From contig NZ_CP034437.1 in the NCBI RefSeq assembly GCF_003952225.1, forward strand, positions 124,001 to 188,000: a stretch of DNA of 64,000 nucleotides. Reading direction: 5' to 3'. The notes beneath the pieces are model-generated. The model saw nothing but the letters and a program-made list of their open reading frames with translations. It was not told the DNA's origin and ran no database searches. A program made the translations under genes and the position numbers. The stretch is from Paenibacillus albus (GTDB lineage: Bacteria; Bacillota; Bacilli; Paenibacillales; Paenibacillaceae). Positions 1 to 64,000 of this stretch are shown one piece after another. How positions within the stretch are numbered: position 1 is the first letter of the stretch; each line of letters begins with the position of its first letter.

Positions 1-22
1 ACGGCCCTTCACTCTTCCCTTA

Positions 23-2776
23 CTACTTCACACGCACCAAAATATCAAATGGATAGCGTCCTGCGTTGCGGCCGTACAGCGCCACTCCGCCTTTGTCCGC
101 TGCGATCGTCAGCTTGAAGCCGCGGCTGCGGTTCAGCTTGGCTGCAATGCGGCTTGGCACCGTAATGCGGCACAGGTAACCGAACGAACCAGCCTCGTCG
201 AGCTTGTTATAAATTTCTTGATATTGCCACGTCAGCACGCCTCTGCTATCAGCAGGATTGTCTGGCAGTGTGAACGTGCCCACCTGCTCATCGTCGATGC
301 TCACAACGATGTTCGATGGGTGCAGCTCGTCATCGGTCATGTAGTACGTATTGCTGTTGTACTCCACATTCGCGTTCGCGCCATGCATGAAGTCGATGCC
401 ATGCTGGCGATCGCGCGCGCCTTCGACGTTGCGGGCAAGCAGACGCTTCGCGCTTGCTTCGAATGCAATCTCAATATGGTGGATCGCACCTTGCCGTTCT
501 ACGTTTGGCAGCTCTACATCATAGACAAACTCGCCTTCCGAACCGCCGTTTGTTTTGCCCTCTTGAACTGCGTTCCACTGGTACGGGAAGCTGTGCGATG
601 CGAAGCCTGTAACCGGCACCTGCACGAATTGTCCTTCCGCATCATATACGCCGTGAGCAGCGCCGCTGCGCACATCGAATGTCGTGAAATTGCGCGTCAC
701 CACATGGCCCGCCGCATCCACTAGACGAACGGCCAGTACAGCAACCGCATCTTGCTTCGGCATATTCACCACGATCGGCGCCTCAATCGGCTTCACGCCA
801 TACTCGCCCCATGCAAGCTCTACCGATCCGCGTTCAGCCGTCACACGTACGCCGATATTGTCATAAGTCAGCTCCCAAGCAAGCGTCAGCTGCTGACCAT
901 GATACACATCGGAGTAGCTGGATGCCAGCATCGATACCGATACTTGCTCGCCTGCCTGTACAGTCTGGCAAGGAGGTGCGTCGATTACGATAAAGTCCGG
1001 CGTATGCAGGTCAGATAGCGACATGCCCGGAACCAGATCTTCATAGCCGAACTGCTTATCCGTACCGTCGAGACGGTAGTAGCCGTTGAATTCGTTGGTC
1101 ACATCGCGGAATTCCGTGAAGACGAAACCGCACATTTTGTCATGACGGCGGAACTCATTCATCATGTACCAGTAGTGCCAAGCCAGATCGCTGTCGCCAG
1201 CGCCGTTCGAGAAGCCCCACACATTGCCGCATTCGCTGTTCATCAGAGGCGCATCGCCCTGAACATTATCGCCAATGCAGTTGAAGCTCGAGCCCGGGAA
1301 GGTTTTGTCCACAACCTCAGTCACATGCTCGCGCAGCTGCTCGTAGCCGTTAATGTAGAAGTGCCATGTATTCAGATCAGTCTCGACGTGGTCGAAGTTA
1401 CAAGGCGAGTTATCTTCGATGATCCGCGTCGGGTCAAGCTCTTTCGCCCAGTGGTAGATGCCTCTGACCCATTCCTGAGTTTCAGGCAGGTAGGTGTTGC
1501 TTGGCACATGCGATTGATTGGTCAGACCCTGCGACTCCGGATTCGTCTTCAAACCCCAAGTTTCATTGAACATGACCCAAGAGAAGATCGATGGGTGGTT
1601 GTAATCGCGCTCAATAATTTCCTTCGCTTCGCTCTCGTAATTCGCTCTTGCCGTCTCATCTGGATTGCCCCAGAAACAAGGCATATCTTCCATCACGAGC
1701 ATACCAAGCTTGTCTGCCCAGTACAGCTTGCGCGGCTCTTCTGGCTTAATATGAATACGAACTAGGTTAAGGCCGAGGCGCTTCAGCAAATAAATCTCAT
1801 CTTGCATCTCATCGTCGGTCGGATACGTGAAGTAACCTGTCGGATGATAGGACTGATCCAGCGTACCGTTCAGATAAATCGGTTTGCCGTTCAGCGTAAC
1901 CCAGCGGTAAGACCGATCGCCGAACAGCGCTGTACCGAACTCGCGAATACCGAAGTACGTTGACACCGCATCGCCAGCACTGTCTGCACGAGTGAGCGTG
2001 AGCGTACCTTCATAGAGATAAGGCGTCTCAGGACTCCACAATTGCGGATCGCTCACGACAAAAGAAGTGCTAACTTCATTCTCGCCTACTGCCAGCTCGG
2101 CAACGAAGGCATGCTGCACAGTTCCGCCATCGAAGCTGAACTGCAAACTAGCTTCTCCCGCTTCATGAGCGACAACGACCGCCTTCACACCGATTGTGCC
2201 ATTAATGAACGTTGCGAATTTTGCCGATTGGATATAGGATTGCGGACGTGCTTCCAGCCAAACCGGCTGCCAAATGCCGCGGATCTCTCCATAACCTTGC
2301 TTACCGCGCGCTTGATAGCCATGGTCAAAATCAGTTGCGCTTACAACGATCGTATTCTCCGCGTCACTGCACCATACATGTGTTACATCAAATTCAAAGT
2401 CACCGTAACCGCCAATGTGCGAGCCTACAAGAGCGCCGTTTACCCACACTTGAGTGCTGTAATCCGCTGCGCCGAAACGCAGGAACACTCGCGAATCGTT
2501 CTCAGCCGGCGACCATGCCACGCTTTTCTTATACCAGCCTGTACCGCGCTCATCGCGGCCAATTCCCGACAACGGGCTTGCCCACGAGAAAGGCACAACA
2601 ATTTCACTGTCGAACTGCGCGGTAGGCGCTTCGTAACCGTTTGCAACTTCCACCGTATCCAGACGGAATTCCCATGTACCGTTCAAATTCAGCCAATCCT
2701 GGCGCTGCCAGTCCGGGCGTGGATATTCAGGACGAGGTATTTGTTTCAATGCAGACGTCAATGCTTGTGCGGTCAT
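23..2776 (-). CDS. Glycoside hydrolase family 2 protein (beta-galactosidase/glucuronidase type)
   Basis: Retaining exo-glycosidase of family GH2, about 917 residues, probably cytoplasmic because no signal peptide is visible. The order is an N-terminal jelly-roll sugar-binding domain (from about residue 30, with LNGTWEFRLD), an Ig-like domain, then a TIM barrel. The barrel carries the acid/base motif FNETWG (Glu near residue 405) and a likely nucleophile in NSECGNVWG (Glu near 515). A C-terminal beta-rich extension follows. The ATG at 2774-2776 is preferred: AAGGGAAGG lies 15 bases upstream, whereas a TTG five codons earlier would touch it. The exact substrate (beta-galactoside, glucuronide or mannoside) cannot be read from sequence. 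It is divergent from an ArsR-type regulator that is a natural candidate for its control. Confidence 0.9.
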   Translation of the reverse strand: MTAQALTSALKQIPRPEYPRPDWQRQDWLNLNGTWEFRLDTVEVANGYEAPTAQFDSEIVVPFSWASPLSGIGRDERGTGWYKKSVAWSPAENDSRVFLRFGAADYSTQVWVNGALVGSHIGGYGDFEFDVTHVWCSDAENTIVVSATDFDHGYQARGKQGYGEIRGIWQPVWLEARPQSYIQSAKFATFINGTIGVKAVVVAHEAGEASLQFSFDGGTVQHAFVAELAVGENEVSTSFVVSDPQLWSPETPYLYEGTLTLTRADSAGDAVSTYFGIREFGTALFGDRSYRWVTLNGKPIYLNGTLDQSYHPTGYFTYPTDDEMQDEIYLLKRLGLNLVRIHIKPEEPRKLYWADKLGMLVMEDMPCFWGNPDETARANYESEAKEIIERDYNHPSIFSWVMFNETWGLKTNPESQGLTNQSHVPSNTYLPETQEWVRGIYHWAKELDPTRIIEDNSPCNFDHVETDLNTWHFYINGYEQLREHVTEVVDKTFPGSSFNCIGDNVQGDAPLMNSECGNVWGFSNGAGDSDLAWHYWYMMNEFRRHDKMCGFVFTEFRDVTNEFNGYYRLDGTDKQFGYEDLVPGMSLSDLHTPDFIVIDAPPCQTVQAGEQVSVSMLASSYSDVYHGQQLTLAWELTYDNIGVRVTAERGSVELAWGEYGVKPIEAPIVVNMPKQDAVAVLAVRLVDAAGHVVTRNFTTFDVRSGAAHGVYDAEGQFVQVPVTGFASHSFPYQWNAVQEGKTNGGSEGEFVYDVELPNVERQGAIHHIEIAFEASAKRLLARNVEGARDRQHGIDFMHGANANVEYNSNTYYMTDDELHPSNIVVSIDDEQVGTFTLPDNPADSRGVLTWQYQEIYNKLDEAGSFGYLCRITVPSRIAAKLNRSRGFKLTIAADKGGVALYGRNAGRYPFDILVRVK

Positions 2777-2818
2777 AGCGAGTAAGCACAACCTTCCCTT
2801 AAAAGTGGATTTGCCCCC

Positions 2819-2847
2819 ATTTTAGCACCCATATATAGTTTAATCAA
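2819..2847 (-). promoter_or_regulatory. Probable sigma-A promoter of the GH2 gene
   Basis: On the minus strand TTGATT (2847-2842), a 17-bp spacer and TAAAAT (2824-2819) give a good vegetative promoter about 45 bp before the GH2 start. Confidence 0.55.
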
Positions 2848-2862
2848 TATGTATATTACACT

Positions 2863-2891
2863 TTTACAATATAACGTTTTTCGAGTACACT
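2863..2891 (+). promoter_or_regulatory. Probable sigma-A promoter of the ArsR-type regulator
   Basis: TTTACA (2863-2868), a 17-bp spacer and TACACT (2886-2891) precede the GTG start at 2922 by 30 bp. It is back to back with the GH2 promoter, so one bound repressor could control both. Confidence 0.5.
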
Positions 2892-2921
2892 ACCTCTATA
2901 ACGATTTGAAGGGCTGGTCTA

Positions 2922-3857
2922 GTGAAGCCAATGAACGAAATCAAACAAGATACAATTAGATACCCATCTTCGCGCATTGTCGACGTGGCCAAGGCGTTAT
3001 CCGGAGACGTTCGGGTACGCATCCTGGAAGCGCTCGGCGAGAAGCCGATGAGTGTCAGCCAGCTTGCGGAAGCGCTTGGCGTGGCGCAGCCGACGATCTC
3101 GATCAATGTGCAAATTCTAGAGAGCGTGGAGCTCGTCTCGTCCACAACCGGTGCGAACCGGGAGAAAATATGCTCGGTTACTGGACGTTCCATTCTGCTT
3201 GAGCTCCCAGTCAAGCTCGGCGAGGGATTGCACCGCACCGAAGAGCTGCATATGCCAATCGGCATGTATGCCCATTGCATGACCCAGCCGACCTGCGGCA
3301 TCGTAACGAAGGACGGTTCTTATGTCGGTTCCGTCGACGATCCGCGCGCCTTCTATCTGCCCGAACGAGTAGATGCATCACTGCTCTGGTTCTCCGGGGC
3401 TGGCTATTTCGAATATTATTTCGCCAACCCAATGCCGCCGGGCGTTATGATTGACGAGCTGTGGTTCAGCGCAGAGCTCTGCTCGGAGGCGCCACACTTC
3501 CATATGGACTGGCCTTCGGATATCTCACTGTTCATCAATGACCAGCTTGTCGGCACCTTCACCAGCCCCGGCGATCTCGGCGATCGCAAAGGCAAGCTGA
3601 CGGCGGACAAATGGAGCGGCACCGAATACGGCCAGCTCACAGAATGGCGCATAACCGCGTCCGGCAGCCTAGTGAATGGCAATGCTTCCTCCACCGTGAC
3701 CATTGCATCGCTAGATTTGCAATACAATAAGCCGATCCGCGTCCGTCTAGAGGTCGCTGAGGATGCGGCGAACTGCCGCGGACTCAACCTATTCGGAGCA
3801 AACTTCGGCGACCACCGGCAGGATCTGCTGCTGTCATTTATCCGGTACTCGGAGTAG
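2922..3857 (+). CDS. ArsR-family HTH regulator with a long C-terminal sensor-like domain
   Basis: Winged-helix DNA-binding protein of 311 residues. Residues about 18-95 form an ArsR-type HTH (LSGDVRVRILEAL, then the recognition helix around SQLAEALGVAQPTISINVQIL). About 200 further residues are beta-rich and contain no metal-binding cysteine cluster, so the protein is far longer than a classic ArsR (about 100 residues) and is unlikely to be a metal sensor. GTG at 2922 is chosen because GAAGGG sits 8 bases upstream; an ATG three codons later is possible. It is divergent from the GH2 gene, and I infer a sugar-responsive local regulator. The ligand is unknown. Confidence 0.8.
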   Translation: MKPMNEIKQDTIRYPSSRIVDVAKALSGDVRVRILEALGEKPMSVSQLAEALGVAQPTISINVQILESVELVSSTTGANREKICSVTGRSILLELPVKLGEGLHRTEELHMPIGMYAHCMTQPTCGIVTKDGSYVGSVDDPRAFYLPERVDASLLWFSGAGYFEYYFANPMPPGVMIDELWFSAELCSEAPHFHMDWPSDISLFINDQLVGTFTSPGDLGDRKGKLTADKWSGTEYGQLTEWRITASGSLVNGNASSTVTIASLDLQYNKPIRVRLEVAEDAANCRGLNLFGANFGDHRQDLLLSFIRYSE

Positions 3858-3886
3858 GCAGAGGTAAACAAGCAAACAACACAAAT

Positions 3887-3919
3887 AAGCGCAAGGAGCG
3901 ACATTCGCCCCTTGCGCTT
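3887..3919. terminator. Bidirectional terminator between convergent genes
   Basis: AAGCGCAAGG-A-GCG pairs with CGC-C-CCTTGCGCTT around a 5-nt loop. It separates the + strand regulator from the - strand mannosidase. Confidence 0.75.
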
Positions 3920-3946
3920 TTGCTTATTCAACACACTTTTGCCGAC

Positions 3947-6900
3947 TTATTTAGCCGAAATGGTCAGCATTACGGTCTTGATCTCAAATGGCGCAAACGC
4001 GAGAGGTATGCTGCCATCCACAGCTTCCAACTGCTCTTGTTTGTTCTCCATCAAATCCGTTGACCAAGCATCCTGCAGCGGCAGGCCGACGCGAAGCGCG
4101 GATTGCACGGAAGCACCGCTTGTCTCGTATAGGCGAACGATGATGGCATCGCTATCTTCCGCCTTTTTCACCGCTTCGATCATAACGCTTGGGTGAGCTG
4201 GCTGGAAGAAGGATTGCGCCGCAGACGATGCAGGCTGTGAATGTTCACCTTCAGCACGTGCTGTACGGAGCGGCACGTTCAGCTCATAGCCTTGCTTATA
4301 AACTTCAGCAGCTACATGATCACCCACATGTGGATAGAGCGAGTAAGTGAACATATGCTCCGCCTGATCCGCTTCCGGGTCTGGATATTTCGAGCTGCGC
4401 AGCAGGTTCAGATCGAGCGTGCTGCCCTCAGCGCGGTAGCCGTACTTGCAATCATTGAGCAATGCTGCGCCGTAGCTCGGCTCAGATAGATCGACATATT
4501 GATGCGCGCAAATTTCGTCTTTGGCATAATCCCACATGGTGTTGCGGTGAGTTGGACGGTTTAAGTAGCCGAATTGAATCTCGCAAGCGGCACGTTCCGA
4601 ACGGATGTTCAGCGGGAAGGAGGTCCGGAGCATCTTCTCCTCTTCCTTCCAGTCGACGGTCGTTACGAAATCAATGCGGCGGCTGCCTTCGGTCAACACA
4701 ACCTTCTGAATAATAACGGAATCTCCATATTGATAGCATTGAATGACGCCCGCCGTCGGCCCAGACTCGAAGGATGACGACTCGATCAGCGCAAGCGGCA
4801 TCCCGCCGGTCTCGCGGTAATCTTGGCGGAAGTCCCATGCATCGCCTTTATCATCGTACACCTGCAGCAAGTTGGCGCTTTGGCCTGGCAGGACAACCTC
4901 ACGGTTGTGCACTTTATCAAATACGGACACAATCGCGCCATTCTCGCTGAACGTAACCTTCAGCAGCTCGTTCTCAATAGTCCGCTGAACGGTGCACACG
5001 GTTGGCGTTGCAGGCGCTGCAGACTGTGCCGCTCCTGCCGCAGCGATACCCATCGCGGGAACTGTAACACGCTGCCAGCTTCCGCCTTCGCTCTCGAACC
5101 ACTCGGTGCGCTCCCAAGGCAAAGAGTTAAATACGGTGAGCGCCTCTCCTGACGGAGCTGAGGCATCAGATGTGACCGCCGTCGCTGCAACCGCAACCGG
5201 CGAAGCTGCTGTACGCTGAAGCGCAATCGCTTCATACCGCTCTGCAAGCAATGCTTCCACTCGCTCCAGCAGCAGCGCATAATGCTCCAGCGATTCATCG
5301 TATACCCGCTTAATGGACGAGCCCGGGAGAATATCGTGGAATTGGTACAGCAGCACTTCCTTCCAGATTTCCTCCAGTTCGGCCTGCGGATAGGCGATGC
5401 CGCACAGCGAGCTGGCCAGCACTGCAGCGAACTCAAGCTCGCGGAGCGCTTTCTCTAGCTTGCGATTGTATCGTTTGTTCCGCGCTTGGCTCGTCAGCGT
5501 TCCTTGATGCTTCTCAAGGTACAGCTCCCCGCGCCATGTCTGGTAGCTCGCCTGCTTCTCAGCAAGCTTCTCGAAGAACGCCGAAGACGGTTCCTGCACG
5601 ACGGGACTGAGTCCGAGCAAATTCTTCTCGCGCGCCAACCGCTCCAGATGCTCTTCACCCGGTCCGCCGCCGCCGTCGCCGATGCCAAATAGCATCAAGG
5701 CGTGATCGGCTACATTCTTATCCAAGTAATCCGCTTCCGCCTTCACGATCGAACGAGGCGCAGCCGGACTGTTGTACGTGTCCTCCGGCGGCATATGCGT
5801 CAGCACCTGTGAGCCGTCAATCCCTTCCCACATGAACGTATGGTGAGGATGGCGGTTGTAGGTGCTCCACGACAGCTTCTGCGTCATCATGTAATCGACG
5901 CCGGACTTGCTCAAGATCTGCGGCAAGCTCGCTGTGTAGCCGAATACGTCCGGCATCCACAACGACTTCATCTCTTGCCCGAACTCCTGCAAGAAGTATC
6001 GCTTGCCATACAACACTTGCCTTACGAGCGCTTCCCCGCCAGGCACATTCGTGTCGGATTCGACCCACATAGCGCCTTGCGGTTCCCAGCGTCCTTCCTT
6101 CACGCGCTCTTTCACCTGCTCATACAGCGCAGGATAGTGCGTCTTCACCCATTCATACAGCTGCGGCTGGCTCGCTCCGAAGATATAATCCGGATACCGC
6201 TCCATCATCCGCAGCGCTGTCGAGAACGTCCGCGCGCCTTTGCGGATCGTCTCCCGGATTGGCCACAGCCACGCCAAATCGATATGCGCATGGCCGACGG
6301 CGCTGATCGTCAGCGCCGGATCGCCGCCGCGCTTCGCCAGCTGCTCGTGAAGCAGAGCACTCGCCTTCGCGATGCGCTCATCGGTCATCTCCGTGAGGAT
6401 GAGCGTCACTTCATAGAGCGCGCGTGCGATCTTCTCTTTCCGCGCGGAGCCTTGCGGCAGCTTCTCTGCTGTTTCCAGGAGCACTTCAGCATCGTAGTAA
6501 AGCTCGCGGACATTCTCGCGGCAGATGGCAATAACCGCTTCCTTGAGCGTGCCGCTGCGGTACCGGCCGAAGAGGTCGTTACATCCGGCATCGCCCCACA
6601 GGTCAATCGCTTCATCCCCAGATGACGATTCGCTAATGTGGACAACCCGCTTGCCCGGCAGGCCGAGTGAATAATCGAATTCCGAGTTAATGTTCGTCAG
6701 GCCTTGCACCGGCGTGCCTGCTTCATCAACCAAACACAGCTCGCCGTTTACGTCAATGAGAAGCACAACCTTGGACCCGCGAGCATCGATCGGCACCTGA
6801 CCTTCAAAATGAAACCATGCACAATCCCACAGCTCGCCCCATCGGTCGCCTGCAGCTACTTCCAGCCGTTGGCCCGACATGCGTTCCGCATAAGCGACCG

Positions 6901-7015
6901 GCTCCTTCGTCACCCAAGCCGTAGCCGTCAATGTAGATATGGGCTGATAAATATATTCCTGCAATCTCCCAAGCATGGACCGCATCTGATCAAATTTAAC
7001 TGTTTCGTAAGGCAT
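3947..7015 (-). CDS. Glycoside hydrolase family 38 alpha-mannosidase
   Basis: Retaining zinc-dependent alpha-mannosidase of 1022 residues, the usual length for cytoplasmic bacterial GH38 enzymes. The metal-site motif GHAHIDLAWLWP lies at residues 241-252, and the nucleophile region is MPDVFGYTASLPQ with Asp about 356. The C-terminal GH38 beta domains follow. No signal peptide is visible, so oligosaccharides are probably imported first. The ATG is preceded by AGAGG six bases upstream. The gene has its own promoter with an embedded palindrome that also occurs before the neighbouring GntR-type regulator, which is therefore its likely repressor. Confidence 0.93.
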   Translation of the reverse strand: MPYETVKFDQMRSMLGRLQEYIYQPISTLTATAWVTKEPVAYAERMSGQRLEVAAGDRWGELWDCAWFHFEGQVPIDARGSKVVLLIDVNGELCLVDEAGTPVQGLTNINSEFDYSLGLPGKRVVHISESSSGDEAIDLWGDAGCNDLFGRYRSGTLKEAVIAICRENVRELYYDAEVLLETAEKLPQGSARKEKIARALYEVTLILTEMTDERIAKASALLHEQLAKRGGDPALTISAVGHAHIDLAWLWPIRETIRKGARTFSTALRMMERYPDYIFGASQPQLYEWVKTHYPALYEQVKERVKEGRWEPQGAMWVESDTNVPGGEALVRQVLYGKRYFLQEFGQEMKSLWMPDVFGYTASLPQILSKSGVDYMMTQKLSWSTYNRHPHHTFMWEGIDGSQVLTHMPPEDTYNSPAAPRSIVKAEADYLDKNVADHALMLFGIGDGGGGPGEEHLERLAREKNLLGLSPVVQEPSSAFFEKLAEKQASYQTWRGELYLEKHQGTLTSQARNKRYNRKLEKALRELEFAAVLASSLCGIAYPQAELEEIWKEVLLYQFHDILPGSSIKRVYDESLEHYALLLERVEALLAERYEAIALQRTAASPVAVAATAVTSDASAPSGEALTVFNSLPWERTEWFESEGGSWQRVTVPAMGIAAAGAAQSAAPATPTVCTVQRTIENELLKVTFSENGAIVSVFDKVHNREVVLPGQSANLLQVYDDKGDAWDFRQDYRETGGMPLALIESSSFESGPTAGVIQCYQYGDSVIIQKVVLTEGSRRIDFVTTVDWKEEEKMLRTSFPLNIRSERAACEIQFGYLNRPTHRNTMWDYAKDEICAHQYVDLSEPSYGAALLNDCKYGYRAEGSTLDLNLLRSSKYPDPEADQAEHMFTYSLYPHVGDHVAAEVYKQGYELNVPLRTARAEGEHSQPASSAAQSFFQPAHPSVMIEAVKKAEDSDAIIVRLYETSGASVQSALRVGLPLQDAWSTDLMENKQEQLEAVDGSIPLAFAPFEIKTVMLTISAK

Positions 7016-7110
7016 CCGAATCCTCTTTTCCGCAGCATATTTACTGTCTTAGATTCCATCTATCCGAAGTCCGCCAAGATCGCAATAACGCTACCCATAT
7101 TGTGAATATC

Positions 7111-7139
7111 AATATAATATATATTCAATATATATGCAA
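7111..7139 (-). promoter_or_regulatory. Promoter and operator of the GH38 gene
   Basis: On the minus strand TTGCAT (7139-7134), a 17-bp spacer and TATATT (7116-7111). The spacer and flanks hold a 19-bp perfect palindrome centred on the C at 7126 (7117-7135). The 18-mer TAATATATATTCAATATA (7115-7132) recurs exactly at 8433-8450. The position suits repression by steric block. Confidence 0.7.
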
Positions 7140-7151
7140 CGATAGAATTGC

Positions 7152-7184
7152 AAAAAAAGAAGAAGCTCTCCACGACGTGGAAAG
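7152..7184 (-). terminator. Terminator of the GntR/LacI-type regulator gene
   Basis: On the minus strand an 8-bp stem (CTTTCCAC/GTGGAGAG, loop GTC) is followed by CTTCTTCTTTTTTT. It lies upstream of the GH38 promoter and insulates the two genes. Confidence 0.8.
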
Positions 7185-7232
7185 TTTCTCCTTTTGCCCT
7201 CGAAATCATGCATCCTCAGCCCTGAACGTTGC

Positions 7233-8408
7233 TTACTGCACAGGCTTCAGCGGACCTGTCGACTGCCGTACGACAAGCTCAGGTTTTACGATCATTTTGC
7301 TATACTTGTGCTCTGCAGCCTGCTTATCGTTGATTACCTCAATCAGCTTGTTAGCTGCCTCGTAGCCAATTTCATGCTCGAACTGCTTCACATGCGTGAA
7401 CACGCTCATATCCTCCGCGATCGCAGTCGGGTCGTCAAAGCTGACGAGCGATAGATCCTCCGGCACCGAAAGCCCGCACTGGCGCGCAGTCCGATACACG
7501 TTCATGCCAAGCTTGCTGTTGAGCGTAATATAAGCGGTTGCCATGCGATTGCGGATGTAACGGTAAAGCGGATGATCCTCTTTCACTTCATTGAACGGCG
7601 CGAATTCCGTTATAATATGAGCCGGATTAATGAGCGCCCCCTTCTTCTTGAGCGCGTCCATATACCCTTGAATCCGCTCTTGAACGGTCACGGTTTGAAT
7701 CGGCGAATCCGAGCAAATCGCAATTTCCCGGTGTCCCAGCTCCCATAGATGATCAACAGCAAGCGCTGCTCCCGCACGACCGTCTCCAGCAATATAGTGC
7801 GTTTCCACGCCAGGCAAGTAGCGGTCAATAAGAATGAACGGATACCCGGACAGCTTCATGCCGAGAATCTCGACATTGTACTGCTCCTCATCGACCGGGA
7901 AGATCAGCATCCCTTCTGCACCCATATCCATCAGTGTCTGAATCGCTTCATTCTCCACCGAAAGAGCACTGTTCGAGAGCATAATGACCGTCCGATAGCC
8001 CTTCTCCGTGAGCGCCCTCTGTACGCCTTGGGTCAGCCGCGCTGCAAAATAGTCATGGATTGAAGGCAAAATAAGCCCTATAATACCACTCTTCGTGCTC
8101 GCTCCCGCCCTGGCAGCCGGTTCATGACGAACCGCCACACTGCTTGCAGTTGGTCTCGTCTCCACAGCGTTCACCATGCTCGCTTGGCTGCTTACGAAGC
8201 TCCCTCTTCCCGGTACACGTGTAATGACATTCTCATTGGCTAAGCCCGTAAGTGCATTGACGACGGTAATTTTGCTGACGTTGAAGCGCTCCATAAGCTC
8301 CTTCTCAGTCGGAATGCGGTCGCCTTCCTTGAGACCGTGTGAATTAATTAGGCTGCGGATATAATCTTGAATCTTCTGATACAGAGGCACCCGGTCCATT
8401 GCATTCAT
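7233..8408 (-). CDS. GntR-type HTH regulator with LacI-like sugar-binding domain (AraR-like architecture)
   Basis: Transcription factor of about 391 residues. The N-terminal winged helix (residues about 5-70: YQKIQDYIRSLI, EGDRIPTEKELMERFNVSKITVVNAL) is fused to a periplasmic-binding-protein-like effector domain from about residue 100 (GIIGLILPSIHDYFAARLTQG) to the end. This arrangement is known from sugar repressors such as AraR. The start is uncertain: ATG at 8408 follows a weak GGTG; GTG at 8418-8420 and ATG at 8399 are alternatives. An operator-like palindrome upstream is shared with the GH38 promoter, which indicates autoregulation and control of mannosidase. The effector is probably a mannoside or mannose derivative, by inference only. 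Confidence 0.87.
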   Translation of the reverse strand: MNAMDRVPLYQKIQDYIRSLINSHGLKEGDRIPTEKELMERFNVSKITVVNALTGLANENVITRVPGRGSFVSSQASMVNAVETRPTASSVAVRHEPAARAGASTKSGIIGLILPSIHDYFAARLTQGVQRALTEKGYRTVIMLSNSALSVENEAIQTLMDMGAEGMLIFPVDEEQYNVEILGMKLSGYPFILIDRYLPGVETHYIAGDGRAGAALAVDHLWELGHREIAICSDSPIQTVTVQERIQGYMDALKKKGALINPAHIITEFAPFNEVKEDHPLYRYIRNRMATAYITLNSKLGMNVYRTARQCGLSVPEDLSLVSFDDPTAIAEDMSVFTHVKQFEHEIGYEAANKLIEVINDKQAAEHKYSKMIVKPELVVRQSTGPLKPVQ

Positions 8409-8432
8409 TATTAACACCACTCAATCTATAAT

Positions 8433-8450
8433 TAATATATATTCAATATA
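8433..8450. promoter_or_regulatory. Operator shared with the GH38 promoter
   Basis: TAATATATATTCAATATA, identical over 18 bp to 7115-7132. It contains a 13-bp perfect palindrome TATATTCAATATA (8438-8450), 24 bp upstream of the regulator start. A promoter TTGGAT-17-TATTAA can be drawn through it. Confidence 0.7.
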
Positions 8451-8674
8451 GTATATCCAATTCAAGAATGCTTTATAAAGCTTAAAAAAATTTAAGAAAT
8501 TTTTAGTTGCCGACCTTTTCTAATAGTATCAGAGAATCCTATTAACTGAAACATTATTCGTCAAGTTTAGACATTTTTCTTTCATGCCTTTTTGGGCCTC
8601 TGAATAACCCTCCTACTTTAGGGCGAGAAGGCAAACTATAAGCACGATTCTATGGAACTAGAAAGCTATTCATA

Positions 8675-8773
8675 TGTGGATAACTAGAGTTGTGGATATG
8701 TTTACATTTGCGAAAATCATTCCAGTTTCTTCACATTGCGGGTTGTTAGCAGTGGGGATAAGTCAGTGGATAA
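8675..8773 (+). promoter_or_regulatory. Cluster of four DnaA-box-like nonamers
   Basis: TGTGGATAA (8675-8683) is an exact complement of the consensus TTATCCACA. TGTGGATAT (8691-8699), TGGGGATAA (8753-8761) and AGTGGATAA (8765-8773) each differ at one base. All have the same orientation. Flanking genes are not those of oriC. Confidence 0.5.
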
Positions 8774-8803
8774 GTTCGCATTCATGCACAGGCCCGGTAC
8801 AAG

Positions 8804-9571
8804 TTACTCCTTGCGCTGCATGATTCGATACTGAAGAGGTGTAGCACCTAGATGCTGCTTAAACAGCTGAATGAACTGCGATGTTGTCGAAAAACCACAA
8901 TCCGCACCAATATCGCTGACGGTCAACTCCGTGCTTAGCAGCAATATCCGGCTATGCTCCAGCCTGCGGCGCAGCAGGTAGTTGCCTGGGGACGTCCCTG
9001 TCACTTCCTTGAAGAGATGACGGAAGTGATCCTGGCTGTAGCCTGCCAGTTCAGACATTGTCCGAATATTAATGGGTCTGCTGAAGTTCTCATCCATGTA
9101 CCTTCTGGCGAAGAATAGCTTATCTGCCGCGGTATCCTTCTCACGTTTCGTTGCGCCTGCGGAGTCGAATCGCGCCAGCAGAATGATAGCCTCGTTCACC
9201 ATGAGATTCAGCCTTTCCATATAATGCGGCTTTCCCCCAATCAGCTCAGCCCGCATTCGTGTAAGCAGCTTCAGCATCTCTTTATCCTCATTATCGTAAT
9301 AGAGTCCGTTAACAAGCGAAATAGGGTAATCGTCGTAAGAAAAGCCGAAGAATAGCACTTCTGTTGGCGCATCATGCCGTTCGTCATGTGTATACAGGGG
9401 ACGCGTCAGCGTCATGCTGCCTGGCACATAGTCCAGCAGACTCCCGTTGAGGTTCATCTGTCCATATCCATCGGCATAGTAGACGAGCTCGAAGCACTGA
9501 TGATTATGAAAATCGACATAGGTATCCGATTCATACGTGCTGTAATAGAAGAAATCCAGCTTGCCGTTCAC
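8804..9571 (-). CDS. AraC-family transcriptional regulator
   Basis: 255 residues: an N-terminal cupin-like effector domain (FHNHQCFELVYYADGYGQMNLNG, residues about 20-45) and a C-terminal double HTH (residues about 155-255; first HTH MSELAGYSQDHFRHLFKEVTGTSP, second VSDIGADCGFSTTSQFIQLFKQHLGATPLQYR). This is the common sugar-responsive activator layout of Paenibacillus. The start is a GTG preceded nine bases upstream by a G-rich tract (GGGGGG). It is divergent from the phytanoyl-CoA dioxygenase-like gene 118 bp away, which is its most likely target. The ligand is unknown. Confidence 0.9.
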   Translation of the reverse strand: MNGKLDFFYYSTYESDTYVDFHNHQCFELVYYADGYGQMNLNGSLLDYVPGSMTLTRPLYTHDERHDAPTEVLFFGFSYDDYPISLVNGLYYDNEDKEMLKLLTRMRAELIGGKPHYMERLNLMVNEAIILLARFDSAGATKREKDTAADKLFFARRYMDENFSRPINIRTMSELAGYSQDHFRHLFKEVTGTSPGNYLLRRRLEHSRILLLSTELTVSDIGADCGFSTTSQFIQLFKQHLGATPLQYRIMQRKE

Positions 9572-9689
9572 GGTATCCGCCCCCCCATTTTCGCCAGATC
9601 CTGATATTAATTCACCTCATCCATATATCGCATATTCCGCTCTCTGCGTAAAGTAGAAACAGACGTTTATTCGCGAATGGGAGGAATTC

Positions 9690-10559
9690 ATGATGACAAG
9701 CCATACCGAGCTAACTCTGCAGCAAATTGAGGATTATAAGAGTGACGGTTATCTGTTTATGGATGATGTGCTATCTTCTGAGGAAGTCGAGGAGCTGCGC
9801 GAGGCATGTGCAAGCGCACAAATCTCAGTTCTGCGATCCCAGCAGGATTATGAGAATAACACCGTCCACTCCTTAGGTATCACGGCGCTGCATCCAGCCA
9901 TTCTTCGTTTAGCCAAACACCCTGCCATTGTCTCAAAAATCACTCCGCTCATCGGAGCGAACATCCAGCTGCAGCATTCTAAGCTCGCCACCAAACCGCC
10001 TTCCAAAGGCCGCGGCATCTTCCCCTGGCATCAGGATTACGCATTCTATCCACATACGAATACGGATCTGCTGTCCGTCATGATTATGCTTGACGATGCT
10101 ACCCCGGAGAACGGCTGCATGAGCATGGTTAAGGGAAGCCACCGCTTCGGCCTGCTAAGTCATGAGAAGAACGGCTCTTTCTCGCCGGAATGCCAGGAGA
10201 GCCGCTACTGGACGAGCGAGGAATATGAGGTTGTTGATATAACCCCTCGTGCAGGCGGGATCAGCATTCATCACTGCTTGACGCTGCACGGCTCCGTCGC
10301 GAATCAATCAGGCAAGCCGCGCAGAGGCATCGTATTCTCGTATCGAGCCGATGATGCCTACCAAATGGCGGATACAATCTTCGATGATACCGGCATGCTC
10401 ATTAGCGGAACGAAGCAAGGCATTGTGCGCTGCGATGTCGGCACGGTATGGCTCCCTGTACGGCCATTTTGGGGTAATACGTATGGAAGTGCTTGGAATC
10501 AGGAAGGACCATTTGCGCAGCGTACGAATGAATCGGAAAACTCATCTTTACAAAAATAA
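9690..10559 (+). CDS. Phytanoyl-CoA dioxygenase (PhyH) family protein
   Basis: Non-haem Fe(II)/2-oxoglutarate-dependent oxygenase of 289 residues with a double-stranded beta-helix core. Likely iron ligands are the His and Asp of FPWHQDYAFYPH (residues about 110-121) and a distal His in HHCLTLHGS (near 200); the Arg in PRRGI probably binds 2-oxoglutarate. GGGAGGAATTC precedes the ATG at ideal distance. Its divergent AraC partner suggests inducible use, perhaps on a small plant- or soil-derived metabolite; the substrate of this large family cannot be inferred. Confidence 0.85.
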   Translation: MMTSHTELTLQQIEDYKSDGYLFMDDVLSSEEVEELREACASAQISVLRSQQDYENNTVHSLGITALHPAILRLAKHPAIVSKITPLIGANIQLQHSKLATKPPSKGRGIFPWHQDYAFYPHTNTDLLSVMIMLDDATPENGCMSMVKGSHRFGLLSHEKNGSFSPECQESRYWTSEEYEVVDITPRAGGISIHHCLTLHGSVANQSGKPRRGIVFSYRADDAYQMADTIFDDTGMLISGTKQGIVRCDVGTVWLPVRPFWGNTYGSAWNQEGPFAQRTNESENSSLQK

Positions 10560-10566
10560 AAACGTA

Positions 10567-10595
10567 TTGCGAACATATGTTCGTTATATTATAAT
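10567..10595 (+). promoter_or_regulatory. Promoter with embedded LexA (SOS) box
   Basis: TTGCGA (10567-10572), a 17-bp spacer and TATAAT (10590-10595). CGAACATATGTTCG (10570-10583) is a perfect 14-bp palindrome that fits the Bacillus LexA/DinR consensus CGAAC-N4-GTTCG and overlaps the -35 and spacer. Confidence 0.75.
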
Positions 10596-10656
10596 GATCC
10601 TGTCGGCAATACTGTTGACAGCAATCAACTCATATAACGAAGGAGCGATTATCGCG

Positions 10657-11082
10657 ATGACGGTGAAACTAGAACCTTATCTGATGATGGATGGCAATAC
10701 GAAGGATGCGATTGAGTTCTATAAAGAAGCTTTGGGTGCGGAGGTTCTGTTCCTGCAAACGTTCGGCGAAATGCCGGAGAATCCGGAATTCCCCTTGCCT
10801 GAAGAAGCGAAGGGCCTTGTCGGACACGCGATGGTTCGCGTCGGCGAAACCGATCTGATGTTCTCTGATAACTTCCCAGGCACGCCGTTTGCAGTCGGCA
10901 ACCAAGTGACGATCTGCATCTCATCCACAGATATTGAACGCTCCCGCCAAATCTACGAAGCGCTACCAGTAGGCGGTCAAGTTCACATGCCGCTTACAGA
11001 GACGTTCTTCAGCCCTGCGTACGCTGTATTAACTGATAAATTCGGCGTAACTTGGCAGGTCTACACACACGCTAATAAATAA
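10657..11082 (+). CDS. VOC superfamily protein, PhnB/glyoxalase-like
   Basis: 141-residue vicinal-oxygen-chelate fold protein (VKLEPYLMMDGNTKDAIEFYKEALGAEVLF at the N-terminus, FGVTWQVY at the C-terminus) of the PhnB-like group. Members of the superfamily act on small electrophiles or bind antibiotics such as bleomycin or fosfomycin. The ATG is preceded by AGGAG 11 bases upstream. An open frame continues upstream, but its sequence overlaps phyH and the promoter and is not protein-like. The embedded LexA box predicts induction by DNA damage; whether the product binds a genotoxic compound is inference. Confidence 0.85.
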   Translation: MTVKLEPYLMMDGNTKDAIEFYKEALGAEVLFLQTFGEMPENPEFPLPEEAKGLVGHAMVRVGETDLMFSDNFPGTPFAVGNQVTICISSTDIERSRQIYEALPVGGQVHMPLTETFFSPAYAVLTDKFGVTWQVYTHANK

Positions 11083-11117
11083 ACGGTGGCTGCCCCTCAT
11101 AGCAGCAAGCGCGAAGA

Positions 11118-11159
11118 AACGGCTCTGAACGCAGCTTTTGCGGGAAGGGCTGTTTTTTT
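11118..11159 (+). terminator. Terminator after the VOC gene
   Basis: Imperfect outer stem AACGGCTC/GGGCTGTT with inner CGCA/TGCG stem, followed by seven T residues. Confidence 0.7.
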
Positions 11160-11186
11160 GTATAAAAAATGTAAAATTTTCTTTAT

Positions 11187-11223
11187 TCTACACATGGTAG
11201 ATTGAGGAAAAACAAGCTATAAT
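11187..11223 (+). promoter_or_regulatory. Possible promoter and operator of the LytTR gene
   Basis: TATAAT at 11218-11223 lacks a good -35. The small palindrome TCTAC-N5-GTAGA (11187-11201) overlaps the expected -35 position, suggesting a factor-dependent promoter. Confidence 0.35.
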
Positions 11224-11295
11224 TGAACCTACATAGAATCGGCCCGGCAGAGTCGCTGTCGTTCCATCGTGAAATTTTGAAGAAGGGCGTGTATC

Positions 11296-11706
11296 ATGAA
11301 GATTCCGGTCGTTAAGAGATTCAATAAAAAAGAGTTTGAAATTGTTTTTATTGATCTCGAAGACGTTCTTCTTATGCGCAGCTACCGCGGAGAGGTTTAC
11401 TACCAGACGAGAGAAGGACTTTACAGCCAAATTTCTACCTTTGAGGAGCACGAGCGCTTTCTTGTTGAACAAGGGTTTAAGAAAGTGGACCGCTGTTATG
11501 TCGTACAGATGGACCAAGTCGAGTTTTTTGACGATGTACAGCAGCGCCTCTATTTTGTGAAGCAGCCCGTTAATAGCGACTCGCCAAGCGCACCGGTGTC
11601 CGGCGCGCATCTGAAATCGGTGGAGAAGCTCATCAATAACGGAGACTCCAAGGAAGCGTCGGCTTCCTTAAGGAACGATCTATCAGGCGGTTTGTCGACC
11701 ACTTGA
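11296..11706 (+). CDS. Small LytTR-domain protein
   Basis: 136 residues. Residues about 1-100 resemble a stand-alone LytTR DNA-binding domain (EIVFIDLEDVLLMRSYRGEVYYQT, FEEHERFLVEQGFKKVDRCYVVQMDQVEFFDD), with the typical order of strands and the FxRhHRSyiVN-like region degenerate as DRCYVVQMDQV. The last 36 residues are Ser/Asn-rich and probably disordered. There is no receiver domain and no kinase nearby. It could be a small transcription factor controlling itself, but the target is unknown. ATG is preceded by GAAGGGCG. Confidence 0.65.
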   Translation: MKIPVVKRFNKKEFEIVFIDLEDVLLMRSYRGEVYYQTREGLYSQISTFEEHERFLVEQGFKKVDRCYVVQMDQVEFFDDVQQRLYFVKQPVNSDSPSAPVSGAHLKSVEKLINNGDSKEASASLRNDLSGGLSTT

Positions 11707-11769
11707 TAGTTGAAGGTACATGATAGCCCGAAGTTAATAGAAGGAAAGTTCAAGCAGTTAAATAAGTCA

Positions 11770-11797
11770 AAGCCGACCTTAGTGGATCGGCTTTTTT
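11770..11797 (+). terminator. Terminator of the LytTR gene
   Basis: AAGCCGA/TCGGCTT stem with a 10-nt loop and a run of six T residues. Confidence 0.8.
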
Positions 11798-11810
11798 GTT
11801 GATTTGGTCA

Positions 11811-12545
11811 GAGAGAACGTATGCGTGCTCTCAGGGAGTGAAAGACGACACTTTGCGTGTGAGAGACCGTATTTGTGCTCTCGGCATGGCGAAAGCCGGA
11901 AGCCGGCTTTCGTGGCGTACGTGTGCGAGAGAGGATATTCACTCTCTCAGCTCCCATTTCGCGCCGATTCGCGCGGCGAACGCGCTCGAGAGAGGCTTTT
12001 GCCGCTCTCGCGCTGCCAATCGGCGAGGTCGCGACGCCGAGAGAGGATATTCACTCTCTCAGCTCCCATTTCGCGCCGATTCGCGCGGCGAACGCGTACG
12101 AGAGAGGCTTTTGCCGCTCTCGACCTACCAATCGGCGAGATTGCTGCTCTGAGAGAGGCTTTTCACTCTCTCAGCTTCCATTTCGCGCCGATTCGCGCGG
12201 CGAACGCGTACGAGAGAGGCTTTTGCCGCTCTCGCGCTGCCAATCGGCGAGATTGCTGCTCTGAGAGAGGCTTTTCACTCTCTCAGCTTCCATTTCGCGC
12301 CGATCCGCGCGGCGAACGCGTACGAGAGAGGCTTTTGCCGCTCTCGCGCTGCCAATCGGCGAGGTCGCGACGCTGAGAGAGGCTTTTCACTCTCTCAGCT
12401 TCCATTTCGCGCCGATTCGCGCGGCGAACGCGTACGAGAGAGGCTTTTGTCGCTCTCGCGCTGCCAATCCGCGAGATTGCTGCTCTGAGAGAGGCTTTTC
12501 ACTCTCTCAGCTCCCACTTCTCGCCGATTCGCGCGGCGAGCGCCC
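11811..12545. repeat. Array 1 of a 22-bp inverted repeat, 112-bp tandem period
   Basis: Thirteen copies of GAGAG-N12-CTCTC start at 11811, 11861, 11927, 11988, 12039, 12100, 12151, 12212, 12263, 12324, 12375, 12436 and 12487. From 11927 on, starts alternate by exactly 61 and 51 bp, giving a 112-bp unit repeated five times plus a decayed end. Within a unit, loop AGG(C/A)T(T/A)TTCACT alternates with AGGCTTTTGCCG. The 39- and 29-bp spacers contain further GC-rich dyads (TTCGCGCGGCGAA; CCAATCGGCGAG). Frames stay open across it, but 112 is not a multiple of three, so it is not coding. The rest of 11707-12695 holds only the LytTR terminator and a short leader before the next gene. Confidence 0.92.
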
Positions 12546-12695
12546 TTCCCTCTCACCGCTCCCCCCCATCCCCCGCCGATTCACGCTCCCTCAACTCGCT
12601 CCCCACCCAACACGACCAGCTGCAACTTTTCACAATTGGTAACGTCTACCTTTTAATGTTGGTAATAGTAAATTCCCATTCCAGGAGGAGCACCA

Positions 12696-13352
12696 ATGAA
12701 GAAAGTAATTGTACTCACCGCCTTAACCGGCGTTCTCGCTGGCATTCTCGTCGGAACTGCGGCTGCGGGGCAGAAACCAATCTCATTAATTGTTAATGGC
12801 ATGACACAAGATCAGTTTCCGCTGCGTGCATTGCCGAGTCCGCAAATTGTAAATGGTTTTGTCATGATTCCGGCCGCAGCGCTGAGCAGGACGTTTCGAG
12901 AGGATGTGAAGTGGGACAGCGCTTCGCGCACCATTGAGATCAATCCTGACGTGTGGAAAGAAGGCGGCTTCGGCTATAAAGGAGAAGAATGGCCCAAGGT
13001 GAGGAATGCCATAACGAAGTTTTTGATTGCTGTGGAGGAGCAAGACGCAGCAGTACAAGCAAAAATGCTAATCAGCGGGTATCAGCCAAGCGTCATCGGC
13101 GATGGCGATTCCATCATGGATATCCAGTTCAGAGATGGCAAGTCTTCGGAAGCATCCTCCTCATACACAGTCAGAGTAGCTATGATGCTGTACAACGCTA
13201 AGCAAGATCGACTCCTACGAAGTGTTCAAGATTTTGTACTGGATATGACGACCTTAAAAATCGAGAGAATTAACATCGCACCGGGTGGTGGTTATCTTCG
13301 AGAGTACAACGTCATTCCTGGCATTGAGATTATGACCCCTATCGAAGGTTAA
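12696..13352 (+). CDS. Secreted protein with copper amine oxidase N-terminal (stalk) domain
   Basis: 218 residues. A signal peptide (MKKVIVLTALTGVLAGILVGTAAAG) is followed by a stalk-type domain at residues about 28-85 (ISLIVNGMTQDQFPL, NGFVMIPAAALSRTFREDVKWDSASRTIEI), the module that Paenibacilli attach to many exported proteins. The remainder (residues 90-218) looks like an NTF2- or DUF-type alpha/beta domain with a conserved RVAMMLYNAKQDRLLRSV stretch. It is not an amine oxidase: the catalytic domain is absent. AGGAGG lies seven bases before the ATG. Function unknown, probably in the cell envelope. Confidence 0.8.
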   Translation: MKKVIVLTALTGVLAGILVGTAAAGQKPISLIVNGMTQDQFPLRALPSPQIVNGFVMIPAAALSRTFREDVKWDSASRTIEINPDVWKEGGFGYKGEEWPKVRNAITKFLIAVEEQDAAVQAKMLISGYQPSVIGDGDSIMDIQFRDGKSSEASSSYTVRVAMMLYNAKQDRLLRSVQDFVLDMTTLKIERINIAPGGGYLREYNVIPGIEIMTPIEG

Positions 13353-13375
13353 ACGGGGGACTTGAATGGCTCAGC

Positions 13376-13406
13376 AAAAACCCCGCTGCCATCTATGACC
13401 GCGGGG
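13376..13406 (-). terminator. Terminator of the PucR-type regulator
   Basis: On the minus strand CCCCGC-N14-GCGGGG is followed by TTTTT. Confidence 0.75.
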
Positions 13407-13428
13407 TACCATACCGTACCGTATCCTT

Positions 13429-15084
13429 CTATCTGAGCTTATACGCCATAAGCGCCATCTCCAGGCAGCGCCTTTTATCCGTCTCCAAAAAATCTTCCCC
13501 GAGCAGAAGCGCCAGCTTATCCAACCGATTGTATAGAGTCTGCCGGTGAATGTTCAGCCTCGTAGCCGTCTCCTGCTTGGAGCCCATGCTTGCCAAATAC
13601 ACATCCAACGTCTCAATAAGCTGCAGATGATGCTCCCGGTCGAATGCAAGTAACGCCCCAAGGTGATCCTCTACATACGAAGCGAGAAAAGAAAGCTTCG
13701 GCACAGCCTTGAGCAGCTGATAGACGCCCAACTGCCCGTAGAACATGCAGTCCTCGTACGCCGCCACACTCCGAGCCACATCAATGACCTGCTGTGCTTC
13801 CTCGTAGCTTCGCGAGGATTCCGAGATTTGCGCGCGCAGCTTGCCGAAGCCGGCATACAGCTTGAGCGACGAAGCATGCGAGTCATGCGCCGACTTCCTC
13901 AGTTCCTCTACCAGCTGCTGTAGCGCCGCTTGCAGGTTCATCTGAGAATCCTTGTGCAGCGCTTCTTTGGCACAGAGCATGCAGATCCGGTTATTTTGCA
14001 TCATGACCAAGCTGTTCAGCCCATGCTTCTTAAGCAGCTGCCTGACCAAAATCAGCAAATCCTGCTTATCCGCCTCAATCGTAATCGCATCCGTGTCTGA
14101 AGTGTGCTGAATTTCGATAATACCGCCCGCGAACAAGTACTCCCCTTTGCTCAGCAGCCGAAGCCCCATTCTCGCCTGCGCTTGATCCTCGTTCTCAATC
14201 CGGTTATTCATGATGTCGAGAATAAATTCGTTATGGTCCCGCGACAGCTTCTCTTCCAGAAACTCCGTTCGCAGCGTAATGGCCGCAACGGCTTTTGTCG
14301 TGTAATCGAGCAGCAAGGTAAGCGACTCCGTAACTTCCGGTTTGTTGTGCAGCAGCACGCCGACGTAGGAGAATGTCTGACCAAAGCAGATGACCGGTTG
14401 AACGACAAAAAGCTGCTGCGCATTCATCGTCAGCACGGAAACGTCTTTGGCCGACAGTACTCTGGCATCCATCTGCCGCTGCAAGAAGCTTGATATGGGA
14501 CTCGACGCTTTTGTGGTCCATGCGGGATAGAACACGCTGCTGTGATCGAGAGACGAGAAATACAGCACCTGCCTCCCGGTCTGCTCATGAAAAGCCCTTA
14601 AAATCTGCGCGATCCCCGTGCTCTCAATCGTCAGCCGCTGCAGCTTGCGAGAATAAACCTCAAGCTCCTTCAAGAATTGATGCTGCCTGTTAATGAGGAG
14701 GGCATGAATGTCCTGCGTAATCTCAACGTAACGGACCGGCTGTTCGAATACGATAAGCGGAAAATGGTGCAAATCTGCCAGCTCCACAATTTCTTTTGGA
14801 ATGGCGTCAACCGACGTCCCCATCTCAATGCACAGCCCTGCCGCGTGCTGATCGATCAACTGCTTCATGTATGCGAATCGGTCCTGCTCATTTTGCTTCA
14901 GCCACAGTCCCGTCGTTAATATAAGGTCGTTCGGGCTCACGTATGGAGCCACGTTCGTAATTTCAAGTACATGCACCCAGCCGACGGGGCGATGCATCCC
15001 TTCCCGGCCAGCAATCAGCTTCGCTGAGCGGAATATTGGCCTAGCAAGCAGCTGGCTGATATCAAACTTCATATTTGTGTCCAT
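13429..15084 (-). CDS. adeR: PucR-family transcriptional activator, AdeR-like
   Basis: 551 residues. The PucR N-terminal domain (residues about 8-125, LLARPIFRSAKLIAGREGMHRPVGWVHVLEI) is followed by a GGDEF-like middle region and a C-terminal PucR HTH (about 490-550, ETLDVYLASMGSKQETATRLNIHRQTLYNRLDKLALLLG). It is divergent from ald, the same arrangement as Bacillus subtilis adeR (yukF)/ald, where AdeR activates alanine dehydrogenase. GGGGG lies nine bases before the ATG. A strong dyad at 15100-15116 between the two genes is a candidate binding site. Assignment rests on family plus synteny. Confidence 0.87.
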   Translation of the reverse strand: MDTNMKFDISQLLARPIFRSAKLIAGREGMHRPVGWVHVLEITNVAPYVSPNDLILTTGLWLKQNEQDRFAYMKQLIDQHAAGLCIEMGTSVDAIPKEIVELADLHHFPLIVFEQPVRYVEITQDIHALLINRQHQFLKELEVYSRKLQRLTIESTGIAQILRAFHEQTGRQVLYFSSLDHSSVFYPAWTTKASSPISSFLQRQMDARVLSAKDVSVLTMNAQQLFVVQPVICFGQTFSYVGVLLHNKPEVTESLTLLLDYTTKAVAAITLRTEFLEEKLSRDHNEFILDIMNNRIENEDQAQARMGLRLLSKGEYLFAGGIIEIQHTSDTDAITIEADKQDLLILVRQLLKKHGLNSLVMMQNNRICMLCAKEALHKDSQMNLQAALQQLVEELRKSAHDSHASSLKLYAGFGKLRAQISESSRSYEEAQQVIDVARSVAAYEDCMFYGQLGVYQLLKAVPKLSFLASYVEDHLGALLAFDREHHLQLIETLDVYLASMGSKQETATRLNIHRQTLYNRLDKLALLLGEDFLETDKRRCLEMALMAYKLR

Positions 15085-15099
15085 GTTTTCAGCCCCCAG

Positions 15100-15116
15100 A
15101 TAGACATTTTGTCTAT
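15100..15116. promoter_or_regulatory. Candidate AdeR operator
   Basis: ATAGACA-TTT-TGTCTAT, a 17-bp dyad 16 bp upstream of adeR and within the ald regulatory region. Confidence 0.55.
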
Positions 15117-15202
15117 ATCAACTAGTCCAACTATACATAACTGTAAAGCAAATCGTCAAATGACTTTATATTTTGTACGATGAATAAGCTCTTCGCCGAT
15201 CC

Positions 15203-15208
15203 TATAAT
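15203..15208 (+). promoter_or_regulatory. Candidate -10 element of ald
   Basis: TATAAT 47 bp before the ald ATG. No recognisable -35 lies 17 bp upstream, as expected for an activator-dependent promoter. Confidence 0.4.
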
Positions 15209-15254
15209 AGAGATGTCAAGAAAGTTCCCATTACGAGTCGAGGAGCGGCAGATC

Positions 15255-16388
15255 ATGAAGATTGGCGTACCGAAGGAAATTAAGAATAATGAATGTCGTG
15301 TCGGAGTAACACCCTATGGTGTAAATGAATTCGTGCAAGACGGCCATACCGTCTACGTCGAGACAAACGCTGGCCTTGAGAGCGGATTTACCGATGCCGA
15401 GTACGCGCAATCCGGCGCCGTTATTATGATGGATGCCGAATCCGTATGGCAGCAAGCGGACATGATCGTGAAAGTAAAGGAACCGCTGCCGAGTGAATTT
15501 TCTTATTTCAGGGAAGGTTTAATTCTCTTTACTTATTTGCACCTCTCTGCAGAACCTGCTTTGGCAAAAGCGCTTGTCGATGCAAAAGTAACTGCCATTG
15601 CATATGAAACCGTTAAAGAAGGCGGTACGCTGCCGCTTCTCACCCCGATGAGCGAAGTTGCTGGTCGAATGGCTGCCCAAATCGGCTCGCAGCTGCTCGA
15701 ACGCTCCAAAGGCGGACGCGGTATTCTGCTCTCCGGCATCCCCGGCGTAGCAAGAGGTAAAGTTACGATTATCGGCGGCGGTGTCGTTGGCACCAACGCA
15801 GCGAAAATCGCAGTAGGACTAGGCGCGGATGTAACCATTCTCGATCTAAACGTTAACCGTTTGCGCCAGCTTGAGGATCTCTTCGGTAACCAAGTGCAAA
15901 CGCTTGTTTCGAGTCGTCACAACATCGCACGCAGCGTAGCCGAGGCCGACCTGCTCATCTGTGCGGTTCTTATTCCAGGCGCAAAAGCACCTGTGCTCGT
16001 ATCCGAGGACATGGTGAAAACGATGAAGCGCGGTGCCGTTATCGTAGATGTTGCAATCGACCAAGGCGGAAACGTGGCGACGATTGACCATATTACAACC
16101 CACGATAATCCAACCTATGTAAAGCATGGCGTCATTCATTACGCTGTTGCCAACATGCCTGGCGCAGTGCCGCAGACGTCCACTATTGGATTGACCAACG
16201 CAACGATGCCGTACGCGGTACAAATTGCCCGCAAAGGCGCGATTGAGGCAATTAAGGACAGCGCTGCTCTGCAAAGCGGCACGAACATTATAGATGGTAA
16301 AGTAACGTACAAAGCTGTAGCCGATGATCTTGGTTATGCATATACTCCTCTGGCCGAAGTGCTGGAGCTGCATACCGTTCACATATAA
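15255..16388 (+). CDS. ald: Alanine dehydrogenase
   Basis: NAD-dependent L-alanine dehydrogenase (L-alanine to pyruvate and ammonia), 377 residues as usual for the family. It begins [20 protein letters not shown], has the substrate-binding region VKVKEP, the Rossmann motif [26 protein letters not shown] (about residues 170-200) and the conserved NMPGAVP(Q)TST region (about 300). ATG at 15255 follows AGGAG nine bases upstream; an open extension to 15180 overlaps the -10 element and lacks homology. In spore formers Ald supplies pyruvate and nitrogen during sporulation and on alanine. Adjacent, divergent adeR probably activates it. Confidence 0.95.
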
Positions 16389-16467
16389 AGTTTAAAATCA
16401 GACTCAGAACCTGATTTCAAATTTCAGAGCAAGAGCCCTTCATATTCAATGTTTTTAAACCCCACAG

Positions 16468-16501
16468 CAAAGCCCCCTTGAGAGATTCTCGAGGGGCTTT
16501 G
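16468..16501 (+). terminator. Hairpin after ald
   Basis: CAAAGCCCC/GGGGCTTTG stem with an inner GAGA/TCTC pairing. It lacks a strong T run, so it may be a weak terminator or processing hairpin. Confidence 0.5.
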
Positions 16502-16590
16502 TGTTGGCGCGCAGTTGATCGTTATAATGAATAACAGACATCAAGCGCGTTTACAATTAACACCATAAAGACACTAGGAGTGATACTGCT

Positions 16591-16695
16591 TTGGATATCG
16601 TTTGGAGCAATCTCATCTATCAAGCACTGACAATAATTATGATCGCCGTCATCGTATTTTTGGGCATTAAAATGTTGTTTAAGCGCAAACGATAG
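16591..16695 (+). CDS. 34-residue single-pass membrane microprotein
   Basis: Short gene starting with TTG at 16591, preceded at 10 bases by AGGAG (16576-16580). The peptide begins MDIVWSNLIYQ, has one hydrophobic helix of about 20 residues (LTIIMIAVIVFLGIKMLF) and ends in a basic tail (KRKR), so it should insert with the C-terminus in the cytoplasm. The stop is immediately left of array 2. No family is recognised. Good ribosome site, membrane-like composition and positive-inside tail support a real gene; the TTG start and short length limit confidence. Confidence 0.55.
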   Translation: MDIVWSNLIYQALTIIMIAVIVFLGIKMLFKRKR

Positions 16696-16749
16696 TCGCG
16701 CGGGCGACGCGGCGAATCGGCGGAGGGAGGCACGCGGAAGAGGCGTGCT

Positions 16750-17498
16750 GAGAGAGGCTTTTGCCGCTCTCAAGCTCCGAATCGGCGGCGGTGGGTGGTT
16801 GAGAGAGGATTTTCACTCTCTCAACTGCCTTTTCGCTGCGTTTCGCGCGGGAGAGGCGTGCTGAGAGAGGCTTTTGCCGCTCTCAAGCCGCGAATCGGCG
16901 GCGGTGGGTGGTTGAGAGAGGCTTTTACCTCTCTCGACTGCCCTTTCCCCGCGTTTCACGCGGGAGAGGCATGCTGAGAGAGGCTTTTGACTCTCTCGTG
17001 CAGCGAATCGGCGGCGGTGGGCGGATGAGAGAGGCTTTTCACTCTCTCGACTGCCTTTTCGCCGCGTTTCACGCGGGAGAGGCGTGCTGAGAGAGGCTTT
17101 TGCCGCTCTCAAGCTCCGAATCCGCAGCGGCGGGCGGTTGAGAGAGGCTTTTCACTCTCTCGACTGCCTTTCCGCCGCGTTTCACGCGGGATAGGCGTGC
17201 TGAGAGAAGGCTTTTGCCGCTCTCAAGCCGCGAATCGGCGGAGGGAGGGGGTTGAGAGAGGTTTTTCACTCTCTCGACTACCCTTCCGCCGCGATTCTGC
17301 AACGGCGGAACGCCGACAGAGCATATACGTTCTCTCAGCGTTCGATTCCCGCTCCGCGCCCTTCCGAGAGAACGCATACGTGCTCTCGCAAGCCTTTTCC
17401 AGCGCAACCCTTCGCTTTTTCTTGCTGAGAGAGCACATACGTGCTCTCAGCATTCGATTCGTGCTCCGCGCCCCCTGAGTGAACATATGCGTGCTCTC
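16750..17498. repeat. Array 2 of the 22-bp inverted repeat, 113-bp tandem period
   Basis: Fourteen copies of GAGAG-N12-CTCTC (one with a 1-bp insertion) start at 16750, 16801, 16863, 16914, 16976, 17027, 17089, 17140, 17202, 17254, 17315, 17366, 17427 and 17477. Intervals alternate 51 and 62 (later 61) bp. Loops are mostly AGGCTTTTGCCG and AGG(C/A)TTTTCACT. The last four have the class (A/G)(A/G)CRYATRCGTG. Spacers (29 and 40 bp) contain CGAATCGGCGG and CGCGTTTCACGCG. A partial unit without arms precedes at 16699-16749. The array fills the 909-bp gap 16696-17604; no gene is present. Confidence 0.92.
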
Positions 17499-17555
17499 GC
17501 AGAACAAGCGACTGTACCCGGCTGCTCATCAACCAAACCAAACAAAATAAGACCT

Positions 17556-17581
17556 CCCGGCTCACGCAAGCGTGAGCCGGG
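17556..17581 (-). terminator. Terminator of the GNAT gene
   Basis: Perfect 11-bp stem CCCGGCTCACG/CGTGAGCCGGG with loop CAAG. On the minus strand it is followed by AGGTCTTATTTTG. Confidence 0.8.
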
Positions 17582-17604
17582 AAGTCCATTCCATCCTTAT
17601 TCTC

Positions 17605-18054
17605 CTATGCATCCTCGTCTTCGTCGTCCGCATAGTACGTGCATTTGAACCGCTCAGTGCCTGGATACTTCTCACCTAGGCTCTCTACGGTGAACCGACT
17701 GCTGCGGTAAAAGTCGACCGCGCTGTCATCCGTCTCCGCGATGAGCACGTTCGGCTTCTCCAGCTCCAGCAGCTCGAGAATAAGCCCTCTACCGTAGCCT
17801 TTGTTTCGTTCAAAAGGCACAACAGCAATATGATCGATCTCAATCGTATCGCCGTTTACATAGTGATAGCCGACTAAGCCGATGATTTCGTCCTCGGACT
17901 CATAGCCGAGCAGCTTGTGCTCGCCTTCGCCTGCCGTAGCGTTCTTGTATAGGTTAATCGCACGCTCCAAATGCTCCGGCTCGGGAAACACAGCCCAACC
18001 TAGCAGTTCCTGTATCGCTTCTTCATCCAGTCTTGCGTGTATGTCAATCAACAT
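17605..18054 (-). CDS. GNAT family N-acetyltransferase
   Basis: 149 residues with the acetyl-CoA-binding region IDHIAVVPFERNKGYGRGLILELLE (Q/RxxGxG/A-like NKGYGRG, residues about 79-100) and a C-terminal strand-helix pattern typical of GNAT. The Asp/Glu-rich tail (DDEDEDA) is unusual. ATG at 18054 is favoured because GGTGG lies eight bases upstream; two upstream start codons sit on the ribosome site. The acceptor substrate is unknown. Upstream lies a 9-bp minisatellite. Confidence 0.85.
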   Translation of the reverse strand: MLIDIHARLDEEAIQELLGWAVFPEPEHLERAINLYKNATAGEGEHKLLGYESEDEIIGLVGYHYVNGDTIEIDHIAVVPFERNKGYGRGLILELLELEKPNVLIAETDDSAVDFYRSSRFTVESLGEKYPGTERFKCTYYADDEDEDA

Positions 18055-18145
18055 GCCCATTACCACCTTTGCTTCGTGACTTCATGAGCGATTATTATAC
18101 CACATCTATGGCGCTGAATCTTAGACACGTTATGGTTGGTACACA

Positions 18146-18253
18146 GTCCGCTTGGTCTGATCAGTCTACTCGGTCTGCTTGGTCTGCTTGGTCTACTCAG
18201 TCTGCTCAGTCCACTCGTTCTGCTCGGTCCGCCTAGTCTGCTCGCTCTGCTTG
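18146..18253. repeat. 9-bp minisatellite, 12 units
   Basis: Consecutive units such as GTCCGCTTG, GTCTGATCA, GTCTACTCG, GTCTGCTTG, GTCTGCTTG, GTCTACTCA, GTCTGCTCA run without indels to 18253 (consensus GTCTGCTCG), with a more degenerate tail to about 18300. It lies upstream of the GNAT gene and downstream of the SDR gene. The 9-bp period keeps frames open on both strands, but no start signal supports a protein. Confidence 0.85.
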
Positions 18254-18310
18254 ACCCTCGCAACCTACTTTCTCCGCTGAGCCTACTCAGTCTTCAAACT
18301 CGCATCCAAC

Positions 18311-19357
18311 TCAGTCATCCATCCCAACCATCTGCATTCCCATCAGCCGTTCTGCTTCCGACCATGACGCGAGCAGCGCATCGTACCACGGCCGTTCGCC
18401 TGCCGCTTCAATGGCGCCGCTCTCATCCAGCTCGCGAATCACGTCACGGATACCTTCCTCCCACGTCACCGTGTAGCGGAAATCCAGATCTCGCCGCGCC
18501 GCGCGATTGTCAAAAATATTGTTATAGCGGAAGTTCTCCACGCACCACTCCGCCTTCTTCGGAAGCAGCTTGCCGAGCAGATTCGTCGGGATATGTACGA
18601 TAGACGGCTCCGGAACGCCAAGCTCCCGCGCGACAATCTGCCAATATCGGTCGTAGGTCATCCACTCTTCACCCGTCACATTGTACGCTTTGCCGAGCGT
18701 CGCCTCGTTGCCAATAGCATTCACGAACGCTCTCGCTACATCATCGCGGTGACACGCCACCCAGATGGACATGCCATCGCCATGAACAAGGATCGGACGT
18801 CCTTCCCGCAGCCGTTTCATCTGGTAATTGCCATCGGCTACGGACGGCACCGCTGTACCGCTTCCGCCGTACGTCTGCGCCGGCCGGATTATGGTTACAG
18901 GAAACCTCTCCGCATCATGGGCGGCAAGCAAAATATTTTCGCTTAATACTTTGTTATACGCATATGAGAACGTCGGGCTCGCATTCCGCTCCCCATCCTC
19001 AGCAACGGGATACGCGTTGCCTTGCTTGCTGTACACATCCACGGTGCTGCAGTAGATGTACTGACCCACGCGGCCATAAAAAGCACGAACCGCGCTTTCC
19101 GCCTCTTCCGCCTTAAACCCGATCATGTCGATGACACAGTCGAACGGTCCCGCTTCTTCCATTTGAGCCTCAAACCGCGCATAGTCCGTTCGGTCACCTT
19201 GAATCGTCCGCACACCGTCGTTAACCGCTGCTTGATTTCCCCGGCCCCGATTGTAATGCCACACTTCAACGTCACCCTGGGCAAGCAGCTGCTTCGTAAT
19301 TGCTGTGCTGATCAAGCCCGTTCCTCCAACAATGAGCACCCGCTTCGTCTTCGTCAT
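18311..19357 (-). CDS. NAD-dependent epimerase/dehydratase (extended SDR)
   Basis: 348 residues. Nucleotide-binding motif VLIVGGTGLISTAI at residues 7-20, catalytic YxxxK in YAYNKVLSE (about residue 133), and a substrate-domain region WVACHRDDVARAFVNA. Such proteins act on nucleotide sugars, or as isoflavone-reductase-like enzymes, and the substrate is not identifiable. AGGAGG lies 10 bases before the ATG. It follows the PAS-GGDEF-EAL gene by 21 bp on the same strand, so the two may be cotranscribed. Confidence 0.88.
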   Translation of the reverse strand: MTKTKRVLIVGGTGLISTAITKQLLAQGDVEVWHYNRGRGNQAAVNDGVRTIQGDRTDYARFEAQMEEAGPFDCVIDMIGFKAEEAESAVRAFYGRVGQYIYCSTVDVYSKQGNAYPVAEDGERNASPTFSYAYNKVLSENILLAAHDAERFPVTIIRPAQTYGGSGTAVPSVADGNYQMKRLREGRPILVHGDGMSIWVACHRDDVARAFVNAIGNEATLGKAYNVTGEEWMTYDRYWQIVARELGVPEPSIVHIPTNLLGKLLPKKAEWCVENFRYNNIFDNRAARRDLDFRYTVTWEEGIRDVIRELDESGAIEAAGERPWYDALLASWSEAERLMGMQMVGMDD

Positions 19358-19378
19358 GGATGCAACGCCTCCTTGGAA

Positions 19379-21010
19379 TTACTGCATTTGCGAAACAGCA
19401 TGCTGCAATAAAGCATCCAGAGCAATCGGTTTATTAATCAAGTAGCCTTGCAGCCCCCAGCAATTCATCTCTTTGAGCATCTGATACTGCGCAGCATCCT
19501 CCACCCCTTCGGCGATGACCTTCATGTGCAGCGCTTCTGCCATGACAAGCATTGCAGAGAAAAGCGACTGATTCATATCGCGGATAAAAGAACGGTCAAT
19601 CTTAAGCTTATCAATCGGCAGCAGCGTCAGCATGCTAAGCGACGAGTAGCCTGTGCCGAAGTCATCGAGCGCTATCGTAAAACCGACTGCACGGAGCTGT
19701 TCCAGCGTCTGCTCCACCTGCTGATAATTATGGATAACCGAGCTTTCAGTCAGCTCAAGCTCTATCCCTTGCGCAGGGACGCCTTCATTCTCCACAATTT
19801 CGATTACTCGCTCGACGAAATTCGGCTCCGACAGCTGCACGCTCGAAATGTTAACCGACACTTTAAAGCCCTCGCCAAACCGTTCCAGCAGTCGATGCCA
19901 GTCGCGGCATGCTTGCCGAATGACCCAATAGCCGATCGGTACGATAAGGCCGGTCTGCTCCGTGACAGGGATGAAGTCAGCCGGCGATACGACGCCAATG
20001 CCTGTCCGATTCCAGCGCAGCAATGCCTCCGCTCCAACAACCTGCTCCTGCTGCGGACTGTAGATCAGCTGATAATAGAGCTCGAACTCCTGCAACTCAA
20101 TCGCGTTCGAGAGCGCAAGCTCATGAATGAAGTTCTCGACATGATCGTATTTGGAGGTCGATTCGTAGATATGGTAGCCTTTTCGACCGGCACCCTTCGC
20201 TTTATAGAGCGCAATATCCGCCTGCTTCAGCAATGTAGGAATGTCCTCTCCATCATGCCTCGTGGCGACGCCAACACTGACACTAAGCTTTAACTGCTGG
20301 TCTCTCACGTCAAAAGCTGGCTGGAACAGCTCCAAAATTAGCAGAGCTGTCGCTTCCGGATTCACCTGCTTGCTCGCTGCAACGATGAACTCATCTCCGC
20401 CAAGCCGCACAAGCGTGTATTCCGGACCGAACGCTGCATGCAGACGGGACGCCGCCTCAATAAGGACGGCATCGCCGGCATCGTGTCCGAACGTGTCGTT
20501 AATATTTTTGAAGCAGTCGAGGTCCAGCAGGAACAAGGCTTCTGCACTTCCAAGCTGCTCGAGTAAATATCTGCGGTTATGGAGCAGGCACAGATCATCA
20601 TGATAGGCATAATGGACAAGCAGATTCTCGTAGTTCTTGCGATCCGTAATGTCTCTGGTAATGGAGAAAATATATGCAATCGCACCGGATTCATCGTAAA
20701 TAGGCGTCAGTACCGTCTCGCCGCTCATCGTCCCGTTCGGCATCACAACACCGTCTTCGTAACGAAGGACCGTACGCTCGGTCAGCACCTTGACATATTT
20801 GCGGTAGAGATAGTCAGCCATGGGGCTTTTGTCATAAAACTCGAAAAAGGTTTTGCCCATCTCATCAAGCGTAATGCCCGTCAAACGCGTCGCAGCACGG
20901 TTTATGTAGTAGTAGGTCAGCTCCATACCGTCTACTTTCATAATAAAAACGGTATCTGAAATGTCATCCAGCATCTGGCCAATTTGCAGATGAAAGCTAT
21001 TATTGATCAT
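19379..21010 (-). CDS. PAS-GGDEF-EAL cyclic-di-GMP signalling protein
   Basis: 543 residues. A PAS domain (about 8-125) is followed by a diguanylate cyclase domain with an intact RLGGDEF motif (204-208) and a phosphodiesterase domain with intact EAL (328-330), ELTES, DDFGTGYSSL and IAEGVE motifs. Both catalytic halves look competent, so the protein may make or degrade cyclic di-GMP depending on the PAS input. No membrane segment is visible; it is cytosolic. The ATG has AAGGAG about 13 bases upstream. Likely roles are motility/biofilm switching; no target gene is adjacent. Confidence 0.93.
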   Translation of the reverse strand: MINNSFHLQIGQMLDDISDTVFIMKVDGMELTYYYINRAATRLTGITLDEMGKTFFEFYDKSPMADYLYRKYVKVLTERTVLRYEDGVVMPNGTMSGETVLTPIYDESGAIAYIFSITRDITDRKNYENLLVHYAYHDDLCLLHNRRYLLEQLGSAEALFLLDLDCFKNINDTFGHDAGDAVLIEAASRLHAAFGPEYTLVRLGGDEFIVAASKQVNPEATALLILELFQPAFDVRDQQLKLSVSVGVATRHDGEDIPTLLKQADIALYKAKGAGRKGYHIYESTSKYDHVENFIHELALSNAIELQEFELYYQLIYSPQQEQVVGAEALLRWNRTGIGVVSPADFIPVTEQTGLIVPIGYWVIRQACRDWHRLLERFGEGFKVSVNISSVQLSEPNFVERVIEIVENEGVPAQGIELELTESSVIHNYQQVEQTLEQLRAVGFTIALDDFGTGYSSLSMLTLLPIDKLKIDRSFIRDMNQSLFSAMLVMAEALHMKVIAEGVEDAAQYQMLKEMNCWGLQGYLINKPIALDALLQHAVSQMQ

Positions 21011-21137
21011 CTTGGGAGTTCAGCTCCTTATGCATCGACGCTCTTGCAAAGCTGTTGTAAACATTCTGCAAAGGTTATCGAATTTCCTCTTGTTGTCCGT
21101 CGATTATTATCGAATCTCCCCTACGTCCCCTTAGCGG

Positions 21138-22361
21138 CTACAGCTGCCCCCAACTCACAACGCCTTTGTGCAAGCTCGCGATTCTTGGCGCTCTCCGCGC
21201 AACGGCTTCCGCCGAGCAGCTCGCCTGAACGAGGACGCCCGATGCATCGTCGCCTACCGCTGGCCATACGCGCTCTCCAGTATCACTCAGCGGCAGCACG
21301 CCTCCAGTGATGAATTGCAGCGCGCGCGTCAATGACCGCTCATCCGCCATATGGTACAGCTCCGCAAACCGTCCGGCTTTCTCGAGATTGTCTCCATTAC
21401 CCCAAGGCGACCAGTGGTCCGTCAAGCTGTCCGTACCCAACTCTACCTTGACGCCTTTGCTGTGCAGCATCGGCAGCGGCATAACCATTCTGCCGATCGG
21501 CACCGTCGAAGCGACAGAAATACCCGCTTCCGAGAACCGCTCCGCCAATTGCTCAGCCTCTGCCGCCGTTCCGCTTGCGAAGCCGAAGGCGTGGCTGACC
21601 GTCACTTTGCCCTGCCAGCCGGCATCCAACGTCAAGTCGGCTAGACGGTTCATAATCGCGTAACCGTTCGCGCCTTGCTCGTGCAGATGCATATCGACGC
21701 CAGCGCCGGTCTCGACGGCGATATCCATCATCGCGTGAAGCGACCGCTCCATATCGCCGTCGACGGCAATCGGATCGAGCCCGCCGACATGCGTCGCACC
21801 TAGCTCTATCGCCTGCTTCACTAAGCCACGCGAATCGGAGAGCAGCAGTCCGTGCTGCGGGAATGCGACAAGCTCATAGCTCAGCTTGTCCGCATATGCA
21901 GCAAGCGCCTCCTGCGCCGCTTCCAGCCCGCGCATGCCGCTCGTCGGCTCAATATTGACATGCCCCCGCACGAAGGTCGAACCGCACCGGAGCATCAGCT
22001 CTAGAATCTCCTTCGCCGTATTCGCTGCCGTCGGCAGAAGCTTAGGCAGGAGCTGGCGCTCCTCTTCAATTCGGTCGAATATGCTGCGGGCTGGCTTCAC
22101 GGCTTGCCAAGGACGACCGTAATACGTCTTGTCGAGGTGAATATGCGCTTCCCGGAACGCCGGCAGCAGCAGTGCTCCCTTCGCATCCCGCCTAGGCAGC
22201 GTATCGTCCGCTGGGATCGGATCGAATGTAAGGGCTGCAACCTTGCCATCGACAATCTGGATATGCCCCGTTGCCGTCTCCGTCGCCGTTACCTCGCCGT
22301 CCTCCATCTGAAATCCCGTCTCAAGTCTTACATTTTCCAGCCAATACGTTGTATGTTTCAT
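21138..22361 (-). CDS. Amidohydrolase, cytosine deaminase-like
   Basis: About 407 residues of the metal-dependent amidohydrolase superfamily. Metal ligands are visible as HIHLDKTY (HxH), DMHLHE, SHAF and GTDSLTDHW (C-terminal Asp), the pattern of cytosine deaminase and related N-heterocycle deaminases. ATG at 22361 is chosen: AGGAGG lies 10 bases upstream. Some 15 residues of open frame further upstream are not needed. It is cytosolic. The precise substrate (cytosine, creatinine-like or another ring amide) is open. Confidence 0.87.
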   Translation of the reverse strand: MKHTTYWLENVRLETGFQMEDGEVTATETATGHIQIVDGKVAALTFDPIPADDTLPRRDAKGALLLPAFREAHIHLDKTYYGRPWQAVKPARSIFDRIEEERQLLPKLLPTAANTAKEILELMLRCGSTFVRGHVNIEPTSGMRGLEAAQEALAAYADKLSYELVAFPQHGLLLSDSRGLVKQAIELGATHVGGLDPIAVDGDMERSLHAMMDIAVETGAGVDMHLHEQGANGYAIMNRLADLTLDAGWQGKVTVSHAFGFASGTAAEAEQLAERFSEAGISVASTVPIGRMVMPLPMLHSKGVKVELGTDSLTDHWSPWGNGDNLEKAGRFAELYHMADERSLTRALQFITGGVLPLSDTGERVWPAVGDDASGVLVQASCSAEAVARRAPRIASLHKGVVSWGQL

Positions 22362-22422
22362 GTCATTAACTCCTCCTAATTTCTCGCATGATAGATGACC
22401 AGTCACACTTCTAATCTACCAT

Positions 22423-22456
22423 AAAAAACAAATCCAGACGCGGAGAAACGCCTGGA
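22423..22456 (-). terminator. Terminator of the coiled-coil protein gene
   Basis: On the minus strand TCCAG...CTGGA with an inner GC stem, followed by TTTGTTTTTT. Confidence 0.7.
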
Positions 22457-22489
22457 CGATAATTTAACGCTATGAAGAATTCGCTTCAC

Positions 22490-22873
22490 TCACTTCTTCT
22501 CCACTTGGAGCAGAGAGATTTGTTTGACGGAGTAGGTGTTCTTAATTTTCTCTTCGGACAGTTTGTTCAGCTTCACAAGAGAGGCAATCTTGGACGAATC
22601 AGGCTTGGAAATCAACCGCCACACTTCGAGATCGGGAATCGCTTCATACAGCTTGTCATCGTCATATTCCTTACGCTCTTGATGGACAACCTTGACCGTA
22701 TAACGCGGAGTATCGAGCTCCGATAAGCCTTGCGAAGAGCAGTGGTTCAGTATCTCTCCGCGCAGCTCCGACAGCTCCTGCTCAAGCTCCTTCTGCTTCT
22801 TCTTCAGCTGGTAGTACCGCTTCACCATCTTATCCACTTCATGCTCACGCTCCTCTACTACATGTCTATGCAC
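22490..22873 (-). CDS. Hypothetical coiled-coil protein
   Basis: Up to 127 residues, highly charged. Residues about 15-45 form a predicted coiled coil (KRYYQLKKKQKELEQELSELRGE), followed by a compact region with EVWRLISKPDSSKIASLVKLNKLSEEKI. I recognise no family; the size and N-terminal coiled coil recall small phage-type accessory proteins, but nothing else phage-like is nearby. The start is uncertain: the first ATG lacks a ribosome site, whereas GAGGAG lies 12 bases before an internal GTG at 22835-22837. A terminator follows the stop. Confidence 0.6.
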   Translation of the reverse strand: MHRHVVEEREHEVDKMVKRYYQLKKKQKELEQELSELRGEILNHCSSQGLSELDTPRYTVKVVHQERKEYDDDKLYEAIPDLEVWRLISKPDSSKIASLVKLNKLSEEKIKNTYSVKQISLLQVEKK

Positions 22874-22950
22874 AGGAAGCGCCTATCAAGCCATCGGCAT
22901 TCCGATTTAGCGGTCCAATACCCATTTCCCACCCAATATGTAAAATAAAC

Positions 22951-22979
22951 TTGACACTAAGTTTAGTTCAGCATACATT
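22951..22979 (+). promoter_or_regulatory. Promoter of the membrane protein/XRE/DUF4386 operon
   Basis: TTGACA (22951-22956), 17-bp spacer, TACATT (22974-22979). Confidence 0.7.
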
Positions 22980-22995
22980 ATGTTCATAATACTTG

Positions 22996-23008
22996 ACATT
23001 AATAATGT
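22996..23008. promoter_or_regulatory. Candidate operator of the XRE regulator
   Basis: ACATTAATAATGT, a 13-bp perfect palindrome just downstream of the -10. ACATTATGT overlaps the -10 itself. Likely autoregulation by the HTH protein at 23475. Confidence 0.5.
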
Positions 23009-23026
23009 TGCGGAGGTTGTTCGAAG

Positions 23027-23473
23027 ATGACCTATCAAGAAAAGAAAAGCATCGTGTCGATAGTCGCTGCGATACTCATCACTGGGCTGTACAGCGCCTT
23101 CAAGTATGCGCACTATCCGGCGGAAGAGCTTGACGCTGAAGCGCTGTATCATTATTGGGGTGCTTTCGTCCTTGTCCTGCTGCTCGTTTCTATCCTTGCA
23201 CATATCGTGATCAGCATTGTGTTCAACATTGTCTTCCGTGTCACCACGCGGGAGAAGGAACCGGGGTTCGCGGATGAGCTGGATAAACTCATCGAGCTGA
23301 AGTCCAATCGGAACGGTTTCTTCGTATTTATCCTCGGTTTTCTTCTTGCCATGGTCTCGCTCGTCTTGAATAAACCAATATCGAACATGTTCATCATTCT
23401 GATCACTGCCGGATTCCTATCGGATATCACCGGTTCCGCGACGAAGCTCTATCACTACAGGAAAGGAGTTTAA
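23027..23473 (+). CDS. Four-helix integral membrane protein
   Basis: 148 residues with about four transmembrane helices (around residues 8-27, 43-68, 96-115, 118-135) and a cytoplasmic loop FRVTTREKEPGFADELDKLIELKSNRN. Proteins of this type often precede a small XRE regulator in Bacillota, as here (next start two bases after the stop), and are thought to be its partner or target. GGAGG precedes the ATG. Function unknown. Confidence 0.75.
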   Translation: MTYQEKKSIVSIVAAILITGLYSAFKYAHYPAEELDAEALYHYWGAFVLVLLLVSILAHIVISIVFNIVFRVTTREKEPGFADELDKLIELKSNRNGFFVFILGFLLAMVSLVLNKPISNMFIILITAGFLSDITGSATKLYHYRKGV

Positions 23474-23474
23474 C

Positions 23475-23702
23475 ATGGGTAAAACACTTGTCGGCAACCA
23501 TATCCGCAAATTGCGATTCAACCATAACGAAATGACTCAACAGCAGCTGGCTGACAAGGTAGGCGTCACCAGACAAACCATCGTAGCGCTGGAGAAGGGC
23601 AATTACTCTCCTTCGTTAGAGCTCGCTTTTCGCTTCGCGCAAGTGTTCGAGCTCCCGCTTGAAGAGATCTTTTATTACGGGAAGCATATCGAATCACCCT
23701 AA
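23475..23702 (+). CDS. Small XRE/Cro-C1-type HTH regulator
   Basis: 75 residues, almost entirely an HTH_3 domain (HIRKLRFNHNEMTQQQLADKVGVTRQTIVALEKGNYSPSLELAFRFAQVF), of the YozG-like group of short repressors. AAAGGAG lies six bases before the ATG, and the start follows the upstream stop by one base, so translation is probably coupled. It probably binds the dyads at 22974-23008 and controls this operon. Confidence 0.88.
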   Translation: MGKTLVGNHIRKLRFNHNEMTQQQLADKVGVTRQTIVALEKGNYSPSLELAFRFAQVFELPLEEIFYYGKHIESP

Positions 23703-23732
23703 ATCATCATCAAACGGAGGTTGGTTAATCCT

Positions 23733-24428
23733 ATGAAATTAACAGCAGTCACTCCTAAAGCTACAGGTATCTTCTTCATCCTCGCGGCAATCTCTTCGAT
23801 TATTGGCTTAAAGCTGTATGACCCTCTTCTTAGCGGCTCTGATTACTTGGTGAATGGAGCTGCACATGCAAATCAGATCATCTGGGGAGCGCTCATGGAG
23901 CTGGTGCTTGTCGTCTCGGCCATCGGTACCTCCGTTACCTTGTTTCCTTACTTGCGCCGATACAACGAAAGCATTGCGCTCAGCCATGTGTGCTTTCGGT
24001 TCATGGAGGCGGTAATCATTACAATTGGCATTATCGGCATGCTGTCGCTGCTAACGCTCAGTCGGGAGTATGCAGCGGGGGGAATGCCGGATACCGCTTC
24101 TTACGAGGCTGCCGGAACCGCGCTTAAGGCCGTCCACGATTGGACATTTTTGCTCGGACCTAACTTCATGCTTGGCCTTAACACGATGATGTACAGCTAT
24201 ATTTTTTACCGGACTGGACTCGTGCCGCGCTTCATTCCAATCTTGGGCATGACCGGCGCATCGCTCGTGTTTATCGCGGCCCTGCTGGAGATGTTCGGCG
24301 TCTTCCCTCAAATCTCCGTCTGGGGAGCCCTGCTCTCGCTGCCGGTAGCCGCGAACGAGATGATTCTCGCAGTATGGCTGATCGCGAAGGGTTTCAATAG
24401 CCGTGCACTTGCCGCACTGAAGATGTAA
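23733..24428 (+). CDS. DUF4386 family membrane protein
   Basis: 231 residues with six or so transmembrane helices and the family's conserved opening (ATGIFFILAAISSIIG) and central SYEAAGTALKAVHDWTFLLGPNFMLGLNTMMYSYIFYRTGLVPRFI region. No enzymatic motif. ATG at 23733 has GGAGG 12 bases upstream; a TTG at 23721 abuts the ribosome site and is unlikely. It is the third gene of the XRE operon. Confidence 0.82.
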   Translation: MKLTAVTPKATGIFFILAAISSIIGLKLYDPLLSGSDYLVNGAAHANQIIWGALMELVLVVSAIGTSVTLFPYLRRYNESIALSHVCFRFMEAVIITIGIIGMLSLLTLSREYAAGGMPDTASYEAAGTALKAVHDWTFLLGPNFMLGLNTMMYSYIFYRTGLVPRFIPILGMTGASLVFIAALLEMFGVFPQISVWGALLSLPVAANEMILAVWLIAKGFNSRALAALKM

Positions 24429-24522
24429 GATGCGCTATCCCAAGCCGCCTAATTAAGTCATAGACTAGTCCACTTTTCGAATATTTTCATAGAATGATAT
24501 AAACGAAAAAGAGGTGATTACT

Positions 24523-24993
24523 ATGGCTATTCAAATTCTTGACGAGCGGATCTCAATCCACAACAACAGCTTCGGCGGATCAGAGCCGCTATCCACTCTC
24601 CTTTTATTAGTAGGAGATATCGGTCTCCAGGTTGTAGCAGCGAACCCGCTCAACACATCTAACGTTCGCGTTTCGCTGGTAGGTACGGTAAGCGTTGATT
24701 TTGCTCCTCCGACGGCGGAATCTCCCGAACCCGGCACGATTTCCCTATTTGTAGAACGCGGCGGAGATGGAACTCCGGGAACAGGCGTGACGATCTGGCA
24801 GGAGCAATTCGATGTTGCACCGAATGCATCCTTGTTCCCCATTAGCATAACTGCAGCTGATTTCCCTCCGGCAGCCGATGTTTTGACTGGGCAGATCCGA
24901 TACGTGCTATTCATCGGTGCAGACAGCCCGTTCAGCCTGGTCCTGTCCGGTCCAGCCGTATTCAACGGCAGCGCTTCCGCAGGAACAACTTAG
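24523..24993 (+). CDS. Hypothetical beta-rich protein
   Basis: 156 residues, no signal peptide, no cysteine, rich in Ser/Thr/Pro and small hydrophobics. Alternating hydrophobic strands (VRVSLVGTVSVDFAP, TISLFVERGGDGTPGTGVTIWQEQF, IRYVLFIGADSPFSLVLSGPAVF) suggest a beta-sandwich resembling the C-terminal domains of spore-surface filament proteins. That comparison is structural impression, not homology I can show. GAGGTGA precedes the ATG at 24523. It ends in a strong terminator, so it is monocistronic. Confidence 0.65.
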   Translation: MAIQILDERISIHNNSFGGSEPLSTLLLLVGDIGLQVVAANPLNTSNVRVSLVGTVSVDFAPPTAESPEPGTISLFVERGGDGTPGTGVTIWQEQFDVAPNASLFPISITAADFPPAADVLTGQIRYVLFIGADSPFSLVLSGPAVFNGSASAGTT

Positions 24994-25029
24994 TATCATT
25001 AAAGCTCGCGTGTGGAGTTAGCAGATCAA

Positions 25030-25056
25030 GGCCATCCGCTCAGGATGGTCTTTTTT
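25030..25056 (+). terminator. Terminator of the beta-rich protein gene
   Basis: GGCCATCC/GGATGGTC stem, 5-nt loop, six T residues. Confidence 0.9.
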
Positions 25057-25149
25057 GTTGAGCCCGCAGTTAAGATCGCGCACGTGCGTACAGACCGCTT
25101 GGCGCTGCGTGAATAGATTGTAATACCTATAGAAACGAGGTGATGATGA

Positions 25150-25641
25150 ATGACTACTAAATCCAGGATGACAAGAAAGAACGCAAAGCAGTGGGTTGGC
25201 CAGCCCGTATATATCGAATTAAAGAACGGCCGCTCCTATGTCGGCTTTGTCACGGCTGTAGAGGATGGGCAGCTATCACTGTCCGGACAGCGTATTCCGC
25301 GGAAGACAAATACGAGCTCCAACAAACGTGCAGGAAAAGCTAAAGTGTCCGGCTTCATACCCGGCATGCTGGGGTCCATGGTTGGAGGCGGCTCGATGCT
25401 TGGCGGGGGAATGATTCCAAGTGCCGGGGGCCTCGGCGGAGGAAGTGCGCTGGGTGGACTTGGCGGATTAGGCAGCTTTGGCGGACTTGGTGGATTAGGC
25501 GGTTTTGGCGGTGGAAAAGGCGGGGGCTTTGGCGGCCTCGGGAATATCATGGGACTAATGGGCAAATCATTTCCAATTATGAATATGGGCTTTGGAATGA
25601 TTAAATCCATTATGCCAATTCTGAAAATGTTTAAATTTTAA
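25150..25641 (+). CDS. Sm-like N-terminal domain with glycine-rich tail
   Basis: 163 residues. Residues about 13-52 (WVGQPVYIELKNGRSYVGFVTAVEDGQLSLSGQR) look like an Sm/LSm-type strand pattern, with the Sm1-like G-x-Y-x-G element. A Lys/Arg-rich linker follows, then about 65 residues of Gly repeats (GLGG, GGFGGG; residues 75-132) and a hydrophobic Met-rich end (IMNMGFGMIKSIMPILKMFKF). Similar Gly-rich proteins occur in spore coats of Bacilli. Function not assigned. GAGGTGAT is the ribosome site. Neither signal peptide nor cysteine is present. Confidence 0.65.
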   Translation: MTTKSRMTRKNAKQWVGQPVYIELKNGRSYVGFVTAVEDGQLSLSGQRIPRKTNTSSNKRAGKAKVSGFIPGMLGSMVGGGSMLGGGMIPSAGGLGGGSALGGLGGLGSFGGLGGLGGFGGGKGGGFGGLGNIMGLMGKSFPIMNMGFGMIKSIMPILKMFKF

Positions 25642-25647
25642 GCCATG

Positions 25648-25685
25648 AACCAGCTTTGCGGGAGATGCTGTCAGCGAAGCTGGTT
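25648..25685 (+). terminator. Terminator of the glycine-rich protein gene
   Basis: AACCAGCTT/AAGCTGGTT stem followed by TTGCTGTGTTCTTTT. Confidence 0.65.
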
Positions 25686-25755
25686 TTGCTGTGTTCTTTT
25701 GAAAGGTATGATTTGGTAAACTAGGATTACCATTCGACTCCTAAGGAGGTTAGGC

Positions 25756-27171
25756 ATGAACGACTCGACTGAAAATACAGCTCCCTCTCAGAATGATGTT
25801 CAACCCGAGAATAGTGCTCAGCCCGAGATTGAAGCTCAATCTTTTATTTATGGTCTGCTCCGCAATCCCTCCACCGGTCAAGTTCTTGCGATTAGGCAGC
25901 CTAACAGCGAAGGTTGGAGCTTACCGGCATTAATCATTACCGAGCAAACAGATGCCTCGATTGCCTACATAACGCGAGAAATGTCCTCGCTTCTCGGACC
26001 GCCCGTCATAGCATGCCGTTACGTATGGGTTCAATTATCTGGTCAAAGTGGCGGGAATGAAGCGTTTGTCGAATTAGACAGCACGGACTCCTCCTTTGGC
26101 GCACTTAAGGAAAATGAACAATGGGTCGATCCTGAGGAGCTGCTGCTATTGCAGCCGCACCAACGAGAAATCATTCATAATTACTTGGCTGAGGCGACAA
26201 GCGCGAGCGTACCGGCATTCCGCCAGCCTTGGGAGCGCACCGGATGGTATGCGAAGACCATGTCTTGGATTCTTAGCTCTCTTCAAACGCTCGACATCCA
26301 ACTCACGGAGCCTCCAGAACAGCTCAAGTGGTGGAGTCTCTCCTGCGTGCTCCGGCTCACAACCACGCAAGGAACCGTATATTTCAAAACAAACGCCAAG
26401 CAGCCGCTGTTCGCACAAGAGCCGATCTTTCTGACTTATATGGCTGACGTGTTTCCAGATCGCGTGCCAACCATCCTGGCTTCCGAGCCCGCCGAGGGCT
26501 GGATGCTCGTTGCAGATGCGGGGGAGCGATTAAGCCGAGATTCCGCGGAGAACAAAATACAACTCCTGCACACGTTCGGTAACATGCAGCTTGAAATGAT
26601 AGCACGCACTAATGAATTAATAGAGCTAGGTTGCGCGGACCGACAGCCTCTGCACCTCCTCCCCCTAGTTGCACCGCTCCTTGAGGATCAGGTCGTCGTT
26701 TCTGAATTTGCTCCTGAAGAGCTCGAAGAGCTTCGCCGGTACACGCCTACAATTCTAGATATGTGCCAGCAAATTTCCACATATGCGGTGCCGCCTACAC
26801 TCGTCCATGGTGATCTACATACCGGTAATGCCGTAATTTGTGACGGAACAATTACGTTAATTGATTGGACGGATGCGTCCGTCGCCCATCCCTTCATGGA
26901 CATGTTCATCATCTTTGACGAAAAAGACTTAACACTGCACACTCAGCTTCGGGATGCTTATCTGGAACTATGGATCGACTTCGAGCCGATGCCCCGGCTG
27001 CTCGCGCTCTGGTCTCTCTGCGAGGTCGTGCATGCGATATACCATGCGGTAAGCTACCAATCCATACTGCAACACACCGAGGTAAGATCCCGCGGGGAGC
27101 TGGGACCACCAACATTTTATCTTCGCAAGGCATTGCTCAGTCTTCGATCGAGGGCAACGGACTCGGATTAG
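25756..27171 (+). CDS. Aminoglycoside-phosphotransferase-like kinase with Nudix-like N-terminus
   Basis: 471 residues. After a disordered acidic start, residues about 28-140 resemble a Nudix fold (QSFIYGLLRNPSTGQVLAIRQPNSEGWSLP) without a complete Nudix box. Residues about 180-460 are a protein-kinase-like APH domain with the catalytic VHGDLHTGNAV (Brenner) motif and the metal-binding LIDWTDASVAHPFMDM. The acceptor may be a small metabolite rather than a drug. The ATG has AAGGAGG eight bases upstream. A strong terminator follows. Confidence 0.8.
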   Translation: MNDSTENTAPSQNDVQPENSAQPEIEAQSFIYGLLRNPSTGQVLAIRQPNSEGWSLPALIITEQTDASIAYITREMSSLLGPPVIACRYVWVQLSGQSGGNEAFVELDSTDSSFGALKENEQWVDPEELLLLQPHQREIIHNYLAEATSASVPAFRQPWERTGWYAKTMSWILSSLQTLDIQLTEPPEQLKWWSLSCVLRLTTTQGTVYFKTNAKQPLFAQEPIFLTYMADVFPDRVPTILASEPAEGWMLVADAGERLSRDSAENKIQLLHTFGNMQLEMIARTNELIELGCADRQPLHLLPLVAPLLEDQVVVSEFAPEELEELRRYTPTILDMCQQISTYAVPPTLVHGDLHTGNAVICDGTITLIDWTDASVAHPFMDMFIIFDEKDLTLHTQLRDAYLELWIDFEPMPRLLALWSLCEVVHAIYHAVSYQSILQHTEVRSRGELGPPTFYLRKALLSLRSRATDSD

Positions 27172-27189
27172 AGTTGATGACAACTCAAA

Positions 27190-27233
27190 AAACGCCTGAG
27201 AACGAGGTCTTAGAGACTTCTTTTCAGGCGTTT
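27190..27233 (+). terminator. Terminator of the APH-like gene
   Basis: AAACGCCTGA/TCAGGCGTTT outer stem, inner GAGGTCT/AGACTTC, then TCTTTCT. Confidence 0.85.
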
Positions 27234-27292
27234 CTTTCTGCAGCGGCACTCTACGTGAGCATCTCGCAAACGTTAATTGGCGCCTTCGCGCG

Positions 27293-27477
27293 CTAACGAA
27301 CCGTAGAATCGTTATTCGACCCAAATGGCTGGTTTCCGGAATGTAACGAATCACAGACACGTTATTCCGACTTAACTACCCTTCCAGGGCTGCAAAAGTG
27401 GCGAATAGCGCTTCTGGGGTTCGTTACATACATTCGAGCGCTATTAATGAGTGAATAACGTGTTGACGGTTCGTTAG
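27293..27477. repeat. Cluster of four 21-bp inverted repeats TAACG-N11-CGTTA
   Basis: Four 26-bp copies: 27293-27318 (+), 27343-27368 (+), 27402-27427 (-) and 27452-27477 (-). Each is TAACG-N11-CGTTA (or CGCTA) followed by TTC; the loop begins AACC/AATC. The pairs run in opposite directions, so the whole cluster is also a large inverted repeat. The region 27172-27527 contains only this cluster and the upstream terminator; no gene is seen. Confidence 0.8.
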
Positions 27478-27527
27478 CCGGGTGAGCGGGTACGACGTGA
27501 AGCGTGAGCTGAAAGGGTGTTCGGTGC

Positions 27528-27893
27528 TTACTCCGCCTCCAGTACCTGCTTCACCAGCCGTTTAGGCGCGGCGCGAAGGTAGGCTTCCTTCAGCAGAGTC
27601 GCCATCTCCGCCCAGTCCTTCGGCTCGCGGATGCCGATCCAGCCCCGGTGCCCGATGTAGGCAGGCCGGTAGAAGTGTTCCTCCTGGATAAGGATCTCCT
27701 GCGTCTCCAGGTCAGACTTGAAGTTCATGCCATAGTCGCTCATCATAATGAACGTCTTCTCTCTTACTTTGAACGACGTGTGACCGTGACCGTCGATGAA
27801 CTCGGTCGCTTCGGGCAGCGCTTCGCAGATGCGACGCACCTGCTTCAGCATTTCCTTCCCCTCCGCCGTTTGCATGCCAATCGGATGTGACAT
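27528..27893 (-). CDS. MmcQ/YjbR family protein
   Basis: 121 residues with the family pattern ALPEATEFIDGHGHTSFKVREKTFIMM and a CyaY-like alpha/beta fold with a double-wing DNA-binding resemblance. The biochemical role is unknown. GGGAGG lies nine bases before the ATG. It starts 40 bp after the ROK gene and is probably the last gene of the SIS-ROK operon. Confidence 0.88.
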   Translation of the reverse strand: MSHPIGMQTAEGKEMLKQVRRICEALPEATEFIDGHGHTSFKVREKTFIMMSDYGMNFKSDLETQEILIQEEHFYRPAYIGHRGWIGIREPKDWAEMATLLKEAYLRAAPKRLVKQVLEAE

Positions 27894-27933
27894 CGCTAGC
27901 TGCCTCCCTGCGGCAAAATAATGTTTCTACAAG

Positions 27934-28902
27934 CTATCCCTTCAAATACAACGCCCTTGCGACAGACAGTGCGGCGTAGTCGCCGACTTGCTCGCCGAGC
28001 CCTGCCGGAACGATCTCGCAGACAGACAATGAGCCTGGCAACGCTTCCTTGCGAAGCTCCTCGAGCATGCAAGGCTGCAGCAGCTCCTGCTGACGCGCAT
28101 AGATACTGCCGATGACAACCTTCTGCGGATTGAGAATATCAATTAATAATGCGAGTCCACGTCCTAGCTGACGCCCTACCTCCCGGAAAATCTGCACCGC
28201 ATCCGGGTCGCCATTCTGCGCCGCTTCCGCGACAGCTTTGGTCGTAATCGTGTCCAGCGATCCGAATGAAGGCAGCTGCTCGCCATGCTCCAATCGCCGG
28301 CTTACCAGAGACTGCGCTAGCCGCGCAATACCGCCTCCGCTGCAGAAGCCTTCGAACGACCCGGCCTTGTTGTACCCGACCGGCCCATCTTCGGCCAGCC
28401 GCATATGCCCGACTTCGCCGGCATTGTCGTTCGTCCCCGCATAGAGCCGGCCATCCAGAATAAGCCCCGCTCCCATGCCGGTGCCAAAGGTGAGGAAGAT
28501 CATATTGCGTGTGCCTCGTCCTGCCCCCCATTGCCATTCGGCGAGCGCACAGGCGTTGGCGTCATTTTGAAGTCCGACGGGTACTCCGAAGTACTGTTGA
28601 AACGGTGTGATGACATCAATATGATCCCAATTCGGCAGGTTTGGGGGCGAGAGAATAAGGCCTCGCGTGCTGTCCAGCGGTCCGCCGCAGCTGATGCCAA
28701 TGGTCTGCAGTCTTGTTTTGTCATCCGGGTGCTGCTCTAATAAGTTGTCTAGCTCGTGAAGTAATTGCTGAAGTGTTTCGTGAGGAGTTGAAGCGGTTGG
28801 AAAAGATGTTTTGGCGATGATGTCGATGTCGTGATCGGTGGCTCGTCCAAGAGTAATCGCACACTTGGTTCCGCCTATATCTAGTCCGGCAAAAGTCAGC
28901 AT
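27934..28902 (-). CDS. ROK family sugar kinase
   Basis: 322 residues. N-terminal phosphate-binding loop GLDIGGTKCAITLGR, catalytic region LQNDANACALAEWQWGAGRG (Asp near 100) and NAGEVGHMRLAEDGP. The usual ROK zinc motif (His followed by CxCGxxGCxE) is reduced: the His remains, but the cysteine cluster is replaced by GYNKAGSFEGFCSGGG, as in some zinc-independent members. ATG at 28902 overlaps the end of the SIS gene by 7 bp and has GGAGGAGG 13 bases upstream, implying translational coupling. It probably phosphorylates a hexose or aminosugar used by the neighbouring isomerase. Confidence 0.88.
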   Translation of the reverse strand: MLTFAGLDIGGTKCAITLGRATDHDIDIIAKTSFPTASTPHETLQQLLHELDNLLEQHPDDKTRLQTIGISCGGPLDSTRGLILSPPNLPNWDHIDVITPFQQYFGVPVGLQNDANACALAEWQWGAGRGTRNMIFLTFGTGMGAGLILDGRLYAGTNDNAGEVGHMRLAEDGPVGYNKAGSFEGFCSGGGIARLAQSLVSRRLEHGEQLPSFGSLDTITTKAVAEAAQNGDPDAVQIFREVGRQLGRGLALLIDILNPQKVVIGSIYARQQELLQPCMLEELRKEALPGSLSVCEIVPAGLGEQVGDYAALSVARALYLKG

Positions 28903-29534
28903 GATCCGAAGAAGGCCTCCTCCAGCATAATGCAAAGTGTATGATAGATCGGAAGATGACGCTCTTGAATAGCCGGCGTCGCCGAGTAAGGCACCACAAT
29001 CGTGACATCGCATAGCTCTTTCAATTTACCGCCGGTGCCGCCAGTTAGCGCGATGGTCCGAAGCCCTTTCGCCTTGGCGACCTGCACGGCATGGACGACG
29101 TTGCGCGAATTGCCCGATGTGCTAAGGCCGAGGAACACATCTCCCTCCCTGCCATATCCGTAAACCTGCTGGGCAAAAGCCGTCTCGTACGACCGGTCAT
29201 TCGCAAATGCCGTGTTGAAGGCGTTCTGACTAACAAGCGACAGCGCGGGAAGTGCCCCCTGCAGCTGCTCGCATAGCATGGCACCGTCTTCGGGGAACAG
29301 CCCCGTGATGGTGTCTCGGAACTGCTGCGGCACAGGGCGCGGCAGCAGGAAGCCCTTCATTAGCTCGCCGACGATATGCTCGCTGTCCGAGGCGCTGCCT
29401 CCATTGCCGGCAACGAGCAGCTGTCCGCCTTCGCGGTAACAGCGCTCGAGCAGCTCATAGGCTTGCTCGATGGCAGGGATGCACTCGGCGATATCGGGGT
29501 AATTGTGCTGAAGCGCGACAAGATGCTTGTTCAT
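28896..29534 (-). CDS. SIS-domain phosphosugar isomerase, GmhA-like
   Basis: 212 residues of the sedoheptulose-7-phosphate isomerase/DiaA group: GNGGSASDSEHIVGEL at residues about 43-58, GLSTSGNSRNVVHAVQ at about 136-150 and a C-terminal ERHLPIYHTLCIMLEE helix. In GmhA this binds the phosphosugar. With a ROK kinase in the same operon, a role in phosphosugar interconversion is likely, but the substrate is not determined. Near-perfect AAGGAGGTGG precedes the ATG, which also overlaps a short upstream reading frame. Confidence 0.87.
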   Translation of the reverse strand: MNKHLVALQHNYPDIAECIPAIEQAYELLERCYREGGQLLVAGNGGSASDSEHIVGELMKGFLLPRPVPQQFRDTITGLFPEDGAMLCEQLQGALPALSLVSQNAFNTAFANDRSYETAFAQQVYGYGREGDVFLGLSTSGNSRNVVHAVQVAKAKGLRTIALTGGTGGKLKELCDVTIVVPYSATPAIQERHLPIYHTLCIMLEEAFFGSC

Positions 29535-29611
29535 CGCTTAGCCACCTCCTTCGACGAGCTTTGCACTAGATTAGGAAATTTGCTGCTTAGTGGAGAGGAC
29601 TGCTTAGACAT
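29531..29611 (-). CDS. Possible 26-residue leader peptide before the SIS gene
   Basis: ATG at 29611 opens a 26-codon frame ending in TGA that overlaps the SIS start codon (ATGA). AAAAGGAG lies 13 bases before the ATG, longer than ideal. The peptide is Ser/Lys-rich (starts MSKQSSPLSSKF) and not membrane-like. It could couple translation into the operon; it may also be chance. Confidence 0.3.
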   Translation of the reverse strand: MSKQSSPLSSKFPNLVQSSSKEVAKR

Positions 29612-29702
29612 AGACGTTTTGTCGCTCCTTTTGGGCGGATATATATTCCAAAACCTGCATTTATCGTAGGCGATTCCCGTTCTTTTGTCGATAGCTTGGG
29701 CA

Positions 29703-29740
29703 AACAAAAGCGGCCAGGAGCATAAGCTGCTTCCAACCGC
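29703..29740 (-). terminator. Terminator of the deacetylase gene
   Basis: On the minus strand a GCGG...CCGC stem with G-T pairs and one mismatch, followed by TTTTGTTTG. Confidence 0.6.
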
Positions 29741-29754
29741 GTTGACCGTCCATT

Positions 29755-30387
29755 CTACTGCTTGGATTGAAGTCCGAGCAACTCGCTCACCGTAACAAAC
29801 CGGTAACCCTGCGCGGCCGCTTTCTCGAGCAGAATCGAGATGGCAGCGAGCGATTGCGAACGGTCGCCGAATCCATCATGGAATAGCAGGATGCTCCCGC
29901 TTCGCATGACTGCAAGGGTCGTATCCACAATATGCGAGATGCCGGGCATATCCCAATCATTCGCATTAAGATTAACGCCGTGAATAACCGCGTAGCCGAA
30001 CTCGCCCGCAACGTCCAGCAGCTCGTCGTTCACAGCCAGATAAGGCGGGCGAAACGTCTTCGGACGCGAGCCGGTTACCGCGGTAATCAGCTGCTCTGCC
30101 CGCTGAAGCTCCGCTGCCTGCCCCTCTCGGTCGAGCTCCGGAAGATGTGGATGCGAGTAGCTATGGTTGCCGAGCTCATGCCCTTCTTCCACAATGCGCC
30201 TCGCAATGTCCGGGTACTTCTCCATATTCGTGCCGTGAACGTAGAAGGTCGCTTTCCCTCCATACGCCTTAAACTGTTCTAGGAACTGCGGTGTCCATTC
30301 CGGGTTCGGCCCGTCGTCGAACGTGAACGCCAGAAGCTTCTCCTCTGTCTTCACTTCATTGTAAATTGTCGCTGCAGCTGCCGCCAT
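29755..30387 (-). CDS. Polysaccharide deacetylase (NodB homology, CE4)
   Basis: 210 residues, essentially one NodB domain: TFDDGP (metal Asp pair, residue about 23), HSYSHP (metal His pair, about 74), RPPY, a Trp-containing motif NDWDMPG and LLFHDG. These are the five CE4 motifs, so N- or O-deacetylation of a polysaccharide or cell-wall glycan is expected. No signal peptide is visible, which is odd for a wall enzyme and suggests action on soluble oligosaccharides or non-classical export. ATG at 30387 has AAGGAGGA nine bases upstream. It lies 25 bp after the GH43 gene and is probably cotranscribed with it. Confidence 0.9.
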   Translation of the reverse strand: MAAAAATIYNEVKTEEKLLAFTFDDGPNPEWTPQFLEQFKAYGGKATFYVHGTNMEKYPDIARRIVEEGHELGNHSYSHPHLPELDREGQAAELQRAEQLITAVTGSRPKTFRPPYLAVNDELLDVAGEFGYAVIHGVNLNANDWDMPGISHIVDTTLAVMRSGSILLFHDGFGDRSQSLAAISILLEKAAAQGYRFVTVSELLGLQSKQ

Positions 30388-30412
30388 GAAGCTCACTCCT
30401 CCTTGGAATTTC

Positions 30413-32206
30413 TTAACCTATTATGTCTATGTAATCCATGCTTACCTGGTCTGATACCGTCTCCATGTGGATCATGTGAACGCCAGCCTTCAGGCTCACG
30501 GTGACATCAACAGGAACGAACTGATTCCGCTTCGTCTTCGCCACTTCCACCGTCATCGTCTTCTCGCCGTCGATCACTACCTTCAAACGAGCTGTTTGCT
30601 TGCCTGCATTCGAAGCAGCAATGCGCAGCGTATAGTCGCGTTTCTCCGGAACAGCAATATTCGTGAATTGTACAGTGGATGTGGATTTGACTTTGCCAGC
30701 GTTGCCAGTGCCTCCAGCCTCACCGCTTGGCGCAAGCTTAACGACTCCCAAGCCGGACGCAAACAGATTCTCCTCCATCTCCGTACTCCCTTTGAATTCC
30801 GCACTCTCTGCTTCATAGCGAGGGATTTCAATTGCCGTAGTTTCCAGTCCTGCTATTGCAGCAGGCAGTGAAATGACATTGTTATCCGATTGTTGCAAAG
30901 CAGCTTGCGTGTACACATATCCGGTCTGCTCTACTTTCGTTGGAGCCAGCTCTACTGGTGCAGCCATCTTGTCGCCATTCACCAATAAATCCACGGGCAG
31001 CGAGCCACCGCTCGTATTGCGATAGTGAATAAGCAGCGGCACTTCCGCAGCAAGCGTCGCAGGGATGCCATCGAACTCCACCCGCTCACCTGCTTTCTTC
31101 GCATACTCGGACTTGATGACTCCCGCTCCCGTCGGAACGGCAATCGCTGTAGCCAGCGATAATGGCTTGCCGAACTCCGGCATGCCTGCCTCATTCCAGC
31201 TCACGCGCTGCGCTCTTGCACGGCGGTTGTTCCAGCCGTCCGAGCTGCTCGTCGTGGCATGGTAAACGATCCAATCCTCTGTTCCGTCAGGCGAAGTGAC
31301 AAAGGAATTATGTCCTGGACCGAAAACGCCCGCCTGCTCATCCATCTGAAGCAGCGGCTGCTCGGACTTCTTCCAATTGGCCGCGACTAGCGGATCTGTT
31401 CCAGGATCAAGCGCCAGCATGCCAAGACTATAGAACGGCGTCCAGCTGCCCGCTCCCGAATAGACGATGAAGAGACGTCCGGCCTTCTTTAGAATGGACT
31501 GCCCCTCATCAATATAGGGCGGACCTCCCGCCTGCTCCCAATCGAGTGTCGGCTCATTCAACAGCACGCGCGGGCCACTGATCGTCAGCGGATCGCTCAT
31601 CGGCGCAATATAGGTGTTTTGCTGCACATTCACGTCGCCTTCCCAGCCGGACCAAACAAAGTACAGCTTCCCTTCATGCTCCATCGCAAGGCCGTCAATT
31701 GCCCATTTGTTCGTCTCGTCCTTGACCTGGCCTTTGAACGTATAATCACCCATTGGGTCATCTGTATCCGCTTCCAATACATACATGCGGTGATTCTCGT
31801 TTAAGCCGTCATCGGCAGCGAAATAAATATACCATTTGCCTTGAATATACTGAATTTCTGGTGCCCATAGATTCGCTGAATACGCTGTATCTATCGGCGG
31901 ATTCCAGACCGTCTTGCTCTGTGCCTGGCGGAAGTCCAGCGTTCTCGACTTCATGACCATCACATCCGCGCCATTATGCGTGAATGTCATGTAATAATAG
32001 CCATCTTGATAAATGACACTCGGGTCCGGCGTATCCATCTCCGCCAGCGTATTCTTGAACGTTCCTCCATGTCCATTATAAATGCCAGGCGAATCTAACG
32101 TTCCTTTATCCATCCAATCACGCTCCATCCAAATTCCTGCAATCGCTATGATCAGCAAGCAGGCTGAGGCGAGCAGGATGCTTGTTCGTTTGCCGCGTTT
32201 CTTCAC
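30413..32206 (-). CDS. Glycoside hydrolase family 43 protein with C-terminal carbohydrate-binding domain
   Basis: 597 residues from the GTG at 32206 (GGAGGG six bases upstream). An N-terminal signal or anchor helix (TSILLASACLLIIAIAGIW) is followed by a five-bladed GH43 propeller: DPSVIYQDGYYYMTFTH (general-base Asp), ANLWAPEIQYIQGKWYIYFAA, WAIDGLAMEH (pKa-modulating Asp) and DEGQSILKK (acid Glu). The C-terminal about 140 residues (RYEAESAEF to the end) resemble a CBM6/CBM35-like beta-sandwich. Likely extracellular arabinofuranosidase or xylosidase activity; specificity is open. Confidence 0.88.
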   Translation of the reverse strand: MKKRGKRTSILLASACLLIIAIAGIWMERDWMDKGTLDSPGIYNGHGGTFKNTLAEMDTPDPSVIYQDGYYYMTFTHNGADVMVMKSRTLDFRQAQSKTVWNPPIDTAYSANLWAPEIQYIQGKWYIYFAADDGLNENHRMYVLEADTDDPMGDYTFKGQVKDETNKWAIDGLAMEHEGKLYFVWSGWEGDVNVQQNTYIAPMSDPLTISGPRVLLNEPTLDWEQAGGPPYIDEGQSILKKAGRLFIVYSGAGSWTPFYSLGMLALDPGTDPLVAANWKKSEQPLLQMDEQAGVFGPGHNSFVTSPDGTEDWIVYHATTSSSDGWNNRRARAQRVSWNEAGMPEFGKPLSLATAIAVPTGAGVIKSEYAKKAGERVEFDGIPATLAAEVPLLIHYRNTSGGSLPVDLLVNGDKMAAPVELAPTKVEQTGYVYTQAALQQSDNNVISLPAAIAGLETTAIEIPRYEAESAEFKGSTEMEENLFASGLGVVKLAPSGEAGGTGNAGKVKSTSTVQFTNIAVPEKRDYTLRIAASNAGKQTARLKVVIDGEKTMTVEVAKTKRNQFVPVDVTVSLKAGVHMIHMETVSDQVSMDYIDIIG

Positions 32207-32293
32207 TCGCAACCCTCCTTCCCTTACTCTACTATTTAATGCCGGATTGCGTAACTGTTTTGACAAAAGCTAGTTTCAGAGTATGAAAACTCC

Positions 32294-32322
32294 TTAACGA
32301 ATGCACGGTTACCCAGTATAAT
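32294..32322 (+). promoter_or_regulatory. Promoter of the HAD gene
   Basis: TTAACG (32294-32299), 17-bp spacer, TATAAT (32317-32322), 42 bp before the ATG. Confidence 0.55.
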
Positions 32323-32363
32323 AAATTGGTAGTTTCATCCATAAAAAGAGGAGCGTGCCGCAT

Positions 32364-33131
32364 ATGCAGCCGAAAGCGATTTTATTCGATCTGGATGATA
32401 CACTCATCGCCTTTGAGCACGGCCTCGACCTTGACCGATGCTGGCAAACCGCATGCATGAACCATCTGCAGCTTGACCCGCATGAACTGGCAGAGCTAGT
32501 TGCTGGCATCAAGTCCGAAGCAAGGTGGTATTGGAGTGATCCCGACAGGCACCGGATCGGACGTCTTGATCTGGACAAAGCCCGAGCCGCGATTATTGGG
32601 GCAGCCTTCCATAAAATCAATCCTCCCGGAGCAGCCATGCTCACCGCGGAACGGATTGCAATCGACTACGGCTCAGAGCGCAATCTAGCGATTACGCTGC
32701 ATCCAGATGCAATAGAAATGCTTATACACCTGCGTTCGCTTGGCATCAAGCTTGCCTTGCTCACCAATGGCAGCGCATCCGGCCAGCGTGACAAAATCAA
32801 CCGATTCCAGCTCGCCCCCTACTTCGACTGCATTCTCATCGAAGAAGAGTTCGGCTACGGAAAGCCCGACCACCGTATCTACCAGCACGCACTAGAACAG
32901 CTTAACGTCCGCGCCGATGAAACCTGGATGATTGGCGACAATTACGAATGGGAAATCATTGCCCCTCAGCAGCTTGGTATTCGGGGGATTTGGGTCAATC
33001 CTAGCGGAGCAGCTAGACATGATCAGCACGATAAACCAGGTCCATTCCGAACGATTCGAGCAGTAAGCGAGCTTCGCGCTATTCTCTCAGAGAAGGCAGT
33101 TACGGATCGATCGTTCAACTTCGATAGATAA
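32364..33131 (+). CDS. HAD-superfamily hydrolase
   Basis: 255 residues with all four HAD motifs: FDLDDTL (residues about 8-14), LLTNGS, the Lys of YGKPDHRIY and WMIGDNYEWEI. Subfamily I (helical cap between motifs I and II), probably a small-molecule phosphatase of the phosphoglycolate/YjjG-like group. ATG at 32364 is favoured because GAGGAG lies 10 bases upstream; a GTG three codons earlier is too close. Confidence 0.88.
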   Translation: MQPKAILFDLDDTLIAFEHGLDLDRCWQTACMNHLQLDPHELAELVAGIKSEARWYWSDPDRHRIGRLDLDKARAAIIGAAFHKINPPGAAMLTAERIAIDYGSERNLAITLHPDAIEMLIHLRSLGIKLALLTNGSASGQRDKINRFQLAPYFDCILIEEEFGYGKPDHRIYQHALEQLNVRADETWMIGDNYEWEIIAPQQLGIRGIWVNPSGAARHDQHDKPGPFRTIRAVSELRAILSEKAVTDRSFNFDR

Positions 33132-33142
33132 GGTAATAGGTA

Positions 33143-33175
33143 AAATAAAAACGCAGCCGTGACCGGGCTACGTTT
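33143..33175 (+). terminator. Terminator of the HAD gene
   Basis: AACG-C-AGCC/GGCT-A-CGTT stem, then TTCCTTGT. Adenines upstream also allow use from the opposite strand. Confidence 0.6.
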
Positions 33176-33192
33176 CCTTGTATTCGCTGATT

Positions 33193-33387
33193 TTATTTAT
33201 CTAACTTTGCTGCAATTTCAATAGAGACACCATTTTTCCACTTTGCAATGGCTTCGCTAATTTCTCGATCTCGCACTTTGTCATTTGGTTCAGGTAACGT
33301 CGGGGTAATTTCATAAGCATCGAACTTTTTAGATGAGAGTCCGCTATGGTTATCAATAGCAAGACCACGAGTTCTTATCTTTACCAT
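33193..33387 (-). CDS. Small hypothetical protein paired with a GNAT-like gene
   Basis: 64 residues, hydrophilic (VKIRTRGLAIDNHSGLSSKKF...AIAKWKNGVSIEIAAKLDK). The ATG at 33387 is preceded by AAAGGCGG. It starts 14 bp after the GNAT-like gene and must be cotranscribed. Base composition is noticeably more AT-rich than the neighbourhood. No family recognised; size and pairing would fit an accessory or antitoxin-like partner, but that is conjecture. Confidence 0.6.
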   Translation of the reverse strand: MVKIRTRGLAIDNHSGLSSKKFDAYEITPTLPEPNDKVRDREISEAIAKWKNGVSIEIAAKLDK

Positions 33388-33401
33388 AGAATCCACCGCC
33401 T

Positions 33402-33869
33402 TTAGTATAAGTATAACCCAATCAGGTCACGCCCAACAATATCAGGTATAAACATACGACTAACACCAATTTGTACTGCCCCATATTCTTTCACATAATG
33501 ACTAATAAGTTCGGTTTTTGCTTCAAAAGCAACGAACCCGTTACCGCCAAGTTCCATGTGCCTTTGGCAAGCAAAAGCAAATAAATGGTGAGCTACATAC
33601 TTATATTGATCGTGTGGAGGACGGTTCATTGGGTTCTTCTCGATAAGATGGACCCACATATGGTCACCGCGATTTTCAAGTGCAATAGCTCCTTCGATTC
33701 GATTTGAGCCTACTATGCATAGCTTATAGACCTCTACATCAGGGAATCGAAAATAGCTCTTCCAGTTAAATCCTGATGTCCATGTCGGCCTCATGTTTAC
33801 AACCTCATTCTTAACCATTGGTTGAATGTTAACTTGAACACGCCGGCCAGTATGATTTTCGACTAACAT
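33402..33869 (-). CDS. GNAT-fold protein, possibly acetyltransferase
   Basis: 155 residues. The strand-helix order (CIVGSNRIEGAIALENRGDHMWVHLIEKNP, then HHLFAFACQRHMELGGNGFVAFEA, then LISHYVKEYGAVQIG) is GNAT-like, but the canonical Q/RxxGxG/A acetyl-CoA loop is not obvious. Known relatives are small stand-alone proteins often beside a tiny partner gene, as here. AGAGGTG precedes the ATG. AT-rich codon use compared with flanking genes suggests recent acquisition. Confidence 0.55.
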   Translation of the reverse strand: MLVENHTGRRVQVNIQPMVKNEVVNMRPTWTSGFNWKSYFRFPDVEVYKLCIVGSNRIEGAIALENRGDHMWVHLIEKNPMNRPPHDQYKYVAHHLFAFACQRHMELGGNGFVAFEAKTELISHYVKEYGAVQIGVSRMFIPDIVGRDLIGLYLY

Positions 33870-33922
33870 TTAAGCACCTCTGTGTGAGTATCTATAAAAC
33901 TTGCATAATTCATAGCAATTCT

Positions 33923-33954
33923 AAAAACGCAGCTGAAACCCAGCTGCGTTTTTT
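33923..33954. terminator. Strong bidirectional terminator
   Basis: ACGCAGCTG/CAGCTGCGT perfect 9-bp stem flanked by five A and six T residues. On the minus strand it ends the DUF1854 gene transcript. Confidence 0.9.
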
Positions 33955-34004
33955 GTTATTCGAAGGCACTCTCCACCAGCGCTCGAATGCTTCTATATTA
34001 CGGT

Positions 34005-34505
34005 TTACAATACCTCTTCCAGCTGCTTCCGACTGTGCGCATCCAGCTGCCGCCAATCGGCAATTTCGCAGCGCTTGCCGCTAATGTCCGAGAGCACCAC
34101 GCGCCCCTCGCCCGGATATTGCATGAACTCATGCAGATTGCGCATTACGATGCGAGTCGCTCCAAGGTGCGTCTGCAGCTCCCATATCCATAGATCCGAC
34201 CTGTTCTTCACGCTGTCCACTCGCGTAACGCGCGGCATGAAATAGCGCAGCTGCAGCTCCTTCTCAAGCTCCGCAGCGCTCTCTTCATAGAGATCCTTTA
34301 CGTCAGCGACGATACCCAGCTCCTCGCCCTTAGAGTTCCGAATCGAGATATACTGCGTCGCATAGAGGAACGGGAAAGCACGGTACACTTCAAGCTCGTC
34401 ATACGTCTTGCCGTCCACGATGCCTTGAAGCACGCCGCCCTCCCCTCGGCTGAAGTAGACGTCATCCGGCGAGAAGAGCCGGATATCATACTTATCTATC
34501 TCCAT
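34005..34505 (-). CDS. DUF1854 domain protein, ABC transporter partner
   Basis: 166 residues matching the DUF1854 pattern (DIRLFSPDDVYFSRGEGGVLQGIVDGKTYDELEVYRAFPF, then ISIRNSKGEELGIV and a C-terminal DISGKRCEIADWRQLDAHSRKQLEEVL). DUF1854 genes habitually follow an ABC exporter gene. Here the start codon overlaps the transporter stop by one base (TAATG), so the two are translationally coupled. Role unknown; probably a cytosolic accessory of the transporter. Confidence 0.85.
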   Translation of the reverse strand: MEIDKYDIRLFSPDDVYFSRGEGGVLQGIVDGKTYDELEVYRAFPFLYATQYISIRNSKGEELGIVADVKDLYEESAAELEKELQLRYFMPRVTRVDSVKNRSDLWIWELQTHLGATRIVMRNLHEFMQYPGEGRVVLSDISGKRCEIADWRQLDAHSRKQLEEVL

Positions 34506-36697
34506 TAACCTTCAACCCCCTTAATCTTGGACAGCTCGCGCTGCGCATCCACAAGCTTGCGGTATACGCCGTCTTCCTTGTCGAGAAGCTCCTCATGCGT
34601 GCCGACCTCCACGATCTTGCCCCGCTCAAGCACGACGAGCCGGTCTGCATTGCGAAGCGTGGACAGACGGTGCGCGATGGCGAATGTCGTCCGGCCTTTG
34701 ACCAGACGCGAGATCGCTTCTTGGATCTGCCGCTCAGTCTCGGTATCTACGGATGCCGTCGCTTCATCCAGAATGAGAATACGTGGATCGTGGATGATGG
34801 CGCGGGCGATGGCTACCCGCTGCTTCTCCCCGCCGGAGAGCTTATGGCCGCGCTCGCCTACTCGCGTATCGTAGCCGTCCGGCAGCCGAACGATGAAGTC
34901 ATGCGCATTGGCGATCTTCGCAGCCCGCATAATCTCAAGCGGCGTTGCATCCGGCTTCGAGTATGCGATGTTCTCAGCAATCGTTCCGTCGAACAGAAAC
35001 GTCTCCTGCAGCACAACGCCGATCTGCTTGCGCAGGTCAGTCTGGCCGATGCTGCGCAGGTCCGTGCCGTCAATCCGGATCGCGCCTTCATCCGTATCAT
35101 AGAATCGGCAGATCAAGTTGATGAACGTCGACTTGCCTGCGCCGGAATGGCCGACCAAGCCGACCATCTCGCCTGCCCGAACGGTCAGATTCACCTCTTT
35201 AAGAACAGGATGATGCCTCTCATAGCCATAGGTCACGCCCTCGAATTCGACCTCGCCCTTAATAACTCCAAGGGATACTGGATCCCGTACATCCGGCACG
35301 TCGGAAGGCGTATCCATAATCTCGAATACACGGTGAGCAGCCGCCATCGCATTGCTCGCCCAGTTAATCATCTGACTGACCCACTGAAGCGGACCGAAGA
35401 GCATGCCGAGGTACGCGATCAGCGCCATCAGTACACCGAGCTGCATATTATCGTGCAGCACTTTGTTGCCTCCGTTATACCAGATCAGAAGCGTACCAAG
35501 CCCCGCAATAAAGGCAAAGGCAGGAAACATAAACGACCAGAGCCCTTCCATGCGGATATTCCGCTGCACGACTTCTTTGTTCGCTTCCGCATAGCGGGAC
35601 AGCTCATCCCGCTCACGGCCAAACGCCTTCACGACGCGAATGCCTTGCAGCGAGTCCCCGACAAGCGTGTTGAGCCTGAATATGGAACGCCACTGCTGAT
35701 ACCAGCGCCGCCCGATCTTGGGCCATATCGTCATTGACAACGCAACCATAACCGGTACGGGAAGTATGGCGTACAACGTCAGCTGCCAATCAAGTCCGAA
35801 CATAATAACAAAGATTGCAATAACCTTCAGCAGTTCCGCCGATATGAACACGACGCCATCGGTCATGAACTGCCGCATCGCCTCGGAATCGTTATTCACC
35901 CTGCCAATGAATTGGCTCGTCTGCCTGCGATCGAAGAATGCGAGTGAGAGCCGCATGAGCGAGCTGTAAACATCTTTGCGAAGATCACCCATTAGCTTGG
36001 AGCCGACCCACACGCCGATCAGGCCGCGAATTGTCTGCATTACTGCCATAAGCAGCATGGTTGCACCAAGCCCAAGCACGACGAGCAGCAGCGTCGAACC
36101 AAGATCCTTCGGACCGAGCACATCGTCGATAATGACTTTCGTCAGATAAGGCGGCACCAGCTCGACAAGCGTTGTCGTAATCAATAGGCAGGCAGCCACC
36201 ACCATCTGCAGCTTATACGGTTTCGTGTAACGAAGCATCCTCGCTGCAACCTTCGAATTGTCTTTGCAGAATTGGCATACCTGCGTGCCGTCCGATAGCG
36301 GATTGCCACAGCTGTGACAGTTGCGGGGCTGTTCCCGCTCCGAGAGAACAGGGCGATCTTCACCTTTGGCAAGTGCGCCGATCAGCTTTGCAGCGAAGCT
36401 GAACGCCGGCGATAGTGCTGCTGTATAGCGCACAATGACAACAGGTCCCTTGCTCGTATCCGCAACCAGCGTACCGCCGCCGACAGCGCTGACCGCGCGC
36501 GCATCTGTAAGCGCAGGTACTGCCAGCTGAAGCAGCTGCGTTCCGTCCTTCCGCCACACTGTAACTGCTTGCTCCGTAATTGCCAGCCATTGCTCCCCGA
36601 AACGGCCATCCTCCAGTAAATCGGTCTTTCCGCTGAACAACAGCTCAGCCGTTAATTGCTTCCTAAGTGCCTCCGGAAGCTGACTTTGGATCGACAT
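34505..36697 (-). CDS. ABC exporter (permease-ATPase fusion) with N-terminal domain and zinc ribbon
   Basis: 730 residues. Residues 1-120 form a beta-rich PH-like domain (QWLAITEQAVTVWRKDGTQLL). A zinc-ribbon follows with C127/C130/C141/C144 (CHSCG...CQFC). Six transmembrane helices (about 160-440) lead to an ATPase domain with GHSGAGKST (Walker A), LSGGEKQR (signature) and ILILDEAT (Walker B). The type IV exporter core is standard; the extra N-terminus is typical of the DUF1854-linked group. ATG at 36697 has GGGAGG six bases upstream; a long open stretch further upstream overlaps the promoter and is not coding. Substrate unknown. Confidence 0.92.
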   Translation of the reverse strand: MSIQSQLPEALRKQLTAELLFSGKTDLLEDGRFGEQWLAITEQAVTVWRKDGTQLLQLAVPALTDARAVSAVGGGTLVADTSKGPVVIVRYTAALSPAFSFAAKLIGALAKGEDRPVLSEREQPRNCHSCGNPLSDGTQVCQFCKDNSKVAARMLRYTKPYKLQMVVAACLLITTTLVELVPPYLTKVIIDDVLGPKDLGSTLLLVVLGLGATMLLMAVMQTIRGLIGVWVGSKLMGDLRKDVYSSLMRLSLAFFDRRQTSQFIGRVNNDSEAMRQFMTDGVVFISAELLKVIAIFVIMFGLDWQLTLYAILPVPVMVALSMTIWPKIGRRWYQQWRSIFRLNTLVGDSLQGIRVVKAFGRERDELSRYAEANKEVVQRNIRMEGLWSFMFPAFAFIAGLGTLLIWYNGGNKVLHDNMQLGVLMALIAYLGMLFGPLQWVSQMINWASNAMAAAHRVFEIMDTPSDVPDVRDPVSLGVIKGEVEFEGVTYGYERHHPVLKEVNLTVRAGEMVGLVGHSGAGKSTFINLICRFYDTDEGAIRIDGTDLRSIGQTDLRKQIGVVLQETFLFDGTIAENIAYSKPDATPLEIMRAAKIANAHDFIVRLPDGYDTRVGERGHKLSGGEKQRVAIARAIIHDPRILILDEATASVDTETERQIQEAISRLVKGRTTFAIAHRLSTLRNADRLVVLERGKIVEVGTHEELLDKEDGVYRKLVDAQRELSKIKGVEG

Positions 36698-36777
36698 GGT
36701 TTCCTCCCATTCTTCAATCGCATGATATCGGAATATTGATTCAACGCTTACACCACTCTGTCCCGTTCTGTATAATG

Positions 36778-36791
36778 CGAATGTATGTTCG
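36778..36791. promoter_or_regulatory. LexA-like box in the ABC exporter promoter
   Basis: CGAATGTATGTTCG differs at one base from CGAAC-N4-GTTCG and lies at the expected transcription start of the promoter at 36797-36825. Confidence 0.4.
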
Positions 36792-36796
36792 CTATT

Positions 36797-36825
36797 AGCA
36801 TAATATATCCTGCTTAATTTGTAAA
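36797..36825 (-). promoter_or_regulatory. Promoter of the ABC exporter/DUF1854 operon
   Basis: Minus strand TTTACA (36825-36820), 17-bp spacer, TATGCT (36802-36797). Confidence 0.55.
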
Positions 36826-37005
36826 CTTCATCCAAAAAATTTTCTTCAGAAAGTTCACTAAAGTTAGTTAATGCAACCGCACTCCTCATCGCCACAACGG
36901 CAAAGAGCCCAAGCAAGCTCATGCTCGCTCGGGCCTTCCTATTTCGCATAAAATAAGCCATTTTCGGGGATGCTACCTTCTGCCTCTAAGGTTGGAATGT
37001 TCTTC

Positions 37006-37212
37006 CTATGGTGACTTTCCAGCGCCCTGGCGCTGCTGCCCATTCTGCTTCTTATGCTGCAAATACCGTTTGAGCAGCTTCTTTCCGGTAATGAAGTACC
37101 AAACGATCAGCGGCGCGATAATGTTAATACCCAGAATGAGGCAAACGACGATCCACATAAACCATTCCGTATTGAACACGTTCTGATAGATCCAAGAGTG
37201 ATAGAAATCCAT
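37006..37212 (-). CDS. Small membrane protein divergent from gerA
   Basis: 68 residues: a short N-terminal part (MDFYHSWIYQNVFNTEWF), one long or two short hydrophobic helices (MWIVVCLILGINIIAPLIVWYFITG) and a basic cytoplasmic tail (KKLLKRYLQHKKQ). AAGGAG is 10 bases before the ATG at 37212. It is divergent from the germination operon, 105 bp away. No family recognised; a link to spores is only suggested by position. Confidence 0.6.
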   Translation of the reverse strand: MDFYHSWIYQNVFNTEWFMWIVVCLILGINIIAPLIVWYFITGKKLLKRYLQHKKQNGQQRQGAGKSP

Positions 37213-37317
37213 GCCGGCCTGGCTCCTTTGCCCTGTTCTGCCATAACACGCATAAATGCAGTTGTTATTGTAAGCAGGCAAGTTCTCGTCTATACCAGTC
37301 AGGAGAAAGGAGAAAGG

Positions 37318-38913
37318 ATGAAGTCGAACATGACCGCAAACAAAACAGAGCAGAAGGACAAGACGGAACAAGCCGTACGGACAGCACAGGCCATACAGGA
37401 GGAGCGGCTTAGCACCTCTTTCACGCCGGAGCTTGCAGATAATATCGCGATTATTGATGCCTTGCTCGGGAAAAGCACTGATGTACAGCAGCGTGAGTTC
37501 CGGCTATGCGGCAATCCCCAGTTTCCCGGTTTCTGCTTTTTTGTCGACGGGCTGGCGGATACGCTCATCGTCGAAGCGATTCTCAAGGCGCTCATCGTAT
37601 TCGGTGAAGATTTGCATCGCAATCCCGCAGCGATCCCGACAGCGGAGGATCTTCGGACGACACTGCTCGTGAACGCTTCAGCGAAGACATCGACCGGGAT
37701 GCGAGAAGGCATTGCCGCTATCATGTCCGGTGATACGCTTGTTCTCGTTCAAGGGATGAAGGAAGCGATTATCGTTAGCTCCAAGGGATGGAAAGACAGA
37801 GGCGTTGAAGAGCCATCGTCGGAAAATAACGTTCGCGGTCCGCGAGACGGCTTCACCGAGAGCATTCGTACCAATACGGCGCATGTACGCAGACGCATCA
37901 AGGATCCGCAGCTGCGGTTAGATGCGATGGTCATCGGTACTCGTTCGCAGACAGATATCAACATCGCCTACATCAAGGACATTGTGAAGGTAGGGCTTGT
38001 GGAAGAAGTCAAAAGACGGCTGAGCAGCATTCAAATCGATGCGATTCTAGAGAGCGGCTATATCGAGGAGCTTATCGAAGACGCGCCGCTGTCTCCGTTC
38101 AATACGATTCAGAGCACGGAGCGGCCGGACAAAGTCGCTTCTGCGCTGCTCGAAGGCAGAGTCGCCATCTTCATCGACAATACGCCGGTCGTCCTCATCG
38201 TGCCGACTTTCTTCTGGCAGTTCATTCAAGCGCCGGACGACTATTATAATCGCTACTGGGTCGGTTCTTTCTTTCGCAGCGTGCGCTACCTCGCACTCAT
38301 AATCAGCCTCGTGCTGCCGTCCATCTATGTCATGCTCGTCTCGTTTCATCACGAGATGATTCCGACCGCGCTCGCGCTTACGATTGCCTCTGGCCGCGAG
38401 GTGGTGCCGTTCCCGGTGCTGCTGGAAGCGTTAATGCTGGAGATCGCGTTCGAGCTCATGCGCGAAGCCGGCCTGCGAATGCCGAAGCCGATCGGACAAG
38501 CGGTCAGCATCGTAGGCTCGCTCATTATCGGACAGGCAGCCGTGCAGGCGGGGCTTGTTTCCCCGTTCATGGTCATCGTCGTCGCGATTACGGAAATTTC
38601 GTCCTTCGCCATTCCGAGCTACTCCTCGTCGCTCGCGCTGCGCATCTTCCGTTTCCCGCTTCTTATCGCTTCCGGCGTGTTCGGCCTGCTCGGCTTCGCG
38701 ACTGTATTCTTCGCCCTGCTGCTGCATGCGCTGTCGATCCGCTCCTTCGGCGAATCGTACTTGGCGCCGGCAAGCCCATTCCGCCCGGCGGATCAACGTG
38801 ACACCCTGCTGCGGATGCCAATCTGGATGATGAATGATCGACCTGATTTTGCCAAAGATACGAAGCGGCAAGGGGAGCATCAAATGCCAAAGCAAACACC
38901 TAAGGGAGGTTGA
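37318..38913 (+). CDS. Spore germination protein, GerA family A subunit
   Basis: 531 residues. The cytosolic N-terminal half has the family core (LVQGMKEAIIVSSKGWKDRGVEEPSSENNVRGPRDGFTESIRTNTAHVRRRIKDPQLR, about residues 155-210). At least five transmembrane helices follow from about residue 300. A subunits form the receptor/ion channel in the spore inner membrane that opens on nutrient binding. ATG at 37318 follows AAAGGAG five bases upstream; open frame before it is noncoding. First gene of a gerA-gerC-gerB operon. The germinant is unknown. Confidence 0.93.
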   Translation: MKSNMTANKTEQKDKTEQAVRTAQAIQEERLSTSFTPELADNIAIIDALLGKSTDVQQREFRLCGNPQFPGFCFFVDGLADTLIVEAILKALIVFGEDLHRNPAAIPTAEDLRTTLLVNASAKTSTGMREGIAAIMSGDTLVLVQGMKEAIIVSSKGWKDRGVEEPSSENNVRGPRDGFTESIRTNTAHVRRRIKDPQLRLDAMVIGTRSQTDINIAYIKDIVKVGLVEEVKRRLSSIQIDAILESGYIEELIEDAPLSPFNTIQSTERPDKVASALLEGRVAIFIDNTPVVLIVPTFFWQFIQAPDDYYNRYWVGSFFRSVRYLALIISLVLPSIYVMLVSFHHEMIPTALALTIASGREVVPFPVLLEALMLEIAFELMREAGLRMPKPIGQAVSIVGSLIIGQAAVQAGLVSPFMVIVVAITEISSFAIPSYSSSLALRIFRFPLLIASGVFGLLGFATVFFALLLHALSIRSFGESYLAPASPFRPADQRDTLLRMPIWMMNDRPDFAKDTKRQGEHQMPKQTPKGG

Positions 38914-38920
38914 GCCAACA

Positions 38921-40111
38921 ATGTTAAAACGAGCTGCCGTGCTGCTGCTCAGCCTCCTCATCCTGCTATCCCAAACCGCGTGCCTTGGGCTGAGGCAAAT
39001 TAATGAACTCGCGCTCGTTACTGCCGTCGGCCTCGATCTTGGCGAAAAGCCGGGTACGGTCCGGGTGTCGGTCCAGATTATTCGCCCCGCCGATGCGCGC
39101 GGGCAGACCGGTGCCCCTTCAGGCGGAACAGGGCAGCCGATCTACTCCATCAGCGCGGAGGGAGAGACGATCTTCGATGCGATCCGCAATCTTGGCCGGT
39201 TCTCGTCGCGGCGCGTTTACTGGGCTCATAATTTTGTCATCGTTATGCATGAAGACTACGCCAAGAAGGGCATCGAGGATATGGTCGACTTCTTCACCCG
39301 CAACCACGAGCTTCGCATGAGCACATGGGTCGCGGTAACGCCGGACCGGCCTGATGAAGTCATTGCCACCATTACGGGTCTTGAAGTCGTGCCCGGCGAG
39401 GCCATTGACCGATTGTTCCGTAATAACCATATCGTCGGTCGTGCGCCTGCGAGCAATATGATGAATCTCGAGGAAGCCTTCTTAAGCAGCTCGACGGAAC
39501 CTGTTTTGGCCAAAGTAACTCTCATTCCGCGAGGCATCTCCAATAAAAAGCCAGAGGAGCACGGCTCAGTGGAGCAGGTGGATCTCGCCGGCGCAGCAGC
39601 GTTTCAAGGTGACAAAATGGTCGGTTGGCTGAATACGAAGGAAACGCGCGGTCTCCTCTTCTTCCTGGAGCGGCTTGGCAGCGGCATTGAAGTCGTCAAA
39701 TGCACCAATAACAATGAGAAGCTGTCCGTTGAGTTCAAGGAGACCCGGACGAATGTAACCCCGAGCTTCCCGAATAAAGAGCCTCACTTCCGCATTCAGA
39801 TTAAGACGAATGCAGATATCGTAGAGAGCGGATGCGGTATTAATTTGGATGAAGGGGTGCGGGAGGCGGCACAGAAGAAACTCGAGGAACAGCTGAAGCT
39901 CGATATTACGAGCGTCCTGAACAAGGCGCAGAAGAGCTACCACTCTGATTTTCTCAAGCTCGGAGATGTGTTCCGGAATAAGTATCCGATGGAGTGGCGG
40001 CGCGTGAAGCAGAATTGGGACCTGATGTTTGCGAGGGCTACGTTCGATGTAGAAGTGAAGGCGACGATCAAAAGCGGCGTAGTTAAAGCGGTTGGGACGG
40101 AAATCAGATGA
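38921..40111 (+). CDS. Spore germination lipoprotein, Ger(x)C family
   Basis: 396 residues with a lipoprotein signal (MLKRAAVLLLSLLILLSQTAC, lipobox LSQTAC with Cys at 21) and the C-subunit sequence LRQINELALVTAVGLDLGE. The protein should be attached to the outer face of the spore inner membrane and is needed for receptor stability. GGGAGG precedes the ATG, eight bases after the gerA stop. Confidence 0.93.
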   Translation: MLKRAAVLLLSLLILLSQTACLGLRQINELALVTAVGLDLGEKPGTVRVSVQIIRPADARGQTGAPSGGTGQPIYSISAEGETIFDAIRNLGRFSSRRVYWAHNFVIVMHEDYAKKGIEDMVDFFTRNHELRMSTWVAVTPDRPDEVIATITGLEVVPGEAIDRLFRNNHIVGRAPASNMMNLEEAFLSSSTEPVLAKVTLIPRGISNKKPEEHGSVEQVDLAGAAAFQGDKMVGWLNTKETRGLLFFLERLGSGIEVVKCTNNNEKLSVEFKETRTNVTPSFPNKEPHFRIQIKTNADIVESGCGINLDEGVREAAQKKLEEQLKLDITSVLNKAQKSYHSDFLKLGDVFRNKYPMEWRRVKQNWDLMFARATFDVEVKATIKSGVVKAVGTEIR

Positions 40112-41214
40112 ATCAGCAAAGCAAATTTCAAATTACGAACGGCATGTTCATCGCGATGATGGTCAATCTCGTCTTCGTCAAGGCGATCGGCGTGACGCAA
40201 GGCGTACTCGCCCGTGCCATCGGTCAGGACATGTGGATCGCCACCCTTCTGGGAACGCTCCAAGGGATGGCCATGATGTACATCACCTACCTGATTCTGC
40301 GCAAAACACCGGACCTCGATCTCATGTCGCTCAGTCAGAAGCTGCTGGGCAAATGGTTCGGCAAGCTCATCGCCCTGGTCATCTTCTTGTTCTTCCTGGC
40401 TGGCTTCGGGCCGATCATGCTTACCTTCGTCTATCATTTGCAGGACTACTTCTTGCCGGAAGCTCCGCTTATTCTGTTCATCGTCGCCCCACTGCTCGTC
40501 GGTGCGCTAGGCTGCTATTACGGGCTGGAGGTGATGGCTCGGCTCGCGCTTGTCGGGCTGCTCTTTATTTTTCTCCTGAATGTGCTCATTATTATCGGCT
40601 CCACGCATGAATTCGATATTCGGAATTTGCTGCCTGTCCTGGAGAACGGGTTTCCCCGCACCTTCGTCGCCAGCTTGAATTTCGACACCGATTGGGCACT
40701 CGCGACGATGCTGGCGGCAGTTATTATGCCCTCGCTGAAGAACGCGGGCAGAATTGGCGGCACGACGGGAATGATTGGGATTGCGGCAAGCGGACTGCTC
40801 ACCATGATTTGGTCCATCCTCGAAGGTGCCGTTCTCTCCTCAGAGGTGACAAGCCAGTATACCGTTTCTTGCATGAAATTAGCTCGCAATTCGCATATCG
40901 GAACTTTCCTGCAGCGCTACGAGATGATTATGATCGCCTTGTATTCCATCCCGATTCTGTTCGAGGTCATGTTCTGCATCTACGCGACGTCGGTATGCGC
41001 CACGCGCATCGTCGGCCTCAAGAGCAACCGGCTAATGATCCCGGTCGTCAGCATCATTCTTGGCGTGTTCGGCTATTGGATTGTGGATGATCATTATCGG
41101 GCGATTGATTATCTTGAGGTGACGTGGCCTCGGATCGCACTTCCTATTGCTTTCGGCTTGCCGGCGCTGATGCTCCTTCTGCGACTGATGCTCGGCAAGA
41201 AGCTAAACAATTAA
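40108..41214 (+). CDS. Spore germination permease, GerB family
   Basis: 368 residues with ten predicted membrane helices of the APC-type fold, the presumed germinant-binding subunit. Starts in ATGA overlap with the gerC stop, so the three genes form one coupled operon. Typical length and the conserved opening (FQITNGMFIAMMVNLVFVKAIGVTQGVLARAIGQDMWIA) are present. A hairpin follows the stop. Confidence 0.93.
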   Translation: MNQQSKFQITNGMFIAMMVNLVFVKAIGVTQGVLARAIGQDMWIATLLGTLQGMAMMYITYLILRKTPDLDLMSLSQKLLGKWFGKLIALVIFLFFLAGFGPIMLTFVYHLQDYFLPEAPLILFIVAPLLVGALGCYYGLEVMARLALVGLLFIFLLNVLIIIGSTHEFDIRNLLPVLENGFPRTFVASLNFDTDWALATMLAAVIMPSLKNAGRIGGTTGMIGIAASGLLTMIWSILEGAVLSSEVTSQYTVSCMKLARNSHIGTFLQRYEMIMIALYSIPILFEVMFCIYATSVCATRIVGLKSNRLMIPVVSIILGVFGYWIVDDHYRAIDYLEVTWPRIALPIAFGLPALMLLLRLMLGKKLNN

Positions 41215-41216
41215 CC

Positions 41217-41242
41217 CCCGTAATGATTAATCTCATTACGGG
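41217..41242. terminator. Hairpin between convergent gerB and the peptidase gene
   Basis: Perfect 10-bp stem CCCGTAATGA/TCATTACGGG with loop TTAATC. No long T run. Confidence 0.6.
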
Positions 41243-41264
41243 AGCTTGCTTGGTGTACTGCTGA

Positions 41265-41918
41265 TTATAGCGTCATCGCTTGGCCGTATTTGGCAAGGTA
41301 TGCTTCTTTCTCTTTGTAATCCGGCATGATACTTCCAACGAGCCGCCAGAAAGACCGGTCGTGGTTCATATGCGTGAGATGGCACAGCTCATGAATGATG
41401 ACATAATCGATAACCTCAACCGGCGCCATCGCAAGGCGATAGTTGAAGGTCAATTGCTTCTTCGAGCTGCAGCTTCCCCATTTGGTGCTGGAGTCCACGA
41501 TTTCAACCGACTTCGGCGCTGCTTTCAGCTGCTTCTGGTAGCCTTGGATGCGCTGCTGAATCACCTTCTTACAGCTTGCAAAATAAAACTTTCTCAAGCC
41601 AAGTCTGAGCTCCTCTTCCCCAAGTCCCACCGTGTCGATCAATTCATGCAGTTTATAATATCGGCCAAGGTGAAGGAATTTCCCTTCCTCCTGATATTCT
41701 TTTAACTGCATTAATTCACGAGCCTGCTCGAGAGCATCAAGCTTAGCTGTAATTTGTTTCCCATGCTTCCTTACGGCTTGCGCGATACCTTCTTCACCCG
41801 CACCATTAGGCGCCTTAACGGTTACGAATCCGTTCGGCTCGATTTGGATCGAGAGCTTCGCTCCAGGCCCATAGACCACATGAACATCGATGATGCGCTC
41901 TTCAAATTCAATTCTCAT
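41265..41918 (-). CDS. YgjP-like zinc metallopeptidase domain protein
   Basis: 217 residues of the YgjP/WLM (formerly DUF45) group. Zinc motif VIIHELCHLTHMNHDRSFWRLV (HExxH with a third His six residues on, about residues 175-190) and the family region STKWGSCSSKKQLTFNYRLAMAP. Likely cytosolic peptidase of unknown target. ATG at 41918 overlaps the upstream phosphatase gene by 11 bp, so expression is coupled. Confidence 0.88.
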   Translation of the reverse strand: MRIEFEERIIDVHVVYGPGAKLSIQIEPNGFVTVKAPNGAGEEGIAQAVRKHGKQITAKLDALEQARELMQLKEYQEEGKFLHLGRYYKLHELIDTVGLGEEELRLGLRKFYFASCKKVIQQRIQGYQKQLKAAPKSVEIVDSSTKWGSCSSKKQLTFNYRLAMAPVEVIDYVIIHELCHLTHMNHDRSFWRLVGSIMPDYKEKEAYLAKYGQAMTL

Positions 41919-42360
41919 CTGCGGTTGGATACAGCTTCTCAAGCGAAACCCGCTGCTGTGGTTTAATGTTGATCTTGGCTCTAATCGCCTTGGCCTTCTG
42001 CTCCGCGTCCGCCAAGCTATCGCTCAAGCCCAAATTAATCAGCGTCCCCGCTGCAACAGCGCCTGTTCGGCCACCGCCTCCATTGCAGTGGAATCCTACC
42101 TTTTTGCCGCTTTTATAGGCGTCCACTACGAGGTCAATCGCTCGCGCGAACAAGACGTCTTGCGGTTCCGTAGCGTTGTCGCCAAGCGGAACTTGAATCC
42201 ACTCGACATTCTCTTGCGGAAATTCGCTGCCAGTCGCTTCCCCGCGAAGGTCAACAATAACGTCGACCCCTTCGTTCTTAATCATCGCTTCTACATCAGC
42301 CGCTCCACCCATGAAGATGCGGTTCTCGTGAAGAGATTGGTAGTTTTTCTCTAGTGTCAT
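41908..42360 (-). CDS. Dual-specificity-type protein phosphatase, copy 1
   Basis: 150 residues with the cysteine phosphatase signature HCNGGGGRTGA (CX5R: Cys nucleophile, Arg) and an upstream Asp-containing strand VDVIVDLRGEA. It resembles compact bacterial tyrosine/dual-specificity phosphatases. A close paralogue is encoded at 54581-55024 in the arsenic operon, with near-identical openings (EKNYQSLHEN/EKNYHALHEN) and the shared block FMGGAADVEAM. The ribosome site is weak. Substrate unknown. Confidence 0.85.
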   Translation of the reverse strand: MTLEKNYQSLHENRIFMGGAADVEAMIKNEGVDVIVDLRGEATGSEFPQENVEWIQVPLGDNATEPQDVLFARAIDLVVDAYKSGKKVGFHCNGGGGRTGAVAAGTLINLGLSDSLADAEQKAKAIRAKINIKPQQRVSLEKLYPTADEN

Positions 42361-42417
42361 TGCAGAATCAACTCGTTTCCGTTCCGTTATAGACTACATT
42401 ATACATCAGAACGAGTA

Positions 42418-43437
42418 TCACTCCACCGTCAATGTCCAGAACGCAATCCGATCCCGATTCCACGTGTAAGTGATATACAGCTCATTGCCTTTGGAGACGA
42501 TGGCAGGGTAGGAATATTCCCCCGGCTCATGCTCCAGGACGAACTCGTCTACCCACGTCATGCCGTTATCGGCCGAGAAACGCACGACAAGCGGAGTGCG
42601 CGGGCTATCCGTCGCATAGCCGGCAACCGGGTTGAAGACCAAGGCTAATTTGCCATTATCCATCAAAGTCGCATCAATACCGCTGTTATTATTCGGGAGC
42701 GATGTCCGGTACGCAAGGCACCATGTCCGCCCGTTATCCTCCGAATCGCTGCGGAAGATCCATCCCTCCGTACTGCGCAGCAGCATATGTACATGCTCAC
42801 CGCCCGATGACCATAGCGTCGGCTGAATGAGCCCCTTAGCAAACCAATGGTCAGTGCCTACATATGAGGCCAGATCCATGGGCACAAGCTCGCTTCTTGC
42901 CCATGTCTTTCCATTATCCTGCGATATATCAACGAATGCTTCCCAAATTTGCTTCCCTTCCGCAGCAGGATCATGCCTCTCCACCGACGCCGGAGCGAGC
43001 AGAGTCCCGTCCGGCAGCGCAATTGGTTTATTCCGTACTGGACCACGCCCGCCGACATCTCCCGGAACGAGTTCTCGAGGCTGCTCCCAGGTGAGCCCGC
43101 CATCCTCTGAGCTGCTTACATAGGTAGCCCAATCGGTGATCTCATGACCTACTTTATAGAACAGCATCAGCGAACTCCCATGTGCATACAGTACCGGATT
43201 CCAGTGGGCAATCCCCTCCTCGTCCGCCGCCTTATACGGATCTGACCAGATGCCATTTACTCGCCGTGACATCCAGATCGCCACATCGCTGGACTTCTCA
43301 TGCTTGCCTGCGAACCATGCCGCAACGACTTCTCCGCTAGGCAGCACAGCAACTGTCGATGCATGACTGCTTCGAAACGGCTGACCTTCTTCGAAAATAT
43401 ATTGCTTCTTCGCAATCACTTGGGTTCCATTTGTCAC
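42418..43437 (-). CDS. Sialidase-like BNR/Asp-box exo-glycosidase
   Basis: 339 residues, a predicted six-bladed propeller with four Asp-boxes (SEDGGLTWEQ, SQDNGKTWAR, SEDNGRTWCL, SADNGMTWVD) and an N-terminal Arg region (FRSSHASTVAVLPSGEVVAAWFAG). This is the exo-alpha-sialidase-like group that includes non-sialidase members. No signal peptide. The start is a GTG with GGAGTG about 12 bases upstream. The true substrate is unclear; no sialic acid catabolic genes lie nearby. Confidence 0.82.
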   Translation of the reverse strand: MTNGTQVIAKKQYIFEEGQPFRSSHASTVAVLPSGEVVAAWFAGKHEKSSDVAIWMSRRVNGIWSDPYKAADEEGIAHWNPVLYAHGSSLMLFYKVGHEITDWATYVSSSEDGGLTWEQPRELVPGDVGGRGPVRNKPIALPDGTLLAPASVERHDPAAEGKQIWEAFVDISQDNGKTWARSELVPMDLASYVGTDHWFAKGLIQPTLWSSGGEHVHMLLRSTEGWIFRSDSEDNGRTWCLAYRTSLPNNNSGIDATLMDNGKLALVFNPVAGYATDSPRTPLVVRFSADNGMTWVDEFVLEHEPGEYSYPAIVSKGNELYITYTWNRDRIAFWTLTVE

Positions 43438-43583
43438 TATTCACTCACACTCCATCTCATAAATAGGCATTACTTTCGAACATAATACCGACCGTCACGC
43501 CGCATGAGCAATTCACATCTTTCGCTAACCTCTCTATTTTCGCCAAGGGACAGAAGGACTCCTAGCTATTTCCGCACTCTATT

Positions 43584-43612
43584 TTGCAAAAAAAATAATA
43601 AATGCGTTTATA
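43584..43612 (+). promoter_or_regulatory. Promoter of the VOC gene at 43689
   Basis: TTGCAA (43584-43589), 17-bp A-rich spacer, TTTATA (43607-43612). Confidence 0.5.
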
Positions 43613-43688
43613 GATGAAGTAGGAAAGGAAACCCTGATTAAAGAAAGAGATAGGGATGTTAAACCTAAGGAAACCTAAGGAGGCTATC

Positions 43689-44084
43689 ATGGGACGAGTC
43701 GTTCATTTTGAGATTCACGTTGATGACATGGAGCGCGCTAAGAAGTTTTACGGCGAGGTATTTGGATGGACTTTTGAGGATTGGAGCAGCTATGCAGGCA
43801 TGCCTTACTTTGGAGCGGTGACCGGCGATGCCGATACGATGGGAATCAACGGGGCCTTGATGCAGCGGCGCGGTGCTTCGCCACAGCCCGGGCAGCCTGT
43901 GAACGGGTTCGCCTGTACGATGGGCGTTGGCGACTACGATGCGACGGAAGCGAAGATCGTTGCGCTTGGCGGACAGATCGCACTGCCGAAATACGCGCTG
44001 CCCGGCATGGCTTGGCAAGGCTACTGCATAGACACCGAAGGCAACATTATCGGACTCCATCAGCCGGATACGAATGCCAAATAA
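43689..44084 (+). CDS. VOC family protein (glyoxalase/bleomycin resistance-like)
   Basis: 131 residues: VVHFEIHVDDMERAKKFYGEVFGWTFEDW at the N-terminus and GNIIGLHQPD at the C-terminus, the two beta-alpha-beta-beta-beta halves of a VOC fold with a His near residue 7 as possible metal ligand. TAAGGAGG is seven bases before the ATG; the upstream sequence contains the direct repeat AAACCTAAGG twice. Monocistronic, function unknown. Confidence 0.85.
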   Translation: MGRVVHFEIHVDDMERAKKFYGEVFGWTFEDWSSYAGMPYFGAVTGDADTMGINGALMQRRGASPQPGQPVNGFACTMGVGDYDATEAKIVALGGQIALPKYALPGMAWQGYCIDTEGNIIGLHQPDTNAK

Positions 44085-44086
44085 AG

Positions 44087-44126
44087 AAGGGCTGTCCCGT
44101 CGTCAAGCTGACAATGGGATAGCCCT
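44087..44126. terminator. Bidirectional terminator between the VOC and LacI-type genes
   Basis: AAGGGCT-G-TCCC/GGGA-T-AGCCCTT stem followed by TTCTCT on +, and by CTTTATTT on -. Confidence 0.8.
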
Positions 44127-44154
44127 TTTCTCTATTGTTGCACGGTGCAGGAGG

Positions 44155-45174
44155 CTAGCTCTCGTTATGGCCTAATGTGCTTACACGCCATATTAAGGTC
44201 GTGTCGACTACTTCTCTGTATGATTTCTTATCGCCTGGCTCGTTGATCTTGCTAAGAAGAACTTCCAGCGCTCTGCGTGCCATTTCCCCTTTGGAGCTGC
44301 TGATCGAGGAAAGCGGGAACGGAATAAACATTCTGGAATGGATGTTATCAAAGCCGATAATCGCATACTCCTCCGGTATTCGGCAGCCCATCATTTGTAG
44401 GACGTACATCGCCTCCCACGCAATGACATCATTGAAAGCGAATATGGCGGTAAATGACTCGTTCTCGACCATCATTTTCACCGTTCTTCGCGTATCGCCC
44501 GGAAGCCCGACATCTTTCACAAGAAGGGGATCCACCTTCAGCCCCGCTTCTTCATGCGCCCGCCTATAGCCCATATATCGTTCTTGAGCACTCGAAATCC
44601 GCTGCGGCCCATTCAAGAACAAAATTCGCTTATGCCCAATGTCCAGCAGATGCTTCGTGGCCAGATAGCCGCCCTTCTCATCGTCGCATATGACGTAATC
44701 ATAATCGTTCTCTTCCAAGAAACGGCGGCCAATGAGCACGAAAGGAATGCCATTACGCTTCATGAACTCGATATTCTCGGTGCTGCACTGTGCAGGACAG
44801 ATGATGATGCCGTCGACGTTCTTACTTATCGCAGTGCGGATAGCCCGCTCTTCCAATTCATTGTCCTCCTCGGTATTAATAACGAGGATTGTATAGTTAT
44901 GCTTCCTGGCAGCCTTCTCGATATCCTTAACCATGATGCCAAAATGCGGATTGGCGACGTCGCTCACAATGACCGCAATCGTTCTTGTATGTCCGGAACG
45001 AAGGGAGCCCGCGGCAGAGTTGCCGACATAGCCCATTTCCTTCGCTAATCGCTTAATGACTTCGCGAGTAGCCGGAGCAATGTCTTCTTTATCCTTGAGT
45101 GCTCTGGAGATCGTATTGATGGATAAACCGGCTCGGCTTGCGATATCCTTCAGTGTTATTTTTTTGCCTTCCAT
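44155..45174 (-). CDS. LacI-family transcriptional repressor
   Basis: 339 residues. HTH at residues about 5-50 (TLKDIASRAGLSINTISRALKDKEDIAPATREVIKRLAKEMGYVGN), then a periplasmic-binding-protein-like effector domain (TIAVIVSDVANPHFGIMVKDIEKAA... to the end). ATG at 45174 has AGGAGAGGG upstream. Palindromes with TTAACG cores lie at its own promoter, at the alcohol dehydrogenase operon and at the Cof-type HAD gene, so it probably represses the whole GH127 locus. The inducer is probably an arabinose- or uronate-derived sugar (inference). Confidence 0.92.
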   Translation of the reverse strand: MEGKKITLKDIASRAGLSINTISRALKDKEDIAPATREVIKRLAKEMGYVGNSAAGSLRSGHTRTIAVIVSDVANPHFGIMVKDIEKAARKHNYTILVINTEEDNELEERAIRTAISKNVDGIIICPAQCSTENIEFMKRNGIPFVLIGRRFLEENDYDYVICDDEKGGYLATKHLLDIGHKRILFLNGPQRISSAQERYMGYRRAHEEAGLKVDPLLVKDVGLPGDTRRTVKMMVENESFTAIFAFNDVIAWEAMYVLQMMGCRIPEEYAIIGFDNIHSRMFIPFPLSSISSSKGEMARRALEVLLSKINEPGDKKSYREVVDTTLIWRVSTLGHNES

Positions 45175-45229
45175 GTTTCCCTCTCCTAACAAAAGTCGAC
45201 TCCAAAACAGAGCACCGAAATATCATTAC

Positions 45230-45265
45230 ATTAACGTTCATAAGCACACGATATCACTTGTCCAA
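45230..45265 (-). promoter_or_regulatory. Promoter and LacI-type operator of the regulator gene
   Basis: Minus strand TTGGAC (45265-45260), 17 bp, TATGAA (45242-45237). The operator ATTAACGTTCAT (45230-45241) overlaps the -10. Confidence 0.55.
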
Positions 45266-45318
45266 TTGTTTCGTCAATGTTAAGCAGGAGCAGGCACCAT
45301 ACGCCTTGCAACGAAGAA

Positions 45319-45354
45319 AACCAAGCAGCGGCTTGGCTGCTTGGCTGCTTGGTT
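45319..45354 (-). terminator. Terminator of the GH127 operon
   Basis: AACCAAGCAGC/GCTGCTTGGTT 11-bp stem, followed on the minus strand by TTCTTC. Confidence 0.75.
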
Positions 45355-45368
45355 CGGCAATAAGCTAT

Positions 45369-47372
45369 CTATTCCATCTTCACATTCCGGTATAAACGTT
45401 GGTCCCATCCTGCAAGCTCGCTCTGTTGATCATAATCCAGCCAGATGCTCATCGCGCCTCTTGCACGGTTGTTCCAATACGGATACGGAATAGCGGTAAT
45501 CTCATCTCCATCCGCATCCTTCGTGTACAAGATGACCGCCCCGTCAAAGAAGTCCTCGACGCGCTCAAGCTCAAACTCCGGCTGAGCCGGAAGCTTGCGA
45601 TGAACACCCTTCTGCGTGTCGGATGCCTCGCGCGTCTCGCGTGTATATTGTACCTGCCCCCGCCGAATGACGAATTTCTCGTTGTCCACCGACTCGAGGC
45701 AATAGAGCATTGGACCGCGCCTAATAGCTGCCTTGTTGGCGTGAGTCGTTACGTTCGGATGCGCTTCTACCAGATTCACCGGCATATCGAGCCGAAGCTG
45801 AACCCTATCGCCCCCGCTCCACTCCCGCGTTAGGACAGTAAATCCATCCGCGATGTCGAACGGAACGGACTGCCCATTCACTTGAATCGTATAATTCTCG
45901 CACCACTGTGGAATGCGCAAGTGCACTTGGAAGGTTGATGCCTGTTCAGGCGTCACGGCAATATCAACGGCACCGTCCCACGGATAGTTGGTCTGCTGCG
46001 TAATGCGAACATTCGTATCACCAACCTTGAGCTCACCATTGTTAGCAACATACAGATTCACAAACAGACCTTGTGCGTCATGTGCATAAATGAAGGCCGG
46101 AAGCTCTGGCAGCATCTTCAGGATCATCGGCGGGCAGCAAGGGCAGTTGTGCCATTCCCAGCGATGGATTCGTCCCGTGCTGACGAGCGGATTCTCGTAG
46201 AAATATTTATGACCATTCATTGATCGGCCAGCTAGCAAAATGTTATAGAGGATGTTCTCCAAAGCATCTACGTATCTTCCTTCGCCGCTCGCCAAGAAGA
46301 GATTCCAGCTGAAGTAGCCCATGCCTACCGCAGCGCATGTCTCCAGATATCCGTCGTCCGGAAGCTGATAATTCTGACCGAACTTCTCTTCATCATGGAC
46401 GGCTCCGATGCCGCCGCTAATATGAGATTTCTGGTACGCGATGTTATCCCAAAGCTTCTTCGCAGACTCATAATATTGCTCATCGCCTGTCGAGAGATAC
46501 AGCGCCGACAAGCCCGTATAGAAGAGCGTTGCGCGTACGGCATGCCCTACCGCCTCGTCTTGCTCGGCGAACGGTTTATGATCCTGGGCGTACTCTTTGA
46601 ACGAAGCTCTGCCTTCATGATTGCCTCGATTGTGAATCCAGAATGTCGCCAGCTCCAGGTAACAATCCGCATCGAACGGCAGATTCAAGCGTGCGGCAAG
46701 CTCCGGCTCGTCTTTCGCTAGCTGGGACAGCTTGAGCAGCGCTTCCTCCGGCAACGAATGCCCCGGAACGATATTACGCTTCGGCGGCGGCCCCATCAAG
46801 TCGCTCATATGGTTCGCGAACCTGACTGAAGCCTGCAATAATGATGTTTTTCCTGTTGCTTTATAATGATGAACGCCCGCTTCCACCAAGCATCCGGCGT
46901 TATAGACGTCATGCTGCCATACCAGATTCCCTCCGTTGTCCCCCCATCTCTGGTGAGGACGGTCTAGCAAGGTGTAGGTATTGATATAGCCGTCTCCGAC
47001 CGCGAGCTGCGCGTTGTTGATCCTTTCAATAATCAGGTCGATCCTATGGTCGATCTCCTGATCATACTCGGCAGCCAATATATCGGATATGCCGCGAATG
47101 GATTCATAGACAAGGCCGTCGAACCACGGCTCGCCGCAATGATAGCCCCCTTTGCCTCCCGCTACAAAATCAAAATTGCGATAGGCGCCGTCGCTCTCGA
47201 ATTTATCCAGCACGTCGTGCACCGTTACATTCCGCAGGATCTGCAGCTTCGGGCTCCAGAACCGGTCGGTAATTCGGACCGCGGTTACCAGTAGATTCGT
47301 AATTTTCTGCTTATCGTAGATCGTTGGCTTCACGGATTTACTGGACTTCCGGGCCGTGTGGTTGTCTATCAT
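45369..47372 (-). CDS. Glycoside hydrolase family 127 (beta-L-arabinofuranosidase type)
   Basis: 667 residues of the former DUF1680 family. The alpha/alpha-barrel has the characteristic zinc/cysteine motif HNCPCCPPM (the Cys acts as nucleophile in the family) and the acidic YLETCAAVGMG. No signal peptide, so it should act on imported arabino-oligosaccharides. ATG at 47372 lies 13 bases after AGAGGTG; a GTG four codons upstream abuts that site. Last gene of the HAD/ADH/Gfo/GH127 set controlled by the LacI-type regulator. The activity may differ within the family. Confidence 0.92.
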   Translation of the reverse strand: MIDNHTARKSSKSVKPTIYDKQKITNLLVTAVRITDRFWSPKLQILRNVTVHDVLDKFESDGAYRNFDFVAGGKGGYHCGEPWFDGLVYESIRGISDILAAEYDQEIDHRIDLIIERINNAQLAVGDGYINTYTLLDRPHQRWGDNGGNLVWQHDVYNAGCLVEAGVHHYKATGKTSLLQASVRFANHMSDLMGPPPKRNIVPGHSLPEEALLKLSQLAKDEPELAARLNLPFDADCYLELATFWIHNRGNHEGRASFKEYAQDHKPFAEQDEAVGHAVRATLFYTGLSALYLSTGDEQYYESAKKLWDNIAYQKSHISGGIGAVHDEEKFGQNYQLPDDGYLETCAAVGMGYFSWNLFLASGEGRYVDALENILYNILLAGRSMNGHKYFYENPLVSTGRIHRWEWHNCPCCPPMILKMLPELPAFIYAHDAQGLFVNLYVANNGELKVGDTNVRITQQTNYPWDGAVDIAVTPEQASTFQVHLRIPQWCENYTIQVNGQSVPFDIADGFTVLTREWSGGDRVQLRLDMPVNLVEAHPNVTTHANKAAIRRGPMLYCLESVDNEKFVIRRGQVQYTRETREASDTQKGVHRKLPAQPEFELERVEDFFDGAVILYTKDADGDEITAIPYPYWNNRARGAMSIWLDYDQQSELAGWDQRLYRNVKME

Positions 47373-47416
47373 CGCTTCTCGCACACCTCTTACTCAAGTA
47401 CTAGGATTATGAATGA

Positions 47417-48460
47417 TTACAATTCGCTTGAGACTTTAACACGTTTCCCGCTCTCGTATGACCGGATAGCCGCATCTGCAATTAACAGTGCGCGATACCC
47501 GGCTTCTGCATGAATGGGAGGCGCTTCGCCCTTGCGAAGCGCATCAAGCAAGCCGTCGACATGCTTGTCGAACGTCCGATGGAAGTCGCGGTCAACATCA
47601 TTAAAGTAGCCAGCTTCCCAGCTTTCCCCGATCTCATTGCCTGCCGAGTGGAACGTGTACCGCTTCACTGTATCGTGAATTACGGCGCGTCCTCTTGTGC
47701 CGTCAAGCTCGATCCGATGCGTGTCCGGATAAGCATACGAAGAATCGTACGTGCCGATCAGACTGCCCACCGCTCCACTGGCGAAACGCAGCGCAAGGGA
47801 CATCGTCCGGTAGCCTCCGCCTGTCTTGTCCGTCATCTCCGCCATCACGGACTCAACCGGTCCGCATAAATGCTCAAGCATATCGAAGCCGTGGCACTGC
47901 GTTTCGATCAAGTTCGCATGGGGATGGCCGGCCCCTCCTTCTCCGCCAAAGCGCCAAGAAGCGAAGGTTAGATCGCCAAGCCGTCCGGTACGAATCGCCT
48001 CATAAGCCAGCTCCACGGGCTTCGCATAGCGGTGGTTGAAGTTAATCGCAAAGAAGAGATTGCGCTTGGCCGCTTCATTAATGAGAATCTCGGCCTCCTT
48101 CAGATCGAACACCAGCGGCTTCTCCACGAGCAGAGGAACACCCGCCTGAATAACCTCTAGCGTAGCTGCAAAATGTCCCTGGTTCGGCAGGCATAAGCTC
48201 ACCAAGTCCGGCGATTCCTTCTCTAGCATTTCGGCAATCGAGGTGTAGGGTCTCGTACCGTACTCGGCTGCTTTGTCCGCTGTCTTCTTGGCATCTCGAC
48301 CTACGATTGCGCAGAAGTCCACGTCCGGGCGCGTCCCGAATATTCGCGCGTGCTGAAGTCCCCAGCTGCCCGCACTATTAAATCCGGCAGACAATCCGCG
48401 GCCGTCCGAAGAACCGCCCGCGCCGATCAATGCCACTTTCAGCTTCTTGTTCTCGCTCAT
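47417..48460 (-). CDS. Gfo/Idh/MocA-family oxidoreductase
   Basis: 347 residues: Rossmann start KVALIGAGG, the conserved EKP motif (PLLVEKPLVFD, about residues 116-125) and a C-terminal catalytic domain with NFNHRYAKPVELA. NAD(P)-dependent oxidation of a sugar or inositol derivative is expected. The start codon overlaps the stop of the alcohol dehydrogenase gene (ATGA), giving coupled translation. Confidence 0.92.
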   Translation of the reverse strand: MSENKKLKVALIGAGGSSDGRGLSAGFNSAGSWGLQHARIFGTRPDVDFCAIVGRDAKKTADKAAEYGTRPYTSIAEMLEKESPDLVSLCLPNQGHFAATLEVIQAGVPLLVEKPLVFDLKEAEILINEAAKRNLFFAINFNHRYAKPVELAYEAIRTGRLGDLTFASWRFGGEGGAGHPHANLIETQCHGFDMLEHLCGPVESVMAEMTDKTGGGYRTMSLALRFASGAVGSLIGTYDSSYAYPDTHRIELDGTRGRAVIHDTVKRYTFHSAGNEIGESWEAGYFNDVDRDFHRTFDKHVDGLLDALRKGEAPPIHAEAGYRALLIADAAIRSYESGKRVKVSSEL

Positions 48461-49494
48461 TGTTCAATCACGACTTTCCCCGTGTCGCCTTGGAAGAACA
48501 ACTCGTACGCTTCCTGAATCTTGTCAACGCCGAAACGGTGCGTAATGATCTGCTGCAGATAGGCCATGTGGCTCAGCAGCAGTGGATGATTCTCCCCAAT
48601 CTCGTGATACTGGAAGTATTCGCTTCCCAGCACGCTATGCTCCGGAGCGATCAAGTCGCTGGATACTTGGAGGTTCAGCTCCTGACCGTGTCCAACGCAG
48701 ACGAGTACTCCCCGCTGTGCCAGAACTTCCAACGCGCCGTGCCTTCCGACGGTTTTACCGCTCGTATCAATCGCGACGTCGACGTCCTGATAGCCTGCTT
48801 CCTCAAGAGCCTGCTTGATCGAACGATTCGCTAGGTTCACCGGTATCGCTCCCATTTGCTGAGCAAGATCGAGCCGATATTGAACAAAATCCATAATGAA
48901 TACCGGTATATTGAAACCAAGCAGAATCTTCGCCATTGCCAGCACGCCTAGACCGATTGGGCCCGCACCGACAACGAGCACGGATTGAATGTCTTTGTGA
49001 ACGAGCTGAGCCCGCTTAATGGCATGACCGCCTGTTCCCATAATATCCAGCAGAATCGTAGCTTCTGTTAACGGAATGGACGGATCTATCGCGAAGAATA
49101 CATTCTCGTTCACGACCATATACGGGCCATACCCGCCGCTATGCGAGAAGCCGTAATCCGCTCTCTTGCTGGAACACTGATTCGTGAAGCCTTGCTTGCA
49201 GCTGCGGCACTCTCCGCAGAAATCCATGAGGAAGACGACGCCAGGCGTACCGATGGCCGTCTTCGTCCCTTCTCCAGCGGCAACGACGATGCCGGATGCT
49301 TCATGCCCGGGCGTCACCGAGCTTCCCTCGTAGAATTGGTGGCGGTCGGAGCCGCATAGCGCATTCGCTTTCACCTGAAGAAGAAGCTGGCCTTCTCCGG
49401 GAACAGGAACGGGACTTTCGCCGTAAGCAATCTTTCCATTGCCAATAAATAAAGGGATAGCCATCTTTTGCGGTACATTAGTGATACTGCTCAT
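48457..49494 (-). CDS. Zinc-dependent medium-chain dehydrogenase
   Basis: 345 residues. Catalytic zinc site CGSDRH and TPGHEASG; structural zinc cysteines CGECRSCKQGFTNQC; NAD-binding VLVVGAGPIGLGVLAMA. Belongs to the threonine/sorbitol dehydrogenase-like MDR group, so a polyol or sugar alcohol is a likely substrate. ATG at 49494 has GGAGGAA nine to ten bases upstream. First gene of the ADH-Gfo-GH127 operon; three LacI-type operators precede it. Confidence 0.92.
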   Translation of the reverse strand: MSSITNVPQKMAIPLFIGNGKIAYGESPVPVPGEGQLLLQVKANALCGSDRHQFYEGSSVTPGHEASGIVVAAGEGTKTAIGTPGVVFLMDFCGECRSCKQGFTNQCSSKRADYGFSHSGGYGPYMVVNENVFFAIDPSIPLTEATILLDIMGTGGHAIKRAQLVHKDIQSVLVVGAGPIGLGVLAMAKILLGFNIPVFIMDFVQYRLDLAQQMGAIPVNLANRSIKQALEEAGYQDVDVAIDTSGKTVGRHGALEVLAQRGVLVCVGHGQELNLQVSSDLIAPEHSVLGSEYFQYHEIGENHPLLLSHMAYLQQIITHRFGVDKIQEAYELFFQGDTGKVVIEQ

Positions 49495-49532
49495 CTGTGT
49501 ATTCCTCCATCTCATATATGTGATTTACTAAC

Positions 49533-49624
49533 ATTAACGATAATAATTAATGCAAAAAAATATAGTCAGAAGAAGAGTATTAACGTTAATGTAAGTTCAA
49601 AATAAGGTTATCATTAACGTTGAG
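49533..49624. promoter_or_regulatory. Three LacI-type operators before the alcohol dehydrogenase operon
   Basis: ATTAACGATAAT (49533-49544), ATTAACGTTAAT (49579-49590, perfect palindrome) and ATTAACGTTGAG (49613-49624). Multiple operators suggest looping by the tetrameric repressor. Confidence 0.65.
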
Positions 49625-49652
49625 GTTTGTAAATCCATTTCTGTTACCGCTT

Positions 49653-50429
49653 TCACAACAGTCTCTTAATGGCACTTCCTACCGTATCCGCAACGAAAGC
49701 AGCTTCTTCCCGAATTGCTTGTGGGGAATGAGACATTGCGAAGCTTTGCTCGCAAGCTCTGAACATGGCTAAATCGTTGAACGAATCGCCGATGCAAGCT
49801 ACGCCATCTGCTGAGACACCAATATGCTCCATTAACAATCGAATGCCGGCGCCTTTATCCACACCATTAGGCATGACATCTATACCGTCCGGATCCGAGA
49901 AAGAAGCTGTAATCTGATCCCCATATTGTTCTTGCAGCTGTTTGAGAAGAGCTTCCAGGTCAGGTATCTCACCGTATATCGAGAATTTGGTAACAGCCAG
50001 CCCGTTCTGTATTTCATCCACGAGCTGCGGATTTTCTTGAAGAGGCGTGAGGAATCGCCGGCCGACCCGCTCCGTATGCTCAGTTGCGTGCAGGACGTAA
50101 TTGCAATCGCTACTACAAATAACCGGCACGAACCCAGGCAGCTTCGTGGCAGCTTGCAGAGATAGGGCAAGCTCCGAGGCAAACACATTCGAACGCAGAA
50201 CTTCGCCATCCAGACCAATAATGGTCGCCCCATTCTGGCAAACCGCGTAACAGGCCGTGTCCAGCACCTCCATCACCTTCGTGATCTCCTCATACATTCT
50301 GCCTGATGCCAGACAGATCGCTACTCCAAGGCGGCTCGCCTCCTTAATGGCCTGCACATCCTCCTCCGTAATCTCTTTGCGGGCATTCATCAATGTACCG
50401 TCAATGTCGGACACGAATAGCTTCAACAT
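49653..50429 (-). CDS. Cof-type HAD phosphatase
   Basis: 258 residues, HAD subfamily IIB: SDIDGTLMNARKEI (motif I), a C2 cap, and CIGDSFNDLAMF (motif IV). Such enzymes dephosphorylate sugar phosphates. ATG at 50429 follows AAGGAGAG. A LacI-type operator covers its transcription start, placing it in the same regulon as the GH127 operon. Confidence 0.9.
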   Translation of the reverse strand: MLKLFVSDIDGTLMNARKEITEEDVQAIKEASRLGVAICLASGRMYEEITKVMEVLDTACYAVCQNGATIIGLDGEVLRSNVFASELALSLQAATKLPGFVPVICSSDCNYVLHATEHTERVGRRFLTPLQENPQLVDEIQNGLAVTKFSIYGEIPDLEALLKQLQEQYGDQITASFSDPDGIDVMPNGVDKGAGIRLLMEHIGVSADGVACIGDSFNDLAMFRACEQSFAMSHSPQAIREEAAFVADTVGSAIKRLL

Positions 50430-50461
50430 GTCTGCTAGCTCTCCTTCCATTCACGCATTAC

Positions 50462-50500
50462 TTTAACGATAATGTATAGGCATTCATTAGCTTTTGTCAA
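50462..50500 (-). promoter_or_regulatory. Promoter and LacI-type operator of the Cof-type HAD gene
   Basis: Minus strand TTGACA (50500-50495), 16 bp, TATACA (50478-50473). TTTAACGATAAT (50462-50473) overlaps the start point. Confidence 0.6.
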
Positions 50501-50540
50501 CAAGAATATGCTCTGGTTATGATCCGCTGACCAACACGAC

Positions 50541-50583
50541 AAGAAGCACCGCCGCCTCTTTAACGAGGTTAACGGTGCTTCTT
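50541..50583 (-). terminator. Terminator of the P450-TetR operon
   Basis: AAGAAGCACCG/CGGTGCTTCTT 11-bp stem with an inner CCTC/GAGG stem. On the minus strand GTCGTGTTGG follows, so release may depend mainly on stem strength. Confidence 0.6.
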
Positions 50584-50615
50584 ATCGTCTCTCTCCAACC
50601 CATGCTTCTTAGCCG

Positions 50616-51179
50616 TTACTCCGGCAGCTTCAGTAATCCTGTGGTGACTGCTGCATACAGCAGCTGGTTGATCTGCTCGCGTTTTGCTTCGCTCGGGTGC
50701 CTCAAATAATAGCTGCACAAGCCGTTCAGCATCGTGAGTACGCCGGAAGCGGCCATTGGTCCGTCTTCCTTCGCAATTCCCGCTTCGACAAGGATATCGG
50801 CAATAAATTCGATATAAGTGTCCCGTTCTTTCTGTACGGCTAACAGCACCTCTTCCTCGATGCCGTTCGTTAGCTCATTGAAGAATATATGCGCCAGCTC
50901 GCTGTACTCCAAGAACAGCTCGACGTTCAGCCGAATAACCGTCTCAATCTGCTCTTGAAGCGAACGATCCCGATCAATCTCGGTCCTGATCGTTTCGGTA
51001 ATCATCTGCAGTCCTTCTGTAATCAGCGACCGGAACATGAGCGCCTTGCTCGGAAAATGATAATACAACGTTCCCTTGGCAACGCCCGCTTCCAGTGCGA
51101 TCTCATCCATGCTGGACCGATGATAGCCGCTGCGCGAGAACATTCGGGCGGCCGCGTCCAATATCTTATCTCTGCTCAT
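50616..51179 (-). CDS. TetR-family transcriptional regulator
   Basis: 187 residues. N-terminal HTH (KILDAAARMFSRSGYHRSSMDEIALEAGVAKGTLYYHFPSKALMF) and a helical ligand domain of the TetR_C type. ATG at 51179 has GGAGG nine bases upstream. It follows the cytochrome P450 gene by 16 bp, and the P450 promoter region carries a perfect 14-bp TetR-type palindrome. It probably represses this operon and is released by the P450 substrate or a related lipophile. Confidence 0.92.
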   Translation of the reverse strand: MSRDKILDAAARMFSRSGYHRSSMDEIALEAGVAKGTLYYHFPSKALMFRSLITEGLQMITETIRTEIDRDRSLQEQIETVIRLNVELFLEYSELAHIFFNELTNGIEEEVLLAVQKERDTYIEFIADILVEAGIAKEDGPMAASGVLTMLNGLCSYYLRHPSEAKREQINQLLYAAVTTGLLKLPE

Positions 51180-51195
51180 AGGCAATTGCCTCCAT

Positions 51196-52332
51196 TCAAA
51201 CCCTAATTCTCAACTGTTTAATACCAAACATCATATCACTATCCAGCCTCTCAAGTGGTTCGTCATCGAGACGCTGCAATCCTTCCAAACGATCGATTAC
51301 GACATCAAGCGCCACCCTCGCTTCAAGCCGCGCCAGCATCGCCCCTAAGCAGAAATGAATGCCGTGCCCGAAAGCCAAATGCGGGTTCGGGCTTCGCCTG
51401 ATGTCGAACCGCTCAGGATCAACGAACACATTCTCGTCATGATTTGCTGATCCGATGAAGGTGTACACCCTTTGCCCCTCTTTCATCAAATGCCCGTTCC
51501 AATCTATATCGGCCTTCACTCTGCGTTCCATGATCTGCACGGGTGAACAGAAACGGAGCGCTTCTTCGACCGTTCCGGGAATAAGTGCCCGATCCCGGCG
51601 AAGCTCGCTGTATATTTCCGGGCTGCTCTCAAGACACATGATCATTGACCCGATAAGATTGGTCGTCGTTTCGTTCCCCGCGACTAGCAGCAGGATGCAC
51701 ATGCCGATCACTTCCAGCTCGCTAAGCCCGTTATCGTCCGCCATGCATGACTGCATGAGCGCCGTAATTAAGTCATTCTGAGGCTGCTTGCGCCGCTCTT
51801 CAATTTGAATGCGAAAATAATCCGTCATTTCTTTCTGACATTGCAAATAGCGCGAATAATCTTTTCCAACGAGTTCATCGGACCACCTTTTGAACAACTC
51901 CCGGTCTTCCTGCGGGATGCCAAGCAGCTCCGCGATTACAATGACCGGCAGTGGACTTGCCAAATCATTGACAACTTCAAAGCTGCCGGAAGCGATGGCC
52001 TGATCAATCAGTTCCTCCGAAATTTTCCGGATCTGAGGCTCCATTGCCTCCACAACCTTCGCGGAGAAGGCTTTCGCGATGAGCGATCTCATCTGCTTAT
52101 GTTTGGGTGGGTCCCGCCGTAAGATGCTGCCCTCGATCGGTTCGTCTTCGGTTGGATTCTCTTGCATTTGAGAAGAGAAGTGCTCGTAATCGGCAAATAT
52201 CCGTTTGATACCGTCATGCGAAAAGATGGACCATGAACTGCTATCCGCATCATATACCGCCGCTCCTGCCCCGCGCTGCTGTTTGTACCGCTCTAGAGGA
52301 AGCAAATCTTCTTGGCTCGCCCACTTCATCAT
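51196..52332 (-). CDS. Cytochrome P450
   Basis: 378 residues, the size of soluble bacterial P450s (CYP107/CYP109-like). I-helix oxygen-activation motif AGNETT, K-helix ExxR in EEALRFCS, haem-binding FGHGIHFCLGAMLAR with the Cys ligand. No redox partner gene is adjacent. ATG at 52332 has GGGAGG six bases upstream. Substrate unknown; possibly a fatty acid or terpenoid. Cotranscribed with a TetR-type repressor. Confidence 0.95.
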   Translation of the reverse strand: MMKWASQEDLLPLERYKQQRGAGAAVYDADSSSWSIFSHDGIKRIFADYEHFSSQMQENPTEDEPIEGSILRRDPPKHKQMRSLIAKAFSAKVVEAMEPQIRKISEELIDQAIASGSFEVVNDLASPLPVIVIAELLGIPQEDRELFKRWSDELVGKDYSRYLQCQKEMTDYFRIQIEERRKQPQNDLITALMQSCMADDNGLSELEVIGMCILLLVAGNETTTNLIGSMIMCLESSPEIYSELRRDRALIPGTVEEALRFCSPVQIMERRVKADIDWNGHLMKEGQRVYTFIGSANHDENVFVDPERFDIRRSPNPHLAFGHGIHFCLGAMLARLEARVALDVVIDRLEGLQRLDDEPLERLDSDMMFGIKQLRIRV

Positions 52333-52352
52333 AAACAACCTCCCATTATTGT

Positions 52353-52366
52353 ACTGACTAGTCAGT
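52353..52366. promoter_or_regulatory. TetR-type operator of the P450 operon
   Basis: ACTGACTAGTCAGT, perfect 14-bp palindrome 20 bp upstream of the P450 start. Confidence 0.75.
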
Positions 52367-52468
52367 TTAATTATGATTCAAGAAATATCCATTGTCAATC
52401 GTGCTTACCGACGAATATCCACTCATTGAAAAAGGGCAACCAGAGTATTTCTCTGGCCGCCCTAATAA

Positions 52469-53437
52469 TCATGGTAATCTTAAATTAGCTAAACGTTCTT
52501 CCAATATCACGCGCAGTTCATCGGGAATCCGTTCAAATTCGACTCCTTTTCCCAGAAACAAAAGCCAATCCGCATAATACGTCAGCGTCTCCATATCGGT
52601 CGTATCCAGCTGAACATTGAAGATCCCGCTCGACTGAAACATCCCGGTAAAGGACAGGATGATCCCTGGCGGGTGCATGCGCTTAAAGCGCTGAATCCCT
52701 GACGCATCCAGCTTCACAATAAGATTGGACTCGCGTGCGCGAAGCCGTTTTTTGCTTAAAATCTCTTGCTCGGACCACTTCATCGCCTGCTCGGAAATGG
52801 CTGAATCCCGCAGCATATCAACAGGCAAATAACGAAACTCATCCGTATCAAAATCATAAACCTCGACCAGCCACTGAGCGTTCGAGTTAAAAATATGCAG
52901 CAAATAAACGTCCAGCAACTGCGGCCAGCCGACACTCAGCTCATAAGTCACACGCAGATGCCTATCCCGCACAGCAAGCGAAATCAACTGGTTCAGCTCC
53001 GCAGGCGCCGCATCATCAAGCTCCAGAAGATTCGGATTAGCCGGATTTGTATTTTCAAACAGCAAAATATTGTTCAGCTCGATTAGCTCGTCCTGCTGCG
53101 TTTGCGACGCAATACCGATAAGTTTTTCCGTGATGGAACGGCGATTCTGCAGATAGGGCAGCTGCGAATTTTTCGACGCGATAAAGCTGATAAAAATCGC
53201 CTTCAGCTCATCTGGCGTGAAGCGAGCGGAGGGCAGATACTGATTTTGCAGGACAAAGTAGCCGCCGCCGCGCCCAAGCTCGGTCGTCAGCGGAAAACCC
53301 ATCGCCTGAATCTCATTAATGTCGCGGATCGCCGTCGCCCGGGATATCTTGAATTCCCGCTGAATCTCGGCAATCGTAAAATGCGCGCGGTTATTGATAT
53401 AGCGCATGATCAGGTTGACTCGCTCTGTTTTCTTCAT
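52469..53437 (-). CDS. WYL-domain transcriptional regulator (YafY type)
   Basis: 322 residues from ATG 53437. N-terminal DeoR-like HTH (RVNLIMRYINNRAHFTIAEIQREFKISRATAIRDINEIQAMGFPL), then a WYL domain at about 140-215 and a C-terminal WCX region. The frame is open for another 158 codons upstream, but that stretch reads antisense through the divergent gene and is rejected. The ribosome site is weak, as expected for a leaderless or poorly translated regulator. It is divergent from two GyrI-like genes and probably controls them through the dyad at 53473-53489. Confidence 0.88.
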   Translation of the reverse strand: MKKTERVNLIMRYINNRAHFTIAEIQREFKISRATAIRDINEIQAMGFPLTTELGRGGGYFVLQNQYLPSARFTPDELKAIFISFIASKNSQLPYLQNRRSITEKLIGIASQTQQDELIELNNILLFENTNPANPNLLELDDAAPAELNQLISLAVRDRHLRVTYELSVGWPQLLDVYLLHIFNSNAQWLVEVYDFDTDEFRYLPVDMLRDSAISEQAMKWSEQEILSKKRLRARESNLIVKLDASGIQRFKRMHPPGIILSFTGMFQSSGIFNVQLDTTDMETLTYYADWLLFLGKGVEFERIPDELRVILEERLANLRLP

Positions 53438-53472
53438 ACTTTTTATTGTAGCAAAAATGCAGCAGAATAAAG

Positions 53473-53489
53473 GTATCATTTTTTGATAC
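53473..53489. promoter_or_regulatory. Candidate operator between the WYL gene and GyrI-like genes
   Basis: GTATC-N7-GATAC dyad centred on a T run, midway between the divergent genes. Confidence 0.45.
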
Positions 53490-53545
53490 ATTCGGGAAAT
53501 AGAATCAATCTTGTAAATAATAAATCGCACAGAGGAGCGAACACT

Positions 53546-54025
53546 ATGTCTAACTACTCGATTCAAACCATCTCGGAAAATTACAAAATGACTGCTTTCG
53601 GCGTTACCTTTGAAGACTTCAACGACTGGGCAGGCAATGCAGCAAAAACAGCAGCGAAGAAGGCTGAAATCACGGAGAACGGCAAGCTGGCTGAGCTGCT
53701 CGCGCTCGCTGACGGTCAAGAATATCAAATCAACTATGCGATCGACCGCAAGCCTTGGCGTGGATTCGGCGTAATGGGCGAGTTCGACGTAGAAGGCGCA
53801 GTTGTGCTCGACTTCCTTGCAGGCGAATACCTTGTCGTACCAGGCACAGGCGCTGACAAAGACCGTCTTGCTGACGAAATCACTGGCAAAGTGTTCGGCG
53901 GTTTGCTGCAAGAAGTTACAGGCTACACTTACGTTGGCCCTGGCAACTCAACCTTCGTCAAAGCAGATGAGAACGGCGGATTCTCCGGCGAAATGTGGCT
54001 TCGCGTCAAACGAGTCGAAGGCTAA
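53546..54025 (+). CDS. GyrI-like effector-binding domain protein, copy 1
   Basis: 159 residues resembling a stand-alone GyrI-like/AraC effector-binding domain (opening SIQTISENYKMTAFGVTF, closing FVKADENGGFSGEMWLRVKR). Such proteins bind small hydrophobic ligands and may sequester toxins. GAGGAG lies nine bases before the ATG. A tandem paralogue follows 23 bp downstream. No enzymatic motif. Confidence 0.7.
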   Translation: MSNYSIQTISENYKMTAFGVTFEDFNDWAGNAAKTAAKKAEITENGKLAELLALADGQEYQINYAIDRKPWRGFGVMGEFDVEGAVVLDFLAGEYLVVPGTGADKDRLADEITGKVFGGLLQEVTGYTYVGPGNSTFVKADENGGFSGEMWLRVKRVEG

Positions 54026-54048
54026 GCTTAGAGAAAAGGAGCGCTCAC

Positions 54049-54525
54049 ATGGCAGATTACACGCTTGAACACAAGAAATCATTCACATTGACCGCTTATG
54101 GCTTCTCAATCCAGTCGAACTTCCAAGACATGCCCGCTATGCAAAAGGAAAAAGCCGAGTTCTGGGGCAAACTTAAAGCTGACGGACGTTTCAACAAGCT
54201 CAAAGACGCCGCAAAAAATGATCGCGAATGGTCAGTTAACGAGGTTTATCAAGGAAAACCGTGGAATTATTTCGCTGTTGAAGCTGGCAAATCCGTAGCT
54301 GACGCCACGCGCATCATCGAGTTTCCAGACAGCGAGTACATCGTGCTCGCTGGAAACGGCGATAAGGAAACGTTGTTCGATCAGCTGACTTACCGCGCTT
54401 TTGGCGAAGTCTTAGCCCAAAACACGGATTATGCTTACATCGGCGGCCCTAATGCGACTTATCGCAAAGATAACGGCGACGGCACTTTCTACGGCGAATT
54501 CTGGGTGCCTGTGGTGAAGAAATAA
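54049..54525 (+). CDS. GyrI-like effector-binding domain protein, copy 2
   Basis: 158 residues, paralogue of the preceding gene: both share an opening of the LTAYGFSI/MTAFGVTF type, a central INYAI.RKPW/VNEVYQGKPW segment, an EY.V..G.G.K block and a FYGEFWV/FSGEMWL ending. AAAAGGAG precedes the ATG. The pair probably forms a heteromer or has two ligand specificities; this is inference from tandem duplication. Confidence 0.7.
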   Translation: MADYTLEHKKSFTLTAYGFSIQSNFQDMPAMQKEKAEFWGKLKADGRFNKLKDAAKNDREWSVNEVYQGKPWNYFAVEAGKSVADATRIIEFPDSEYIVLAGNGDKETLFDQLTYRAFGEVLAQNTDYAYIGGPNATYRKDNGDGTFYGEFWVPVVKK

Positions 54526-54554
54526 GGGATTATGGCACGTAGTAAAACAAAAAG

Positions 54555-54570
54555 GATGGCAGCTGCCATC
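54555..54570. terminator. Bidirectional terminator between convergent genes
   Basis: GATGGCAGCTGCCATC perfect palindrome, with TCTTTTGATC on + and CTTTTTGTTTTA on -. Confidence 0.7.
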
Positions 54571-54580
54571 TCTTTTGATC

Positions 54581-55024
54581 TTATTTATTTGGAAACAGCT
54601 TTTCAAGCGCCTCCCGTTGTGGAGGCTTAATGTTTATCTTCGAACGAATATTTTTTGCTTTTTGCTCAGCTTCGTCCAATGAAGCAGACTCACCCAATGC
54701 TATAAGCGTGCCAGCGGCAACAGCTCCTGTTCTGCCGCTGCCACCACCGCAATGAAAGCCTACCTTTTTACCACTTTTATAAGCTTCCAGGACGTGATCA
54801 ATGGCTTGCTTGAACAGTTCATCTTGCGGAACCTCAGCGTTGTCTCCGAGTGGTACTTGAATCCACTTCACGTTGGCTTCCGGATAGGCGCACTCTGTTG
54901 CTTTGGCTCGTAGGTCGACGATTACTTCAACGCCTTCGTTTTTCACCATGGCTTCAACGTCGGCCGCCCCACCCATGAAAATCTTGTTTTCATGTAGAGC
55001 GTGATAGTTCTTTTCCTGCGACAT
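54581..55024 (-). CDS. Dual-specificity-type protein phosphatase, copy 2 (in ars operon)
   Basis: 147 residues, paralogue of the protein at 41908-42360, with active site HCGGGSGRTGA (CX5R) and the shared block FMGGAADVEAM. GAAGG precedes the ATG. It begins four bases after the arsC stop and so appears to be the last gene of the arsenic operon, an unusual partner. A role in arsenate or phosphate metabolism is possible but not shown by sequence. Confidence 0.85.
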   Translation of the reverse strand: MSQEKNYHALHENKIFMGGAADVEAMVKNEGVEVIVDLRAKATECAYPEANVKWIQVPLGDNAEVPQDELFKQAIDHVLEAYKSGKKVGFHCGGGSGRTGAVAAGTLIALGESASLDEAEQKAKNIRSKINIKPPQREALEKLFPNK

Positions 55025-55028
55025 CGAT

Positions 55029-55451
55029 TTATTTACCTTCTTTCACAAATTGCTCAATGCGATCTTTTATCGACTCACGAACTTCACGGAATTTTGCTGT
55101 GATTTCTTCCTCTGTTCCTGTTGCTTTAGCAGGATCGTCGAAGCCCCAATGCCATCTTTCCGCTTTGTCAATGCGCACAACAGGGCAATTATCATTTGCA
55201 TGACCGCAAAGCGTAATAATGTAATCAGCTTCCTTTAAAATTACAGAGTCAATGACGTCAGAAGTGTGGTTCGAAATATCAATGCCCGCTTCCTTCATTG
55301 TTTGTACGGCGCGTGGGTTTAAACCATGAGCTTCAAGCCCTGCACTTTTCACCTCATATTTATCACCGCCGAGCGCTTTTAAAAAACCATCGGCAATTTG
55401 GCTTCTGCATGAGTTTCCTGTACATAGAAAGTAAACGAGTGGCTTGTTCAT
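55029..55451 (-). CDS. arsC: Arsenate reductase, thioredoxin-coupled
   Basis: 140 residues of the LMW-phosphatase-like ArsC family. The redox triad is complete: C10 in CTGNSCRS, C82 and C89 in CGHANDNCP. Reduces arsenate to arsenite with thioredoxin, feeding the ArsB pump. The start codon overlaps the arsB stop by one base (TAATG). GGGAG precedes it. Confidence 0.96.
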
Positions 55452-56896
55452 TATGGTCGATCTCCCTTGTTGTGTATTTGTTTGATTTGAACAACTTCAT
55501 CAAGACGTTCTCTTTTAGGACCGAACATTGCTTTAACTAGTAAAGCAACTGCGATTGTAATTACCATGATTACAGCAATTAGTACCCAAACATTAATGCT
55601 TGTGGAGTTAATGAAGTGCAGCCACAGGTAAAGTCCGGTAAGCGTAATAAAGAGCGTCGGAACTGTCAGTATGATGCCTGTTTTAAAATAATTGCCCCAA
55701 GTGATTTTTACATCCTTACGCGATAACACATGCAGCCATAAAAGAGTTGCCAGGGAACCAATCGGCGTAATCTTTGGACCCAAATCGCTACCGATTACAT
55801 TCGCGTACACAAGCGATTCTCGAATGACGCCCTCAGTCGCCGTTCCTTTAATAGCAAGGGCATCGATCATAACCGTTGGCATGTTATTCATGATCGAAGA
55901 CAATATCGCAGCTAGGAAACCCATGCCCAACGTGGAAATAAAGAGTCCTTTATCAGCCACCGCTTTAATGACATCACCGAGCTCGTCAGTAAGCCCAACA
56001 TTACGAAGTCCATATACAACGACATACATACCGATAGAGAAGATAACAACCGCCCATGGAGCTCCTTTTACGAGCTTCCATGTATGAATGGCTGGGCTAC
56101 GTCTTGCTGCCAGTATGAACCACACTGCAACTACGCCAGCAATGACAGAAACAGGAACATGAATGAACTGGCTTACCAGATAAGCAACGAGAAGAACCGC
56201 TAAGATGACCCATGACAGCCTAAACATCTTCGTATCCTTAATGGCATCGGCAGGCTTTTTAAGCTGCTTCAAATCATAATTGCCAGGGATGCTCTTACGG
56301 AAGAACAGGAATAAGACCAGAAGGCTTGCGAGTAGTGAGAACATATTTGGAATAATCATCCGGCTGGCATACTCGACAAACCCGATACCAAAATAATCAG
56401 CGGACACAATGTTAACAAGATTGCTGACCACAAGTGGAAGCGAGGTCGTATCTGCAATGAAGCCACTAGCCATAATGAACGGCAATATCATGCGCTGGTC
56501 GAATTTAAGTGCACGTACCATTGCTAGAACAATCGGTGTCAAAATAAGCGCGGCACCGTCATTAGCGAAGAACGCCGCCACAGCTGCGCCGAGGAGTACA
56601 ACATACACAAACATCAGCTTTCCGTTGCCTCTTGCAAGTCGTGCCATATGCAAGGCAGCCCATTCAAAGAAACCAATCTCATCTAAGATAAGTGAGATCA
56701 AAATGATTGCAACGAAGGCGAGTGTTGCATTCCACACAATACCGGTTACGGTACCGACATCTACAAAACTCACGACCCCGAATATTAAAGCAAGAACCGC
56801 ACCGCCGCTTGCTGACCAGCCAATATTAAGCCCCTTTGGCTGCCAAATAACAAACGTTAACGTGATCAAAAAAATTAGAAAAGCTATTATCGTCAT
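55451..56896 (-). CDS. arsB: Arsenite efflux permease
   Basis: 481 residues, about 12 transmembrane helices, ArsB/NhaD superfamily, with conserved [17 protein letters not shown] and [13 protein letters not shown]. Exports arsenite from the cytoplasm using the membrane potential. Longer than the usual 430 residues: the C-terminus adds a hydrophobic helix ([26 protein letters not shown]) and a polar tail. AGGGG precedes the ATG. Confidence 0.94.
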
Positions 56897-56910
56897 GTCG
56901 AACCCCTAAA

Positions 56911-57225
56911 TCACTCGCAGCAATCATTCTTCAATTTATCGATACTTTCTTTCAAGGACGGGATGTGATTTAAAATGGTGCCGATATAAGGTTTGTCCTC
57001 GATATTAAGCGAGTAATAAATCCATTGCCCTTTTCGTGTTTCGTTAACAAGCCCAGCATCTTTTAGCTTTCGTAGATGCTGGCTGACATTTGGCTGCGAT
57101 GTCTCGAGAAACTCGACGAGATCGCATACGCAGAGCGCTCGTTCCTTCAGCATCGCTAGCATGGTAAGACGAGTCTTGTCGCCAAGCAATTTAAACTGAT
57201 CTGCCAACACTTGAATTTGTTCCAT
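56911..57225 (-). CDS. arsR: ArsR arsenite-responsive repressor
   Basis: 104 residues, winged helix (LGDKTRLTMLAML, then QPNVSQHLRKLKDAG). The metal-binding ALCVCDLV motif sits in the recognition region and another cysteine pair ends the protein (DCCE). It dissociates from DNA on binding As(III) or Sb(III). Preceded by GAGGAG; second gene of the arsC-like/arsR/arsB/arsC operon. Confidence 0.95.
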   Translation of the reverse strand: MEQIQVLADQFKLLGDKTRLTMLAMLKERALCVCDLVEFLETSQPNVSQHLRKLKDAGLVNETRKGQWIYYSLNIEDKPYIGTILNHIPSLKESIDKLKNDCCE

Positions 57226-57237
57226 CCGTACTCTCCT

Positions 57238-57669
57238 CTATACTCCAATTACACGCTGTTCATTCAGTAGCTGAAGCACTTTTTCTTTGATTTCATCCCG
57301 TACTACGCGAAACTCGTCAATGTTACCTTGCTCATCAGCCTTTGGAGTCGGATCTGGTATATCCCATTGAACATTCAATATTTCAAATGGAACGACCGGA
57401 CAGCGTTCATTTGCCTTTTCACAAAGCTTAACGACGATGTTTGCACTCGTGAAGAACCTCATATCGATTCGTTTGGGCTGATAAGAAGAAATATCGATTC
57501 CAACCTCTCGCATGACTTCAATTGCCAAGGGGTGAATTTCACTTTCTTCCAAACCCGCACTCTCGACGATAATCTGATCGCCCGCAAAGTGCTTGGCGAA
57601 TGCTTCAGCCATTTGAGTTCGACATCGGCTATAAATCGATAAAAAATAGATACGTAAAGGCTTTCTCAT
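57238..57669 (-). CDS. ArsC-like protein lacking the nucleophilic cysteine
   Basis: 143 residues, clearly homologous to thioredoxin-type ArsC (MAEAFAKHFAGD, SAGLEESEIHPLAIEVM, VKLCEKANERCPVVPF). The P-loop reads SIYSRCR instead of CTGNSCR: Ser11 (codon TCG) replaces the catalytic Cys10, while the Arg and the redox pair C83/C90 remain. It therefore cannot reduce arsenate by the known mechanism and may bind oxyanions or act in regulation. GAGGTGAT precedes the ATG; first gene of the larger ars operon. Confidence 0.85.
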   Translation of the reverse strand: MRKPLRIYFLSIYSRCRTQMAEAFAKHFAGDQIIVESAGLEESEIHPLAIEVMREVGIDISSYQPKRIDMRFFTSANIVVKLCEKANERCPVVPFEILNVQWDIPDPTPKADEQGNIDEFRVVRDEIKEKVLQLLNEQRVIGV

Positions 57670-57702
57670 ATCATCACCTCATCTTATGGAAATCATGTCA
57701 TA

Positions 57703-57746
57703 ATCATATAATGATCTCCTTATATAATCAACGAATTATACGTTGA
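57703..57746. promoter_or_regulatory. ArsR-type dyads upstream of the larger ars operon
   Basis: ATCATATAATGAT (57703-57715) and TCAACG-N7-CGTTGA (57728-57746) precede the ArsC-like gene by 33-76 bp. Confidence 0.6.
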
Positions 57747-57775
57747 GGTATTGTAAATGATTGTAAATGATTTAT

Positions 57776-57804
57776 TAAAAAAAGCCCGCCGGTATCCAGC
57801 GGGC
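57776..57804 (-). terminator. Terminator of the arsR-arsI unit
   Basis: GCCCGC/GCGGGC stem followed on the minus strand by TTTTTTT. Confidence 0.85.
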
Positions 57805-57816
57805 GTGAATAACTAA

Positions 57817-58293
57817 TTAGCAGCATTTATTTTTTACGCGCATATCTGTTAGCTCCACTTTTTGAGGTGCAGGCGTGACACAGCAAACATCTTGATGGGC
57901 ACTCACGTGATCTTCTGCGGCTTCAAACTCGCTATCTTCTTTGGTGTAGAACACTTCCCAAGGATTACCTTCCGGATCCGATACCCAAATCTTATCCTGC
58001 ACCGCGTAGCAACACGTTGTATTCATTTCATCGAGCGAAACCAAACCAGCGTCTTGTAAGCGTGCTTTAGTCGCGAGCACTTCTTCCGTGTTTTGCACTT
58101 GGAAGCCAAAATGATTCAAAACGCCACGGTTGTCGTACGGACGAACGTTCAACGAAAAATGGAGTGCAGGATTATCTAGTTCGAACTTGGCATAGTTTTC
58201 TTTCACTTTGGTCGGCTCCGCATTAAAAAGCTTTTTATAAAACTCGAGTGATTGCTCCAAATTCCTAACATTAATGGCTACGTGCATTTTCAT
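57817..58293 (-). CDS. arsI: ArsI-type C-As lyase (VOC dioxygenase)
   Basis: 158 residues. Fe(II) ligands expected at H4 (MHVAIN), H61 (NHFGFQV) and E113 (WEVFYT). The vicinal cysteine pair C94-C95 in NTTCCYA binds trivalent organoarsenicals, as in characterised ArsI (demethylation of MAs(III)). Extra cysteines near the end (DVCCV, KNKCC). ATG at 58293 follows AAGGAG nine bases upstream. CadI-like proteins share the fold; the TCC motif favours ArsI. Confidence 0.9.
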   Translation of the reverse strand: MKMHVAINVRNLEQSLEFYKKLFNAEPTKVKENYAKFELDNPALHFSLNVRPYDNRGVLNHFGFQVQNTEEVLATKARLQDAGLVSLDEMNTTCCYAVQDKIWVSDPEGNPWEVFYTKEDSEFEAAEDHVSAHQDVCCVTPAPQKVELTDMRVKNKCC

Positions 58294-58341
58294 ATGTAAA
58301 CACTCCTTCATCAATTTTTTTTGATTATATGATTAAAAAAA

Positions 58342-58695
58342 TTAGCAACAACCAGATGAGTTATCGCTTGGTCTAAAAATACAGCACAGCTGCTCGGAAA
58401 GTAACGTATCAATTTCGTCCGAATTGAGCTCGTAATAACTCCAGGTGCCTTTCGTCTCTTTTTTGATAAGATTGGCATCGAGTAAAATCTTGAGGTGATA
58501 AGAGAGCTTGGATTGCGGCATATCGACGATTTCAGTTAAATCGCAAACGCATGTATTGCCACGCTGGCAAAGCTCATACATGATTTGCAATCTTTTCTGA
58601 TCAGCCAATGCTTTGAACCTTTGCTCATATTTTTCAAACGATATAGCCGCAGTCGTTACGGCATTAACTGTGATTTCTTTTTTCACCTTTATCAC
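58342..58695 (-). CDS. Second ArsR-family repressor
   Basis: 117 residues with the CVCDL metal motif (RGNTCVCDLTEIVDMPQSKLSYHLKILLDANLI) and C-terminal cysteines (QLCCIF, SGCC), suggesting a three-coordinate arsenic site. The start is uncertain: GTG at 58693-58695 preceded by AAAGTGG, or GTG at 58686. Precedes arsI by 48 bp and is probably its repressor. Confidence 0.88.
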   Translation of the reverse strand: MIKVKKEITVNAVTTAAISFEKYEQRFKALADQKRLQIMYELCQRGNTCVCDLTEIVDMPQSKLSYHLKILLDANLIKKETKGTWSYYELNSDEIDTLLSEQLCCIFRPSDNSSGCC

Positions 58696-58705
58696 CCACT
58701 TTATA

Positions 58706-58837
58706 ATGTAGCTCCGTAGTAACTACATCAAACTTTACCTTATTACATTAATCAAGTTTTCTTGATGTAACTCCTTGAATTCAATTTACCATAAACCTAG
58801 GTACCGATCAATAACTTAATCAATATAAATTGATTAA
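58706..58837. promoter_or_regulatory. ArsR boxes upstream of the arsR-arsI unit
   Basis: ATGTAG-N11-CTACAT (58706-58728), ATCAA-N6-TTGAT (58751-58766) and a second ATCAA-N6-TTGAT (58819-58834) inside a larger perfect dyad TTAATCAAT-N4-ATTGATTAA (58816-58837). The ATCAA-N6-TTGAT form matches known ArsR boxes. The gap 58696-59098 holds only these, a terminator and the cst promoter; no gene is seen. Confidence 0.7.
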
Positions 58838-58912
58838 ATGATTGTAATTCTGCATTAACAATTCTTTATAAAAAAAGTCTTACCACTGCTGGTAATTCTC
58901 CTCGTCATCTTC

Positions 58913-58947
58913 AAAAAAAGCTCGTCGGAGTTCCGACGAGCTTTTTT
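58913..58947. terminator. Bidirectional terminator hairpin, left copy
   Basis: GCTCGTCGGA-GT-TCCGACGAGC perfect 10-bp stem flanked by seven A and six T residues. A near-identical copy lies at 62858-62887. Confidence 0.85.
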
Positions 58948-59015
58948 GGGCGGCGCTATGTACTACTTATATAGTGCAGTATATTCGTTGTAAATGAGTT
59001 GTTTAATTTATCCAG

Positions 59016-59078
59016 TTTACATCACAATACCCCATGGGGTATATTGAGTCCGTAATCAATACATACCCCACAGGGTAT
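59016..59078 (+). promoter_or_regulatory. Promoter and CstR operators of the persulfide operon
   Basis: TTTACA (59016-59021), 18 bp, TATATT (59040-59045). Perfect ATACCCCATGGGGTAT (59027-59042) covers the spacer and -10; ATACCCCACAGGGTAT (59063-59078) lies downstream. Both fit CsoR/CstR-family operators. Confidence 0.75.
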
Positions 59079-59098
59079 ATGGAAGGAGCCGATTATTA

Positions 59099-59680
59099 AT
59101 GACGATTCGTGTAGATAGAATCTTGGATGCAAAAGGACTCGCTTGTCCTATGCCAATCGTAAAAACGAAAAAAGCAATGGATGAGATTAAATCTGGTCTT
59201 GTTTTGGAAGTACAAGCCACGGACTCAGGATCCATCGCCGACATTCAAAGTTGGGCGATCAGAGCTGGTCATACTTACTTGGGAAATAAAATGAATGGAA
59301 ATGTCATTCATCATTATTTAAGGAAAGTCAATCCCGTCGAAGTTAAGCCGGAGCAACAGTATCCTGTTAGGTTAATAAACGATGACCTTCAACATCTTAT
59401 GACGCAGCCTCATTTGTTCGAGCATGCCATGATAATCGATGTGCGTGAGCCCGCTGAATACGCATTCGGTCATGTGCCAGGTGCGATATCCATCCCATTT
59501 GGTGCATTGGCAGAACGCGCATTTGAGCTCGATCCTAGTAAAGACATTTATGTAATTTGCCGCACAGGAAACCGAAGCGATATGGCTGCTCAAGCTCTAA
59601 CAGAGTTAGGATTTGCAAAAGTAACGAATATTATTCCGGGCATGTCCCAGTGGACAGGCCCCATTGAATGTGAGGAGTGA
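59099..59680 (+). CDS. TusA-rhodanese fusion (YrkF/CstA-like)
   Basis: 193 residues. TusA domain at 1-78 with the sulfur-carrying Cys in DAKGLACPMPIVKTKKAM; rhodanese domain at about 90-193 with active-site loop CRTGNRS. It passes sulfane sulfur between persulfides and downstream carriers. Similar fusions are YrkF of B. subtilis and, in more elaborate form, CstA of Staphylococcus. AAGGAG precedes the ATG; first gene of the operon. Confidence 0.92.
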   Translation: MTIRVDRILDAKGLACPMPIVKTKKAMDEIKSGLVLEVQATDSGSIADIQSWAIRAGHTYLGNKMNGNVIHHYLRKVNPVEVKPEQQYPVRLINDDLQHLMTQPHLFEHAMIIDVREPAEYAFGHVPGAISIPFGALAERAFELDPSKDIYVICRTGNRSDMAAQALTELGFAKVTNIIPGMSQWTGPIECEE

Positions 59681-59685
59681 TTTAG

Positions 59686-60822
59686 ATGACAAAAGTTAAT
59701 CCCGCGACTGCCGCTCAGTTAGCCCATCACATTATTGAAAATAAACCTTTGTTTGTTTTAGATGTTCGTAATGAAGATGATTTTGCATCTTGGAAAATCG
59801 AAGGTCGTCAAGTTGAAATCTTCAACACTCCTTATTTTGATTTGCTTGATGGCGTCGAAAGCATTCTCAGCCAACTACCTGACGACAAACCAGTCATTGT
59901 CGTTTGCGCGAAAGAAGGCTCTTCAATTTTCGTTGCGGAACTTTTGCTTAAAGCCGGCTTAAAGGATGTCTCCTATCTTGTGGGAGGTATGAAAGCGTGG
60001 AGTGAGCATCTTGAACCCATTAAAGTCGGTGACCTTCAAAACGGAGGCGAAATATACCAATTTATGCGAATGGGCAAAGGTTGTATGTCCTACATGATTG
60101 TATCTGAAAAAGCAGCATTGATCGTTGATGCGGCGCGCATGGTGAGCGCTTATGAAGAGTTTGCACACCGCAGCGACATTACAATCAAATACCTAGTGGA
60201 TACCCACCTACACGCCGATCATATTTCCGGTGGTCGAGAATTGGCTCATAAAGTTAACGGGGCTTACTTACTCCCTCCAAGGGATGCCGAAGAAGTAACG
60301 TTTGATTATCATGCCCTTGAAGAAGGGAATGAACTTACTTTCGGCGGGACAACTGTGAAAGTCGTGCCTATTTACTCGCCTGGTCACACCATCGGTAGCA
60401 CGACGCTTCTCGTTGATGATAAGTACCTGCTTACAGGTGATATATTGTTTGTCGAATCTATTGGTCGCCCCGACCTTGCCGGAAAAGCTGAAGATTGGGT
60501 TGGTGATCTTCGCAATACCCTGTACAGCACTTATAGAGAACTCGATGAAGATTTAGTCGTCCTCCCTGCTCATTTTGCGAATGTATCCGAACTGAATGAA
60601 GATGGAAGCATCTCAGCACGACTGGGAGACTTGTTTAAGCGCAATGCAGGACTTAACGTCGCAAACGAAGCAACGTTCCGGGAGCTGGTATCAATCAATC
60701 TTCCACCACAGCCTAACGCTTATCATGAGATCCGCCTGGTAAACATGGGGCTATTAAGCCCAGCAGAAGATGAAAAAAGGGAAATGGAAATGGGCCCTAA
60801 CCGCTGCGCTGTTCACGGCTAA
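59686..60822 (+). CDS. Rhodanese-persulfide dioxygenase fusion (YrkH/CstB-like)
   Basis: 378 residues. Rhodanese-like domain at about 5-110 with candidate active Cys in VVCAKEGSS; metallo-beta-lactamase domain from about 125 with [11 protein letters not shown] (HxHxDH), GHTIGST and LTGDILF. The ETHE1/CstB group oxidises glutathione or coenzyme persulfides to sulfite. Here rhodanese precedes the dioxygenase domain, as in YrkH-type proteins, unlike CstB where the dioxygenase is N-terminal. Starts five bases after the previous stop. Confidence 0.9.
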
Positions 60823-60850
60823 CCTAAAAAAAAACGGAGGCGAAGAATAA

Positions 60851-61078
60851 ATGATTATTAAAAAAGTTGTCGATGCCAAGGGGCAGGCTTGCCCGATGCC
60901 AATCGTGAGAACCAAAAAAGCAATGAACGAACTCATTACCGGAGAAGTGCTGCAGGTACTAGCCACCGATAAAGGCTCCAAACCTGATTTAGCCGCTTGG
61001 ACTAAATCAACTGGTCACACACTTCTCGAAAGTAAAGAAGAAAATGGTGTATTTATTTTCATGATTCAAAAAGGCTAA
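60851..61078 (+). CDS. TusA-like sulfur carrier
   Basis: 75 residues with the TusA motif DAKGQACPMPIVRTKKAM (active Cys at residue 14). Close to the TusA half of the fusion protein at 59099, so probably a duplicate carrier. GGAGG lies 11 bases before the ATG. Corresponds in order to YrkI. Confidence 0.92.
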   Translation: MIIKKVVDAKGQACPMPIVRTKKAMNELITGEVLQVLATDKGSKPDLAAWTKSTGHTLLESKEENGVFIFMIQKG

Positions 61079-61107
61079 GAATACCGTTTTGAATCGGAGG
61101 TATTGAT

Positions 61108-61887
61108 ATGGATGTGTCTTTCATTATCGTTTTATTTGCAATTGGAATAGTCGGCTCGCTCATTTCAGGAATGGTGGGAATCGGTGGAGCGATTATTAAT
61201 TTCCCTTTGCTGCTTTACGTACCGCCTGCCCTTGGTTTCGCAGGATTTAGCGTGCAAGAGGTTTCCGCAATTACTGCAATTCAGGTCTTTTCCGCTACGC
61301 TATCTGGCATCTTTGTATATAAGAAAAGTGGTCTGATTAATAAGACGCTGGTCATTAATATGGGATCAGCAATTATTGTTGGAAGCTTCATCGGAGGTTA
61401 TGGATCAAATTTTGTACCTGATGCCATGATTAGTATCGTATACGGCATACTGGCTACGATAGCAGCTGTAATGATGTTTTTGCCGAAAAAGAATGTTGAA
61501 CTAAATGAAACGAAAGATCTAGTTTTTAATAAGAAACTCGCTGCTTCATTTGCCCTCATCATTGGAATTGCCTCCGGCATTGTCGGCGCAGCCGGGGCGT
61601 TTATTACCGTCCCTGTAATGCTAGTCATACTCAAGATCCCAACACGTATTGCGATCGCTTCGTCTCTCGCGATTACATTCATATCGTCTATCGGATCCAC
61701 AGCGGGCAAGCTGATGGGCGGACATATGCTTCTTGTTCCAGCTATCGTGATTGTAATCGCAAGTACATTTGCATCGCCTTTGGGAGCAATCATTAGTAAA
61801 AGGCTTCATACGAAGACGTTGCAGCTGATTTTGTCTTTGCTAATCTGCATCACTGTCTTTAAAATTTGGTTTAATATTTTTTTGTAA
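61108..61887 (+). CDS. TauE/SafE family sulfur-anion transporter
   Basis: 259 residues, about eight transmembrane helices in two repeats with SGMVGIGGAIINFPLLL and GIASGIVGAAGAFITVPVMLV. In cst/yrk operons TauE probably exports sulfite or another sulfur oxyanion produced by the dioxygenase. GGAGG precedes the ATG. Corresponds to YrkJ. Confidence 0.9.
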   Translation: MDVSFIIVLFAIGIVGSLISGMVGIGGAIINFPLLLYVPPALGFAGFSVQEVSAITAIQVFSATLSGIFVYKKSGLINKTLVINMGSAIIVGSFIGGYGSNFVPDAMISIVYGILATIAAVMMFLPKKNVELNETKDLVFNKKLAASFALIIGIASGIVGAAGAFITVPVMLVILKIPTRIAIASSLAITFISSIGSTAGKLMGGHMLLVPAIVIVIASTFASPLGAIISKRLHTKTLQLILSLLICITVFKIWFNIFL

Positions 61888-61893
61888 TTCAAA

Positions 61894-61915
61894 ATACCCC
61901 TACCAGTATGGGTAT
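61894..61915. promoter_or_regulatory. Internal CstR-type site
   Basis: ATACCC-N10-GGGTAT between the TauE and DsrE genes; spacing is longer than in the main operators. Confidence 0.5.
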
Positions 61916-61931
61916 ATAAGGAGTGAATGAA

Positions 61932-62411
61932 ATGTCTGTTAAGGAAAAGTCGACGATTGTTTTATTTAGCGGTGATATGGATAAAGCAATCGCCGCTTTC
62001 ATTATTGCAAACGGTGCAGCCGCTTATGACCATGAAGTGACGATATTCTTTACCTTCTGGGGGTTGAATGCCCTTCGTAAAGACGAGCTAGTACCTACAA
62101 AAAAAGGATTTTTAGAGAGAATGTTTGGAAAAATGATGCCTCGTGGCGTAAATAAAATGGGGCTCTCGAAAATGAACTTTGGAGGAATGGGTCCTAAAAT
62201 GATCAAGCACCTCATGAAAAAACATAACGTGCTGACTCTCCCCCAGCTTATTGAGCTGGCACAAGAACAAGGCGTAAAGCTTGTCGCCTGCACGATGACC
62301 ATGGATTTGCTCGGACTCCAGAAAGAAGAGCTGCTTAATGGGATCGACTATGCCGGTGTAGGCGCTTATCTTGGAGATGCTACCGATGCTAAAGTGAACT
62401 TGTTCATTTAA
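61932..62411 (+). CDS. DsrE/DsrF-like sulfur-transfer protein (YrkE-like)
   Basis: 159 residues. DsrE fold opening (STIVLFSGDMDKAIAAFIIANGAAAYDHEVTIFFTFWGLNAL) and a conserved Cys in KLVACTMTMDLLGL (about residue 120) that carries sulfur. A Met/Gly/Lys-rich insert (RMFGKMMPRGVNKMGLSKMNF) lies in the middle. ATG at 61932 has AAGGAG eight bases upstream. Confidence 0.88.
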   Translation: MSVKEKSTIVLFSGDMDKAIAAFIIANGAAAYDHEVTIFFTFWGLNALRKDELVPTKKGFLERMFGKMMPRGVNKMGLSKMNFGGMGPKMIKHLMKKHNVLTLPQLIELAQEQGVKLVACTMTMDLLGLQKEELLNGIDYAGVGAYLGDATDAKVNLFI

Positions 62412-62419
62412 TGCTACCC

Positions 62420-62467
62420 ATTCACCCGGGTATGGGACATAATAATACATGTACCGGTTTGGGTATA
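62420..62467. promoter_or_regulatory. CstR-type half-sites before the repressor gene
   Basis: CCCGGGTATGGG (around 62426-62437) and GTACCGGTTTGGGTAT (62452-62467) resemble degenerate CsoR/CstR sites; possible autoregulation. Confidence 0.45.
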
Positions 62468-62481
62468 GGGAGGGTAAACCT

Positions 62482-62745
62482 ATGATACATTACGATGACG
62501 ATATAAAAAAGCGCATGAAACGACTTGAAGGTCAAGTTCGCGGAGTTCTCAATATGATGGAAGAAGATAAACAGTGCAAAGAAGTGGTTGCTCAAATTTC
62601 AGCCATTCGGAGTGCAGCCGATAAAGCTATAGCGTACATTGTTGCCAAAAACCTTGAGCAGTGTATTCTCGAAGAAAAAGAAGCTGGTAATGATACAAGT
62701 AAGGTAGTCGCAGAAGCAATCGAACTTTTGATTAAAAGCAAGTAA
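62482..62745 (+). CDS. CstR/CsoR-family persulfide-sensing repressor (YrkD-like)
   Basis: 87 residues, all-helical CsoR fold (DDIKKRMKRLEGQVRGVLNMMEEDKQCKEVVAQISAIRSAADKA). Cysteines at 32 and 61 are kept, but the His that copper sensors have four residues before the second Cys is Asn57. That pattern fits persulfide sensors (CstR) rather than copper CsoR. GGGAGGG is eight bases before ATG 62482; an upstream frame from 62449 overlaps the operator. It closes the operon and probably binds the ATACCCC sites. Confidence 0.92.
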   Translation: MIHYDDDIKKRMKRLEGQVRGVLNMMEEDKQCKEVVAQISAIRSAADKAIAYIVAKNLEQCILEEKEAGNDTSKVVAEAIELLIKSK

Positions 62746-62747
62746 AG

Positions 62748-62786
62748 AAACCGGACCATGCAAACTAATCGCATGGTCCGGTTTTT
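62748..62786 (+). terminator. Terminator of the persulfide operon
   Basis: ACCGGACCATGC/GCATGGTCCGGT 12-bp perfect stem followed by TTTTTAAG. Confidence 0.92.
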
Positions 62787-62857
62787 AAGTTTATTTTTTC
62801 ATTTGTTTCAGTACTGCTCATTACACGGTGGACTAACGCTCCTCAGTAAAATACAAG

Positions 62858-62887
62858 AAAAAGCTCGCCGGAATTCCGACGAGCTTT
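62858..62887. terminator. Terminator hairpin, right copy
   Basis: AAAAAGCTCGCCGGA-AT-TCCGACGAGCTTT, nearly the same as 58913-58947. It lies between the persulfide operon and glmS. Confidence 0.7.
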
Positions 62888-62924
62888 CAACGCTATGTCT
62901 CACTTTTATTGTTCATGTCCGTAT

Positions 62925-62984
62925 TTATCAGTTACATTGTTTAATCATCAGTTACTTAATATTTTCATAAGTTACAATAAACAT
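62925..62984 (-). repeat. Three 20-bp-phased repeats downstream of glmS; possible Tn7-like end
   Basis: ATCAGTTAC at 62927-62935 and 62947-62955 and ATAAGTTAC at 62967-62975 recur every 20 bp. Read from glmS (minus strand) the block begins TGTTTATTGTAAC at 62983, 38 bp past the glmS stop codon. Tn7-family ends start with TGT and carry arrays of about 20-bp TnsB sites, and Tn7 inserts just downstream of glmS. Confidence 0.45.
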
Positions 62985-63021
62985 TTAACGCATTCATATC
63001 TCTTCTGCTCTTTTCCGCAAC

Positions 63022-64000
63022 CTACTCTACAGTCACGCTTTTCGCCAAATTCCGCGGCTTATCAACATCATTACCACGAGCAAGCGAAGCGTAGTATGCG
63101 AGCAGCTGCAGTGGCACCACAGACAACGCTGGAGCAAGCAACGGCAGCGTCTTCGGAATCGCGAACAGCTCGTCGACGGACTTGCCTACTTCTTCTTCCA
63201 AGCCTTCGTTCACAACGGCGAGTACATGCGCGCCGCGAGCTTTGACTTCTTTAATGTTGCTAAGCGTCTTCTCATAGAGATCCTCTTGCGAGATGAGCGA
63301 GATGACAGGGATACCTTCTTCAATCAGCGCCAGCGTACCGTGCTTCAGCTCGCCAGCCGCATACGCTTCGGAGTGAATATACGAAATTTCTTTCAGTTTC
63401 AGCGAGCCCTCTTGCACGACTGCAAAGTCAACGCCACGGCCAATGAAGAACAGGTTGTTGTGCTTCGCAAGCGATTCAGCGAGCGACTTCAGCACCGGTG
63501 CTTCCGTCAGAATCCGCTCCACTTTCTCAGGAAGCTCATGCATCGCTGCAACCACTTCTGCGATTGCATCCGCATCGCGAGTGCCAAGCGTATCGGCCAG
63601 GAACAAGCCGAACAGGTAGAATGCAATCAGCTGCGACGTGTAAGCTTTCGTCGAAGCAACGGCAATTTCAGGACCTGCTTGCGTGATGATGACATCATCC
63701 GCTTCACGGGCTACCGAGCTGCCTACCACATTCGTGATTGCCATAACACGTGCACCGTTGCGCTTCGCTTCACGCAGTGCTGCAAGCGTATCCGCTGTCT
63801 CACCCGACTGGCTGACAACGATAACGAGCGTATCCGGCGTGATAATCGGCGAGCGGTAACGGTACTCGGAAGCTACGTCCGTCTCAACCGGGATACGAGC
63901 CAGACTCTCGATAACGGTTTTACCCACTAAACCAGCGTGCATGGCTGTACCGCATGCAACGATTTGGATTTTGCGGATGCCGCGGATCTGCTCTGCAGTC
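63022..64000 (-). CDS. glmS: Glutamine-fructose-6-phosphate aminotransferase, C-terminal part (gene continues beyond the window)
   Basis: About 326 C-terminal residues are visible; the gene runs off the right edge, so the amidotransferase domain is outside. Two SIS domains are recognisable: IVACGTAMHAGLVGK...VIVVSQSGETADTLAAL and NLFFIGRGVDFAVVQEGSLKLKEISYIHSEAYAAGELKHGTLALIEEG. The C-terminus NDVDKPRNLAKSVTVE is the classic GlmS end that TnsD-type proteins read at the DNA level. Makes glucosamine-6-phosphate for wall synthesis. GC-richer than the island to its left. Confidence 0.97.
   Translation of the reverse strand, partial: TAEQIRGIRKIQIVACGTAMHAGLVGKTVIESLARIPVETDVASEYRYRSPIITPDTLVIVVSQSGETADTLAALREAKRNGARVMAITNVVGSSVAREADDVIITQAGPEIAVASTKAYTSQLIAFYLFGLFLADTLGTRDADAIAEVVAAMHELPEKVERILTEAPVLKSLAESLAKHNNLFFIGRGVDFAVVQEGSLKLKEISYIHSEAYAAGELKHGTLALIEEGIPVISLISQEDLYEKTLSNIKEVKARGAHVLAVVNEGLEEEVGKSVDELFAIPKTLPLLAPALSVVPLQLLAYYASLARGNDVDKPRNLAKSVTVE

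What the first reader, a model, noticed from the sequence alone, without database searches (positions are those of the whole stretch)
11811..17498. A 22-bp inverted-repeat family (GAGAG-N12-CTCTC) in two arrays with a fixed alternating spacing
Twenty-seven elements of constant length occur in two arrays 4.2 kb apart. Arms and length are kept (one element has a 1-bp insertion) while the 12-nt loop varies, and start-to-start distances alternate 51 and 61/62 bp in both arrays. Conserved arms and spacing with free loops point to selection on a DNA- or RNA-binding geometry (roughly five and six helical turns). I know no described family with this layout.
Basis: partly seen in the sequence, partly recalled or inferred. 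Interest (0 to 1): 0.88.

Follow-up and report, generated by a model that had tools for sequence, protein, structure and literature searches.

The report
Palindrome arrays on helically phased DNA
Some Paenibacillus chromosomes carry many tandem arrays of short DNA palindromes between genes, set five and six helix turns apart on DNA with A/T tracts in phase with the helix, and related species keep this spacing while using quite different palindromes, which points to an undescribed chromosome-level DNA structure or mobile repeat.

Summary
In detail: 27 elements (24 exact, 2 with one mismatch, 1 with a 1-bp insertion) in two arrays. They belong to a genome-wide family: 296 exact GAGAG-N12-CTCTC sites against 2 for the reversed pattern. 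In 59 own arrays 252 of 294 gaps are 49-52 or 60-63 bp and the two alternate. The N12 is not free: it continues the dyad in at least two classes. Spacers share A/T tracts every 10.1-10.2 bp, two in the short and three in the long spacer. The unit is a doublet of palindromes about 50 bp apart. In the GAGAG family the tracts are polar with replication. Congeners carry unrelated palindromes with like geometry: TAACGG..CCGTTA (40 of 40 distances 49-51 or 60-61, 44-74 allowed) and AAGCTGC..GCAGCTT (49-52 only in the listed part). One gene 3' end carries an array in six genomes, with three unrelated arm sequences. REP/BIME membership fails: no GTAG/CGTC tag, no Y1 transposase found. Most likely these are DNA-level dyad doublets on phased, bent DNA that disperse in gene 3' ends; the binding protein is unidentified.

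The parts
11811..12508 (.). Array 1: 13 elements, 3' of a LytTR gene (+) and 5' of a copper-amine-oxidase-N1-domain gene (+)
16750..17498 (.). Array 2: 14 elements; T4-class block 16750-17275, p block (NNCRTAYGNN type) 17315-17498; between alanine dehydrogenase / a small frame (+) and a GNAT gene (-)
11811..11832 (.). element, p class
11861..11882 (.). element, p class
11927..11948 (.). element, called p by the script (GG..TATT..CA type)
11988..12009 (+). element, T4 class (TTTT on +)
12039..12060 (.). element, called p by the script (GG..TATT..CA type)
12100..12121 (+). element, T4 class
12151..12172 (+). element, T4 class
12212..12233 (+). element, T4 class
12263..12284 (+). element, T4 class
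12324..12345 (+). element, T4 class
12375..12396 (+). element, T4 class
12436..12457 (+). element, T4 class
12487..12508 (+). element, T4 class
16750..16771 (+). element, T4 class
16801..16822 (+). element, T4 class
16863..16884 (+). element, T4 class
16914..16935 (+). element, T4 class
16976..16997 (+). element, T4 class
17027..17048 (+). element, T4 class
17089..17110 (+). element, T4 class
17140..17161 (+). element, T4 class
17202..17224 (+). element, T4 class, 23 nt (1-bp insertion)
17254..17275 (+). element, T4 class
17315..17336 (.). element, p class, 1 arm mismatch
17366..17387 (.). element, p class
17427..17448 (.). element, p class
17477..17498 (.). element, p class, 1 arm mismatch
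11296..11706 (+). context: LytTR-domain gene upstream of array 1
   Evidence: PF04397
11769..11794 (.). context: hairpin between LytTR gene and array 1, T-rich after it on + (sequence); the scan lists it on -
12696..13352 (+). context: Cu_amine_oxidN1-domain gene after array 1
   Evidence: PF07833
17550..17587 (-). context: terminator-like hairpin at the 3' end of the GNAT gene, before array 2
17605..18066 (-). context: GNAT acetyltransferase gene; its 3' end carries a palindrome array in 6 of the 14 genomes with a match to it

Best explanation
The arrays are DNA-level structures made of doublets. Each doublet is two 22-bp dyad sites about 50 bp apart (five turns) joined by a spacer with two A/T tracts; doublets are chained by a 61-bp step (six turns) with three A/T tracts. 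Tracts recur every 10.1-10.2 bp, so they lie on one face of the helix and should bend the DNA. I think a dimeric DNA-binding protein, not yet identified, occupies the dyads and coils the array, and that doublets spread by copying into gene 3' ends, where they do not cut promoters. Each lineage amplifies its own palindrome, so the sequence turns over while the geometry, set by the protein assembly, stays. SHOWN: copy number, spacing and alternation, doublet unit, A/T phasing, avoidance of divergent intergenic regions, replication polarity in the GAGAG family, like geometry with other palindromes. INFERRED: bending in the cell, the protein, coiling, the copying mechanism.
For: Geometry: gaps S (49-52) 154, L (60-63) 98, 110-115 11, other 31 of 294; successive gaps SL/LS 167, SS 4, LL 0 (64 further successions involve another gap); array ends S 83, L 16, irregular 10, 110-115 3 of 112; neighbours of irregular gaps S 31 of 39. 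Phasing: A/T peaks at spacer positions about 9-11 and 19-21 (S), plus 29-31 (L), in own, OV219 + P. taihuensis and the TAACGG family; spectral peak 10.1-10.2 bp, 5-8 times within-spacer shuffles; array spacers 0.44 against 0.033 other intergenic and 0.018 coding. Geometry without the sequence: TAACGG family 40 of 40 distances 49-51 or 60-61 with 44-74 allowed, control 0; AAGCTGC family, 54 pairs in one genome, each listed distance 49-52 with 40-70 allowed (capped list). Dyad half-sites: position 6 is mostly A/C in each half without covariation; position 9 mostly purine in each half, and G-T mismatches are no commoner than A-C. Constraint: own against OV219, arms 135 of 140 identical, other spacer 230 of 333, A/T kept in tracts 66 of 78 against 108 of 146 elsewhere. 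Placement: 29 convergent, 29 tandem, 1 divergent of 59, background 56/198/109 of 363; TAACGG arrays 8/12/0 of 20. Dispersal: 67 array pairs with E<1e-20 against 12-18 when spacer G/C letters were randomised.
Against: No protein was found and no binding was tested. Position 7 covaries between halves (z 4.9 own strict p class, 6.5 OV219, 5.5 P. taihuensis), position 8 in OV219 too (z 6.6), and p-class flanks are complementary more often than shuffled (pairs -2, -3, -5, -6, z 2.3-3.7 with one element per array): these fit hairpins or cruciforms better than independent half-sites. In OV219 positions 9 and 10 are complementary less often than shuffled (z -5.0, -4.5), which neither view explains. 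Polarity with replication (48 of 55) is not explained by bending and is absent in the TAACGG family (4 of 11, 2 of 6). TAACGG array loci do not coincide with fetched own array loci except at the GNAT gene (1 of 20), against a fixed positional role. Other intergenic DNA also peaks weakly at 10.1 bp. The AAGCTGC family shows only the 51-bp step in its list. The middle tract of L is weaker in the GAGAG family (56-79% A/T).
Confidence: 0.45

Rival explanations
1. Purely selfish, REPIN-like mobile doublets: palindromes fold as hairpins in single-stranded DNA at the replication fork and are copied by a trans-acting enzyme; the geometry is what that enzyme needs and the cell gains nothing.
For: Doublet is the unit. 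Array homology between loci. Orientation follows replichore in 48 of 55 arrays, as expected if single-stranded DNA enters the lagging-strand template. Lineage-specific palindromes at gene 3' ends, as REPs. Covariation at positions 7 and 8 and in p-class flanks.
Against: Y1/IS200/RAYT transposase (PF01797): no match at E 0.001 in own, OV219 and P. taihuensis genomes, one match in 22 congeners. Position 6 is unpaired in about half the elements. No polarity in the TAACGG family. Phased A/T tracts need a separate reason.
Confidence: 0.3
2. RNA function: arrays are transcribed from 3' ends and the hairpins terminate, stabilise or process mRNA.
For: Arrays sit at gene 3' ends. Four terminator-like calls fall on elements.
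Against: Terminator-like sites in the stretch 12 against 8.2 +/- 3.0 in shuffles. 35 of 85 facing gene ends have a crude terminator between stop and array, background 105 of 336. Polarity follows replication rather than transcription: arrays between tandem genes follow the replichore in 5 of 6 cases with lagging-strand genes and 16 of 21 with leading-strand genes. No G-T preference. No Rfam match at gathering scores in the window.
Confidence: 0.1
3. Passive tandem satellites: slippage at palindromes expands a 112-bp unit; conservation is concerted evolution only.
For: 112-bp tandem units up to 94% alike inside array 1; S-only, nearly identical 51-bp repeats in G194 and G129.
Against: The two spacings and the A/T phasing recur in arrays with unlike spacers and with unrelated palindromes; array ends are S gaps 83 to 16; neutral expansion predicts no fixed phase.
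Confidence: 0.1

Closest known systems
REP / BIME (enterobacterial BIME-2) with RAYT
   Same: Short extragenic palindromes in hundreds of copies, clusters with regular spacing, downstream and convergent placement (PMC3733652, PMC2817692: passages found by term, and starts of abstracts).
   Different: No GTAG/CGTC tag, no Y1 transposase match, T4 elements in one orientation within an array rather than alternating; phased A/T tracts and 5/6-turn geometry kept across unrelated palindromes.
REPIN (REP doublet)
   Same: A doublet of palindromes appears to be the unit.
   Different: Doublets are chained in a fixed step; no RAYT match; that REPIN partners are inverted copies of a polar REP is recalled (PMC3116915 seen only in a search listing with the start of its abstract).
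CRISPR array
   Same: Short dyad repeats with evenly sized spacers.
   Different: Spacers are themselves repeated and repeats vary; spacing alternates.
Phased A-tract curved DNA (nucleosome-positioning-like)
   Same: A/T tracts at the helical period; 10.1-10.2 bp is near the value I recall for nucleosomal DNA.
   Different: Here tied to regularly placed 22-bp dyads in tandem arrays; about 11 bp is given as typical for bacterial genomes (PMC4132750, start of abstract in the listing).

Membership tests
REP/BIME | High-copy (>100) extragenic palindromes | tested here: met
   296 exact sites; arrays between genes, few script-called frames overlapping
REP/BIME | GTAG or CGTC tag at one end (the two large super-families) | tested here: not met
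   no such tetranucleotide in the flank profiles of 166 T4 and 101 p elements
REP/BIME | REP-associated tyrosine transposase (Y1, PF01797) in the genome | tested here: not met
   no match at E 0.001 in own, OV219, P. taihuensis; 1 of 22 genomes of the genus has one
REP/BIME | Alternating orientation of units in clusters | tested here: not met
   T4 elements of an array point the same way; AAAA and TTTT cores mix in 1 of the own arrays only (5288126, AppT). p elements are too symmetric to tell
REP/BIME | Binds DNA gyrase / IHF | not testable with these tools
   experiment needed
CRISPR | Unique spacers between identical repeats | tested here: not met
   112-bp units with their spacers repeat at up to 94%
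CRISPR | Adjacent cas genes | tested here: inconclusive
   10 proteins around the arrays have other Pfam domains; the PADLOC scan failed and was not repeated
Intrinsic terminators | GC-rich hairpin followed at once by a T run | tested here: inconclusive
   four elements pass the loose scan; total 12 against 8.2 +/- 3.0 in shuffles
Phased A-tract DNA | A/T tracts at the helical period | tested here: met
Phased A-tract DNA | Measured intrinsic curvature | not testable with these tools
   gel or cyclisation assay needed

The most novel reading that the evidence does not exclude
A bacterial chromosome scaffold whose conserved feature is a helical geometry, not a sequence: dyad sites at alternating five and six turns on A/T tracts phased at 10.1-10.2 bp, coiled by a dimeric protein whose recognition sequence is replaced wholesale between related species, so that unrelated palindromes serve in the same design, some at the same locus.
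Probability: 0.25. Interest if true: 0.92.

Novelty: new variant of a known kind. Interest (0 to 1): 0.78.

Why it matters
Repeat families are usually defined by sequence. Here spacing and helical phase are kept while the palindrome changes, which exposes the constraint itself and makes it testable. If a protein assembly sets it, its partner must evolve with hundreds of sites, a natural experiment in DNA-recognition change; if it is mobile, it is an extragenic palindrome system without a detected Y1 transposase.

Tried and rejected
REP/RAYT membership: rejected on tag, transposase and orientation. CRISPR: rejected on repeated spacers. RNA family: no Rfam match at gathering scores in the window. 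Terminus marker: the T4 orientation switch near 3.77 Mb looked like the terminus, but GC skew of the sampled loci turns only between 4.11 and 4.30 Mb, so 3.771 and 3.791 Mb are exceptions. KOPS/SRS-like polar motif for a DNA translocase: considered from memory, dropped because the TAACGG family shows no polarity. General A/T strand skew as cause of polarity: in non-array intergenic DNA AAAA and TTTT are near equal in convergent gaps and lean the other way in tandem gaps. Ancient fixed positions: 1 of 20 TAACGG arrays (the GNAT locus) coincides with an own array, compared only with the own stretches fetched. Empty-site comparison at array 1: OV219 has a different gene (transporter-like by eye) in place of array 1 and the neighbouring gene, so no clean empty site. 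Phage or plasmid origin: two GAGAG pairs at spacings 48 and 53 in viral contigs, TAACGG none, and no plasmid match to array 1; the two viral contigs were not examined.

Limits: genes were called by a script of mine trained on these loci, not by a published caller; element classes and array limits are the script's too. Own loci were chosen around listed arrays; the list stops at 1.4 Mb and searches list the T4 class only, so p-only arrays further on are mostly missing: counts are of 59 arrays (353 elements), not of all. OV219 and P. taihuensis loci were found by a spacing pattern. The 20 TAACGG loci come from the pairs (14 of 14 loci of G066, 6 of 8 of G056, none of G194). The own/OV219 comparison dropped array pairs with spacer identity of 50% or less; their number was not printed. 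The A/T profiles are averaged over both strands; its spectra have side peaks near 8.6 and 12.2-12.5 bp, which masking the elements at about 56-bp steps should give. Other congeners were sampled thinly: of 14 stretches of G066 two held such arrays, one of which was fetched because a hit lay in it; of the other 13 or so congener stretches four did (one of G194, one of G168, and both of G129, which were chosen near known copies). Other genera: 20 kb for each of 11 genomes, too little to exclude arrays there.
Full report
CHECK. The two arrays are as described: 13 + 14 elements, 24 of 27 exact. The first gaps of array 1 (50 and 66) depart from the stated 51/61 rule; the rest fits within a base or two.

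GENOME-WIDE FAMILY. The window lies at 124,001-188,000 of a 6,632,345-base contig, which holds 296 exact GAGAG-N12-CTCTC sites; the reversed control pattern gives 2. A pair pattern (27-30 bases between two elements) hit 5 of 295 genomes of the family: own 88, G020 68, G001 30, one each in G066 and G156, control 0 (22 genomes of the genus, 4 with a match). A three-element pattern over the held GTDB species genomes gave 33 stretches, all from Paenibacillus taihuensis and Paenibacillus sp. OV219; the own genome may be left out there. Contig lengths identify G001 and G020 with these two.

CLASSES. 'T4': GAGAGMGG-N-TTTT-N-CCKCTCTC, asymmetric core. 'p': GAGAGMNCRTAYGNKCTCTC. A 23-bp class GAGAGTCGG-N5-CCGACTCTC occurs in the two relatives, and weakened copies in the own genome, some at 51/62 spacing. 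At orthologous loci OV219 and own share an aligned p block but carry different neighbouring blocks.

GEOMETRY. I took 61 stretches of own DNA (60 of 20 kb and the window), which hold 59 arrays of two or more elements (353 elements). Of 294 gaps, 154 are 49-52, 98 are 60-63, 11 are 110-115 and 31 other. Where two successive gaps are both S or L, 167 are SL or LS, 4 SS, 0 LL; 64 further successions involve another gap. Array ends are S gaps 83 times, L 16, irregular 10, 110-115 3; irregular gaps up to 130 bp are flanked by S in 31 of 39 cases. So the unit is a doublet, with doublets chained at 61. A scan that knows nothing of the arms (inverted repeats of 20-24 bp) finds the same peaks at 50-51, 61-62 and 111-114, and 121 of the 126 repeats in such pairs have GAGAG-type arms.

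HELICAL PHASE. Stacked spacers show A/T tracts 10 bp apart: two in S, three in L. With one spacer per array the A/T peaks stand mostly at 70-95% in three sets: own (58 S, 50 L), OV219 + P. taihuensis (33, 33) and TAACGG (20, 12); the middle tract of L is weaker in the first two (56-79%). The spectrum peaks at 10.1-10.2 bp, 5-8 times the value after shuffling within spacers, with side peaks near 8.6 and 12.2-12.5. The same kind of measure is 0.44 in array spacers, 0.033 in other intergenic DNA, which also peaks weakly at 10.1, and 0.018 in coding DNA at 11.2. S and L thus differ by one turn and one tract. That this bends or coils the DNA is inference.

OTHER PALINDROMES, LIKE DESIGN. Stretches of congeners gave arrays with other arms. 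AACGG-N10-CCGTT pairs with any start distance of 44-74 occur in 3 of 22 genomes (G066 22, G056 13, G194 5; control 0), and all 40 distances are 49-51 or 60-61. In 20 loci fetched from these, 43 of 44 gaps are 49-51 or 60-61, the other 114 (not independent).

ONE LOCUS, SEVERAL PALINDROMES. At the 3' end of the GNAT gene next to array 2, 14 of 22 genomes gave a match to the gene (G137 only 38% identical). Six of the 14 have an array there: own, OV219 (50/61), P. taihuensis (GAGAGAC.. type, 51, 62, 51, 62, 52), G194 (GAGAGTT.. type with imperfect arms, 62, 51), G066 (TAACGG, 50, 61, 50) and G129 (AAAAGCTGC, 50-51): GAGAG arms in four with different inner parts, unrelated arms in two. In the other 8 the scan of the 1.5-kb flank found no like-armed pair at these spacings. 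Elsewhere TAACGG arrays are not at the fetched own array loci. In 11 other genera at 20 kb each I saw no like-armed pair at 50/61 and one at 115.

PLACEMENT. Own arrays: 29 convergent, 29 tandem, 1 divergent of 59; gaps of at least 150 bp in the same loci, array-bearing ones included: 56, 198, 109 of 363. TAACGG: 8, 12, 0 of 20.

POLARITY. dnaA lies at 790,220 (+); GC skew of the sampled loci turns between 4.11 and 4.30 Mb. T4 sites number 95 forward and 69 reverse (places). By array, 48 of 55 have the A side on the leading strand (p 1.3e-8); exceptions at 3.771, 3.791, 4.551, 5.190, 6.146, 6.327 and 6.370 Mb. Between tandem genes 5 of 6 arrays with lagging-strand genes and 16 of 21 with leading-strand genes follow the replichore. 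Spacer A/T sign agrees with local GC skew in own 47 of 56, OV219 19 of 21, P. taihuensis 9 of 10, but G066 4 of 11 and G056 2 of 6. Non-array intergenic AAAA/TTTT counts are near equal in convergent gaps and lean the other way in tandem gaps.

DNA OR RNA, SITE OR HAIRPIN. Element position 6 is mostly A/C in both halves with no covariation, so A-G or C-T mismatches are common; position 9 is mostly a purine in each half, giving G-T 27 and A-C 21 mismatches in 122 p elements. This fits two half-sites read in duplex DNA. Against that, position 7 covaries (z 4.9-6.5), position 8 too in OV219 (z 6.6), p-class flanks are complementary beyond shuffles (z up to 3.7), and in OV219 positions 9 and 10 are complementary less often than shuffled (z -5.0, -4.5). 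In TAACGG elements position 7 (A/T) covaries weakly (z 2.4) and position 10 (mostly C/T) not.

CONSTRAINT AND DISPERSAL. Ten own/OV219 array pairs could be aligned at equal spacing with spacer identity over 50%: arms 135 of 140 identical, inner 117 of 168, tracts 62 of 93, other spacer 230 of 333; A/T kept 66 of 78 in tracts against 108 of 146. Between own arrays 67 pairs have E below 1e-20, against 12-18 when spacer G/C letters were randomised and 0-1 when spacers were shuffled: some arrays are copies of others.

KNOWN KINDS. REP features are from PMC3733652 and PMC2817692 (passages found by term). RepRanger (PMC12306157; one passage seen) has no occurrence of Paenibacill- in its main text. 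Seven searches of the open library listed no paper that by title or start of abstract describes such arrays; subscription journals are largely not covered. The paper search on A-tract periodicity gave a listing only.

VERDICT. Real, genome-wide and unusual: the conserved thing is the geometry. Function and partner remain open.

Noticed in passing
window 18139-18293: A run of 9-bp imperfect repeats (CTGCTTGGT/CTACTCAGT type) between the GNAT and epimerase genes, 12 copies in register.
   Followed up: no
window 16593-16695 (+): A short frame ending ..IMIAVIVFLGIKMLFKRKR (read by eye), like a small membrane protein, just before array 2; a similar DNA stretch stands in OV219.
   Followed up: no
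L192:18789-19065 (G194) and L196:14923-15100 (G168): Further palindrome arrays with other arms: GTAGACC..GGTCTAC at 51 bp, AAAGTTGCT..AGCAACTTT at 51-52 bp.
   Followed up: partly
L261 against window 16694-17312: In OV219 about 6 kb of other DNA sits where own array 2 is, with palindromes on both sides.
   Followed up: partly
L250:9572-9708 (G019, another genus): Two like-armed inverted repeats 115 bp apart (ATGTTGTA type); chance or a distant case.
   Followed up: no
L147 (G188): The only Y1-transposase match in 22 genomes of the genus, weak (E 1.9e-4), inside a 694-aa open frame.
   Followed up: no
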